Shown here: piece by piece, positions 1 through 64,000 of the stretch
Layout: the number at the start of each line of letters is the position of its first letter
Numbering within the stretch: the stretch's first letter is position 1
Origin: Bolinopsis microptera
Taxonomy: Eukaryota > Ctenophora > Tentaculata > Lobata > Bolinopsidae
DNA: 64,000 nt
Assembly (NCBI RefSeq): GCF_026151205.1
Contig: NC_087079.1
Location: forward strand, 2,327,730-2,391,729
Reading direction: 5' to 3'
Position numbers and translations under genes: made by a program
The notes under the pieces: model-generated
Database searches by the model: none
The model's input: only the letters and a program-made list of their open reading frames with translations
What the model was told of the DNA's origin: nothing

Positions 1-377
1 CGCCAATATTTTGCCAGGGGAGCATTTTAACGCTATGTCATGGGGGGGGGGGGGGGCGATTCGGAATCAGCGTCCGAAATTAAAATACATCGATTCAAGT
101 TGGTTTCAACAGTCGGGGCCCTTTTAGAAAAATCTCGAGGATCGACTGTAGTGTGATTTTGCACGCTCGGTACACGCTCGACTACTAAAGTACTAAAGGA
201 ACATGCGTGTAGCTGACAACATTCCGTTCTCTGGTCAATCAGAAGATTAGAGACAATAATATTAGATATCATAACATCTGCATAAAGTGCATATTATGTC
301 CGTTCAATTGAGCTTTGCAGGGATACGAAATTAACAAGAACTTAAGCCTTTTGTCGTGCGAACCATACACCATACAC
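1..377. other. Non-coding start of window with G15 tract
   Basis: No gene is recognisable. A run of 15 G sits at 42-56. The short minus-strand open frame at 33-272 begins in that G tract and has no family features. From about 370 the sequence grades into degenerate copies of the 14-bp minisatellite that follows. Confidence 0.5.
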
Positions 378-764
378 GGCGGAGGACACCACGGTGGAGG
401 ACACTACGTTGGAGGACACTGCATGCAGCGGAGGACACTATACGGAGGACACTATACGGAGGACACTATACGGAGGACACTATACGGAGGACACTATATG
501 ACTATACGGAGGACACTATACGGAGGACACTATACGGAGGACACTATACGGAGGACACTATACGGAGGACACTATACGGAGGACACTATACGGAGGACAC
601 TATACGGAGGACACTATACGGAGGACACTATACGGAGGACACTATACGGAGGGCACTATACGGAGGACACTATACGGAGGACACTATACGGAGGACACTA
701 TACGGAGGGCACTATACAGAGGACACTATACGGAGGACACTATACGGAGGGCACTATACGGAGG
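378..764. repeat. 14-bp minisatellite (GGAGGACACTATAC)
   Basis: About 27 head-to-tail copies of GGAGGACACTATAC. The first few units are degenerate (CACCACGGT, CACTACGTT variants), one unit near 498-506 is interrupted, and a few late copies read GGAGGGCAC. Because 14 is not a multiple of 3, translation cycles through three peptides every 42 bp; the resulting open frames at 315-827 and 356-793 are products of the repeat, not genes. Confidence 0.95.
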
Positions 765-1312
765 AACTTTTTATTCAGCCTGAGTGGCCGTAGGAATTCA
801 GTCTGCCACTCGTGGAGGACTGGTTAATCGTGCAGGTCAGCCTAAATCGCAATATTGGACTGATATAGGATGCCATGTAACCTCCTGATTGAAATCGAGT
901 TTAGACTATGTAAATTACCATATTGTAACGAATAATGGTAATACTAATAGGTTTCACCCCATTAATGCCCACACCGCTTATTCTACTCCGTTTTAACACA
1001 ATAACAATCCCAACTCTCAACTATGCAGTATGCCGTATTACAATTCCAACTCTCAAATATGCAGTATGCCGTATTACAATCTAAACTCTGTCCATATTAA
1101 AGGTTTTATTAGGTTTGTAACCTAATAAAACCTAAATAGCAAACAGCAGGCACACCCTTTGTCCCGTGAACCTATACCTAAATTGTTTTACCGGAATTTT
1201 GATTGTAATAAATGGCATACAATTTATATTTTTGTTTGACTGGATAAAAAACCGGGTATTTGGCGAGACTATAGTCGACAAAACTTGAATTATAAATGCA
1301 TTTAGTGCAAAT
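765..1312. other. AT-rich non-coding spacer
   Basis: No gene seen. It holds a local duplication around 1008-1085, where a phrase containing CTCAACTATGCAGTATGCCG recurs with small changes about 45 bp later. The phrase AACCTAATAAAACC is also repeated near 1100-1135. Confidence 0.4.
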
Positions 1313-1851
1313 GAGGGACCACATGCAAAACTGGTATATCTGTTTTTGATAGTTTTGAGATAAATGTATTTTACTGATTTATAAAATTCTATATCATGTG
1401 TAAAACACACTTCTAAAAAATGGTATATCTGTCTATATACCATTTTTAAAACTAGAATTGTTCCAAACTGGTATATCTCACGATATACCATTTTTTCTAT
1501 ACTATTAACAATAAAATAATTTAACTGAGAATGGTATATCTGAAGATATACCATTTGGGTTGGCTAAAGTCTATAAAATTTGTATAGATATACCGGTTTT
1601 ATAGAAGATAAGTTTCTTGAAGGTGGTATATCTGCAGATATACCATTTTGTTATCATGATTGTTAAAAGCTGAAATGGTATATTGTAACGTATACCAGTT
1701 TTGGAAAAATAAAATTTCACTTTTTTTCAAAAATTTCTTCAAAATTGTTCAAAAAAAGTTCCAAAGATGCACCTTTTCACCCTGAAGACTATGTGCTACC
1801 TGCGCAAAATTGGTATATGTTCAGATATACCAGTTTCGCATGTGGTCCCTC
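1313..1851. mobile_element. Non-autonomous TIR element made of nested hairpins
   Basis: The ends are inverted copies of about 25 bp starting GAGGGACCACATGC, at 1313-1337 and 1827-1851, with one mismatch. The element is flanked by AAAT on both sides (1309-1312 and 1852-1855), a possible 4-bp target-site duplication. Inside lie at least six short hairpins built on GGTATATC and GATATACC (about 1415-1447, 1468-1493, 1530-1556, 1622-1647, 1672-1706, 1808-1836). There is no transposase; the minus-strand open frame 1132-1554 crosses the left end and codes nothing recognisable. I infer a MITE-like DNA element. The superfamily is unassigned because the duplication is short. Confidence 0.65.
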
Positions 1852-2185
1852 AAATAATTTTGTATAAATTACAGAAACAAGTCTACATGACGTGTTGTAA
1901 TCAAGCGATGAACACTTGAGACAGTTTCTTCTGCCGACGTTTCCTGTAAATTAAAGTATACCCAACGTCCTCGATTAAAGAAACCAAGTGTCTTATACCG
2001 GAATGCAAATAAAAGCTTGCCATAGATTGTGTACAAAGGAGTTCAAAGACTATACTTTTTTATCATACTGTGTATCATACAAAAGAGTTGAAAGTTAATA
2101 CACGGGTATAGAAAAATGTACAACACTACAAAAATATGAAGATCGGTTAGAATTGTGCGGTGGTTAACAATAGTCTCACAGCATA
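1852..2185. other. Non-coding spacer
   Basis: I see no gene, motif or repeat that I can support in this stretch between two inverted-repeat elements. Confidence 0.4.
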
Positions 2186-2426
2186 GTACAAAATGCGGCA
2201 CACTAGGTCCGGAAGTCATTATAAGTGAGTCACGGTAGTTGGCGGCGCACTTAAAACTATAAAATGAATCCCTTACATTAATGGACTTGAAACTATTTAA
2301 CTAGTATTATTAACTAGTATAATATGTAAAATATACTAAACTAGTTCAATATTTTCAAGTCCATTAATGTAAAGTAAGCGACTCACTTAATTACTTCCGG
2401 ACCTACTAATGTGCTGCATTTTGTAC
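2186..2426. repeat. Imperfect inverted repeat, MITE-like
   Basis: The left arm opens GTACAAAATGCGGCACACTA and the right arm closes with its near complement ending GCATTTTGTAC. Both arms carry TCCGGAAGT-type and GTGAGTC/GACTCAC phrases. An inner pair (TTACATTAATGGACTTGAAA at about 2273 and its complement at about 2352) lies around an AT-rich core with ACTAGT motifs. The whole is about 241 bp and folds on itself. No convincing target-site duplication is visible, so mobile origin is inference. Confidence 0.55.
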
Positions 2427-5400
2427 CGAGTCTCAATTTTCAATGTGCGGCCTCCTAAAAGTAAAATGCTGTTTGAAACTCCTCTACATCTGATAATCTA
2501 GGGCCTGGGGGCACGTGGGCGCAACCAACACCACTAAATATGCATTCGGTATATTTAAAGCTCGTATAAAACTTTCCTCATATCAGAGATGTAACATACT
2601 CTGTGTTTTGGAGTCAGTATATTTTTATCCACAACTCGCTTGTTAATGATAGAGACTCTGCTAATGAATTTGATCTCATCTTTTATATTAGTTTGGTGGA
2701 CAGTCTGAGCACTGCATGACTACTAAATATGCATTATTCGGCGTATTCCATTTCGGAGAATAAGCTTATAAGTCGTGAAATACGTTATCCAGCAATCACA
2801 AAATTCATTTAACCTGGTTTGATTATGGTGGGAAAGCCTACTTAGTTACTGAATACCAAGGCGTATTAAATACTTCTGAGAGAAATTCGTGGAATACGGT
2901 AACGGCTTCTGTTAAACAGAAAATTAATTTTACCTTGTTAACCCTGTTTGAAATACAGACTTGTTCACTGTGTGGATGAATTAAATGCTTAGGTTGTTAC
3001 AGATTCGACTTCGAGACATCCATCAAACTACTTCTCGAACGAGTTTGCGTATTTACTATTTTTCATTTAGATACGATGGCATATTAGAGACTCAAGTTTT
3101 TACAGTTTCGAATTCGAGACACGAACCACAAATTTACATTACTATTAGGCTATTAAACGATCTTTTCGTTTAGATCATCTGTAAGTCGAGCACGCGAGTA
3201 ATTAAGCTTTATTAGTATGTTAGGACCGCTCGGGCACCGTCCCGGACCCCGGTTAACAAAAAGTTAACAACCAAATTTCACGTTTATAGTTTAGTAAGTG
3301 AACTAATTTTGGCCATTTCGAAAAAAATAAATAAACAAAACTAAATTGTAAAGGACGAACAAAAAACCGCAGTTTTGAGACTCAAACCTGGCACTGGCAC
3401 AGCAAAAATCAAGAAGTAAAAACCAATTACAAGTGTTTAATTGCCGTACCTCACACCATTTTTGGAAACTGTTTGAACCCAAACTAAGTACTGAGTTGGT
3501 ATAAGAGTATAAGGCGGCTCACTACAAGCGGTATATATAAACGGTCTTAAGTCTAAGATTCTTGAAATTGTGAGACTAGTTTATATGATGACAGCTTTTC
3601 AGGGGTGAAGTTAAATTGGCTTTAATTTTATAAGAATGGGGTGTGAGTACAACTGGAGGTGATGAAAATGTTTAGGTACCTAGTTACCACCTAGTCAATG
3701 TAATGAGGTGTGAGATAAATTGTCAACAATTACGGTAAAACCTCTCCTCACCGGGGTTCTGGGTATAGACTAAATCAATCAGATAAAAGACATATTCCAT
3801 TTTTAATTTTCACCAATTGGGTAAACAAGTTAATTAATTAAAATAACAAATTTTGTTTATGTTGCAAAGTTGTGACAATGTTTAACTCTAAATACAACAA
3901 TACTGCCTCCTGATAACATCCCACTCATCGTCAAACCTACAACATCTTAGAGAAAAGTAACTAACAAAGAAACAGTTAAAGTTTGACACAAAGAGAAGTA
4001 ACCTAACCCCGCCCTCCCTCCCCGATCATGAAACACACTACGCGGGACCCCATGGAGCCCTCCCCCTATAACGTGACCAGTTTATATAAGTCACGTGATT
4101 TGTGTACCACTACCAGAGTTGACGGGACCAGGACATTAGCCTAATTACTAAACGAAAGGAATGTCACATCTCACAGGTTAAACAGGTGATTATAGCGCTG
4201 CACGGTGTAACCATGGCAACAGTATGAAACCATACAGGGCAGTTAATATACTTGTGGTATTTGTGACACTTTGACTCTCAGCTGTCAAAGTGTTTTTAAT
4301 TAGAGATGATTGACACCTGGCTATCTGGAGACAAAACAGAGACTGGGGAGAGATTGTTACAATGTTTACTAGGTCACCTTTTAGACGACATACGACATAT
4401 AAAATTTGTCGCAAAGAATGGAAAAAATCGCGATCCCGCACATGCCGCGATTTCCTTTTGTACTAGGGATAAAGGGAAAGAGCTTTCGTTTGTTGTGGAA
4501 CTGACCAAATTAAGGAATGGTTTATGTAATCAGTACTTGTGATAAACATTTTGCCTATCTGGAGTCAAAACACTAACAGAGACTAGGACGGAGTGTTTGC
4601 TAGGTTATTAAGGTAGGAGATTTGTCTGGAGACAAAACATTAATATATTGAGGCCAGGCATTTTGGTCAATAGTCAGATTATCACCGTTTTATTGTTTTA
4701 AGCAATTCAAAACAACAATGAAAGTCGAAAGATACCATAATATATATATAGCACAAACTAAAATAAAACGTTCAAAGAATCAGAGGATATATTTCAGTTG
4801 GCAATGTTTAAAAGCCACATTTCTGAACTTAAACAATTATGCAGTTTAATCGAAATTTTATTTTTCTTCAAGTTCAGCGTCTAGACTAGTGCAAATGCTA
4901 AAACGGAGCCGCAAATTCTCCAAAGCTGATGTCGCAAATACCTCAAATTGGTGCAAATATTCCAAAGCTGGTATATAAAATACTTGAAATTGATGCCTCA
5001 AGTACTTAAGTTGCGCAAAACTGTGCCAACACCATTGTAGAAGATGGATGACAGAACTAATCGTTTGCAACAATTTTAGCAGAATAGTAGTATCTCTAGC
5101 CCTATCAGAATCACATTTAAAAATTAATTTATCACTATCGTCATCAGCTACAAACTATTTGTTATACTCAGTAGTGTTAAAAGCATTTTTGTACTTCCAG
5201 TTCCAACACTACTGTATAAGACTGATGACAAAATCAATCATTTGAATTAATACATTTTGAATATTAATATTATTATTACATTACATGTATTATTATTATT
5301 CAGCGTCAAGACTAGTGCAAATACTAATACGGAGCCGCAAATAATCCAAAACTAGTGTCGTATAACATCCTTCATCTTATGACTGGCACTAAGACGGAGT

Positions 5401-6166
5401 CGCAGAACTTGGCGAAACAACAAATTTCAATTGCACTAAATTATGTTGAGAATCCGATGTTGAGAATAAAACAATAAATATTCACAAGCGTAATGCAAAA
5501 CATATGGAACGACAGTAAATGTTTGTACTTGTATAGATTTAATTTAAGTTTTCAAATTCTGTCACTCATATAATCTTATAATGTTCACTGTATGGCTAAT
5601 TCTAATAACTTACATTCGCTACTATCTAGTACATATCTGATAGATCAAAAGACTATGAAAGGTTCGACAGTAATGAACTTATACTTATCGAAATATTATT
5701 TTACTAGCGCCCTAGTTATGGCTTATCGAATAATGAAATTTATAATTAGAAGACATTCAAGTTATGATTAGTCAGTTAAGTCCAGTCTTTGTTGGAAATC
5801 TGTTGGACAAGGTTGAAAATTTATTAGAAAGTAGGTGCAATCCTGCCAGACACCAACAAACATTGAAGCCAAGAACTTATCCATGTTAAAAAGTGCCTAC
5901 TAAACAAAACGAAGCCTTACAATATTTTGTCCGATCGGAACTGGGATCCACCTCTGCAAGCATCCTCATTCTGGAACCAGGCTGTGCTAATATCTACAGA
6001 CAGACACGGAAATATTTGCAGCTATTGTAGTACTAGTATTGCGTGCGGTATCTCACCATGTCTCATAGCTTTACGAATTTATACGGATTCGATCTTTAGA
6101 AACAGCTAACTTGTTAATTTAGCACAATTATCAGTGACTAAGTCTGCTCAAAACGTTGTTTTTTAT
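2427..6166. other. Gene-poor AT-rich region with minor duplications
   Basis: No recognisable gene in about 3.7 kb. Two local duplications are visible: the phrase TCTGGAGACAAAACA with neighbouring sequence at about 4321-4375, about 4558 and about 4627; and a block with GACTAGTGCAAAT and ACGGAGCCGCAAAT at about 4880-4945 that recurs at about 5302-5360. Short open frames at 4306-4542, 5048-5245 and 5927-6109 show no family motif, splice signals or repeats, and I treat them as chance. Confidence 0.45.
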
Positions 6167-6424
6167 ATCGTGAGAGATTAAAGTAATTCTTTAAGATAGG
6201 CCTTTACAAGGTTTGAATACAAAATGCTATAATTTAAATAAATTCTAGACAAAATTTAAACTGGTTTGAATTTTAAAAGCATTGACAACGAATCAATCGT
6301 GAAAGATTAAAGTAATTCTTTAGGATAGGCCTTTACAAGGTTTGAATACAAAATGCTATAATTTAAATAAATTCTAGACAAAATTGAAACTGGTTTGAAT
6401 TTTAAAAGCATTGACAACGAATCA
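6167..6424. repeat. Tandem duplication of a 129-bp segment
   Basis: Two nearly identical head-to-tail copies (about 6167-6295 and 6296-6424), both containing GATAGGCCTTTACAAGG and ending in CATTGACAACGAATCAA. They differ at only a few positions, which suggests a recent local duplication. No coding content. Confidence 0.9.
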
Positions 6425-6810
6425 ACAAGAATTCCGAAGGCGGACGATGCATTAGCGATTCGAGCTGCACAGTCGGCACACCAACCAAATATAAATTATT
6501 AAAGTCAATATAAGACTATATATTGTTAACACTCTGTCGCATTTCCGTTCTTCCTCGGCTGGCGGCCGTTGTGAACACGACCAATACCGTACAGATAATT
6601 GGTATAATTAGATAATCAAGATAATTACTATGTGAAATGATTACTAAATATACGGTAAATAAGATCGGACAATGGGTGATCCGACAGTAATTATACCCAC
6701 TTTATTGCAAGTGAAAGGAGTCTAACGTAATATAGTTCAAAGTATTGAGTCTTATGCCACCAGTGGATAAAACTGTTTTCAACGTGAGAACGCGTCGAAC
6801 GTAAGACACA

Positions 6811-7037
6811 ATTAGGGACGATAGGGTCGTTTTTATGACCCACATTTTCTAGACGAAAAACCAAATTACTAAACGCTATAACGAATCTATAGCATATATG
6901 CTCAAAATTTATTGGGCTTCATTATATGTAGCCCAATAAATTTTGAGCATATATGCTATAGATTCGTTACAGCGTTTAGTAATTTGGTTTTTCGTCTAGA
7001 AAAGGTGGGTCATAAAAACGACCCTATCGTCCCTAAT
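6811..7037. mobile_element. 227-bp near-perfect palindrome (foldback MITE candidate)
   Basis: The sequence from ATTAGGGACGATAGGGTCG to its complement CGACCCTATCGTCCCTAAT forms two arms of about 108 bp that match almost throughout, joined by a short loop around 6920-6930. No ORF is inside. Neighbouring bases do not give a clear target-site duplication. The outer TAGGGAC matches the first bases of the larger foldback element at 21448, which hints at kinship but could be chance. Confidence 0.65.
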
Positions 7038-7382
7038 GGGTTAAACGTAAAACGAGTGTAAATCCAATAAATAATGAGTCTATTTAAACGACTGAAGACT
7101 ACTGGGACTCGGGATAAAAGAAAACTTCCTCATCAGAAAATGTGAATGTTTATTCGTTTGCGGTTTAAACCAGGTGTAGCTATACACTTTACACAATTCA
7201 CACCCTAGCTCCATAGTGAGAACTTGTTCCACTCATAGAATATTATAGATGAAAAGCTCGAATGTTACCCCATGACTGGCTGAGACAAATTGCACCTGCC
7301 TCGTTGTTTGCTCCGCACGTTCTTGTACCCCTTCTATCTTAACATGTCGTAACGTTCTACCTCAAGTTCAAATAATGAATTG

Positions 7383-7580
7383 CGTTAAATGTAACGTTAA
7401 ATGAAACGTTAAATGTAACGTTAAATGTAACGTTAAATGTAACGTTAAATGCAACGTTAAATGTAACGTTAAATGTAACGTTAAATGTAACGTTAAATGT
7501 AACGTTAAATGTAACGTTAAATGCAACGTTAAATGTAACGTTAAATGTAACGTTAAATGTAACGTTAAATGTAACGTTAA
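7383..7580. repeat. 12-bp minisatellite (AACGTTAAATGT)
   Basis: About 16 copies of AACGTTAAATGT, with three variant units (ATGA or ATGC in place of ATGT). Each unit holds the palindrome AACGTT. The flanks are AT-rich and non-coding. Confidence 0.95.
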
Positions 7581-8756
7581 GCCCTTTAATTATTTCTGTT
7601 TAATAATAAAAAGTTTCAAGGGCCATCTCTAAATTTCAAGACAGACTTCAAACGAACACACTGAATTATTTAAATGCGACCCCAGATTTACGAATAATTG
7701 TTACAGCAGTCGTGATTATATCCAAATGCGGTTTGAACACTGTCAATGCTACTGCAAACCTCCGGGATCCGGGTTTCAAGGCGGAGAGTATCTGATTATA
7801 AACAGGAGAGGACGCCTGTGTTAAAAGGCCAGGTACACCATTTTAAGGTCATTTGTTGATTATTACAAGATTTAAACGCGACTAATGAAAACTGCAACTA
7901 ATGAAGAGGAATCGTGCTCTGCGTTCTGGTGGCTCTGGAAACATGTACGCGCCAATCAATATGATGAACATGGCCCACAAAAACCAATGTAGTGAAAAAG
8001 AACGGAAGGAACGTGTATAATGTTGCAAAATAGGTTCATAATTATATCTAGTGCTAAGTAAAACTAATTTTATGGTAACTAAAAATGCATGGTTCAAATA
8101 ATGGTGCACGTTGAAATTGTGAAATTCGTGAGGTTTTAAAACCTTTCGTTAAAACTTCGCGAACTTTACAACATGGAAGATATTGAATTCTTCAAAACAG
8201 AGATTTAATGGTGTTTTTTTCTGGATCGGAAAGGGCAAGTCCCCTTACCATCGTAGTCCGATATAGTTTCACTACTTCTTAATATATCATAAATATCAAA
8301 AATTATCTATTTGCTGCAAAACTTGTTGAGCAAGTTGCTCTTTTTCAGATTAATGACCAAAAACTTGCAGACACACTTTTAATCCGGGTAGTTCTGCTTT
8401 TGTGTGGCAGCTTCCACTACATGATGATTAAGATACTAATGAAAGAAACTATAAATCTGGACACTAATTGCTACTTAGTCTTGTGGGATACCTTGCAGCA
8501 ATTAGTCTTGCAGTAATTCAGCAATTCAGTATATCAACGAGAACGATACCTGTGAAAGTGACCGGAGAGACAAAGCAAGGGTAAGTAGCAATACTCAGTA
8601 GTCACTACTCTTAGTTGGAGCTTTTTCGCAGAATTTTAACTTAACACCATTGATCAGCAACTATAAGGTCGAGTTGTCTCCGTCATATAAGTAGCTCTTT
8701 GTCAGCGAAAACAGGATTAATTAGCTAAAATAACCAGCTGCTATAATCCCAGCTGG
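7581..8756. other. Non-coding spacer
   Basis: No gene is supported. The minus-strand open frame 7882-8109 and others in this interval lack recognisable domains. A short phrase GGAGACAAAGCAAGGGTAAGTAG near 8566-8586 contains a consensus-like splice donor, but no flanking exon can be argued. Confidence 0.4.
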
Positions 8757-9567
8757 TGCCCCCTTTATCTGCCCCCTTTATCTGCCCCCTTTATCTGCCC
8801 CCTTTATCTGCCCCCTTTATCTGCCCCCTTTATCTGCCCCCTTTATCTGCCCCCTTTATCTGCCCCCTTTATCTGCCCCCTTTATCTGCCCCCTTTATCT
8901 GCCCCCTTTATCTGCCCCCTTTATCTGCCCCCTTTATCTGCCCCCTTTATCTGCCCCCTTTATCTGCCCCCTTTATCTGCCCCCTTTATCTGCCCCCTTT
9001 ATCTGCCCCCTTTATCTGCCCCCTTTATCTGCCCCCTTTATCTGCCCCCTTTATCTGCCCCCTTTATCTGCCCCCTTTATCTGCCCCCTTTATCTGCCCC
9101 CTTTATCTGCCCCTTTATCTGCCCCCTTTATCTGCCCCCTTTATCTGCCCCCTTTATCTGCCCCCTTTATCTGCCCCTTTATCTGCTCCCTTTATCTGCC
9201 CCCTTTATCTGCCCCCTTTATCTGCCCCCTTTATCTGCCCCTTTATCTGCCCCCTTTATCTGCCCCCTTTATCTGCCCCCTTTATCTGCCCCCTTTATCT
9301 GCCCCCTTTATCTGCCCCCTTTATCTGCCCCCTTTATCTGCCCCCTTTATCTGCCCCCTTTATCTGCCCCCTTTATCTGCCCCCTTTATCTGCCCCCTTT
9401 ATCTGCCCCCTTTATCTGCCCCCTTTATCTGCCCCCTTTATCTGCCCCCTTTATCTGCCCCCTTTATCTGCCCCCTTTATCTGCCCCCTTTATCTGCCCC
9501 CTTTATCTGCCCCCTTTATCTGCTCCCTTTATCTGCCCCCTTTATCTGCCCCCTTTATCTGCTCCAT
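8757..9567. repeat. 13-bp minisatellite (TGCCCCCTTTATC), G-run rich on minus strand
   Basis: About 62 copies of TGCCCCCTTTATC. A few units are 12 bp (four C instead of five), and three carry a T in the C run (near 9186, 9522 and 9562). The plus strand is almost all pyrimidine, so the minus strand offers a G5 run every 13 bases. The 273-codon open frame here is an artefact of the repeat. Confidence 0.97.
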
Positions 9568-9873
9568 TAGCAGATAGACAGACAGTTGTGCAACTATCCA
9601 CAGGTGGTGTAGTGACAAAGGGACCATTACAAAACTAATGGAGCTATAGTCAATACTAAAAGACGTTGACAGAGCATTCACCTTTAGACACTTGCCGTGG
9701 TGAATCAATATCCTACTGTTGAAACCGAATGTTTTCAACATCTAGAGATTCAGATATAATTTATTACGAAGATATCATCTATTTACTTCGTTTCTATCTA
9801 CCTCAATAACTAATCAAGTATCAGAACTCAAACTCGCAGCTTTGCTGGAGGAGTGACAGAAATATCAATATCC

Positions 9874-10166
9874 AATCAAGTACACATTTCAGCTAACACT
9901 ACGTAAGTAATAAGTATTCAGTATTGTTCGCAATAAAACCATACAATTTATAGCCAACCGATGTGATGTCAAATTTACGTAACGTTGCAAACTTAATGAG
10001 TCAAATTGCAAATATACTCGGCCTCCGAATCAGCTCAATAACTTTGGGTTAATTTATAAGCCTATTTAAGGCTTATTTTGAAGGTATTAATTAATTAATT
10101 GATTTACAAACCCCTCAAAGAGACTTTGTAACGAATGCCCGTTCAATCATTATAAGCGATTCTGGT
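9874..10166. repeat. Dispersed ~290-bp repeat, copy A
   Basis: Starts near CAATCAAGTACACATTTCAG and ends near ATAAGCGATTCTGG. A copy in the same orientation lies at 17105-17383. The two match along nearly their whole length, with small indels (for example a short insertion after AATAAGTATT in copy A). It contains an AATTAATTAATTGATT stretch. Termini do not read TG...CA and no target-site duplication is evident, so I do not call it an LTR. Confidence 0.85.
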
Positions 10167-10189
10167 ATTCTAGCTCTCTGAAGCCAGCT

Positions 10190-10522
10190 CAGTTTTCTCA
10201 GAAAAGGAAGTAAGTCCATATTTGCCATTTCGAGATATTGCGACTTTTTCGTTTTTGGTTTTTTCTCCGCTTCTTTTTTGCGTAAGATCAAAAGTAAACA
10301 CGTTGACTGTTGAGTTAATAATAATTAGTCAAATTTTAATTTGTCAGAAAAATTAAAGCGTTCAGCCCTCCATAAGCTTAAAAATAACCATTTTTATGCC
10401 AAATAATTGAGCTAATTTTTCATACTGAATGGACTTACTTCCTTCTCTGAGAAAACTGTGGACTTACTTCCTTTTCTGAGAAAAATCTCTGTTTAATATT
10501 TTCCTGAGAAGGAAGTAAGTCC
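10190..10522. repeat. Cluster of GGAAGTAAGTCC motifs in both orientations
   Basis: Four copies of a ~25-bp phrase centred on AAAAGGAAGTAAGTCC, usually preceded by TTCTCAG: plus strand at about 10193-10218 and 10501-10522, minus strand at about 10431-10455 and 10460-10485. The CTTTTCTGAGAAAA portion is itself palindromic. The same phrase clusters at 16790-17097, next to the second copy of the ~290-bp repeat. Confidence 0.8.
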
Positions 10523-10635
10523 AAGCCTTATTCTCTTATACTAAATTTTTGAGGCTAGGATCTATGTATTTTTGATTATATTGTCAAATATAAACAATTA
10601 GGTAAATCTATATTGCTCCATATCATATAATAAAC

Positions 10636-10860
10636 TAGAAACCCGCCGCTAGTCGAAAGCTTTGTTCGAGGAAATTTTAAACATCAGTTATGTTTTAATT
10701 TCTCTTCATCATATAGCCCCAAAACGATACTTTTTACCGCATCAAAAAATTTCAATCACAACCAAAGTTATAAATATATAGGTATATAGCGTCATGAGGG
10801 TAAATGTGAGCTAGTTGTGAAATTCTGATGTAGCATACAGCATAACACCGCGCGTTGAAA
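10636..10860. repeat. Dispersed repeat, upstream copy
   Basis: Contains CTAGTCGAAAGCTTTGTTCG, CAAAACGATACTTTTTACCG and GTAGCATACAGCATAACA in this order. The same phrases recur in the same order and orientation at 12046-12320, where the copy carries a ~70-bp extra segment. The pair brackets the putative spliced gene at 11068-11835. Confidence 0.8.
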
Positions 10861-11067
10861 TCCGCTGTAGTCGAAAATTTTATTAAAGGACACTATAAGG
10901 GAGCGAATTTATCGTTCGAATTTATCGGTCATCGCTAGTCAATGGTCAAACAATCCAACAAATATGCTTTAGTTCCCGAACCCTGCTTCACTGAAAATAT
11001 ATGAATTACACATTTGAATCATTTCGGTAAATGTCAGGTCCCTCATCGTCTCATTTGATAGATCTGT

Positions 11068-11835
11068 TCAAATTGAAGTTTTTACGTATGAAAGAATTGT
11101 GATAAATAAAAAAGGAAATTTGTGCTGAATGAAATTGGTAAAATGACATAATCTATCAAATGACTCAACACTTGGGATGTTGATTGTAGATTTAACCTGT
11201 GTTACAAATGTGAATAAATGGATATAGGTTGGAAAAACGTTAGAATTATAAAATAAATAAAATAAAAATATTATATAAAAATTGATTGTTATAAAAATAA
11301 ATAGATAGGAAGAAGTCACTGTACCGGTTGGATTAAATGAAATGTGACGGACCTTTCTGATCATAGAGAGAGATATGGATGTATGATAGTATGATGCAAG
11401 TTCTGTAAATAGGGAGTCATTAGAATCAGAGCTGTCACTGTCGTCTCCACCACCGCTGGTGGAACGCATATTTTGGGGGTTAATCGAATACCTGGTAGAA
11501 TTTGATGGATGTTCGTCTAGATTAGCAGAGATTAATGGTACGTTAAGGCACCGCGAAAGTTGAGTGAGATTCAGGGAATCTTGATCTGTAAGGATCGAGT
11601 CATCGGTACTGAAAGTGAAATTAAAAGTTAATGTTAAAGTGGATAGATACAGATACAACAAATTTTAGATGATATTTATAAAGCAAGAATGGTAATGTAA
11701 CGACGTTTAAAGTTAAATATATGTAGGTTCTTACGATGAGTCACGGTGTCTGAACTTTTTCATATCTTTAACTCTCACAGCAAATCGATTGTGCAGAGAT
11801 CTCCGTTTAGCAGGTCTAGATCCAAGAAAGGGCAT
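11068..11835 (-). CDS. Putative spliced gene, small basic then acidic/Ser-rich protein, unknown function
   Basis: Reading the minus strand, an ATG at 11835 opens a 101-nt exon (11735-11835) coding a basic start with MPFLGSRPAKRR, ending at a strong donor, TC|GTAAGA. The next exon begins at 11608 after an acceptor reading TTTCACTTTCAG and continues in phase. It codes a Ser/Asp-rich stretch that includes SGGGDDSDSSDSNDSLF, then SMIRKVRHISFNPTG. A donor ACA|GTGACT at about 11320 could join in phase to an acceptor ending ACACAG at 11197, giving a last exon 11068-11196 with a TGA stop, about 172 residues in total. Without that last intron the frame stays open to the same stop. I do not recognise the family. 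The two splice sites of intron 1 and the conserved phase are the evidence; transcription is not shown. Direct repeats flank it on both sides, so it could ride within a repeat unit. Confidence 0.42.
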
Positions 11836-12045
11836 TGAAAAACAACAACAGATGAGTAAAATATGTTAATCGTTGGAAGATATTTCAATCGAGAATGACA
11901 GTCAATTGAATTATTGCCAGGCATTTAAAATGGCACGTGATGTTTAACTGCGCAAATTTATTTGCGTAATTAGGAAACAACAATATTTTTGTTGATTGTG
12001 TGTGCGCGGCGTAATGTCAGCATTGTGTGTAGCTCTAGCGAAGAA

Positions 12046-12320
12046 ACCCGCTAGTCGAAAGCTTTGTTCGAGGAAATTTTAAAAATCAGTTATGTTTTAA
12101 TTTCTCTTCATCATATAGCTCTGTTATACTGTAGACATAATGGAATTTATCTAACAATGGCGACAGCGTTGTTAGTATTCGGATTCCCAAAACGATACTT
12201 TTTACCGCATCAAAAAATACCAATCACAAACAAAGTTATAAGAAGTCATAGCGTGAGCGTAAATGTGAGCTAGTTTTGAAATTATGACGTAGCATACAGC
12301 ATAACAACGCGCGTTGTTAA
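12046..12320. repeat. Dispersed repeat, downstream copy
   Basis: Second copy of the repeat at 10636-10860, in direct orientation. It differs by an extra ~70 bp (about 12119-12186) between the CATCATATAGC and CAAAACGATAC phrases. No coding potential is recognised. Confidence 0.8.
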
Positions 12321-12402
12321 TCTGTGGTTGCTCGCGCACGTGCATTTTAACGTTGCTACGCAACAGCGCAGTAAACCTTTGCTTAAGGCTGATGCCCGGC
12401 AA

Positions 12403-13145
12403 ATTTCAGAATTTGGCCGCCAAATTTTTTTAAAGGCCTAACTCAAAATTCCATATTAAAACTTAAGGTCGAAATGCGATTCTACGTTGATTCTGAAAAT
12501 TTCATGAAAAAATATTGAAACCCTATTGAGTTCTATTGTTTTGAGCGAAGTCAGTTTTGCAAATATCGCGAACTGAGATATGGGCGATTTTGTTCATTTT
12601 TTGCAACTATTTGAACACAGAATCCACAGTTAGGTAGATATTGAGCTGATAATCATAGAGAATCTGTAGTATAGGCTTATCTTCCATATAAAGTTGGTTT
12701 CATTCAAAAATATTGATATTTGACCAATTTATGGGCCAAAATCGATCAAATTTGGTGCGTATGCCCAAATTTGCCGGGCATTTTTCAGAATTTGGCCGCC
12801 AAATTTTTTTAAAGGCCTAACTCAAAATTCCATATTAAAACTTAAGGTCGAAATGCGATTCTACGTTGATTCTGAAAATTTCATGTAAAAATATTGAAAC
12901 CCTATTGAGTTCTATTGTTTTGAACGAAATCAGTTTCGCAAATATCGCGAACTGAGATATGGGCGATTTTGTTCATTTTTTGCAATTAATTGAACACAGA
13001 ATCCACAGTTAGGTAGATATTGAGCTGATAATCATAGAGAATCTGTAGTATAGGCTTATCTTCCATATAAAGTTGGTTTCATTCAAAAATATTGATATTT
13101 GACCAATTTATGGGCCAAAATCGATCAAATTTGGTGCGTATGCCC
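12403..13145. repeat. Tandem duplication, 379-bp period
   Basis: Two head-to-tail copies with near identity. CAGAATTTGGCCGCCAAAT appears at 12407 and again at 12786, and GTGCGTATGCCCAAAT closes each copy. The spacing phrase GCCCGGCAAATT / TTGCCGGGCA at the junctions is inverted, a possible trace of the mechanism. A diverged relative starts near 16590 (CACCAAATTTTTTTGAGGCC). Confidence 0.88.
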
Positions 13146-13444
13146 AAATATGGTCATATGGTTTTTGGCTCATAACTCAGTCATTTTTTGTCCAATCTTG
13201 ATGAAAATTCATATACGAGTTCAGGGGACCACTAGCTACAAGTAGAGCACCTAAAATCTGGGTTTTGGGCATGTTCAGGGTATTTGGCTAAATTGGGCCT
13301 AATTTGGACCAAATATGGGCGTGGCTGCCCCGCGGGCACCGTTTGGCGGTTGGGGTCCGGGACCCCCTCAAAAGTTCGGTCACCGGTCCTAGTTTGTTGG
13401 TCAACTGCTATCTCGAAACCAAGTTTCACAAAAAATTCAGGGTG

Positions 13445-13489
<45 letters not shown>

Positions 13490-13815
13490 TTAAATAACGC
13501 CATTATTCTAACGATTATTTAACCTCACTTCCGACGTTAATTATAAAAAATCTAAAGCCTAAATCAAAATTCTAAGAATGCTATAGCCTATTCCTATCCT
13601 TTTTCTACAACCCTGCTAAAAATGGCGAGGTTTCAACTCCATTTGCGAGCTGGGTTTGGCATCACCAGAGGGTCATTTTGAGGTCGATTTTCGGTGTTTT
13701 TTCTTCTATGTCCCCGTTGCCGGGGAAATTTCGTCAAGTTTAAAATATAATATAGATGTTTGTGAATAATAGTATGGCCATATTTGGGCAAACTCCACAA
13801 TTTTGAAAGATTTCA
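13146..13815. other. Non-coding with C43 homopolymer
   Basis: An uninterrupted run of 43 C spans 13447-13489, directly after a moderately GC-rich stretch. No gene is supported; the proline-rich open frame crossing it is a by-product of the homopolymer. The left limit of the retrotransposon remnant that follows is not sharply defined. Confidence 0.6.
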
Positions 13816-16410
13816 GTGCTTAAAATGATAACTTATCGATGTTTTGATGAAAATAAACTTGATCTAAAAGATGATAATTCAAAACTGGGTAAATTATCCC
13901 CTTCTGATATTGAACAGGGTTTTGGTAGATATATGGGGAAATACGGAATGGGAGTAAGGAACGAAAATGGTTCTAGATTACTGGATTTTATCTCAGAAAA
14001 TAATCTGTTTGCTGTGAACACTAGTTTTATACAACCTAGCAGACGTGTTACATCATTTACTGGTTGGCGGAAGGATTGGTCGGCTGGTCGGTACAGTAAG
14101 AAGACACTGCCTGTATAACTATACTCTCAAATAGATTACATACTATGCCGAAATAGATCTAAGTGTCTTTTGACTCAATCAAGAACTTATACTGGTACTA
14201 AAACATTTTCAGATCATAGACTTGTCATTGCTCGCATCAATTTCAGCAACATTCATCTTTGTTTCAAACCTAAACAACGTCGTGTTCCTTCTTATAATAT
14301 ATCAGAACTTGTAAGCAACAAAGATATGCAACATAAATATCACTTGGCCCTTGAAGGCAAGTTCTCAAATTTTGTGACCAGCAACGATCCAAATGCCGAC
14401 CTTCAAAATCTTATGTCTCATATTCGTGATGCTGCCAATGTTTCCATCGGCCCGAAACCTAAAGCTCGCTTGAAACATCACAGCAGTGATGACACTCTCA
14501 AAGAGCTTGTTGAAAAGCGTCACGATCTCCGACAGCTACTTAACAATAATCAATCTCTTGATCGAACTACATTGAGGTCATCCATCAACCACCTCACTAA
14601 TAGTATCCAGAAAAGATTAGTTGAAGTGAGGTCTGCTCAAGCTGATCAGACCTATAGTGATATTACTAACACAAACGATTCAAGGAAAATGTTTGAAGCA
14701 GTAAGACATCTTCAGAAAAGTAAACCACCTAATAACTCGATTGGTGTTCATGATGAAAATGGCTGTTTGATTGCATCTGACGACATGAAAGCTTCTGTTG
14801 TTAGAGACTATCTCGAAAAACAGCTGACTCGCAATGAGCAACCTCTCGAGCCTTTTGAGGGTCTACCACGTGCTCTCAATGTCCCTTTTACTGGAGTTGA
14901 AATACATGCAGCCACCTCTAGCTTGAAAAATGGGAGGGCAAATGGTCCCGATGGAATACCCAACGAGCTAATTAAGTACTCTAATAGTACAGTCCATGAA
15001 CATTATGCTGGAATCATCAACAGTTGTTTCGAGACACATACTTTCCCCATTTCCATTGGAGAGGCTACTATAACACCCTTACAGAAGCCAAAAAAACCTA
15101 TTGGTCCTCTGAAGAATTTACGTCCACTCACCTTGTCCAATGCAGCCAGAAAAATTCTGTCTATGGCTACTCTTAAAAGGATAGAAGAAAAAGTGAACGC
15201 CTTCACTGGTCCATGGCAGTGTGCATATAAACGCGCTCGTTCTTGTGCTGATATTGTTTGGTGTCAGCGAGTTCTACTGTCAGTTGTCCAAAGGAAGAAA
15301 TGGGAGTATCATCGCATGGGCATTGATATGTCTAGTGCGTTTGACACGATCAAACGCACTACGATTCTTGAACTCCTGAAACTGTGTGGCTGTACTGAGG
15401 ATGAGTTGAGGATTGTCCGGTTGTTGTTGTCCAACACAAAGCTACGGGTGAAGGTAAATGGAGTTCTTTCAGCTGAGTTTTTAAGTCTCCTTGGAGCTTT
15501 CCAGGGTGACTGTCTATCCGGCTGTCTGTTCACCCTTGTCTTGGCTGGTGCTTTGAATGAACTTAGATGGACTATAACAATCAGTTTAGATAGGCCGATC
15601 CCCCCGATTACTATTGCTGGCCTTCCACTTGACACTGAATATGCTGATGATGTTGACTTCAATGATGAAGAGGAAGACAACTTGAGAGCTATTTTGCCCC
15701 AGGCAACAGCTATACTCGAGAAATGGAACCTCTTTGTCAATGAAGACAAAACGGACTTCACTCATGTTTATTTAGCTAGTACGGGTGAAGTCGACAGTGA
15801 TGGAAAATTAGTGTCGGGGAATGAAGCATGGAGGAAAAGTATCACTCTAGGGTCCGTCTTGTGTAGCAAAGCTGATATTCAGCGTCGCATAAACCTGGGA
15901 TATGCTGCCTTTAACAATTACAAGAAGGCCTGGAGTGATAAACTGCCCCTAAACAAACGTCTAATACTGTATAATGCTTTAGTCGTATCGGTTCTTATGT
16001 ACAACTCATCCTGTTGGGCCGTCCCCAAAATATTCCTTGAAAAAATAGATGTTGTTCACCGCAGACATCTTCGCACTATTTTGAATATAAAGTACCCAGG
16101 AGTCATCTCCAACAAAAATTTGTATAAACGCTGCAATGCTGAACCATTGTCAGAAAAAGTGGCCCGTAGTCGGTGGAGAATGTTAGGACATGTTTTGCGG
16201 GGTCCTATTGACGGACCAGCGTTTTCTTCCCTCATTTTTGCCATCAATACACTGGACTTACCAGGGAGAAGAGGAAGACCCCAAAGCAATCTTTTCTCGC
16301 TGATTGTGCATGATTTATGTAAAAGAAATCTTTATTTGAATAATATCTTTGACCTGCATTATCTCCGTAATTTGAGTTATGACAAGAGATATTGGCGGAA
16401 ATTGCAATAA
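13816..16410 (+). pseudogene. Non-LTR retrotransposon remnant: endonuclease C-terminus plus reverse transcriptase
   Basis: One reading frame covers the end of an apurinic-type endonuclease (GSRLLDF, AVNTSF, then SQIDYIL and SDHRLV) and a reverse transcriptase. The RT blocks are GPDGIPNELIKY (near 14944), IDMSSAFD (near 15322), FQGDCLSG (near 15500) and the catalytic YADD (near 15638), followed by a C-terminal SRWRMLGHVLRG. There is an in-frame TAA at 14116-14118 exactly between two conserved endonuclease segments. The N-terminal half of the endonuclease is missing: a TGA at 13804 closes the frame upstream. The remaining 746 codons from 14170 are intact. The frame has no RNase H and the C-terminus resembles RTE-like elements with an endonuclease; the clade is inference. 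It is a 5'-truncated copy with a nonsense mutation, so probably inactive by itself. Confidence 0.88.
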
Positions 16411-16789
16411 AGTTTTTAATTTTTAGTTTTTGTTTTAGGGAAAGATTAGACTCGGGCGTTGTTTTTTTTTAACTATCCCTTGTTTAGAACTTTGATTTAA
16501 TAATAAAAGATATACCTAAACTAAACATTCTCTGCGATTAACAGCTCAATAACTGCTCATATGTTTATGTTTTGTGACTAAAATACATCCGGCGTTTTTT
16601 TTAAATCGACCACCAAATTTTTTTGAGGCCTAAATGAGAATTTTGATCACTAACGTAAGGTTGAAATGTAATTATACATCGATTCTGAAAATTTCTAGCG
16701 AAAATATAAATCGGCAGTAAAGTTATGTTCTTTTTGGGAAATCGCTTTCTAAAATTTCTTTTTAGCATGTTTTGATAGGAATTAAGTCC
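16411..16789. other. Retrotransposon trailer and diverged repeat
   Basis: Holds AATAAAG right after the stop codon and AATAATAAAAG about 90 bp on, either of which could serve as the 3' end signal of the preceding element. From about 16590 to 16730 the sequence resembles the 12403-13145 repeat in phrase order but is clearly diverged. No gene. Confidence 0.5.
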
Positions 16790-17097
16790 AGCTACTTCTT
16801 CCTATCACAGATAATTTATCTCAGAAAAGGAAGTAAGTCCACGGACTTACTTCCTTATCTCAGAAAATTTTCAAGATTTTCTCAGAAAAGGAAGTAAGTC
16901 CGGACTTATGTCCTTCTCTCAGAAATTAATTGGCTAAAACCGAACATATTGTTTCTCGATTGGGACTTACTTCCTTGAGAATTGCATACAACAACATTAA
17001 TATGAAGCTCGTGTTGTAGAGACTTTTCTACTAAAAATTTTGATACCAATATTGCCATATTTCGAAAAATTGGACTCACTTCCTTTTCTGAGAAAAC
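16790..17097. repeat. Second cluster of GGAAGTAAGTCC motifs
   Basis: At least five copies in both orientations: plus strand at about 16820-16840 and 16876-16901, minus strand at about 16843-16865, 16902-16925 (one substitution), 16962-16976 and 17072-17097. Neighbouring copies face each other, for example AAGTAAGTCC directly followed by ACGGACTTACTTCC, so the stretch can form hairpins. It matches the cluster at 10190-10522. Confidence 0.8.
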
Positions 17098-17104
17098 GGC
17101 AGCA

Positions 17105-17383
17105 ATCAAGTACACATTTCAGCTAACACTACGTAAGTAATAAGTATTGTTCGCAATAAAACCATACAATTTATAGCCAACCGATGTGACGTCAAGTTTA
17201 CGTAACGTCGCAAACTTAATGAGTTGCAAATATACTCGGCCGCCGAATCAGCTCAATAACTTTGGGTTTATTTATAAGCCTATTTAAGGCTTATTTTGAA
17301 GGTATTAATTAATTAATTAATTTACAAACCCCTCAAAGAGACTTTGTGACGAATGGCCGTTCAATCATTATAAGTGATTCTGG
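17105..17383. repeat. Dispersed ~280-bp repeat, copy B
   Basis: Direct-orientation copy of 9874-10166, starting CAATCAAGTACACATTTC and ending AAGTGATTCTGG. Here the GGAAGTAAGTCC cluster lies on its left, whereas in copy A the cluster lies on the right. The two motif clusters therefore lie on the inner sides of the pair. Confidence 0.85.
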
Positions 17384-18429
17384 CACTAAAGGCACTAACG
17401 TGAGAGAAAGTCAGAGTAAATAGTTGTATTTTTCTACCATTTACTAGTCTCTGAGTGTTTCAGCATTATTTCATCATCTCAAAACTAAGATTGAACATCA
17501 AGATTTAGATTGAACCTGTCACCGTGTCAATGATAGTAGCAGAATTTGCTGTTATTGATAAGATACAAAAGTGTTGAAATGATAAGAATTTACGGGCGAT
17601 TGTAAATTTGAAATTGGCAAAAATGAGAGCAAAAGGCAAGCTGGTGGATGGAGTATGTGACAGAAAGCCCACCGTACGTGTTAGCAGATAGTAATCCAAT
17701 CTAACAACTGTACGTGTACTGAACTACTAACATCTACCAGCTGCAATCATGATTGTCATAAGCAAAGAGACTTGAAAATATCGCATTACTAAATACTAGT
17801 GAGGTGTAAAAATAACATAATATCTGAGTATTATTGTAGATAAAATATAGTGTATAAAGTCATAAAAATCGCACTTAGCACACCGTAAACTATTCACTGT
17901 TAATGATTTAAGTACTTCTTTTTTAGGATGTTCCCATTATAAATAATGAATATGCAACAACTCAAATAAAATATATTTAAAACATTGCTTATGGAATGTG
18001 GCAATATCAGAGTATATATATAAGTCTAACCTGCTTAAGCTAGAGAGCCATAGCAGGGGCCAGGGCCAGCAGGCAAAGCCCGGACCAAAACACACTGAAC
18101 CGACTAGGTTTATAAAATAAAAATAGAGAAACAATAGATACCATAATAACGGTATAAGGATGGAACCAACCGGGGCCCCTCCACGGGCCGAAGAGTATGA
18201 AGTTCCTGTATGTTGGGAGTTCTCCTCTTCCTCTTTATTGGGGGTGGGGGAGGAGGGTTCTTGTGGACGTTATGTCCTGAGAATCAAATGGGTTACGGGC
18301 ATCTTTTAAACAGAGTGCGAATATGGTTGCCCCCCCCCCCCCCCCCCCAGTCATTATTATATATATCTTCCCCTATCAACATCAGCAGATAGAAAAACGG
18401 GGGGTCCGTCAGCTGGTAGAGTGGTAGCT
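17384..18429. other. Non-coding, with C19 tract
   Basis: No gene is supported; short open frames on both strands lack motifs. A run of 19 C is at 18330-18348. Just before the minisatellite, 18405-18430 reads GTCCGTCAGCTGGTAGAGTGGTAG, similar to the D-arm/A-box of a tRNA gene, but no matching 3' half follows. Confidence 0.45.
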
Positions 18430-21400
18430 AAAGTAACTGAGTCTATGGTAGTGGTCGCTAAGCACCGTACTGAGTCTATGGTAGTGGTCGCTAAGCACCG
18501 TACTGAGTCTATGGTAGTGGTTGCTAAACACAGTACTGAGTCTATGGTAGTGGTCGCTAAGCACCGTACTGAGTCTATGGTAGTGGTCGCTAAGCACCGT
18601 GCTGAGTCTATGGTAGTGGTCGCTAAACACCGTACTGAGTCTATGGTAGTGGTCGCTAAGCACCGTACTGAGTCTATGGTAGTGGTTGCTAAGTACCGTA
18701 CTGAGTCTATGGTAGTGGTCGCTAAGCACCGTGCTGAGTCTATGGTAGTGGTTGCTAAGTACCGTACTGAGTCTATGGTAGTGGTCGCTAAGCACCGTAC
18801 TGAGTCTATGGTAGTGGTCGCTAAGCACCGTACTGAGTCTATGGTAGTGGTCGCTAAACACAGTACTGAGTCTATGGTAGTGGTCGCTAAGCACCGTACT
18901 GAGTCTATGGTAGTGGTTGCTAAGCACCGTACTGATTCTATGGTAGTGGTCGCTAAGCACCGTACTGAGTCTATGGTAGTGGTCGCTAAGCACCGTACTG
19001 AGTCTATGGTAGTGGTCGCTAAACACAGTACTGAGTCTATGGTAGTGGTCGCTAAGCACCGTACTGAGTCTATGGTAGTGGTCGCTAAGCACCGTGCTGA
19101 GTCTATGGTAGTGGTCGCTAAACACCGTACTGAGTCTATGGTAGTGGTTGCTAAGTACCGTACTGAGTCTATGGTAGTGGTCGCTAAGCACCGTGCTGAG
19201 TCTATGGTAGTGGTCGCTAAGCACCGTACTGAGTCTATGGTAGTGGTCGCTAAGCACCGTACTGAGTCTATGGTAGTGGTCGCTAAGCACCGTACTCAGT
19301 CTATGGTAGTGGTCGCTAAGCAGTAAGCACCGTGTTGAGTCTATGGTAGTGGTCGCTAAGCACAGTACTGAGTCTATGGTAGTGGTCGCTAAGCACCGTA
19401 CTGAGTCTATGGTAGTGGTCGCTGAGTACCGTACTGAGTCTATGGTAGTGGTCGCTAAGCACCGTACTGAGTCTATGGTAGTGGTTGCTAAGTACCGTAC
19501 TGAGTCTATGGTAGTGGTCGCTAAGCACCGTACTGAGTCTATGGTAGTGGTCGCTAAGCACCGTACTGAGTCTATGGTAGTGGTCGCTAAACACAGTACT
19601 GAGTCTATGGTAGTGGTCGCTAAGCACCGTACTGAGTCTATGGTAGTGGTCGCTAAGCACCGTGCTGAGTCTATGGTAGTGGTCGCTAAACACCGTACTG
19701 AGTCTATGGTAGTGGTCGCTAAGCACCGTACTGAGTCTATGGTAGTGGTTGCTAAGTACCGTACTGAGTCTATGGTAGTGGTCGCTAAGCACCGTGCTGA
19801 GTCTATGGTAGTGGTTGCTAAGCACCGTACTGATTCTATGGTAGTGGTCGCTAAGCACCGTACTGAGTCTATGGTAGTGGTCGCTAAGCACCGTACTGAG
19901 TCTATGGTAGTGGTCGCTAAACACAGTACTGAGTCTATGGTAGTGGTCGCTAAGCACCGTACTGAGTCTATGGTAGTGGTCGCTAAGCACCGTGCTGAGT
20001 CTATGGTAGTGGTCGCTAAACACCGTACTGAGTCTATGGTAGTGGTTGCTAAGTACCGTACTGAGTCTATGGTAGTGGTCGCTAAGCACCGTGCTGAGTC
20101 TATGGTAGTGGTCGCTAAGCACCGTACTGAGTCTATGGTAGTGGTCGCTAAGCACCGTACTGAGTCTATGGTAGTGGTCGCTAAGCACCGTACTCAGTCT
20201 ATGGTAGTGGTCGCTAAGCAGTAAGCACCGTGTTGAGTCTATGGTAGTGGTCGCTAAGCACAGTACTGAGTCTATGGTAGTGGTCGCTAAGCACCGTACT
20301 GAGTCTATGGTAGTGGTCGCTAAGTACCGTACTGAGTCTATGGTAGTGGTCGCTAAGCACCGTACTGAGTCTATGGTAGTGGTTGCTAAGTACCGTACTG
20401 AGTCTATGGTAGTGGTCGCTAAGCACCGTGCTGAGTCTATGGTAGTGGTCGCTAAGCACCGTACTGAGTCTATGGTAGTGGTCGCTAAGCACCGTACTGA
20501 GTCTATGGTAGTGGTCGCTAAGCACCGTACTCAGTCTATGGTAGTGGTCGCTAAGTACCGTACTGAGTCTATGGTAGTGGTCGCTAAGCACAGTACTGAG
20601 TCTATGGTAGTGGTCGCTAAGCACCGTACTGAGTCTATGGTAGTGGTCGCTAAGTACCGTACTGAGTCTATGGTAGTGGTCGCTAAGCACCGTACTGAGT
20701 CTATGGTAGTGGTTGCTAAGTACCGTACTGAGTCTATGGTAGTGGTCGCTAAGCACCGTGCTGAGTCTATGGTAGTGGTCGCTAAGCACCGTACTGAGTC
20801 TATGGTAGTGGTCGCTAAGCACCGTACTGAGTCTATGGTAGTGGTCGCTAAGCACCGTACTCAGTCTATGGTAGTGGTCGCTAAGCACCGTACTCAGTCT
20901 ATGGTAGTGGTCGCTAAGCAGTAAGCACCGTGTTGAGTCTATGGTAGTGGTCGCTAAGCACAGTACTGAGTCTATGGTAGTGGTCGCTAAGCACCGTACT
21001 GAGTCTATGGTAGTGGTCGCTAAGTACCGTACTGAGTCTATGGTAGTGGTCGCTAAGCACCGTACTGAGTCTATGGTAGTGGTTGCTAAGTACCGTACTG
21101 AGTCTATGGTAGTGGTCGCTAAGCACCGTGCTGAGTCTATGGTAGTGGTCGCTAAGCACCGTACTGAGTCTATGGTAGTGGTCGCTAAGCACCGTACTGA
21201 GTCTATGGTAGTGGTCGCTAAGCACCGTACTCAGTCTATGGTAGTGGTCGCTAAGTACCGTACTGAGTCTATGGTAGTGGTCGCTAAGCACAGTACTGAG
21301 TCTATGGTAGTGGTCGCTAAGCACCGTACTGAGTCTATGGTAGTGGTCGCTAAGTACCGTACTGAGTCTATGGTAGTGGTCGCTAAGCACCGTACTGAGT

Positions 21401-21447
21401 CTATGGTAGTGGTTGCTAAGTACCGTACTGAGTCTATGGTAGTGGTC
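18430..21447. repeat. 33-bp minisatellite with higher-order structure, left part
   Basis: About 91 units whose core is GAGTCTATGGTAGTGGTCGC followed by TAAGCACCGTACT. Variants (CAC/TAC, CCG/CAG, ACT/GCT) recur in a fixed order, so blocks of many units are duplicated. An anomalous junction GCTAAGCAGTAAGCACCGTG occurs at about 19315, 20213 and 20913, adding 7 bp and shifting the reading frame each time. The unit is 11 codons, which leaves both strands open over long distances (up to ~300 codons). These frames carry no signal of selection I can see and are not called genes. Confidence 0.96.
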
Positions 21448-23778
21448 TAGGGACTACGGGTGGAAGATGAATAATTGATATTCCAACAGCATCTTGTTCC
21501 CTGCATTGTGCTGATTCCGGGAAGCATTCTGTTTATGCTCTCATCATTCTGTAGGATGAGATATCGTTCATTTAAAATTGGGTAATTATAGGCCTGTCAA
21601 GGATTGCAGCCTAATTACGAGCTGATCAATTGCAGCTAGTTGTGCCATATAAGGGATAACTGAGGTCACGTGACATTCAGTCCTATCACGTGACCGCTAA
21701 TCCTATCACGTGACCTTGATTCGTAAAGCCTCGGGCACGTGATCACATTCGTAACGTGTAGTATGCCGACTAGGAGATTTTATGACGTCACCAGAGCTGA
21801 AGCTACTTGATCAGGCCTTATATGGAATAATATCGTGTATCGGGTGTAATTGGACCTAATTAGAGCAGCTGAGCGCTCAATTATAGCAGCATCTGGTACC
21901 ACCTTCTGAAACCCAGCAGACAGCTGGCCCAGAGAATCGAAATTAGAAGGATTTTTTATTGATGGAAATCGAAGCGGAAACCTTGTAACCCTATGTTTTC
22001 GATGACGCCGAACAAGAATAAACAGGTTATAATTGTCCTACTCTCGTGTAAATTGCTCTAAAACGTGATTGAAATTTTAATGATGCTATCAATTGTAATA
22101 CTAATACAGTTTTTACATTAAGCTGAGCGGCGTAACGGCTGGCATTCCTGGGCCGCACTCATCCCAGATTGTCATTCCGCCGCAGCTTCAATTTTTATGA
22201 ATATTACAGCCTGGGGTCCCCAGGTAACGACTGGAACCGCTATATCTGCCTAATCTCAGTTATTGTAAATAACGAAGCCTGTGATCCGCACATCAGGTAT
22301 TGACCACATTGAACGGGCTTGAATCGAACAAGCCGTGTTATTAATATTAAGATATTAATACCAAAAATCGTATTACTATTACCTTCTTGTCATTTGTGCG
22401 AAGTGCGTACTCTTTATACTGCAGTTTGAAGTGCATTACAGAGTTAATGTTATGTGTATTATACAGTTACAGTTATGTAACTGTTGCACACAGTAAAACT
22501 TACTGCGATCGCGCTGATAAGAAGTGAACTGATAAGAGTCGAGTAAAATTGCAACGTAACTAAAATCAATGTAACACCGCTATATGAATAGTGATCATTT
22601 CTCAAATAGTTTTCTCAATATTGCAATGAAGTTGTCAGATTTTATTGATGGAACGTGTGATGTTAGTGATTCCATCGCTATACTTCGTCCACACACTGTA
22701 CTTAGCAATCATGATTATAAGTATTAAACAATGCAATATATATATATAGATTTTAATTCCAAGTGTTCGTAGAATAATTGAAAACGTAGCACTGTAAATG
22801 CGCCAGCTATTCAACTTATGATAACTTAATCAAATTGATGACATTCAAGTGCATTTTGAAAAAATTTACCCGATACTATGATTTTTCTCATAGTAATAAC
22901 ACGACGTTCAATTCAAACCCGTTCAATGCCTGATGTGCGGATCACAGGCTTCGTTATTTACAATAACTGAGATTAGGCAGATATAGCGGTTCCAGTCGTT
23001 ACCTGGGGACCCCAGGCTGTAATATTCATAAAAATTGAAGCTGCGGCGGAATGACAATCTGGGATAAGTGCGGCCCAGGAATGCCAGCCGTTACGCCGCT
23101 CAGCTTAATGTAAAAACTGTATTAGTATTACAATTGATAGCATCATTAAAATTTCAATCACGTTTTAGAGCAATTTACACGAGAGTAGGACAATTATAAC
23201 CTGTTTATTCTTGTTCGGCGTCATCGAAAACATAGGGTTACAAGGTTTCCGCTTCGATTTCCATCAATAAAAAATCCTTCTAATTTCGATTCTCTGGGCC
23301 AGCTGTCTGCTGGGTTTCAGAAGGTGGTACCAGATGCTGCTATAATTGAGCGCTCAGCTGCTCTAATTAGGTCCAATTACACCCGATACACGATATTATT
23401 CCATATAAGGCCTGATCAAGTAGCTTCAGCTCTGGTGACGTCATAAAATCTCCTAGTCGGCATACTACACGTTACGAATGTGATCACGTGCCCGAGGCTT
23501 TACGAATCAAGGTCACGTGATAGGATTAGCGGTCACGTGATAGGACTGAATGTCACGTGACCTCAGTTATCCCTTATATGGCACAACTAGCTGCAATTGA
23601 TCAGCTCGTAATTAGGCTGCAATCCTTGACAGGCCTATAATTACCCAATTTTAAATGAACGATATCTCATCCTACAGAATGATGAGAGCGTAAACAGAAT
23701 GCTTCCCGGAATCAGCACAATGCAGGGAACAAGATGCTGTTGGAATATCAATTATTCATCTTCCACCCGTAGTCCCTA
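21448..23778. mobile_element. 2.33-kb foldback transposon inserted in the 33-bp minisatellite
   Basis: The element runs from TAGGGACTACGGGTGG to its complement CCACCCGTAGTCCCTA. Arms of about 0.9 kb (21448 to ~22345 and ~22894 to 23778) are near-identical in inverse orientation, separated by about 550 bp of AT-rich unique sequence. It is flanked by TAGTGGTC on both sides (21440-21447 and 23779-23786). Removing the element and one copy of that octamer restores a perfect 33-bp unit. An 8-bp duplication is typical of hAT elements, and a TAGGG start fits hAT ends, but other superfamilies with 8-bp duplications exist. Each arm carries four CACGTG palindromes. No transposase or other ORF is inside, so it is non-autonomous. 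Confidence 0.92.
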
Positions 23779-24102
23779 TAGTGGTCGCTAAGCACCGTGC
23801 TGAGTCTATGGTAGTGGTCGCTAAGCACCGTACTGAGTCTATGGTAGTGGTCGCTAAGCACCGTACTGAGTCTATGGTAGTGGTCGCTAAGCACCGTACT
23901 CAGTCTATGGTAGTGGTCGCTAAGTACCGTACTGAGTCTATGGTAGTGGTCGCTAAGCACCGTACTGAGTCTGTGGTAGTGGTCGCTAAGCACCGTGTTG
24001 AGTCTATGGTAGTGGTCGCTAAGCACAGTACTGAGTCTATGGTAGTGGTCGCTAAGCACCGTACTGAGTCTATGGTAGTGGTCGCTAAGCACCGTACTGA
24101 CT
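23779..24102. repeat. 33-bp minisatellite, right part
   Basis: About 10 further units of the 33-bp repeat, resuming in register after the foldback element. The order of variant units (GCTGAG, ACTGAG, ACTGAG, ACTCAG, then a TAC unit) is the order seen in the blocks at about 20420-20560 and 21120-21260. The array ends near ACCGTACTGACTG. Confidence 0.95.
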
Positions 24103-24150
24103 GAAATAGAGTATGTCTGGGAGTGGGATGATCTGACCGCTGCGCTGAGT

Positions 24151-24238
24151 GCGCAATATTTGCGCAATATCTGCGCAATATCTGCACAATATTTGCGCAA
24201 TATCAGCACAATATCTGTGCGATATCTGCGCAATATCT
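24151..24238. repeat. 11-bp minisatellite (GCGCAATATCT)
   Basis: Eight units of GCGCAATATCT with single-base changes (GCAC, GTGC, ATTT, ATCA). It lies about 50 bp beyond the end of the 33-bp array. Confidence 0.9.
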
Positions 24239-25803
24239 GAGTATATTCAGAATTGATCACAAACATGACCGGTAACCGGAGACTAGTAGAATAGTAAATA
24301 CCATAACTCATATCTGTCTATGTCATAATCCCGGTATCTCTTGGTATTGCAAATCCTAAATTTCAGCTCCAAATTTCTTCAGACTGGAGCTTTCTATAAC
24401 AGGCGCTGACAGCCCTTACGACGCTTTATTACGACGCGAGTAACCATGACAACAAGACAGCCCTTAGGACGCGACTAACTAGAACGGAAACAACGAGACG
24501 ATCGAGACAATCCAGCAATCCTGTTAACTGAATCACCGTCACCGTATTAGAACAGCCAACTAGTAACCCACCAAATATTTGGTGGAAATGGTGGCCTGGT
24601 GTAGAGGTATAGAAGTAAAATTAGTATAGTTCTAGTAAGTATAGGGTTTCAGGAGTCAAACGGAACTGTCAAGATGTTTCAAGAGGAAACGTAAACTTAG
24701 GGCAATCGAGATTTTTAGAGCATCAACTTGAAATTTACAGTATTTGAAGGGGATCTGTACTGTACTACTGTCTGCGTTAATTAAGATTATTGTCGAATCT
24801 TCGTTCGAATTAAAGAATTAAGGTTGAGAAAGGTGCTATTAGATATTGAGGTGTGATTACGACTGTTAATAGTATCATTACGATGATCGCACGACCATGA
24901 AGTAACAACACCCCAAGGTAGTATTAACAATTTTAGTTCAATAATCAAACCAACAACTTTAACGGACGAGTCTGATTAATGAAAATAACACAACAAAACA
25001 GTAGTTGTATAATAGTATAATATATAATAGTAGTATATAATACTATAATAGTAGTATATAATACTACAATAGTATAATATAAAATATCTGTGCGATGATC
25101 ACCAAAACAATTTAAATTTGGGTAAAAGAATTAAATGCAAAGTTTCAAAAAAAAGATCTTTGAGCACATTTGTCAGAAAAGTAGAAATGTAGCAGTGTTA
25201 TCTTAATGTCCCCCCCCCCCCCCCCCACACCTTAATGGCTGTAAATGACAAATTGATCAAAGAGAGATGCAAGTACTTACTAGTTACTATTTCTTACTTG
25301 TACTTGTAACGGTCTCCTCAATCATTAGAGTAACCGGCCTCTGGTATCTGTTGTCTGGCCAATGTCCTCTACTCTTTCCTATCTCCAGCTGAAATTATAA
25401 TGTCTCTGATGTTGGTGCTGGTCCTTGATCCAGTAGCGGTTTTGTAGTCCTCTTTGACACAATCGAGCCAAAACTTTCGAGGTTTTACCAAAGAGAGATG
25501 CAATTACAAGCAGTGAACATTACAACGTGTTACTTGTGAATAGTAGACATTATCGTTAAGGATGAAAGGGTCTAACCTTCAACTCTGTAAAGCACACTGT
25601 CACAGTGATATATTTCGGTATTATATCAATATTCATCCGGTATACTTTACACCTAACTTATTCAACCAAACTTATATTACAACCGAATCTTTGAAAAGGA
25701 CGCGTTATAAAGCAATCTAAAATATCAAATAAGGTATAGTAGGCCAGGAATAAAAGACTAATATCATCTGTGTGATTGAGACAAATTTGTCTGTCATTCA
25801 CAC

Positions 25804-25951
25804 TGCAGATTACATAGCTCTGAAATTAATTGGGTTTTCAGCCAGATAGCGAAATTTGTACGATCGATTCTTCTCATTAATAATTTTTTTGAATAACAGT
25901 ATTTGTTCGAACAATACGATTTTCACCGGTGAGTGGTTTTACAGGAACAGG
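25804..25951. repeat. Duplicated block, copy 1 (copy 2 at 28079-28225)
   Basis: Both copies start TGCAGATT(A/G)CATAGCTC and end GTGAGTGGTTTTA, in the same orientation, with modest divergence including a small indel near the centre. No coding content is recognised. Confidence 0.85.
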
Positions 25952-27656
25952 TAATCTCCTGATTGAGTAGGAAATAATGTTCAGAATCGTAGCATTAAGA
26001 GGCATGGAAAATGGTTTTAAAGACCCTAGAGCTTATTTGTGGAAAAAAACCCATACAGACTCAAAGAGCTTGATTTCTCCTCGAGCATATCCTCAAATGG
26101 CAATATCTTGTAAAGGATAAGTTCAACATTGAAATGAAATGAGGCATTTATATCCCGCTCATATGATTAACCAACAACACAAGGAACGTGGTTAACCATG
26201 CGGCTGACTGTGAGTAATGTCAGCAAATGAGTAAATGTGAACAAAAGTAGAACCAATGAACCAATCATTAATACTGGACTTTTTTTCTTTCTTTTTTTCA
26301 TTAAAAAATATAATAAATTATTATAAATAAATTTTTGTAAAAAAAAGTTTCAAATCAAACATTATAAACTGAAACCAGGCACCCTCCTTGTGAGTATTGA
26401 ATATTGATGGGTCCTTTTTCTTCCTGAACAACCCACGGTCACATTTTCTTGCGTGAACAAAGATATTGCCAAAAGATGTGATGGGAGATGCAAATGCTCA
26501 AAGAAAGATGTAACGTTTATTGTGTCTGGCGAAAGATTTGTTGCAACACCGTCACTGATACACCTACATATAAAAAATCATCAGCGATTAAAAAGACTAA
26601 TTAAGATTAAATTCATGAAGTTCATTTACTGCGACATATTGTGTTAAGGTGTTAATTAAACAGATGCATGGACTGTTTGCCCTCCTGTGAAATGAAAAGC
26701 TTTCTATTGTTGTTGTTTACAACAACAAATTGATTGCTGCAAATTATGAAATGAACTCTCATGTATTGAGTTGCATTGTTTCTATTCATGATTTTACGAA
26801 TTTACGTCCACCTTTTAGGATAGCTAATGTGATCATTCTTTCGAATGACCGACCAAGATACTGCAACTATTTTGAAGATGGGTAACAGTAGTCAGTATAT
26901 AGGCTCTAGAATGACCAATACCATGCTCTTACCACCTTAATTCTATAATTCTCGACATTTTCATGCCCAAGTTAAGCTCATATCTTGTTATTATGGCGGA
27001 AATTTCTACTCGTAAGGGTGCAAAAATAATGTGATGATGCTGAACATTTTAACGATCAAGATGAGCACTCAGCTCCCATAAGAAACCGAAATATCTTACA
27101 AAATTGGTACTCACGATAGCCTAAAAAGGTGTGGCCTAATACCTCAACAACCCAAAGTCTCTATTCCCATAAATGTGACATTTCGGAACATTTACATGCC
27201 CACCTGGAGCTCCTAACTCCAATCAGAAGATCTAGATACTGGATACTGCCGAGTTATTTAGGTTTAGATTAAAGTGCCAAAAAAGGGCGTGGTCGATTGC
27301 GCAAAACTTTCCCACACACAGAAAGTCTAACCAATCCTAATGTGTTTCTGGTGGGTCCCTCGGTGTGTATCAACTCTCAAAGCTCGGGGTGGAAGTTGTA
27401 TAGAAGGGAACCAGATTCATGGCTATAAAGGGAGATAGCACAATTGTTATAAACAAATCAACCACCATAAAATAAAGTATTGTTCGTTAGAGAGAGCCCG
27501 ACTAACAATATCAAATCTGACTTCCTCGCTGCGTAGTTGGTGGGGTGGGTGACTGGAGTCCAGTAACCAATCAGTTTTACTGAATCAGCAATTCTAAATT
27601 TTATGAAATGGCACGACCAAGCTGAGAGTATGCATGTAACTAATACCAATCAATAT

Positions 27657-27730
27657 ATTTTTAGACACTGATTTCGAATCACTCCCATGTCATAAGCTCA
27701 TAAGGTAAAAACGCCACCCTGAGGAGGTCT
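27657..27730. repeat. Duplicated block, copy 1 (copy 2 at 28275-28337)
   Basis: Phrases TTTTTAGACACTGATTTCGA and CACCCTGAGGAG are shared with 28275-28337, with a short extra segment (CTCATAAG) in copy 1. In the downstream locus this block is only ~50 bp from the block at 28079-28225. In the upstream locus the equivalent two blocks are 1.7 kb apart, so one locus has gained an insertion or the other has lost sequence. Confidence 0.75.
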
Positions 27731-29852
27731 CAGCAACAACTGGCTATTTGTAGCCAGGCTATTTGATCGAGAACTACAGTATTTACTAAGCCCCGCATTC
27801 CATAAGTGTGGGTCACAATCTTACAATTACCTAATTATCAAAACCATAGTGTGACGATCTTTCGAGGAAAAGGGAATTTTAAGGAACGGAGTAATTGATC
27901 CTGGAGTGCTAAAAATAGCAATTGGAGGGAATAAAAGATATTTTAATAACGGTAAATTGGTACTCGAAATAGAAGGTCTTTTACCTGGGGGATTGAGATT
28001 AACCTAAACCACACCTTATCTGTTTAGAGAACTTGTGGCAGCGTTATCTCTCAATCTCTGAATGGCAAAGGAGGCCCTTGCAGATTGCATAGCTCTGAAA
28101 TTAACTGGGTTTTCAGCAAGATAGCGAAATTTGTACGACCGATTATTCTCATTAATAATATTGTTTAATAATAGTATTTGTTCGTACACGATACGACGTT
28201 TACAGGTGAGTGGTTTTAGAGGGACAGTTAGATGGTACCATTTTTATCAAAATATCAACCAACATAAAATAAAATTTTTAGACACTGATTTCGAATCACT
28301 CCCATGTCATAAGGTAAAAACACCACCCTGAGGAGATCAGGCCTTCTCTCTTGCCGCCCCCTACGAGAATTTTGTACCCCAAATAGTTTTTCGTGGCAAC
28401 CTGGTTCATGTTGTTGTTATGGTTACTGTTGGGGTATTTTTTGTACACCCGTCTAATATTAATGTTAATCTTGGAGTAGGAACCGACCGGTTCCGGTCCG
28501 GTTTCCAAGAATTTGGCCGGATATTATTTTTTTAATGTTCCTGAATGCATAATTTTGTCTAAATTCTTGCTAAGGGGATCCAGTCAGTGTTCTCAGTTCT
28601 CAGTGAACAGTGAATTCATGGTAGCAATTGTACTCTGTCAGCGAATGTTAAAGACCCGTTCATATAAGATTTTGTGTAACACAAAGAAAAGAGTCAAAGC
28701 AGTTACCCATACCGATGACAAAACAATGATTTATTCATTGCAAGCAGAGGGTTCCTGCTTTATTGTGGTAAGAAAACCAGTTGCTATTTGCTAACTCGCC
28801 TTATACCGAGGATTAAAACATTATGTCATTAAAAAACAATGGACATTATCCTTGGTTACGGTAAGATCTTGTGGGAGCCAGATTTTGGGCTTTACTTCGA
28901 GAACAATCCCTACATTTGTGCTACGCAAATCGCAGTGAATTCTTGAAATGTGCGTTTTGATGCTATTCGTTTCTAGCTCAATCAGTGACCTCTGCAATGC
29001 TCGCACAACACATCAATCAGTCATGACTGCAGCAGAAAATTTGTTGAAATTTGAGATAAGGTATGAACACAGTTAGTCGAACTGTAAACACAGTCTTATT
29101 ATGTCCACATGGCTTTTAATATTAATATTGATAAAAACCCACAATCAAGGATTTATTTTAATTTTCCGGTAATTTCTGGCAGCCTCAAATTTATCCTTCT
29201 TATTACCCAGTTTCGGTCCGGCAAACCGGAAAATAAATTGATATCCGGTCGTTTACGGTCCGGCAGCCAAAACCACAGACCGGTCGGATCCTACGATGGA
29301 GTAATAGAAGAGTTTTTGTACACCCGCGTCTTGTTAGAGTAAATTTAAAATACCATAACATTTATTGGGAAGCAATTTAACAAATAGAGCCTGAAGTTAT
29401 ATTTCAATAATATTGATATCCTCGCTGATTACTATATCAGTATATTGCACTTGATATAACTACCGTTGTCTAGACAAATGAACAGTATATTTTGCAAACA
29501 TCAAGCTATCTGTTTAATTCGGCGGGATTTGATCACTACTGCCTGATTTTCTAGAAGGTTGATTCATAGTTATCCAGATAACATATTTTATTTTACAACT
29601 TGTAACTGTCAATTTTTGGAGGCATCTTATTAAATAAGTTATTTCAAATAAAAACATAAGTACAGAAAAAAATTGGGGCTCATTCCATTTCAAATGAATC
29701 AAAGGACTATGTGTGCCATTATATTTAAATCGCCTGTTTTTTACATAAAGAAAATCATATTTTATTAATAGTTCGGATCTTATTTGAGTTCCCCATATAA
29801 ACAACTTGACAAACCAGGATCATGGTAACTATTATATATATCTGATCGTCTC

Positions 29853-31087
29853 ATGTTAAGACTATTGTTACTATGTTATTATGGTTACTATGGTTACTAT
29901 TGTTACTATGGTTACTATTGTTACTATGGTTACTATTGTTACTATGGTTACTATTGTTACTATGGTTACTATTGTTACTATGGTTACTATTGTTACTATG
30001 GTTACTATTGTTACTATGGTTACTATTGTTACTATTGTTACTATGTTATTATGGTTACTATTGTTACTATGGTTACTATTGTTACTATGTTATTATGTTA
30101 TTATGGTGACTATTGTTATTATGGTTACTATTGTTACTATGGTTACTATTGTTACTATGGTTACTATTGTTACTATGGTTACTATTGTTACTATGGTTAC
30201 TATTGTTACTATGGTTACTATTGTTACTATGGTTACTATTGTTACTATTGTTACTATGTTATTATGGTTACTATTGTTACTATTGTTACTATTGTTACTA
30301 TGTTATTATGGTTACTATTGTTACTATGGTTACTATGGTTACTATGGTTACTATTGTTACTATTGTTACTATGGTTACTATTGTTACTATGGTTACTATT
30401 GTTACTATGGTTACTATTGTTACTATGGTTACTATTGTTACTATGGTTACTATTGTTACTATGGTTACTATTGTTACTATGGTTACTATTGTTACTATGG
30501 TTACTATTGTTACTATTGTTACTATGTTATTATGGTTACTATTGTTACTATTGTTACTATTGTTACTATGTTATTATGGTTACTATTGTTACTATTGTTA
30601 CTATTGTTACTATGTTATTATGGTTACTATTGTTACTATTGTTACTATTGTTACTATGTTATTATGGTTACTATTGTTACTATTGTTACTATTGTTACTA
30701 TGTTATTATGGTTACTATTGTTACTATGGTTACTATTGTTACTATGGTTACTATTGTTACTATGGTTACTATTGTTACTATGGTTACTATTGTTACTATG
30801 GTTACTATTGTTACTATGGTTACTATTGTTACTATGGTTACTATTGTTACTATGGTTACTATTGTTACTATTGTTACTATGTTATTATGGTTACTATTGT
30901 TACTATTGTTACTATTGTTACTATGTTATTATGGTTACTATTGTTACTATTGTTACTATTGTTACTATGTTATTATGGTTACTATTGTTACTATGGTTAC
31001 TATTGTTACTATGGTTACTATTGTTACTATGTTATTATGGTTACTATGGTTACTATGGTTACTATTGTTACTATGTTATTATGGTGA
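29853..31087. repeat. 9-bp minisatellite (GTTACTATG / GTTACTATT)
   Basis: About 135 units, mostly alternating GTTACTATG and GTTACTATT, with blocks of three or four consecutive ATT units and recurring GTTACTATGTTATTATG spacers. The block order itself repeats. All three plus-strand frames stay open for hundreds of codons (up to 574), giving peptides of V/T/M/I, L/W or Y/C/G only; these are not genes. Confidence 0.96.
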
Positions 31088-31234
31088 CGACCTATTCTGG
31101 GCCACTTATTACACATTATACAGAATACTATTGCAAAAGCAGTGACTGGGAAATACAAACACGGTACACCTACCCTATTCGACATGTAACCGCGAGTTCG
31201 ACAAACCCTAAAGTCCATCTCTGTCGAACTAGAG

Positions 31235-34200
31235 GGCACTATCCGTCGCGGAGTAGAGTCCGCGGCGGAGCCGCCGGACTCCGAACGGACTCCGGCGGTG
31301 CTCCGCCAAAATGTATTTACACTGGACTCGAGTACATTTTGGCGGACTCCGAGCGGAGCCGAGCGGACTCCGAGCGGACTTTAAAGTCCGCCGCGGACTC
31401 CGAGCGGCTCCGCGGCGGCTCGGCGGAGTGTCCGCCGCGGACTAAGCCACTAGGCGGACTCCGGTCCGCTGCGGACTCCGGCGGATTGCTTGCCGGACTC
31501 CGCCGGACCTCTCCGCCAGACTTGAATCCGGCGGAGCTTGGCGGAGTCCGCCAGCTCCAACAGAGTCCACTGACTTCCGACCTCCGACTTCCGACCCTCG
31601 GCTAAATTTGTCACGTGACATACAACATAGCCAATAGCATTTTGCGATATTGTGGTCAGATGAAAAGGTCGCTAGTGATAAACCTTAACCATTACCCTCA
31701 CAATGTCAATAGTGTATAACTCTAGTCCTAACTTTGACCCTATAATGTATAAACGTTGACCCTAACCCTCCACCAAACCGTCCGCAGCGAAATATCAATG
31801 TCATTGACTGGTCACGTGACCAAAACAATTTTTGTCATATTATCTCATATAGGGAAGCGTTTTTAGTTTTACCCTACACGTTGCATGTGGCGTCTTTCGG
31901 CCGGATCCCAGCAAGCAAAAATACGTCGACCATCACAGGACGACGCCAGCCAGCACTCTCTACGCTCTTCGAGCTCCGATCGTCCTGTGACGAAGTAAGG
32001 ACGAAGCCTGAGGTCCTCAGGTAACATCGACCACCGATTGAAAATTCAAAGATTTTTTGACATAAAGGTCAAATGTAAAACTAAAATCTTGATGTTGATT
32101 GATTGACGACGTCAATTTTTGAGCACAGCGCGAGCGCAAGCGGAAAAGGACCGCGTAGCTAGTCAAGATGTTGATAAATATTTGGCTTGTGGCGCGATGT
32201 GTTGCTCTAAGTATAGCCCTCTCGCTTGCAGTAGCGTGCGACCGCCGGAAATGACTTGTGGAACAAGCGCGCCCGCAGCGGCGCAAAAGCACCTGGTTAG
32301 CTAGATGAACGCGATGTGCCTTGCATTGTAGGATGAAATCCTACTAGCTGACGCCACTCGCAGCTGTGATGTTCGCTGTACGTCAGCGATCGAAATTTAT
32401 ACGCGTATCACCCGTTAAGATGTGCCACCCGACCTGCCACGCAATTATTCTCGTTGCTCGTCGCACGTCGACGAACAACGAAGCTCGTTGCGACGCGCAA
32501 TGAGCTGCCAGGCTAGGACATCGTCCTGGTTCAACAAATTTTGGCGAGCGCGAGCGATTTTCTCCAAAAATTTAATGAGGGCGCCGACTTCCACTCTGGC
32601 TAGGTTTCTTCTTATAGGGGGTGCACGATAAAAATAAAGTTGCTTGGATTTAAAAAAATTTTGTACCACTGTTTTCTAGAGACTGTGAGAATTTTCACAA
32701 TACCAAATTTGTTATACTAGGAGGTGCACCATAAAAATAAACTTGCTCGGATTTTAAAAATTTTTGTACCATTGTTTTCTAGAGACTGTGAGAATTTTCA
32801 CAATACCAAATTTGTCATACCTTTTTGGAAAGATCAGTGAGTTTTGCCTAGGTGCCATATTTGATGGTGCGCGGCTTTTGGAGCAAAATTAGCTGTAAAA
32901 GTCGCGTAATTTGACCAAATTTGACCAAATTCGTTGATTTTTGTCGTATTATTTGGATATATCTTCAGTTCCTTGAATGAGATCATTCTGAAAATTGGTG
33001 ACGATCTTCCAATAGGGCTTTTACAACTGTCCGAAAAATTTGGTGGATATCGGAGTTAATATAGTGATCAAAATAGGGCAAAATACGCTGCTTTTAGCTG
33101 TAACATAATGTTTGATGGTTGGATATGCTTTAAACTTTTCGGACACATTTCTTGTAAGTCTATGAGTAAGCTTACCAATTTTTGTTGCAATCAGAGGTCG
33201 GGAAGAATACTTAATATCTATTTGTTTGAAGAAAATTGTGCTGGCCGAAATAAGCGCTAAAAAACCATCCCACAGTCGGCACGCGCGGCTCACTGTCGAT
33301 GGCGCACTACCTAGTTATACCTTTTTGGAAAGATCAGTGAGTTTCGCCTAGGTGCCATATTTGATGGTGCGCGGCTTTTGGAGCAAAAGTAGCTGTAAAA
33401 GTCGCGTAATTTGACCAAATTCGTCCAAATTTGACCATTTTTGTCGTATTATTCGGATTTATCTTCAGTTCCTTAAATGAGATCATTCTGGAAATTGGCG
33501 ACGATGTTGTTAATAGAATGTTGTTAATAGAGATTAGGCGGAATGACAGGCTGAGCGCGGCCCAGTGACTGCAAGCGAGAGGGCTATAGTTAGACTTAGA
33601 GCAACACATCGCGCCACAAGCCAAATATTTATCAACATCTTGACTAGCTACGCGGTCCTTTTCCGCATGCGCTCGCGCTGTGCTCAAAATTGACGTCGCG
33701 TCGTCAATCAATTAACATCAAGATTTTAGTTTTACATTTGACCTTTATGTCAAAAAATCTCTGAATTTTCAATCGGTGGTCGATGTTACCTGAGGACCTC
33801 AGGCTTCGTCCTTACTTCGTCACAGGACGATCGGAGCTCGAAGAGCGTAGAGAGTGCTGGCGTCGTCCTGTGATGGTCGACGTATTTTTGCTTGCTGGGA
33901 TCCGGCCGAATGACGCCACATGCAACGTGTAGGGTAAAACTAAAAACGCTTCCCTATAATTATATGAGATAATATGACAAAAATTGTTTTGGTCACGTGA
34001 CCAGTCAATGACATTGATATTTCGCTGCTGGCGGTTTGGTGGAGGGTTAGGGTCAACGTTTATACATTATAGGGTCAAAGTTAGGACTAGAGTTGTACAC
34101 TATTGACATTGTGAGGGTAATGGTTAAGGTTTATCACTAGCGACCTTTTCATCTGACCACAATATCGCAAAATGCTATTGGCTATGTTGTATGTCACGTG

Positions 34201-34549
34201 ACAAATTTAGCCGAGGGTCGGAAGTCGGAAGTTGGAAGTCAGCGGACTCCGAGCGGAGTCCAATCTCCGCCGGACTCCGCCGGATTCAAGTCTGGCGAAG
34301 AGGTCCGGCGGAGTCCGCCAAGCACTCCGCCGGAGTCCGCGGCGGACCGGAGTCCGCCTAGTGGCTTAGTCCGCGGCGGACACTCCGCCGAGCCGCCGCG
34401 GAGCCGCTCGGAGTCCGCGGCGGACTTTAAAGTCCGCTCGGAGTCCGCTCGGCTCCGCTCGGCTCCGCTCGGAGTCCGCCAAAATGTACTCGAGTCCGCT
34501 CGGAGTCCGGCGGCTCCGCCGCGGACTCTACTCCGCGACGGATAGTGCC
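31235..34549. mobile_element. 3.3-kb foldback transposon with GC-rich ends
   Basis: The ends are exact inverted copies beginning GGCACTATCCGTCGCGGAGT. The octamer AACTAGAG flanks both sides (31227-31234 and 34550-34557), an 8-bp target-site duplication. Arms run 31235 to about 32235 and about 33567 to 34549 and are near-identical. The outer ~350 bp of each arm is packed with CGGACTCCG/CGGAGTCCG phrases, far more GC-rich than the surroundings. Each arm carries two GTCACGTGAC palindromes. The centre (~1.3 kb) is unrelated to the arms and contains internal duplications. No transposase frame is present; open frames inside are short and without motifs. It is a non-autonomous element, hAT-like by duplication length, with the superfamily uncertain. 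Confidence 0.92.
32615..33500. repeat. Internal duplications in the centre of the second foldback element
   Basis: Two patterns. First, a ~115-bp tandem pair (about 32617-32705 and 32722-32818), each with TTCTAGAGACTGTGAGAATT and CACAATACCAAATTTGT. Second, a direct pair about 495 bp apart, each with CTTTTTGGAAAGATCAGTGA and GGTGCGCGGCTTTTGGAGC (from about 32820 and about 33318). This centre is not part of the inverted arms. Confidence 0.85.
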
Positions 34550-34557
34550 AACTAGAG

Positions 34558-35721
34558 TACGCTACCTGAACTTTAGTTCGACACCTATACCGAATTTCGA
34601 AAGGGGTGATTTCTGGCGAACTTTAGTCGTCGAACTATAACATGTATAAGCTAATACGTGAATCACACGATCACATATGGCTTGATATGATGTTGAAGAG
34701 AATTGAAGCTTGTACTTTTGGGTCAAAAATCTATTATTGGAATGGCCTTTGACAACGTATCTGCTATAAAGTAGAGTAAATTTTGCCCGTAATACCGGTC
34801 GCTAGGCAGTAGGCATACTCATTAACTCAACTTACTCAAAATTGACTGAATTATCTAGTAATCGAGTATTTTCAGAGAGATGTCCCTCGAACCGAACAAT
34901 TACTAAAATGATCAGTTACGAGAAAAATAATGAAGTCAGTAGAAACAAACTGGAATTACTTGTGTTGAATCTATGACTATTATAAGTACGGTTTCAAAAT
35001 GTTTATTAATAGCGTATAATATAAGCGTCCCACTCACATATCAGGGAGAATAAAATTATGAATTAGAGAAAGAAGTGATACAATTACGACATCAATCATC
35101 CCTAAAAGCGGACTAATTGACAGAACGAATTGATGGTAATGTAACTAGGCATTCAAGAATAACATAAACATTCTGGTAGTGAGTTCACCACGCACGCAAA
35201 CAAGGAGAGCGATAATGGCAGAGATAATGTTGATATAAAGGACAGCGATACGGAATAATCAGCCGTGTGCGCGGCTTATCTAACACGTGCATATACATCG
35301 TTACACTTGAAGTGTTGACTGATGAATCGTAATGATATGAGTGTGATTCTTTTCGTTTTTTAATATTTACCGTTGACACTTGACTTCTCTGTTGTTTCCA
35401 CTCATGTATTCGTAGTGGGCTTGTATTTAGCTTCTCCGCTTTAGCTAGACAGATTGAGGCCTCCGTCAATATACCATATTACTATGACCGACAGGCAACA
35501 ACTAAATTAAAGCTAAATTAACCGTATTACTCCAGTAGCAGGGAGGGGTTGAGTGTGCACTTCACTCCTCGCTACTGGAGTATATTAAGATCTTTTATCA
35601 ACTTTGACCCACGTGTGCAGCGTAAAGTGAAATATAGCAATCTTACGGCCTAATTAATTTTTGGTACTCTCAACTCTGGTTTTCCTTAACCTTCAAACCT
35701 TAACGTATGCTCGAGAATTTG
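34558..35721. other. Non-coding spacer with small hairpin
   Basis: No gene is supported. A hairpin with arms ACTCCAGTAGC and GCTACTGGAGT lies at 35529-35581. Confidence 0.45.
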
Positions 35722-36530
35722 ATTACCTTACTCGGGATTATTACGACAGGTTTATTAACGACCGGTTAAAATATGGTTCGGGAAAAATATGGCGAAATTG
35801 CTCAAAACCCACCACATTTTCCCGGTCGCCATTTTACCGGTGTCCAACCTTTCAATTTTAGATTCAAAAATTTTGTCTCAGATGTAAATTTCCTTATTAG
35901 AGATAAGCAAGTTTAGAAATTTTCGCATTGCTAAAACTTGTGAAACAAGTCGAATTATCAATAATTGTTGAAAGTAGACAGAAATAATGACTCGTGGTTA
36001 ATCAAACTAGATGGAAAATAATTTTTAACATTTGAAGCGTAACAACCAGATCGATATTAAGATAAAGGGAGAGCTGTTTAGTCTTCCAATAAGTTGTAAT
36101 CATCTTCGTTATCTTCATCTGGATCATCCCTTTCATCAGTTTTAATTAATTCAAGTTTTAATTTAACTGTTACTTTTACTTTGAGTCCTATTTCATTATG
36201 TAGAGATAGTCAATACCTAAGAAATTAAAAATTGGCCTATTTAAATCAAATTTGACAATAAGGATATATGACAAGAATTGGGCAAAAAGGTGAATTTTTT
36301 GCAATTTTAGCCAAATGAAGTCGAAAAACCTACAACAAGTGTCCCAATAGTCTTCTTTAGTGAATATAAGACAACGATTAAAATATGAGCACCCATACCC
36401 CTTGGGAACCCTAAAAGCTGAGTAGGCGGGTTTATTAACGACCGGTGAAAATGTGGTTCGGGAAAAATATGGCGAAATTACCCTAAACCCACCACTTTAT
36501 CCCGGTCATAATAATCCCGAGTAAGGTAAT
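35722..36530. mobile_element. TIR element candidate with internal direct repeats
   Basis: Inverted ends of about 22 bp begin ATTACCTTACTCGGGATTAT at 35722 and close as its complement at 36530. Just inside each end lies a direct repeat with TTTATTAACGACCGGT and GGTTCGGGAAAAATATGG (about 35750 and about 36430). The middle is AT-rich without a recognisable gene. No clear target-site duplication is visible. Confidence 0.55.
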
Positions 36531-36544
36531 TTAGAATTAAGGCG

Positions 36545-36633
36545 TGCGAAACTGCAGAAAGAAGCAAGTTAAATCGCTAAAATTTGACACTGATCCCAGC
36601 TTACTGTTTCACTGTACTTTCTGCAGTTTCGCA
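36545..36633. repeat. Short inverted repeat (stem-loop)
   Basis: TGCGAAACTGCAGAAAG at about 36545 and its exact complement CTTTCTGCAGTTTCGCA at about 36617 flank a ~55-base loop. No function is apparent. Confidence 0.8.
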
Positions 36634-36935
36634 CCCCCATCCCACTCACGTTAAACAGTTTGCGTTAAACAGCATAAACGATTAAAGAAACCAGTTCTAT
36701 ATAATATATCAAGCGAGTTATGTTGGAACACTTTTCCAACATTTTTTATCAAGACACTTATTTTACTTCGGAGTATTCCAACAGCCAGATTGTTACACAA
36801 GTACAACCAGCCAATTACAGGAAGCCGAAGGATTTATATGCAACAAACCCACAACCAACAACCCACAAATCACACTTTCAAAAGTACAAAAATACATTGC
36901 AAGTAACAAAGTTGCCATTTATAATAGTTGACTTA

Positions 36936-38065
36936 CTATAATTGGTTGCTGGTGAAAAATCAGTCAATACTGTAAAATTTCCTGGAAATTTTATCTTCAA
37001 AACTGAAAATGGGACAGAGATTAATAAGGACAATATGATTTTGCAATTTTATTCGGGATTTTGACTCCCAGTACCTCAATTTGGTTTCATACCATCATCA
37101 ATTAACTGACTAATTGGTTTCTGGGCAAAAGGTTCATCCAATCTGTCTAATTTGTGTTCAGAAAATTTCATATTTGAAAATGGGACAGAATGTTGAAAAT
37201 ACAACTTTTCGTTTTGTTAAGATTTTTGCTGTGTGCTCCCTCTGACCGAAATCGAACATCCAGCACCTCAACCGTGTCATATGCCATCTAAAGTTGCTTT
37301 ACTAATTGGTTGCGGGTGAAATAATCAATCAATACTGTAAAATTTCGGTCCTGGAAATTTCATTTTCAAAAACTGAAAATGGGACAGAGATTGGGACAAT
37401 ATGATTTTGCAATTTTATTCGGGGTTTTGACTCCCAGTACCTCAATTTGGTTTCATACCATCATCAATTAACTGACTGATTGGTTTCTGGGCAAAAGGTT
37501 CATCCAATCTGTAAAACTTTGTGTTCAGAAAATTTCATATTTGAAAATGGAACAGAATTTTGAAAATACAACTTTTCGTTTTGTTAAGCTCTCTGCTGTG
37601 GGTTTCCTCCGAAGTCCGACCGAATTCAAACTTCCAGCACCTCAATCGTATCATATGCCATCTATAGTTGACTGACTAATTGGTTGCGGGTGAAATAATC
37701 AATCAATACTGTAAAATTTCGGTCCTGGAAATTTCATCTTCAAAAACTGAAAATGGGACAGAGATTGGGACAATATGATTTTGCAATTTTATTCGGGGTT
37801 TTGACTCCCAGTACCTCAATAGCTCAATTTGGTTTCATACCATCATCAATTAACTGACTAATTGGTTTCTTGGCAAAAGGTTCATCCAATCTGTCTAATT
37901 TGTGTTCAGAAATTTCATATTTGAAAATGGGACAGAATGTTGAAAATACAACTTTTCGTTTTGTTAAGATTTTTGCTGTGGGCTTCCTAGTCTGACCGAA
38001 ATCGAACATCCAGCACCTCAATCGTATCATATACCATCTATTATAGTTGACTGACTAATAGGTTG
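36936..38065. repeat. Tandem repeat, ~370-bp period, three copies
   Basis: Copies begin at about 36942, 37306 and 37680 with TTGGTTGC(T/G)GGTGAAA, and a fourth is cut off after GGTTGCGGGCGA at 38059. Each unit contains GAAAATGGGACAGAG and ACAACTTTTCGTTTTGTTAAG. Within a unit, two half-units share CATATTTGAAAATGGGACAG-like and CTCAATTTGG-like phrases, which suggests an older internal duplication. Not coding. Confidence 0.85.
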
Positions 38066-38854
38066 CGGGCGAGAAATTCTGTTAATTAAGATTTGTTCAA
38101 AACGTGATCTCTTCACTCAATCAAGGTGTTCTGACCTGCAATCTACGGACATCATTAGTCTTCTAGAAGGAAAAAGAATCTACGTGAATTATTTAGTAGT
38201 AAGCTGAATCGTTCAGCAGTTGATACATGTTTCGTATCCCAATATCAGCGCGCGAAAAGTGGCATGCAACGTATGTCAATTCAGCAGAATAAATGATTAA
38301 TGATGGCTCTTATATTATCAGCTTACATGTTTTCCGGTAATTACTTTTATATAAAGTGGTGAACATGCGGAGTTATACTGGGCGGTACCTCCGTGCATTA
38401 TAAATTAAAGTTACTATTGTGACGGTACATTAGAACTAAACAGAAACAACGTGTGAAGGGCCTGAACGGAACCCCTCGGTTTCAGTTCCTTGTTTAACAC
38501 TGCCGTACAGCAAGGACATCCATAATACCTTGGCTGTGGAGCTCTTAGATTCCTCAAGTTGTATTTAGTTTGATATTCGTCGCTCCCCACTACCCCACGT
38601 ACCCCAGTTTCAAGATGATGTTTTATTAATGGGTAATCGGTAATGGTCATTGGTCATTGAGCAATTCTGTCACCTCTCCGGATTGCCCTCTTCCTTTGTG
38701 AAACGATAGCTTATTAGGACGTCAATTCTCTCGGACCTGCCGTCTCTCTCATTGGTGCTGCCCGTTTTCCACAGCTAAACGAACTAATCCAAGCGGCTAC
38801 CTAAAATTAACTAATACATATAACAAGACTGCTGTTGAGTTTTATATAAAAAAG
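38066..38854. other. Non-coding spacer
   Basis: No gene, repeat or site that I can support. The minus-strand open frame 38414-38650 has no recognisable motif. Confidence 0.4.
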
Positions 38855-39338
38855 AGTTATCATGGTAACAGCTGCCACAGTTATCATGGTAACAGCTGCC
38901 ACAGTTATCATGGTAACAGCTGCCACAGTTATCATGGTAACAGCTGCCACAGTTATCATGGTAACAGCTGCCACAGTTATCATGGTAACAGCTGCCACAG
39001 TTATCATGGTAACAGCTGCCACAGTTATCATGGTAACAGCTGCCACAGTTATCATGGTAACAGCTGCCACAGTTATCATGGTAACAGCTGCCACAGTTAT
39101 CATGGTAACAGCTGCCACAGTTATCATGGTAACAGCTGCCACAGTTATCATGGTAACAGCTGCCACAGTTATCATGGTAACAGCTGCCACAGTTATCATG
39201 GTAACAGCTGCCACAGTTATCATGGTAACAGCTGCCACAGTTATCATGGTAACAGCTGCCACAGTTATCATGGTAACAGCTGCCACAGTTATCATGGTAA
39301 CAGCTGCCACAGTTATCATGGTAACAGCTGCCACAGTT
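38855..39338. repeat. 24-bp minisatellite, 20 copies, apparently without variation
   Basis: Twenty units reading AGTTATCATGGTAACAGCTG then CCAC, with no difference that I could see. Each unit holds the near-palindrome GTTATCATGGTAAC and the E-box CAGCTG. The unit is eight codons, so several frames are open on both strands (160-200 codons). I do not regard them as genes. Confidence 0.97.
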
Positions 39339-40349
39339 GAACGAATATAAAATAGTATTCGGAACTTTAGGGCATCCAGCACAAGCGTCCCCATAATGTC
39401 TCAGTCTGTTCAAATAAAATCAGATGAGATATGTCATAGTTGTGTATCATACTCATAGTCATAACTTTCCATACTGATACCGTTTTATTTTTATACTGTA
39501 ATTACCAAGAGGAATTGTTTTGAATTTCAATCAGAATTGGCAACCGTTTTAAATGCTATCTCAAATGCTCGTTATAGTTGTAACAAAGCGCTTTATCAGG
39601 AAATTGTTTGCCGGTCTACAAGAATCTTACCTTTGTTAGTCTCACGTCGCGATACCTTTATTTCCAAGTACTTTTGAATTAATAGCCCACTACGAAACTT
39701 AAACTTTATTTTACCTTCTTTTTTATCAAATATTTGACCAAAACCCATAATCATGGGTAGAGTGGACCGCTGCCAGTGTCTCTCTTTCCCAAACAAAAGG
39801 AAATGGTATTAATTTGAATAACCGTCCGCAAATGCAAAATGGTAACGAGAATGAAATCGGTCGCTCGCTTTTCCCATTCATTCACGGCTTACGAATTGTA
39901 ATAAGTTTCGGTTAATTATATCCATGACATGCTGTAAAAATCTCTTTGGGTTGCTTTCGGCAATTACAATTGCAAATGACTGATATGTTTTAGATTATCG
40001 CCACAGTTTACTTAAGTAGATGTATGGCATTGTATCTTATCATGTAACAAGCATAATTGTGCCGGACCCCTTTATGCCGACTAAACAAGAACGAACATGA
40101 AACAGTTTGCCCAGACACACCTGTTCGTATTGCTCTTAGTTCCGTAAAATGTTGTGTTGGAAAAGCTAATTGCTGTCAAGTTGCAAGAAGTTACTACTAA
40201 TTTAATAATTGTTCATGGTTTATTACAACATAATCATACACTTTAGTGGTTCATTTCATTAAAATTTTGCAGTAGCAAATTATACCATTTTGGGAGCGGT
40301 GTGGAAAAGGCGAGTGTGGACAGGGAGGAGGTTAATTGTTGGAAGACAA
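39339..40349. other. Non-coding spacer
   Basis: No gene is supported. A short minus-strand open frame at 39596-39796 has no recognisable motif. Confidence 0.4.
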
Positions 40350-41336
40350 CACTTGACCAAGGGAACCACACCTTGTACACCACTTGACCAAGGGAACCAC
40401 ACCTTGTACACCACGTGACCAAGGGAACCACACCTTGTACACCACTTGACCAAGGGAACCACACCTTGTACACCACGTGACCAAGGGAACCACACCTTGT
40501 ACACCACGTGACCAAGGGAACCACACCTTGTACACCACGTGACCAAGGGAACCATACCTTGTACACCACGTGACCAAGGGAACCACACCTTGTACACCAC
40601 GTGACCAAGGGAACCACACCTTGTACACCACATGACCAAGGGAACCACACCTTGTACACCACGTGACCAAGGGAACCACACCTTGTACACCACGTGACCA
40701 AGGGAACCACACCTTGTACACCACGTGACCAAGGGAACCATACCTTGTACACCACGTGACCAAGGGAACCATACCTTGTACACCACGTGACCAAGGGAAC
40801 CACACCTTGTACACCACGTGACCAAGGGAACCACACCTTGTACACCACGTGACCAAGGGAACCACACCTTGTACACCACGTGACCAAGGGAACCACACCT
40901 TGTACACCACGTGACCAAGGGAACCACACCTTGTACACCACGTGACCAAGGGAACCATACCTTGTACACCACGTGACCAAGGGAACCACACCTTGTACAC
41001 CACGTGACCAAGGGAACCACACCTTGTACACCACGTGACCAAGGGAACCACACCTTGTACACCACGTGACCAAGGGAACCACACCTTGTACACAACGTGA
41101 CCAAGGGAACCACACCTTGTACACCACGTGACCAAGGGAACCACACCTTGTACACCACGTGACCAAGGGAACCACACCTTGTACACCACGTGACCAAGGG
41201 AACCACACCTTGTACACCACGTGACCAAGGGAACCACACCTTGTACACCACGTGACCAAGGGAACCACACCTTGTACACCACGTGACCAAGGGAACCACA
41301 CCTTGTACACCACGTGACCAAGGGAACCACACCTTG
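40350..41336. repeat. 31-bp minisatellite with CACGTG in nearly every unit
   Basis: About 32 units containing CCACGTGACCAAGGGAACCA. Variants are few: ACTTGACC in three units at the left end, one CATGACC, one AACGTGACC, and some ATACC for ACACC. All three minus-strand frames are open (up to 395 codons) as a by-product. The array lies about 340 bp beyond the 3' end of the GPCR reading frame. Confidence 0.96.
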
Positions 41337-41676
41337 GCAAAATAAAAGAGTCTATGTAATTCATTCCATTCCGTAGATTTATTTTCCGGTTGATCTGATC
41401 TGAGTTTGAAATTATTTTGGAGAACCGCTATTGAAATTGTCAGTTGTTTGTAAATCAAAACATTCAAAACTATTCAACTTTATTACAAACAATGCTATCT
41501 TCTTAAGAATAGAAGAAAATCTGATAGAAAGTAATCCTGTTCACCTTTTAACGGTGGCAAATATAGGTGATATACATAATTTAAACTAACATTAAAAAAT
41601 TATTGCTACAAGTTCTCCCAATCCAATGGAAAACACGTAAAACTGAAACATAAAAAACATAAAACAAACACAGACT

Positions 41677-42690
41677 TCAAATCCCTGTCTCGTTAATATC
41701 TTTGGGGGTAGTGATAACGTTCATTTTCCCAGCGGATCTCAGGGACAGTGGTAATTGGGAACTTACAATCCGTGATATTCTCCTTAAAATAAACCTTCTA
41801 AACCTTCTGTTCGTTATTGTGTATACAATAGGGTTGAAAGTCAGGCTGATAATGTTAAGATTGTACTGCATGGTGTAGAACCAAAGCGGCAAGGGTATGG
41901 ACAGAGTAGCCATGATGGCTCTAATAATATACGGTACCCACGACAACACAAAGATCCAGCAGATAGCGTTCACTGTTATCAGAGCTTGTTTGTTGTAGGT
42001 TTTAGCAGGTGAGGTGCTGTGAGTGATCCAGAAAGCACAGGCCAGAGTGTAGAGGTTGAGGATGATGGTGAGGGCGACAGGGAGGATTCCAAAGAAAAAG
42101 AGAGCAGCTAAAGCTAGGTATCTGTGGTGGAACCCAATGTTTGTGGAGCATGCTAGCGTCCGCACGTCGAATATGGCTCTGCTCTTATTCGCCGTAACAA
42201 ATATTACGGGAAACGTCATAGCTGCCAGCCACATCAGTAAGATAAGGACCTTGGTGGCGAATGCCTTGGGAGTCCTCCTGAAGGGGAACCTGACCATGTA
42301 CCATCTGTAAGCTGAGATACAGGTGAGAGTGATGATCTCCACCGCTCCGGGGACGAACTGGCAGAATGCTGTGAGGTAGCAGATGACGGGGCCAAGGACC
42401 CATCTTCCTGTGTAGAGAGTAACCAACTTGGGGACATAAGCGATCATGATGAGGGCAATGTCTGTGACTGCTAAGTTCTGAATCAGGAGGACTGAGGCGG
42501 AGTCGAGGTGAATAGCGTTGAACATCTTGGTAGCGTAGACCACGATAGAGTTACCGACAATGGCAGTGGTTATCATGATGAACTGGTAGTAGAAGAGGAA
42601 CAGCTGCACCTCTCTTGTGAAGCTGATGGTCGAGTTGGGGAGGGTAACTTTGATGATATTCATTCTGAGGGTAGTGTTCATTAGTTTCAT
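41677..42690 (-). CDS. Class A (rhodopsin-like) G-protein-coupled receptor, orphan
   Basis: An intronless 337-residue frame with seven hydrophobic segments. Marks of the family: GNS in TM1 (residues 46-48), LAVTD in TM2 (73-77), W97 and C104 at the start of TM3 paired with C181 in the second extracellular loop, SWVP in TM6 (250-253, in place of CWxP) and NPIVY in TM7 (286-290), followed by a basic tail NRRFRRF. N-terminal NTT and NST are possible glycosylation sites. The D/ERY motif at the end of TM3 is altered to AYRW (127-130): the arginine stays, the acidic residue is replaced by tyrosine. TM7 shows no opsin-type lysine that I can place. The receptor should signal at the plasma membrane through a G protein; ligand unknown, most likely peptide or amine by family resemblance only. 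The ATG at 42690 is chosen as the first Met of the frame; MNII ten residues on would be an alternative. Confidence 0.9.
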   Translation of the reverse strand: MKLMNTTLRMNIIKVTLPNSTISFTREVQLFLFYYQFIMITTAIVGNSIVVYATKMFNAIHLDSASVLLIQNLAVTDIALIMIAYVPKLVTLYTGRWVLGPVICYLTAFCQFVPGAVEIITLTCISAYRWYMVRFPFRRTPKAFATKVLILLMWLAAMTFPVIFVTANKSRAIFDVRTLACSTNIGFHHRYLALAALFFFGILPVALTIILNLYTLACAFWITHSTSPAKTYNKQALITVNAICWIFVLSWVPYIIRAIMATLSIPLPLWFYTMQYNLNIISLTFNPIVYTITNRRFRRFILRRISRIVSSQLPLSLRSAGKMNVITTPKDINETGI

Positions 42691-44341
42691 GATAAGATGA
42701 GTTCTAGTTAGTTTAAAATATATTAAGATTGTTAAAGATTATAGATTACAGTTACTGGTATGTATGGGCTGATTAAGGGTGGAACTAGTAGGAAACAGAA
42801 ACTTTTGGGGAGAAATTATTAAGATACTTGCTAATGCAATAAATATCGCGTCGGTAACCAATGATTTTAATAACGATTGAGCAAACAAGAACCAATGACT
42901 TGTTGGAAACACACTGTCTCGACAGAATACACATAGAAACATCAAACAACTTATATGCAGACTTATACTTATAGGCACAAGAATGTGAGGGTTTGATTCT
43001 GAAGTTGACAACCGTTATAATATTCGTAAAGCAAATTAACTCCTCAAATGGATGTTTTTTATTTGTGGGCCACGTTTATAACTCCCACATGCTCAGACAA
43101 TAAATGGTGCAAATCGTTTTGCATATATTTGCAGTACTGTCTGGCTCTTTATTGAGTTGCGTAGGACTAGGAGTATAGAATTAAAATAACCAAGCAATTT
43201 TATTTTTTCGTGGCTATAAATTCTCTTCATAGTCAGATTTATCAGGCATCGATCCTTTCAACTCATCCCCAATAAAAGGCTAATATAAAACTAAAGTGGT
43301 TTCACTGTTCAAGTTTCATGATGAGGGTTAACAGTTCTACTTCTACGTCACACGTTTTCTTCGAAAAGTGCAATTCATTTTCTGTTCATAGGTCATGTCT
43401 CCTCTACTTTTGCTAACGCTAAGCGAAGAATTCACCGCTAGAAATCAATGCTCAGCATCATTCTAAATTATTTCTTTAGGTCAGCCAGTTCACGTAGCTT
43501 AATTCTTGAATGAGTTGAAACTAAAAGGCTGCGTTGAGAACCTCTGATTCCTTCAAGATCATACTCATAGAGATCCAAAGAATTTATCATCAAAAAGGTC
43601 TTGCAATACCTATCGCGTTAAATCAGTGGTAATAAAAATTCGTAGTTACTGAAGTTGGTTTTTGAGTGAAGCACTGAATTAATATTCCCATGAATTTTCT
43701 TTTTAATTTAAGTTGCGAAAGTTTGTTGGTATTGAATGCTAATAAAAATTTCTCAGCAGGATATGGACCCTAAACAAAACCTGATCCCAATTTTCCATTG
43801 AAGTAATAAAGAATAGAATGTAAAACAAATCCTAAAAAGACAACTCCTAAAATGTCACTGTTAATAACGGACTCGCAAAGAAACTAAACAGCATGAGAAC
43901 AATAAACTCAACTGTTTTATAGCTATGCCAAGTTCCACCTACTTTAACAGTTCTACTTCTAGTTCCACTAATATCGACATAGTTCTGACATATTGCTTGC
44001 AATTCAATCATGCTCTGCATCATTGCATCGCAAAGAGTCGCTATCTCAATTACGAACCCCCGAATTGTGACATGCTCCACTAGTAGGGAGTAAGGGAGTT
44101 GGAGGCGCAGGTTGTGGGAAAGCTACGTGTCCCACAAATTAATAGTGGGGTTCAATGTCATTAATAATACCTGCTATTTGACACTTTAATCAACTTCTCG
44201 CACTTTAGATTATCGACAGTCGACACCTCTGAAATGCAGTACTGCTGCTAAACAACCGGGGGGAGGGGGGCTGACACGCTTACACACCTCCCAAATGTTT
44301 TCTGAGAACAACAATAATTATAGCATTGAAAGTTTGTAGCC
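42691..44341. other. Upstream region of the GPCR gene, otherwise non-coding
   Basis: No second gene is supported. The minus-strand frames 42739-43011 and 43847-44080 lack family motifs. This side is the 5' side of the GPCR gene and would hold its promoter; no TATA box or other element could be assigned with confidence. Confidence 0.4.
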
Positions 44342-44421
44342 AGGCGAGCTTTTTGAAACAAAGGCGAGCTTTTTGAAACAAAGGCGAGCTTTTTGAAACA
44401 AAGGTGAGCTTTTTGAGGCAA
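44342..44421. repeat. 20-bp tandem repeat, four copies
   Basis: Three copies of GCGAGCTTTTTGAAACAAAG and a fourth with changes (GTGAGCTTTTTGAGGCAAA). The flanks are non-coding. Confidence 0.95.
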
Positions 44422-46786
44422 ATATTGGAATATTGTATGAGTATCACCCGGTAAGAAGTTGACAAAATATTTTGACGGATATTCAAGCATTCTATAAAGT
44501 GAAACACGTGAGCGGTATAAATATAAGCTTAACCAAATTTAAATTAGGGACCCTTCAAGATCACCGACGTGGTTATTAAAGTAGGCTAATAAAAATAGAT
44601 GCCGACGTGCAACAATAGGTCCACGAACACGCCTCGATATTTTGCCCATTTGCATTGTGCACTGAGGACACTCCTCAGTCCTCATATGAACATCACGTGT
44701 CACTGAAACACACCTCCAATTCAGGAAAGATAGGATTTGATTTAAACTCGTACACGGTTTTAGTATCCCATCAAAAACGATGAAGTTTCTTCCGCTTCAA
44801 TTACATCCAATATAATAGTGGTATTTTATACGTGGTTGAATCTCTCAAGCGGAACTCCAAAACACGCTCGCGCATTGTGGACTGTACGGCCTATATGAGT
44901 ATTTGACTTTAATGACGATGTCAACCCTTCCAGATCGTTGCTCTGCGAATTAGCACGATCTCGATGCGAAGTAAGATTAAGAATGATACTTTGCGCGGCG
45001 CGTCCAAGCGGCGAAGTCCTTCAAGTATATGACAAGGAAGTAACTAGATTGCTGGAGCTTATGTTGATATTGATACCGACTTAAGTTGAACCGTTTGACG
45101 TATGTTCTATAACTTAACTTGTGATTAAGGAGGGTTTGGTAGTAAAATGGAAATAACGGAGTAGCGCTGTCACAAAATTCGTTCCAGACACTGACAACGA
45201 TTGGTAGTGGCGGTAGTGTAGCGAATAGTGATGTAAGATTAATATATGGAGTTAAATTACTACTAGACGTTTCTACAGACTATGATAGGCGATGATGTGA
45301 CGTTTGAAATTTGGCTGTTGGCGTGGTTATTACGTTTGAACTAGGACATACAATCATTGAGGGTGTGACCAACGAAAACCATTTTACCTATATATGGTGG
45401 ACAAATAAAAGTAAATAAACAATAAACATTGATACCGACTATCATAGATATGGGCATGGCTGACTTAAATGAGAGGTTTGTCGGTAATATTATGGGGGGG
45501 GGATTATGGGTGTTAAATAATATGGACTTTTATAAATCTGACTCTTTGGCCCGAAAAGAACCAAATTTGACCCCCCACAATTTTAAGTTTAACTGCGACT
45601 TTCCTTTCGTGAAAAATCGAAAATCGAAAATATTGATCAAATTATTTTCGCAATTATAACCACATTGCCGCTTTCACACCAAATTCAATATTTTTTCATT
45701 AGATCCTTATTATATCAGGACGTGTTAAAGTTCTCTACTTAATCAATGTTTATCAATTATCACAAAATGCGATCGAAACAGCTGCTGCTGAACTGGTATT
45801 ATTCATCTGAAGTAATTGCTGATCTGAAATTTAAATTGAAATTGTTAACCCTTTAAATTGAAAGGATGGGGGGAATAGTAGACAAATCGGACTTTTTGAA
45901 CCAGAACTAGCTTCAATTCAGCAGACAATAACGTAAGCATACTTCTGGACGTGAATGAAAGAAACGTTATCCGGTTAAGCATAATTATGTCTGATATACC
46001 AAAAGGAACACCGAAATTTGACTCGGGGGGTTAAATTTAATTATGGGGGTCAAAATATGGACTGTTATAAATATGGTTCTTTTATAATATTATACTGACT
46101 AAGGTATTATACAATCCTCGCGAAGGAATAATTCCTACTAAAAGCCTGGAACGAGCTCGAAACCTTTGCTTTCGATAACGTTTAACGAAACGAGACACCA
46201 ATCAGCGAGTTGATAATGTCTGTTATAGTCCCCACTAGGGAACCATCACGCACCACATAACAGTCACGCATATACTCATATAATCTCACCATGGCCTGAG
46301 TCCCCATCCCTGAAAAGGGGGTTTTGGATGATAGTTGTAAATAAGTTGGGGTGAGATTAAAGAGAAGCAGAGAGATATTGCAATCTAGTTAGAGGGCCTC
46401 GAGCACAATTCGTGAATTACTATTCGAGTTTGTACACAGATACTAGCCTACTGACCTGGCTAGGTTCAAAAGTCTTATCTAATCACACCTGGCATCATAT
46501 CAAGCATGCATCGTGACTAATATTGACCATTAGCCGAGCGTATATCTGTTCCCCGACTATATTACATGTCTCTCCTGCTAGATTTTAAGATACAGCTAGC
46601 TTCACAGTAATATCCTGGTTGCATCTTATACGGAAAGACATGAAATCAGGAGACAGACCGCAGAATTAAAAATTACTTTACCATTTTAGTAGCCTCATAA
46701 TGATGAAGGTTGCTGCATGCATGCCATTCCTACTTCTGTCTTTCTGTAGATAATATGGGTGGCTATCTCTCGGTTACAATTTATTT
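44422..46786. other. Non-coding region
   Basis: No gene is supported in 2.4 kb. Short G runs (GGGGGGGGG at about 45491) occur, and a similar pair of phrases, GGGGGG..TTATGGG with ATATGGACT.TTATAAAT, is seen at about 45491-45538 and 46024-46070, probably two diverged copies of one repeat. Confidence 0.4.
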
Positions 46787-47386
46787 CGAGACTGGGATCT
46801 ATGAAATGTAAAAAGAAGGGAAAGAGAGGGTGTAAGAGACTGGGATATATGAAATGTAAAAAGAAGGGAAAGAGAGGGTGTAAGAGACTGGGATCTATGG
46901 AATGTAAAAAGAAGGGAAAGGAAGGGTGTAAGAGACTGGGATCTATGAAATGTAAAAAGAAGGGAAAGGGAGGGTGTAAGAGACTGGGATCTATGAAATG
47001 TAAATAGAAGGGAAAGGGAGGGTGTAAGAGACTGGGATCTATGAAATGTAAAAAGAAGGGAAAGGGAGGGTGTAAGAGACTGGGATCTATGAAATGTAAA
47101 AAGAAGGGAAAGGGAGGGTGTAAGAGACTGGGATCTATGAATATAAAAAGAAGGGAAAGGGAGGGTAAAAAGAAGGGAAAGGGGGGGTGTAAGAGACTGG
47201 GATATATGAAATGTAAAAAGAAGGGAAAGGGAGGGTGTAAGAGACTGGGATCTATGAAATGTAAAAAGAAGGGAAAGGGAGGGTGTAAGAGACTGGGATC
47301 TATGAAATGTAAAAAGAAGGGAAAGGGAGGGTGTAAGAGACTGGGATCTATGAAATGTAAAAAGAAGGGAAAGGGAGGGTGTAAGA
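46787..47386. repeat. 48-bp minisatellite, purine- and G-rich
   Basis: About 12 units with AAAAAGAAGGGAAAGGGAGG followed by GTGTAAGAGACTGGGATCTATGAA. One unit has a TAG in place of AAG near 47004 and one is internally shortened near 47135-47190. The unit is 16 codons, so frames of Lys/Gly/Cys peptides (plus) and Pro/Phe peptides (minus) remain open. Four G3 tracts fall in about 27 nt of each unit on the plus strand. Confidence 0.95.
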
Positions 47387-48862
47387 GTGTCACTGTCAAA
47401 TAAAGGTAAAGTTCAATTTAATCAAATAGAATTTAAAAGCGTCAAATCTCGCAAATTTGTCAGCTATGACTCTTCGTGGGGTGGCCCCCACGAAGAACTG
47501 GATCTTATATATTTAATTTTTAAGTAAGCCATGCAGTTTGGACCATTAACTTTAACTGTAACAGAGCGAGTCAGTCAGTCAAAAGGACACAGGTTAGCTG
47601 CAAGCTTCCGCACTAATTCTCAGAACTACTTATCAAGGTGATACAATCTTGACTCACAATTATCGACTAAGTGCCTTGATATCTGCACGTGAAAGTTTTG
47701 GTATAGCGGTTTTGTGGTGAGGAAGAGTTATAGTATTAGGTGTCTACTATTAGGAGGGGCACCCACGAAGAATTTGAAACAAGCCGTGAAGTTTGGGTAT
47801 TAGATTAATAGAGGCACCCCACGAAGTAGTCAAGTACGGGATTCTCTAACGAGTATAATACTTGTCATGGTGACAAGATTGCGTACTTCCAACTGGCTTA
47901 ATATCAGAATCAGTGGGATCGTAACTGGATTATTGCAACTGACGCCCTGCAAATTGCATTTCAATTACCAAATAGCGTCAAATATCGCAAATGTGTCAGC
48001 TGTGAGTAGCTGGTACCCCACGAAAAATGCAATCGTGAATTGAAGACATGGCATGAACTTTCAGTTTCATGACAACTTAAGAAGTTAAATTTGCACCTTG
48101 CCCACTGGCCAATGTCCACCAAGATCCAATATCAAGTTATAAAGAAAGCACCAATTCGCTTTCGCAATATCGTGTCGTAATCCCACGGACCCTGCTGATT
48201 TACTGAACCACTAAACTTATAATCTGACAGTGACCCTGAGCAGGAGGTTGCAGGCCAAAAATCTGACATAAATTTGGAGATTTTTCGCTGTGTGCGGATT
48301 TAGCTTTGGTATTTAAGTTTTGACTTTGAGGAAACTGGAAATCACAAAAACATATTCGCGAAAGTGTATTATTAGTACTACACGTACAGTAGGTTTCAAT
48401 AAATATTAGATTATTGGAGCAGGGAACATTTTCGTGAAATTCTATCATACCCAAGCTTTTAGAAACGATCATAGTATGACTTCTGGGAGTCAATTTTCTA
48501 TATAGTTCTGATCATTTGAGAGGTTATTATTTATGTTTTGAAACCCCACGGTGGAGGTTGGCGTGTGCCGCAATTTATTAATCAATGGTTATTACATAAA
48601 TGAAATTATAGAAGTCACACTAAAATATAATAATGTAAAATAAAATATATTAAAATAAATGCCCTACTAAAAGTACTATATAACTAACGGTCTGAAAAAC
48701 TGGTTGAAGTCGCAATTTGTAAACATGCTAATTACTATTTAATAATAATAGATAAAAAGTTTTGCGCGGCAGATGTAAATTCGGCATTGCATAATGGCAG
48801 TGAAATTAAAATGATATGTTGTTGATAAAAGATCATGGTCATTTGTCGCGAGTGATCTTTCT
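47387..48862. other. Non-coding region with repeated CCCCACGAAG phrase
   Basis: Phrases around CCCCACGAAG recur (about 47493, 47762, 47817, 48006), one as a perfect hairpin TTCTTCGTGGGG / CCCCACGAAGAA at about 47483-47507. A block AGCGTCAAAT.TCGCAAAT.TGTCAGCT occurs at about 47438 and about 47964. The last ~300 bp, next to the retrotransposon stop codon, are probably its 3' untranslated region (minus strand). No gene. Confidence 0.5.
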
Positions 48863-51800
48863 TTACGCGTTGTCGCTTACTAACTCGGTGTTGTAGTCTA
48901 TCTGCGAGCGCCCTTCTCTTTGAGACTTTTTTAGCCCAGGTATACTATAAAGTAAGAAATTTGGCCAATTTTCATCGTCTCCTGAGCTTTGCAGCTTGAG
49001 GAGTTCGCGCTTAACTGAATTTTTAAAGATTTCAATTGAAAAGGTAGAACTTGGAATAGTTATATCCTTACTTTGTTTTGTAATAGAGAGCATGGGTCCT
49101 TTGAAGAAAAGAGTATTTCTAAATGTTGGGCCGTTGTAAGTTGTGAACCAAGAAAGGTTATGTTCGTATGTGGAATTACAGGTGGGAATATCGTGAGGGA
49201 AAAGTTCTTTGATGGATTTAGGGAGAAGGCTTGGCATGTTCCTTACTTTGTGTAGTATAATAAGAGCGTTTTTTACAATGACGCTATGGACTGTTAGGAT
49301 ATTATGCAATCTAAACGCACTTTTTGTGTGCTCCGGGGGATTGCCGTCTTTATATCTATAATTTACATATCCTGACATAACAGCTCTAATTCCCTGCTTT
49401 TGCTTGGTGAACAGAGATTCAATGTGACATTTTGAGGCAAATCCCCACACTAAAGAACAGAAATTTAGATGGGATTGGATAAGGCTTTGGAAAATGTTTA
49501 GGCGGGCTTTGATAGGTAGAAGGTGCTTTAGCTTATACATAACTCCGAGGTAGCGACCCATCTTTATTCTAACTGCCGTAATGTGTTTTTGCCAAGTGAG
49601 CTTTTCGTCTAGGATCACTCCTAAAAATCTTGCTTCAGTCTTACGTTCGATTACAGTGTTGTCAATGGACAAATTAAAGCCGCTGAAGTCGATTCTTTTT
49701 CTAGTGAAAATCATGTAACACGTCTTTTTTACATTTAAAGATAGCCCATTAGCACCTACCCAATCTACAAGACGTGAAATTAGCTGATTAGCTTTTAATT
49801 GTATTTCTTCTAGGGTGGTTCCACTAATTAATATGTTTGTGTCGTCGGCATAAAGGATGAACTTTGCAAAATCACTAATTCCAGGTAGGTCGTTTATATA
49901 AATTACAAATAAGAGAGGTCCTAAAATGCTACCCTGAGGTACGCCGTAAACTATGGGCATGCTAGAAGAGCAAGTTCCGTTTAAAGTTACGTATTGAGAT
50001 CGATTACAAAGGTAAGATCTAAACCATTCGTGCGCGACTCCCCTGATCCCACAATGGTCAAGCTTCTTAAGTAAGGTCTCATGATCAAGCACGTCAAAGG
50101 CTTTACTGTAATCGAGCAGGAGCAGTAGGGAAATTTGTTTCTTATTCAGAGAGTGTAGTATAGAATTTTGGGCATTGAGCAGTGCATGTTCGCACGATCT
50201 TCCTGGCCGAAATCCGTATTGATTTTCGAAAAGAGAATCGTTCTTATCTAAAAATTCTAAAACACGAGCATGCATAAGTTTCTCATAAATTTTCGAGAAT
50301 GATCCCAAAAGAGAGATCGGCCTATAATTAGCTACTTCCAATTTTGAACCACCTTTGTGGATAGGAACGACTTTCGCAGTTTTTAGAGCATTTGGGAAGG
50401 TACCACTGGAGAACGAACAGTTAATGACATTAGCTAGTGCCCTGGTAAAGTTTTCGCAGCTGTTTGCAATTTTCAATGGCTCAATTTTACAATCGAGTGT
50501 GGACTTGTTCTTAAGCCCTGATATTATCTTTTGGACTTCACCGTGTGATGTAGGCTTAAGAAACATCGAGTTACTACACGAAGCCTTAAGAAAATGCTTG
50601 AAACCACCTGGGTCAAAGGTTCGACGGGCAGCGATTTGCCTCTTGATACTGGCTGCAATACCGGAGAAGTAGCCGTTAAATTTCTCAGCGACTGCCAGAT
50701 CGGAGCTTATAATCGTGCCATCGTCGTCCTTCAGACGGGTGTGTCCGAACTTTTTTCTGTTACGGTTCAGGAGGCCATTGATAATTTTCCATTGATTTTT
50801 AGAGCAGTTTTGGTATTTGTCAAACATTTTCTTATAGTACTTTTCTTTGGCTAGATTCACATGTTTGTGACAAAACTTTTTCATTTTATCATACGCGTCG
50901 CAGTTTTTTTGTGATGGATTTATAGTTTTTTCAAAAAAAAGTAACTTCTTGCGGTTGCATGCCGCCTCAAGCCAGGGTAAGATCCAAGGCTTTGGGTCAG
51001 CTCTTTCGAATTTTCTTCTCGAACTGTCGCGCTTCAGGGGGTATGCAGTATTGTAGTGTTTCATGTACGTTTGATAGATGGAATTGTATTGTTCATCAGC
51101 GCACGTTGAGGAGGTAGCATCATCCCAGGTCTCACTTACAATAAGCTCTTTGAATTTAGTATGATTAGCTTCGTTAAATACACGGGCCTCTAATTTCAAG
51201 CTAGTGTTGTTGTTCTTTACACGTTGACTACGGAATCGCTCGTTCAAACTAGGTGTGGCTCCTAAACTAATGGTTGTGCTAACCGCGAGATGATCTGACA
51301 TATCCAACGTCACGACATTACAACTAATAACGTTGGTCACGTGATTAGTATACACGTGATCAATAAGCGTTGCACTGTGGTCAGTTACCCTGGTAGGCTT
51401 GGAGACAGTCTGGGCAAACCCATATTTTTCTAGTAAGCTTATAAGATCCTGGCTGTAAGCGTCGGTATCGTATTTTATAAGATCAATATTTGCATCACCC
51501 AGGAAGACTATCTGCTTTCTGGAGTGTCTATCAAGACCCCTGAGCACGTTTTCAAACTTTTCAAGGAATTTTTTAGGGCTTGTGGATGGCGAGCGGTAGA
51601 AATTTACGATGATTTTTGTCTTATTTCCGTTTTTAAAATTGTTGATTTTAAGCAATTGAAATTCTCCGCAAGTAACTTCTTCTGGACTCAGATTGAGTTC
51701 GAGTTCCTGTATTTTATCGTAATCACAAACGCGTTTGTTAACATAGAGCGCAAGACCACCTCCTTTTCCAGATTTACGTGCAGGTTCTTTGATAAAGGGC

Positions 51801-52153
51801 TCGTAAAACTGTTCGATTTCAATGTCGTTCAGACCATTAGGAAGATTAGAAATTTTACAGTTGGTTTCATTGAGGCAGATGAGGTCAAATTTGGAGAATG
51901 TTTCTATTTCTTCTCTAAAATTCGAGATATTCTTCACGAGTGATCTAACGTTTAACGAAAGTATCTTAATTTCGCGATTGCTAGGGGTCTTGATATTATC
52001 AGGGTGTTGGTACTTACAGCTAACCAATATCTCCGATATACAATTGTTGAGATCGATTTCGCTGGAATCTATTTCATCAGTAAGTTCGCCTATTTGATTC
52101 AGTACGTGAGAACGAATATAGGGGTTAAAAGTGGGGGTTATATTTTGACTCAG
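48863..52153 (-). CDS. Non-LTR retrotransposon ORF2-type protein: endonuclease and reverse transcriptase (CR1/L2/Jockey group)
   Basis: A frame of about 1,096 codons without internal stops. It begins after a TGA at 52154-52156, but no ATG occurs near its start; the first ~42 codons before 52027 also lack one. The endonuclease lies first: LSLNVRSL, LNETN, GGGLALYV, GDANIDL, LIDHVYTN and SDHLAV. The reverse transcriptase follows with KTAKVVPIHKGG, NYRPISLL, YGFRPGRSCEHAL, LLDYSKAFD, GVPQGSILGPLLFVIYINDL and catalytic YADD (about 49845). Motif set and length fit the CR1/L2/Jockey lineage, which copies its RNA at a nicked target. It has no RNase H domain that I can see and no ORF1 upstream. The copy looks recent because a frame this long is intact; missing ATG may mean 5' truncation or reinitiation from an absent ORF1. 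Confidence 0.93.
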   Translation of the reverse strand: MSQNITPTFNPYIRSHVLNQIGELTDEIDSSEIDLNNCISEILVSCKYQHPDNIKTPSNREIKILSLNVRSLVKNISNFREEIETFSKFDLICLNETNCKISNLPNGLNDIEIEQFYEPFIKEPARKSGKGGGLALYVNKRVCDYDKIQELELNLSPEEVTCGEFQLLKINNFKNGNKTKIIVNFYRSPSTSPKKFLEKFENVLRGLDRHSRKQIVFLGDANIDLIKYDTDAYSQDLISLLEKYGFAQTVSKPTRVTDHSATLIDHVYTNHVTNVISCNVVTLDMSDHLAVSTTISLGATPSLNERFRSQRVKNNNTSLKLEARVFNEANHTKFKELIVSETWDDATSSTCADEQYNSIYQTYMKHYNTAYPLKRDSSRRKFERADPKPWILPWLEAACNRKKLLFFEKTINPSQKNCDAYDKMKKFCHKHVNLAKEKYYKKMFDKYQNCSKNQWKIINGLLNRNRKKFGHTRLKDDDGTIISSDLAVAEKFNGYFSGIAASIKRQIAARRTFDPGGFKHFLKASCSNSMFLKPTSHGEVQKIISGLKNKSTLDCKIEPLKIANSCENFTRALANVINCSFSSGTFPNALKTAKVVPIHKGGSKLEVANYRPISLLGSFSKIYEKLMHARVLEFLDKNDSLFENQYGFRPGRSCEHALLNAQNSILHSLNKKQISLLLLLDYSKAFDVLDHETLLKKLDHCGIRGVAHEWFRSYLCNRSQYVTLNGTCSSSMPIVYGVPQGSILGPLLFVIYINDLPGISDFAKFILYADDTNILISGTTLEEIQLKANQLISRLVDWVGANGLSLNVKKTCYMIFTRKRIDFSGFNLSIDNTVIERKTEARFLGVILDEKLTWQKHITAVRIKMGRYLGVMYKLKHLLPIKARLNIFQSLIQSHLNFCSLVWGFASKCHIESLFTKQKQGIRAVMSGYVNYRYKDGNPPEHTKSAFRLHNILTVHSVIVKNALIILHKVRNMPSLLPKSIKELFPHDIPTCNSTYEHNLSWFTTYNGPTFRNTLFFKGPMLSITKQSKDITIPSSTFSIEIFKNSVKRELLKLQSSGDDENWPNFLLYSIPGLKKSQREGRSQIDYNTELVSDNA

Positions 52154-52156
52154 TCA

Positions 52157-53868
52157 AAAACGAAGTCCGAAAGTACTACATCTAGGCTGTGGCATTTTCT
52201 CGCCATTCTATTTAAATTCAATTAATTTTTAAATTTACGGGGACATACATAAAAACCGTTTATGATTTGATCGGAAATATGACTTTTAAATTTGGTGAAG
52301 TCTTTCACTGTAATACTGATATTTCAAAATAATTTTATAATGCTTTAGATTGATTTTTATTGAACCTTCACATTAAGTCAGTCACCAAGCCAGTCAGTGA
52401 TCAGTCACAAAATCAGTCAGTCACCAAGTCAGTCAGTCACCAAGTCAGTCAATCACCAAGCTGCAAATTGGTACAGCTTCGGCTCATGATACACACTTAG
52501 CTTTAATGCTACCAATCATACAGTTCTTGAGATATCGTTCCACAATTTCTTGGCTAACGTTGAAATGCATGGCTATAAACGTTGAAATTTATGGCGAACG
52601 TTGAATTTCGAAATAAAAACGAAAATTTCTCTTCTCATCAATAACCACTTTGGCTGAAACGATTGGAGGAAAAAATGCTGTGATGTGGGGAAGTCACAAG
52701 AAGTTGCCGGAAGATCGACTACTTAGGAGCAACTCCAATTCCAAATCGAAACCCCACGAAGTAAAAAATCCATTATGCTATAAAGGTATTTTCCTTCTTT
52801 TCAACATGGGTTAATTCAATCTCAAGACTTCAGGCAAACCATCACAGCAAGATTAAATTAAATTTCAACATAATCGTAAACTTGCGAAACTGTAGCCATA
52901 GAAATAATACTAATACTTATCGACGCATGCACTGAGATTGAAAATGACGAGAACATAGTTAATGCTGCCCAATTCGGTATAATCATGATTCTATTACTAA
53001 TCCCACTCATGAGATAGATGTCAAAATTAACACCTTATCAATCTGAGAATTCTCACAGGGCTCAACGTTCCCATGCCCTTCTCACAGGGCTCAACGTTCC
53101 CGTGCCCTTCGACCCTACGATACAAATAATCTCAACCGTTTATGTACAAAATGCAGCTGACTTTTAAAATCTACAATGAACTTAACGCTTCATATAGCAA
53201 TTTAGCTTTAATATAGCAGCGTCCGTTCGTTTTCAGGGCGGTTGGATATATGCTGAAATATATACTGCAATATATAATACTGCACTAGAATTTTATCATT
53301 TTGTCTTTGAGCAGACGGATGGTGACACTTCAATAACGCTTTATTGCTGATTGCAGTGAGTGAAACTGTAGTACTAGTAGCTAAATTGTAGTAGCTCATA
53401 TCACAATTTAGCACGGTCTTTGTGACACTTCATTCATTTCAAGTAAGTAAGATATATTAATATTATATTTGAGGGTTGAGGTCAGGCTGGAGGTAGCTAC
53501 TGATATATTTCCAAGAAGTTCAATCCAGCAATATCATTATATATACATATATATATATTATATTGATATATTATGATCTTGTTGTTGAACTTCTCGAAAA
53601 TATTATATATATCAGTATATGGACATGTTCATTTTAAGTTGAGAATACTGATACAATATTTGTGACCCTATCCAACAGCACAGTGTTATTAATGTTGTCA
53701 CACTATGAAACTATACAAACCCTCAATGGTTAGGTTAAATTGCGTCTCATACTCTAGGCAGACTTTGTCACATAACGATACCTTTATCAGGTGAAAATAT
53801 ATCGTTTGAATTTGGCCGGTAGTGAAATATAAACTTTTTCATACTAGAAATATGTGACAGAGCTATTA
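52157..53868. other. Non-coding region
   Basis: No gene is supported. A GTCAGTCACCAA-type tandem stretch lies at about 52376-52458, and one more CCCCACGAAG phrase at about 52751. GGGCTCAACGTTCCC occurs twice at about 53057-53096 as part of a ~36-bp duplication. An AT-rich (TATA)n-like segment is at about 53538-53570. Confidence 0.45.
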
Positions 53869-54638
53869 TTATAAACCCCTCCGGGATAGAATAAGATTCT
53901 GATAATCCCGGCTCCCGCTAAATAGATTCTGATAATCCCGGCTCCCGCTGTTAGTTTTTTCCCGCTGAATGAATAACCCCGGCACAGCTTTTATAATCCC
54001 GCCCCGCTAATTTGGCTCATATCAACAAGATTTGTTTTGTTTTGATATTCCATGAGAATTTCAACCGCGCACTGTCACGTGTTTTGATGACGTGTATCAC
54101 GTGACTAACTACTACGACGCGCATTGGTAAAAAATGTCACGTGACCTATGGCTTAACGTAAGAACTATAAATACACTCGATCTACGTATCGGTCTAATTG
54201 CAGGCGCTGGCAAAACTCCAGCACACTGCTTACATTACTTAAACTCTTACATTAATTGGACCAGTTCCAAAACTTGTCTCGACGGTTACATTTGATTTAG
54301 TCCGGTTCGGTTAATTTTGTCGTGTTTGACTTGATATAAGCCATGTATAATTATAGTCGTCTACTTTGATGAACTTCATGACACGATATCATTATTAGCT
54401 TTTATCGCTTGCCAGGCTTAACTCGACGCCCCTTATCGATATTCATATTCATTCAACGTTCTGACTGAGGAATAATGTTTAGATATAACGCCAATTTCAA
54501 AAGTCATAGTACCTTAGTTGTATTTATTTGGTAGTCCCCAATTCCATTTCATATTTTCCATAATGATCTCATATAGCTAGAATTAAGAGTAAAATGTCAA
54601 ATTTGTTGGTCCTAGCACTAACCCGGAGGGGTTTATAA
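53869..54638. mobile_element. TIR element candidate, ~770 bp
   Basis: The ends are exact 17-bp inverted copies: TTATAAACCCCTCCGGG at 53869-53885 and its complement at 54622-54638. Inside the left end a segment containing GATTCTGATAATCCCGGCTC is tandemly duplicated (about 53893 and 53926). Three CACGTG palindromes lie at 54076, 54098 and 54138. No ORF with recognisable content. A target-site duplication is not obvious because the end sequence is itself rich in TTATAA. Confidence 0.6.
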
Positions 54639-54668
54639 CACATAACACCGGCACGCTTAAGTTATATT

Positions 54669-54806
54669 AAAATAACCCCTCGTGCTAAAGCACGTCGGGG
54701 TTATTTTCATAATAATCCCTCGTGCTTCGCACTCGAAATTATTATAAATTTTTCCCGCGCGTCGCGGGAAAAATTGAAATATAATCCCTGCGCATGCCGG
54801 GGTTAT
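54669..54806. repeat. Run of four adjacent hairpins
   Basis: Hairpin A (54669-54707) pairs AAAATAACCCC with GGGGTTATTTT and GTGC with GCAC. B (about 54709-54743) is partial. C (54747-54775) pairs AATTTTTCCCGCG perfectly with its complement over a 3-base loop. D (54781-54806) pairs ATAATCCC-type with GGGGTTAT. Each begins with a (T)AATCCC or TAACCCC-like phrase, the same vocabulary found inside the left end of the neighbouring TIR element (53900-54015). Confidence 0.75.
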
Positions 54807-55740
54807 GTGTGTTTGAGCCCCTTGCGGGAGGCCGACTAAGTGGGACCCCGAATTATTAGGAGTCAGATCATGTTACTAATTAGTGACGTATAATTAGTGA
54901 TGTGATTCATCAGTAGAATTTAATTGACCTAGAAATGTGCTAGATATAGTAGCTTAGTAGTTAGTAGGGCCTGTCGTGATATCATGGATCGCTTAGGTTC
55001 CACCAGGATCTGGATTCTGGTAGTCCTCATAATTCTGCGGCCTCTATGTATCGTCATCTCGCACGTGTTTGACCAAATTTTCAAATTTCCAGTTGATAAG
55101 ATAGTTCCATATCATGACTATAAGTATTTACATATTTAACGGCTTTTGTTTGTTAAATGGTGCCACCAAGTAATTCTGATACATATTTAAGAGATAAAAG
55201 GAATGTTTAGGGCACCCTGACAACAAAATTTCAAACTTTAACTTTAAGCAACTGCATTGCAAAAATAGCAAAAAACCATGATAAATCGAAGTCGAAAACC
55301 AGAAAGAATGACTTATGTTAACTATCACTTGGTAACAATTAAGTCTTAGTTCCTTTAAATCAACGAAGCCAGTATAACTATAAGAAATGCAATAAAGCGG
55401 CTTAAGCTCTTAAGTAAACTGTGACCAAATGTGACACACCCAAATCTACCAAGGTCGCCCATCGGACACCACACGTCAACAGACGCACGAGTCGTGCAGG
55501 TTGCAGGTTGCAACGCACGACCGTTCTAATAATCTGTCAATCTGAGATCGTCAATATCAAGTTCGTCGGCTGAATATGAGTAATATGATGATGTTATTTC
55601 ATTAATCAAGAACATGTCTGCAAAAAATTTTATCTGGCATGCGCTTAAAAACGTTAAACGTTCTTTACTACTGTTTTTAGCATTCTATCTACCACTGCTA
55701 ATGCAGAATAACATTGGTGTTATTAAACAGACCAGAAAAC
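54807..55740. other. Non-coding spacer
   Basis: No gene is supported. The open frame starting at 55614 has a hydrophobic start but runs directly into the 16-bp minisatellite and is discounted. Confidence 0.4.
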
Positions 55741-58700
55741 TAGAACATCAGAGGACCAGCTCATCAGAGGACCAGAACATCAGAGGACCAGAACATCAGA
55801 GGACCAGAACATCAGAGGACCAGAACATCAGAGGACTAGAACATCAGGGAACCAGAATATCAGAGGACCAGAACATCAGAGGACCAGAACATCAGGGGAC
55901 CAGAACATCAGGGGACCAGATCATCAGAGGACCAGAACATCAGAGGACCAGCACATCAGAGGACCAGAACATCAGGGGACCAGATCATCAGAGGACCAGA
56001 ACATCAGAGGACCAGAACATCAGAGGACCAGAACATCAGAGGACCAGAACATCAGACGACTAGAACATCAGAGGACCAGAACATCAGAGGACCAGATCAT
56101 CAGAGGACCAGAACATCAGAGGACCAGAACATCAGAGGACCAGCACATCAGAGGACCAGCACATCAGAGGACCAGAACATCAGAGGACCAGAACATCAGG
56201 GGACCAGAACATCAGAGGACCAGATCATCAGAGGACCAGATCATCAGAGGACCAGCACATCAGAGGACCAGAACATCAGAGGACCAGAACATCAGAGGAC
56301 TAGAACATCAGGGGACCAGAATATCAGAGGACCAGATAATCAGAGGACCAGATCATCAGAGGACCAGCACATCAGAGGACCAGAACATCAGAGGACCAGA
56401 ACATCAGAGGACTAGAACATCAGGGGACCAGAATATCAGAGGACCAGATAATCAGAGGACCAGATCATCAGAGGACCAGAACATCAGAGGACCAGAACAT
56501 CAGAGGACTAGAACATCAGAGGACCAGAATATCAGAGGACCAGAACATCAGAGGACCAGATCATCAGAGGACCAGCACATCAGAGGACCAGATCATCAGA
56601 GGACCAGCACATCAGAGGACCAGAACATCAGAGGACCAGAACATCAGAGGACTAGAACATCAGGGGACCAGAATATCAGAGGACCAGATAATCAGAGGAC
56701 CAGATCATCAGAGGACCAGCACATCAGAGGACCAGAACATCAGAGGACCAGAACATCAGAGGACTAGAACATCAGGGGACCAGAATATCAGAGGACCAGA
56801 TAATCAGAGGACCAGATCATCAGAGGACCAGAACATCAGAGGACCAGAACATCAGAGGACTAGAACATCAGAGGACCAGAATATCAGAGGACCAGAACAT
56901 CAGAGGACCAGATCATCAGAGGACCAGCACATCAGAGGACCAGAACATCAGAGGACCAGAACATCAGAGGACTAGAACATCAGGGGACCAGAACATCAGG
57001 GGACCAGAACATCAGAGGACCAGCACATCAGAGGACCAGCACATCAGAGGACCAGAACATCAGAGGACCAGAACATCAGAGGACTAGAACATCAGGGGAC
57101 CAGAATATCAGAGGACCAGATAATCAGAGGACCAGCACATCAGGGGACTAGATCATCAGAGGACCAGAACATCAGGGGACCAGATCATCAGAGGACCAGA
57201 ACATCAGAGGACCAGAACATCAGAGGACCAGAACATCAGAGGACCAGAACATCAGAGGACCAGAACATCAGAGGACCAGCACATCAGAGGACCAGAACAT
57301 CAGAGGACCAGAACATCAGAGGACCAGAACATCAGAGGACTAGAACATCAGGGGACCAGAACATCAGGGGACCAGAACATCAGAGGACCAGAACATCAGA
57401 GGACCAGCACATCAGAGGACCAGAACATCAGAGGACCAGAACATCAGAGGACTAGAACATCAGGGGACTAGAACATCAGGGGACCAGAATATCAGAGGAC
57501 CAGATAATCAGAGGACCAGCACATCAGGGGACTAGATCATCAGAGGACCAGAACATCAGGGGACCAGAACATCAGGGGACCAGAATATCAGAAGACCAGA
57601 ACATCAGAAGACCAGAATATCAGAGGACCAGAACATCAGAGGACCAGAACATCAGAGGACCAGAACATCAGAGGACTAGAACATCAGGGGACCAGAACAT
57701 CAGGGGACCAGAACATCAGAGGACCAGCACATCAGAGGACCAGCACATCAGAGGACCAGAACATCAGAGGACCAGAACATCAGAGGACTAGAACATCAGG
57801 GGACCAGAATATCAGAGGACCAGATAATCAGAGGACCAGCACATCAGGGGACTAGATCATCAGAGGACCAGAACATCAGGGGACCAGATCATCAGAGGAC
57901 CAGAACATCAGAGGACCAGAACATCAGAGGACCAGCACATCAGAGGACCAGAACATCAGAGGACTAGCACATCAGAGGACCAGCACATCAGAGGACCAGA
58001 TCATCAGAGGACCAGATCATCAGACGACTAGAACATCAGAGGACTAGAACATTAGTGGACCAGATCATCAGAGGACTAGAACATTAGTGGACCAGAACAT
58101 CAGAGGACCAGAACATCAGAGGACCAGAACATCAGAGGACCAGAACATCAGAGGACCAGAACATCAGAGGACCAGAACATCAGAGGACTAGAACATTAGT
58201 GGACCAGATCATCAGAGGACTAGAACATTAGTGGACCAGAACATCAGAGGACCAGAACATCAGAGGACCAGAACATCAGAGGACCAGAACATCAGAGGAC
58301 CAGAACATCAGAGTACCAGAACATCAGAGGACCAGATCATCAGAGGACCAGAACATCAGAGGACCAGATCATCAGAGGACCAGATCATCAGAGGACCAGA
58401 ACATCAGACGACTAGAACATCAGAGGACTAGAACATTAGTGGACCAGATCATCAGAGGACTAGAACATTAGTGGACCAGAACATCAGAGGACCAGAACAT
58501 CAGAGGACCAGAACATCAGAGGACCAGAACATCAGAGGACCAGAACATCAGAGTACCAGAACATCAGAGGACCAGATCATCAGAGGACCAGAACATCAGA
58601 GGACCAGATCATCAGAGGACCAGAACATCAGAGGACCAGAACATCAGACGACTAGAACATCAGAGGACTAGAACATTAGTGGACCAGATCATCAGAGGAC

Positions 58701-59643
58701 TAGAACATTAGTGGACCAGAACATCAGAGGACCAGAACATCAGAGGACCAGAACATCAGAGGACCAGAACATCAGAGGACCAGAACATCAGAGTACCAGA
58801 ACATCAGAGGACCAGATCATCAGAGGACCAGATCATCAGAGGACCAGATCATCAGAGGACCAGAACATCAGAGGACCAGAACATCTGACGACTAGAACAT
58901 CAGAGGACTAGAACATTAGTGGACCAGATCATCAGAGGACTAGAACATTAGTGGACCAGAACATCAGAGGACCAGAACATCAGAGGACCAGAACATCAGA
59001 GGACCAGAACATCAGAGGACCAGAACATCAGAGTACCAGAACATTAGTGGACCAGATCATCAGAGGACTAGAACATTAGTGGACCAGAACATCAGAGGAC
59101 TAGAACATTAGTGGACCAGAACATCAGAGGACCAGAACATCAGAGGACCAGAACATCAGAGGACCAGAACATCAGAGGACCAGAACATCAGAGTACCAGA
59201 ACATCAGAGGACCAGATCATCAGAGGACCAGAACATCAGAGGACCAGATCATCAGAGGACCAGAACATCAGAGGACCAGAACATCAGACGACTAGAACAT
59301 CAGAGGACTAGAACATTAGTGGACCAGATCATCAGAGGACTAGAACATTAGTGGACCAGAACATCAGAGGACCAGAACATCAGAGGACCAGAACATCAGA
59401 GGACCAGAACATCAGAGGACCAGAACATCAGAGTACCAGAACATCAGAGGACCAGATCATCAGAGGACCAGATCATCAGACGACCAGAACATCAGACGAC
59501 CAGAACATCAGAGGACCAGAACATCAGAGGACCAGAACATCAGAGGACCAGCACATCAGAGGACCAGCACATCAGAGGACCAGAACATCAGAGGACCAGC
59601 ACATCAGAGGACCAGAACATCAGAGGACCAGAACATCAGGGGA
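55741..59643. repeat. 16-bp minisatellite with 240-bp higher-order units
   Basis: About 244 units of AGAACATCAGAGGACC with recurrent variants (GATCATC, GCACATC, GATAATC, GGGGACC, GGACTAG, AGTACC, ATTAGTGGACC). From about 58080 to 59440 the variant order repeats every 240 bp (15 units), shown by identical 66-codon frames starting at 58231, 58471 and 58711 and again at 59111 and 59351. One period of 160 bp between 58951 and 59110 breaks the register. It is the longest array in the window. Confidence 0.97.
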
Positions 59644-61071
59644 AATGAGAGGTTGAGAGAACAATTGAAGTCCATTTGTGATGCTTAAACGACCAATCAT
59701 CAAATTTGCTTGCATTTAAGTAGGTACCATAATATGGGGATTGTTCAGACTTCAGTCGAGTTAGTAGAGCAGCGTTTCAGGGCAATTATAGGGATGTCTG
59801 GAGACATTACTTTAAATCTCCGAGACTTCTATTATTATACCCTTGTTTAGGAGGTAGCCAAGGGCTTATTATATCTTCACAGAGGTGATGATAATGAAAG
59901 CATAGTCAAAACTCAGGCACTGTTCGACCGAGAGGGTACAATTATGGTTATTGGGCATCACAAATACGAGAAACCAAATATCATATTTATATAACCAAAT
60001 ATAATATAACGAAGCCAAACTATATAGGATATATATAGATTACTTTTCATTAAGTTCATAAAGTTCTTTACATAACTATTTTTACAATAGCCATAATGTA
60101 GTAACCCTTAATTATTTTCGGGTAAAGTAAAACTTACTGTAATAATGCTGCTTTAATAGAAGATTTTTCTATCGAAGTATAGAAGGTTCCCGACCATGCT
60201 TGCTTGTTTAAAAACAATAAATGATTTGGGAAGTGGTGACTGATTGTCTTGCATATTAGTTGTGGTTGTTCAGGAGTGGTACTGCTAGTGGTTATTCCTT
60301 TTTAGGAATTCATTAGACAGGATAGTTAGTTAGTTTGATTGAATTTGGACAAGTTCTTCTTTGCTTAATTAATCATTCGCCGGGGCAATCTACCTGGTCC
60401 CTAGTAATATAACCCTTTATAATCTATAGCACAATTGCTTTTGCGACAGTTACGCTATCCTGCCAGTTCTCTATCTTATAATGTTTGTTCAATTATAAAA
60501 CAGGTGGTAGTGGTACCCCTGGTAGTGGTGGTACTTCAAGTTTAGCTGACAGCTCCCTCTGCAATGTTTTGATAACCGTTATATTAATAAGAAATCACGG
60601 TAGAACGCTTGGTATGCAACTCAGCAAGTGAATAAGATAGAGCGTTGAGACGAAATGACGGGGTCGGTATATGAGCTGATGATTGTAATACTAATATTAT
60701 GATATGTATCATCATTCTGTCAGCAATAAACAGACAAGGTTCTATCACAGTGACAGGACGCAGCACAAGCCAATCTAATACTAAACACGATGTTATATTA
60801 AACACGTCAAGTACAGCAAACATTATCACTGGGGCACCATTTAATAAATTAGAATATGTGTGAATAATAGTGAGCCATTTAGAATCGGCGGTTGAGATCT
60901 CTGATGATAAAATATCAGCAGCCGATATTCTAGAGTCCATTAAAAGTAGCTCGATAATTTAATGGATTAAATTTTATTTAGATTTTGATTGGCTGAACTT
61001 ATTGACAGTTTCTAAAGAAATCTCTAATTCGCAATCGTTGCACTATACTTATAGAGTTATAGTAGAGTTAG
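59644..61071. other. Non-coding spacer
   Basis: No gene is supported. A minus-strand frame of 118 codons (60584-60940) has hydrophobic stretches but no recognisable family or splice signals. A short GGTGGTAGTGGTACC-like tandem is at about 60503-60530. Confidence 0.4.
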
Positions 61072-63950
61072 ACCAAGTTCTGATGAGCATGAGTTGCCAA
61101 ATATTACTACCAAACTGCGCACCTCAAGTTCTGATGAGCGTGAGTTGCCAAATATTACTACTAAACTGCGCACCTCAAGTTCTGATGAGCGTGAGTTGCC
61201 AAATATTACTACTAAACTGCGCACCTCAAGTTCTGATGAGCGTGAGTTACCAAATATCACTACTAAACTGCGCACCTCAAGTTCTGATGAGCATGAGTTG
61301 CCAAATATTACTACTAAACTGCGCACCTCAAGTTCTGATGAGCGTGAGTTGCCAAATATCACTACTAAACTGCGCACCTCAAGTTCTGATGAGCGTGAGT
61401 TGCCAAATATCACTACTAAACTGCGCACCTCAAGTTCTGATGAGCGTGAGTTGCCAAATATCACTACTAAACTGCGCACCTCAAGTTCTGATGAGCGTGA
61501 GTTGCCAAATATTACTACTAAACTGCGCACCTCAAGTTCTGATGAGCATGAGTTGCCAAATATCACTACTAAACTGCGCACCTCAAGTTCTGATGAGCGT
61601 GAGTTGCCAAATATCACTACTAAACTGCGCACCTCAAGTTCTGATGAGCGTGAGTTGCCAAATATCACTACTAAACTGCGCACCTCAAGTTCTGATGAGC
61701 GTGAGTTGCCAAATATTACTACTAAACTGCGCACCTCAAATTCTGATGAGCATGAGTTGCCAAATATTACTACTAAACTGCGCACCTCAAGTTCTGATGA
61801 GTGTGAGTTGCCAAATATTACTACTAAACTGCGCACCTCAAGTTCTGATGAGCGTGAGTTGCCAAATATTACTACTAAACTGCGCACCTCAAGTTCTGAT
61901 GAGCGTGAGTTGCCAAATATTACTACTAAACTGCGCACCTCAAGTTCTGATGAGCGTGAGTTGCCAAATATTACTACTAAACTGCGCACCTCAAGTTCTG
62001 ATGAGCGTGAGTTGCCAAATATTACTACTAAACTGCGCACCTCAAGTTCTGATGAGCGTGAGTTGCCAAATATCACTACTAAACTGCGCACCTCAAGTTC
62101 TGATGAGCGTGAGTTGCCAAATATCACTACTAAACTGCGCACCTCAAGTTCTGATGAGCGTGAGTTGCCAAATATCACTACTAAACTGCGCACCTCAAGT
62201 TCTGATGAGCGTGAGTTGCCAAATATCACTACTAAACTGCGCACCTCAAGTTCTGATGAGCGTGAGTTGCCAAATATCACTACTAAACTGCGCACCTCAA
62301 GTTCTGATGAGCGTGAGTTGCCAAATATTACTACTAAACTGCGCACCTCAAGTTCTGATGAGCATGAGTTGCCAAATATCACTACTAAACTGCGCACCTC
62401 AAGTTCTGATGAGCGTGAGTTGCCAAATATCACTACTAAACTGCGCACCTCAAGTTCTGATGAGCGTGAGTTGCCAAATATCACTACTAAACTGCGCACC
62501 TCAAGTTCTGATGAGTTTGAGTTGCCAAATATTACTACTAAACTGCGCACCTCAAGTTCTGATGAGCGTGAGTTGCCAAATATCACTACTAAACTGCGCA
62601 CCTCAAGTTCTGATGAGCGTGAGTTGCCAAATATCACTACTAAACTGCGCACCTCAAGTTCTGATGAGCGTGAGTTGCCAAATATTACTACTAAACTGCG
62701 CACCTCAAGTTCTGATGAGCGTGAGTTGCCAAATATCACTACTAAACTGCGCACCTCAAGTTCTGATGAGCGTGAGTTGCCAAATATCACTACTAAACTG
62801 CGCACCTCAAGTTCTGATGAGCGTGAGTTGCCAAATATTACTACTAAACTGCGCACCTCAAGTTCTGATGAGCGTGAGTTGCCAAATATTACTACTAAAC
62901 TGCGCACCTCAAGTTCTGATGAGCGTGAGTTGCCAAATATCACTACTAAACTGCGCACCTCAAGTTCTGATGAGCGTGAGTTGCCAAATATTACTACTAA
63001 ACTGCGCACCTCAAGTTCTGATGAGCATGAGTTGCCAAATATTACTACTAAACTGCGCACCTCAAGTTCTGATGAGTGTGAGTTGCCAAATATCACTACT
63101 AAACTGCGCACCTCAAGTTCTGATGAGTGTGAGTTGCCAAATATTACTACTAAACTGCGCACCTCAAGTTCTGATGAGTGTGAGTTGCCAAATATTACTA
63201 CTAAACTGCGCACCTCAAGTTCTGATGAGTGTGAGTTGCCAAATATTACTACTAAACTGCGCACCTCAAGTTCTGATGAGTGTGAGTTGCCAAATATCAC
63301 TACTAAACTGCGCACCTCAAGTTCTGATGAGTGTGAGTTGCCAAATATTACTACTAAACTGCGCACCTCAAGTTCTGATGAGTGTGAGTTGCCAAATATT
63401 ACTACTAAACTGCGCACCTCAAGTTCTGATGAGTGTGAGTTGCCAAATATTACTACTAAACTGCGCACCTCAAGTTCTGATGAGCATGAGTTGCCAAATA
63501 TTACTACTAAACTGCGCACCTCAAGTTCTGATGAGTGTGAGTTGCCAAATATCACTACTAAACTGCGCACCTCAAGTTCTGATGAGCGTGAGTTGCCAAA
63601 TATCACTACTAAACTGCGCACCTCAAGTTCTGATGAGCGTGAGTGGTGAGTTGCCAAATATTACTACTAAACTGCGCACCTCAACTTCAAGTTCTGATGA
63701 GCATGAGTTGCCAAATATTACTACTAAACTGCGCACCTCAAGTTCTGATGAGTGTGAGTTGCCAAATATTACTACTAAACTGCGCACCTCAAGTTCTGAT
63801 GAGTGTGAGTTGCCAAATATTACTACTAAACTGCGCACCTCAAGTTCTGATGAGCGTGAGTTGCCAAATATCACTACTAAACTGCGCACCTCAAGTTCTG
63901 ATGAGCGTGAGTTGCCAAATATTACTACTAAACTGTGCACCTCAAGTCCT
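61072..63950. repeat. 51-bp minisatellite, ~56 copies
   Basis: Units contain GAGTTGCCAAATATTACTAC, TAAACTGCGCACCTCAAG and TTCTGATGAGCG. Few variant sites recur: TATTAC or TATCAC, and GCGTGAG, GCATGAG or GTGTGAG. CGTGAG units dominate on the left, TGTGAG units on the right (about 63070-63560). Two length changes near 63642 and 63685 break the reading frame. The unit is 17 codons, so two plus-strand frames (996 and 851 codons) and a minus-strand frame (866 codons) are all open. With three overlapping frames open at once, none can be taken as coding on this evidence. Confidence 0.96.
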
Positions 63951-64000
63951 GGGCTGGCACATGCAATAACCGCACTCAGCCATACCCATTAGGGAGCACT

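Follow-up and report, generated by a model that had tools for sequence, protein, structure and literature searches.

A probable internal-deletion copy of a long-TIR DNA transposon in a patterned minisatellite of Bolinopsis microptera

The element and the array around it

The window, the whole 64-kb stretch of DNA analysed here, contains a 33-bp minisatellite that is interrupted by an element of 2,331 bp (21448-23778). The octamer TAGTGGTC stands on each side of the element (21440..21447 and 23779..23786, both + strand, read from the sequence) and forms its target-site duplication. The left terminal inverted repeat (TIR) starts with TAGGGACTACGGG and occupies 856 nt (21448..22303, + strand); the right one, also 856 nt, lies on the - strand at 22923..23778. 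Both arms were delimited by an inverted-repeat search and by self-comparison, the latter of which finds three mismatches in the 856 nt, at arm positions 89, 713, and 851, and a breakdown of the palindrome from position 857; the 100% complementarity returned by the inverted-repeat search is a rounded value. The left arm contains three TCACGTGAC motifs at 20-bp spacing (21666..21714, + strand; TRF and sequence), with the mirror stretch in the right arm at 23509-23560. These are possible transposase-binding sites. Between the arms is a spacer of 619 nt (22304..22922, + strand). Within it, comparison with the exon in longer copies of the element reveals the start of the first recognised exon of a transposase-like gene (22584..22660, + strand), which is truncated at a deletion junction (22660..22661) with 1 bp common to both sides. 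An Rfam scan of the whole window gave nothing at gathering thresholds.

When the flanks are joined with one octamer, they form a perfect 33-bp unit, type B. The first-pass annotation had described an element of this length with inverted arms and an octamer on both sides, whose removal with one octamer restores such a unit; its coordinates, its ends, and the restored unit were all reproduced. The annotation had also called the insertion "in register". The unit is indeed restored, but this is nothing beyond an ordinary target-site duplication. A different delimitation, with a TA duplication and ends GGGACTA, was tried and rejected; such joining leaves the octamer twice with TA between, that is, ten extra bases. 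The site is thus a correctly observed, ordinary transposition, cleanly preserved.

The array to the left of the element (18436..21447, + strand) is organised in higher-order blocks of about 10 and about 21 units, and its right part (23787..24100, + strand), of about 10 units, carries on the order of unit variants (TRF and unit reading). With the element and one octamer removed, the joined array has 100 unit anchors, and in unit letters the junction reads ...DEFAEAC[B]AADEAMFAN. Four places in the joined array show the order FAEACBAAD, one of them spanning the insertion, and B is the next unit after 8 of the 10 C units, the junction counted. Three uninterrupted counterparts lie upstream. The one at 700 bp is identical to the interrupted block over 585 bp to the left and 138 bp to the right of the insertion point, and those at 330 and 1030 bp are each identical to it over 184 bp on the left and 174 bp on the right. 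These matches bear out the earlier statement that the order of unit variants continues across the insertion as it does in the duplicated blocks. None of the three counterpart blocks holds the element. The commonest unit has 41 matches in the genome, every one of them inside the window array, in a search that covers exact matches only. The array also contains three 40-bp units with a 7-bp insertion (19302-19341, 20200-20239, and 20900-20939), the last two of which are offset by exactly 700 bp, a distance equal to the larger block's spacing.

A dispersed family and its deletion derivatives

The element belongs to a family that is dispersed in the genome and has TIRs of about 0.85-0.89 kb. Arm sequence gave at least 42 matches in the genome, in a search that scored 40 of 651 first-look candidates, and there are 102 exact copies of the 22-bp terminus. 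The copies have fixed ends and terminal inverted repeats at many loci, as expected of a cut-and-paste (TIR) transposon. Perfect target-site duplications are present in 25 of the 27 copies in which both flanks were examined (8 bp in 19 and 9 bp in 6), and such a near-fixed length is likewise a mark of cut-and-paste transposition. The search for other copies with shared ends, proposed in the first-pass annotation, therefore had a positive outcome. In copy C4_10.9 the duplication is imperfect, with 7 of 8 bases matching. In C2_12.8 (L040/L041, C2:12850436-12851415 and C2:12859643-12860622) the flanks are unrelated and show no target duplication, a condition that ectopic recombination between two copies would be expected to leave.

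Assembly easily goes wrong at palindromes whose arms are nearly identical, and the inverted arms might on that ground be taken for an artefact. Yet 16 other copies keep both arms over at least the outer 640 bp, the examined copies have proper target duplications in the proportion just given, and the two arms of the window element differ at defined positions, all of which makes an artefact scarcely credible.

The longest copy fetched whole, L023, has 8,887 bp and served as the reference for comparing junctions. The window element corresponds to L023 positions 8887-7678 joined to 1115-1, with an internal deletion of about 6.56 kb, and its spacer therefore consists of both subterminal regions of a longer element. 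Among 17 other loci, 8 also have a single internal junction relative to L023 (L013, L014, L016, L019, L021, L022, L025, and L027), 4 have several (L015, L017, L024, and L028), and in 5 the interior is unmatched or rearranged (L018, L020, L026, L029, and L030). In two further copies, L056 (C6:9760877-9761196) and L057 (C12:11122024-11122370), the exact termini are no more than 200 and 227 bp apart; these miniature derivatives of the family have 8- and 9-bp target duplications. The L026 copy (C13:14126000-14128400) adjoins open frames that we take to resemble reverse transcriptase, and is apparently inserted in a retroelement.

We conclude, with a probability of about 0.9, that the window element is a non-autonomous internal-deletion derivative of a cut-and-paste DNA transposon with long TIRs, and that it entered a patterned array in a single insertion. 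Such a deleted copy would presumably have been moved in trans by the putative activity of the transposase-like protein of longer copies. The array itself does not appear to be a preferred kind of target. TRF found no minisatellite in 29 short flanks (about 70-190 bases) of family copies from 18 loci, and returned two weak matches with scores of 34 and 30; thus, the landing of this copy in an array looks like chance.

The longer copies hold exons of a multi-exon gene, represented in L023 by the stretches SDGTNTLTG, CLLHSVELPLR, HARW, NSYFAHP, and PCHQQAVER. Homologous gene fragments elsewhere in the genome, L031 and L033, are 31-33% identical overall; all five stretches have counterparts in L031 and the last three in L033. 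The label "transposase-like" is given because the gene is placed between the arms, has exons, and has dispersed relatives. Searches with the exons and a concatenated exon model yielded no significant Pfam match, a catalytic-domain profile included, all hits being below curated cut-offs. PDB searches by sequence with the same queries and a 3-sequence alignment gave chance-level matches only, and four pieces of the protein had no significant match among the prokaryote families of NCBIfam. In a scan of viral contigs, 5 stretches fitted a pattern for this protein and none was confirmed. Similar unnamed proteins are presumably present in animals, and a protein unmatched in Pfam by sequence may merit classification. 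In L032 (C3:1620200-1625000), a single open stretch of 717 aa joins a reverse-transcriptase-like frame to a fragment distantly related to this protein.

Members of the hAT superfamily make 8-bp duplications and have YARNG ends; mixed 8- and 9-bp duplications are atypical of them. The present family resembles hAT elements in its 8-bp duplications and in its termini, TAGGG, which fit YARNG. It differs from them in that 6 of the 25 perfect duplications are 9 bp, the TIRs are unusually long, and neither the exons nor the concatenated model matches a hAT transposase domain in Pfam (a run made without a hAT positive control). Nor did Pfam detect a THAP domain or P-type transposase, in a run again made without a positive control and with the N-terminal part of the gene uncertain.

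The first-pass annotation had named the element a foldback transposon. The long inverted arms, the 8-9-bp duplications, and the short motif that recurs every 20 bp within each arm would all suit a true foldback-type element of the Drosophila FB kind, whose long arms are internally repetitive. However, long tandem repeats do not make up the arms, in which TRF finds just the 20-bp motif with about 2.5 repeats per arm, and the spacer brings together, at one breakpoint, the two subterminal regions of a longer coding element, with other breakpoints in other copies. A foldback-type element is therefore very unlikely, and an internal-deletion derivative of a coding element takes its place. Among known systems, Galileo of Drosophila mojavensis, a member of the P superfamily, is described in PMC3573991 as having deletion derivatives, long TIRs that are 98-100% identical within a copy, subfamilies in the TIR phylogeny, and chimeric copies with non-matching flanks. 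The window family shares with Galileo, as portrayed there, the very long TIRs, the many deletion derivatives, the near-identical TIRs within a copy, the subfamilies recognisable when TIRs are placed in a phylogeny, and the chimeric, non-matching flanks; it is unlike Galileo, which has 7-bp duplications and a P-type transposase, in its duplications of 8-9 bp and its protein without a Pfam match. Tetris, a foldback element of Drosophila virilis, has long TIRs and duplications of 8-9 bp, or 9-10 bp in rearranged copies, according to PMC4079207. The long TIRs, variable middle, and 8-9-bp duplications are common to both families. In contrast, Tetris is described there as having tandem repeats of about 220 bp within its TIRs and no known coding copy, whereas here the tandem array is the target. 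The window family thus resembles Galileo and Tetris, a likeness that does not imply membership in either.

Comparison of the arms

For a table of sites in the outer 650 bp, 40 of 54 arms were kept, including both arms of 17 copies; 14 arms were excluded because they were truncated or showed little similarity to the reference arm, columns consisting mostly of gaps were skipped, and pairs with a gap in one arm were set aside. At 42 of the 44 informative sites, every two-armed copy with the minority letter has it in the left arm as well as the right. The exceptions are position 56 (L018) and position 352 (L017), in one copy each. Many of the 44 sites mark the same two copies, C10_11.4 and C2_20.0, and are not independent. 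When right arms were permuted among the 17 two-armed copies, the summed within-copy arm differences had a mean of 188, compared with 30 observed, and none of 20,000 shuffles was as low. Neither of those two copies was part of the shuffles within subgroups, which gave 20 observed versus 25.5 shuffled for the main group of 11 copies (17 of 20,000 as low), and 4 versus 15 for the 4-copy group of the window element (802 of 20,000 as low, close to the minimum attainable with 24 arrangements).

Three substitutions, at 313, 335, and 571, are common to the two arms of the window element and occur in none of the other 38 arms, one of which is gapped at 335. An exact 30-base string with 313 and 335, and an exact 31-base string with a 6-bp duplication, occur genome-wide only in these two arms; such searches miss copies with one of 313/335 or another change nearby. 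The site of the 6-bp duplication is slippage-prone, since one arm, L029_l, has a different insertion there (28 of 32 arms displayed). The simplest account of the shared changes, judged from their pattern, is a transfer of sequence between arms, which may have taken place either before or after insertion, through conversion or through templated repair.

The inner edge shows the reverse pattern. In the main group, nearest-neighbour arms of the same end type are separated by 0-5 substitutions, while the left and right ends of one copy differ at 12-20 positions in 9 of 13 two-armed copies; the remaining values are 6 for the window element, 10 for L013, 7 for L030 (over a shorter comparison), and 108 for L018, which has an altered left arm. 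Thirteen positions are fixed differently by end type, 3 at 786-814 and 10 at 844-859, among 9 and 10 arms with one exception allowed per group. These fixed differences are older than the individual insertions.

Changes private to a copy are mostly on a single arm. In the outer 650 bp of 11 two-armed copies, they affect one arm at 46 columns and both arms at 5 (30 of 32 arms used; the 46 columns include long deletion and insertion runs), and thus in-place conversion is not continuous. Substitutions between the outer arms number 0-5 per copy, with 1 in the window element, so that the copies are either young or recently made uniform. Because the outer arms share changes and the inner edge keeps older, end-specific differences, counting arm mismatches, as the first-pass annotation had advised, does not simply date the insertion. 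More generally, naive dating is unsafe for long inverted repeats of DNA transposons in which the outer part is concerted and the inner edge older. It is conceivable, though we consider it rather doubtful, that the outer 650 bp or so is homogenised around the time of each transposition, perhaps through repair synthesis with one arm as template for the other, and that single-arm mutations then accumulate. If so, the arms would provide a per-insertion clock, like the LTRs of retrotransposons, and the single outer substitution of the window element would bound the age of the higher-order pattern in the minisatellite.

Order of insertion and array pattern

The events at the locus would amount to a single insertion of the deleted element into unit B of an array that was already patterned, with 8 bp duplicated. 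As read from the unit order, the higher-order pattern is very probably older than the insertion, and the insertion very probably came after the most recent duplications of the surrounding blocks, since the corresponding units there are empty. On the simplest reading, no element-bearing block has been duplicated since, and the array contains no second copy of the insertion, in agreement with the earlier claim that turnover has not copied it. The claim that the array had its pattern before the element arrived is favoured by the one event required and by the empty counterparts, but exchange with empty alleles could mimic this order, and no such allele was observed. Tandem arrays recombine between alleles, and the relative date is thus likely, not airtight, since this array may recombine with an element-free allele.

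The opposite order would have the insertion predate the neighbouring block duplications; the empty blocks would then have arisen afterwards, when the array underwent unequal exchange with, or conversion by, an element-free allele. Recombination between alleles of arrays is well established, and the duplication at offset 700 is recent because the block is identical over the whole 585 + 138 bp, both of which would suit an older insertion. This order, however, demands exchange with an empty allele and also an exactly continuous variant order to the left and right of the element, whereas a late insertion is one event only. We regard the older insertion as unlikely. With a late insertion, one clean event provides a temporal marker for a minisatellite in which the order of unit variants can be read, and later turnover of the array could be traced in other individuals via the insertion.

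The window is rich in further minisatellites identified by TRF. They have units of 13 bp (x62, 8757-9562), 18 bp (x69, 29861-31085), 24 bp (x20, 100% matches, 38855-39338), 31 bp (x32, 40346-41336), 16 bp (x244, 55742-59643), and 51 bp (x56, 61074-63951).
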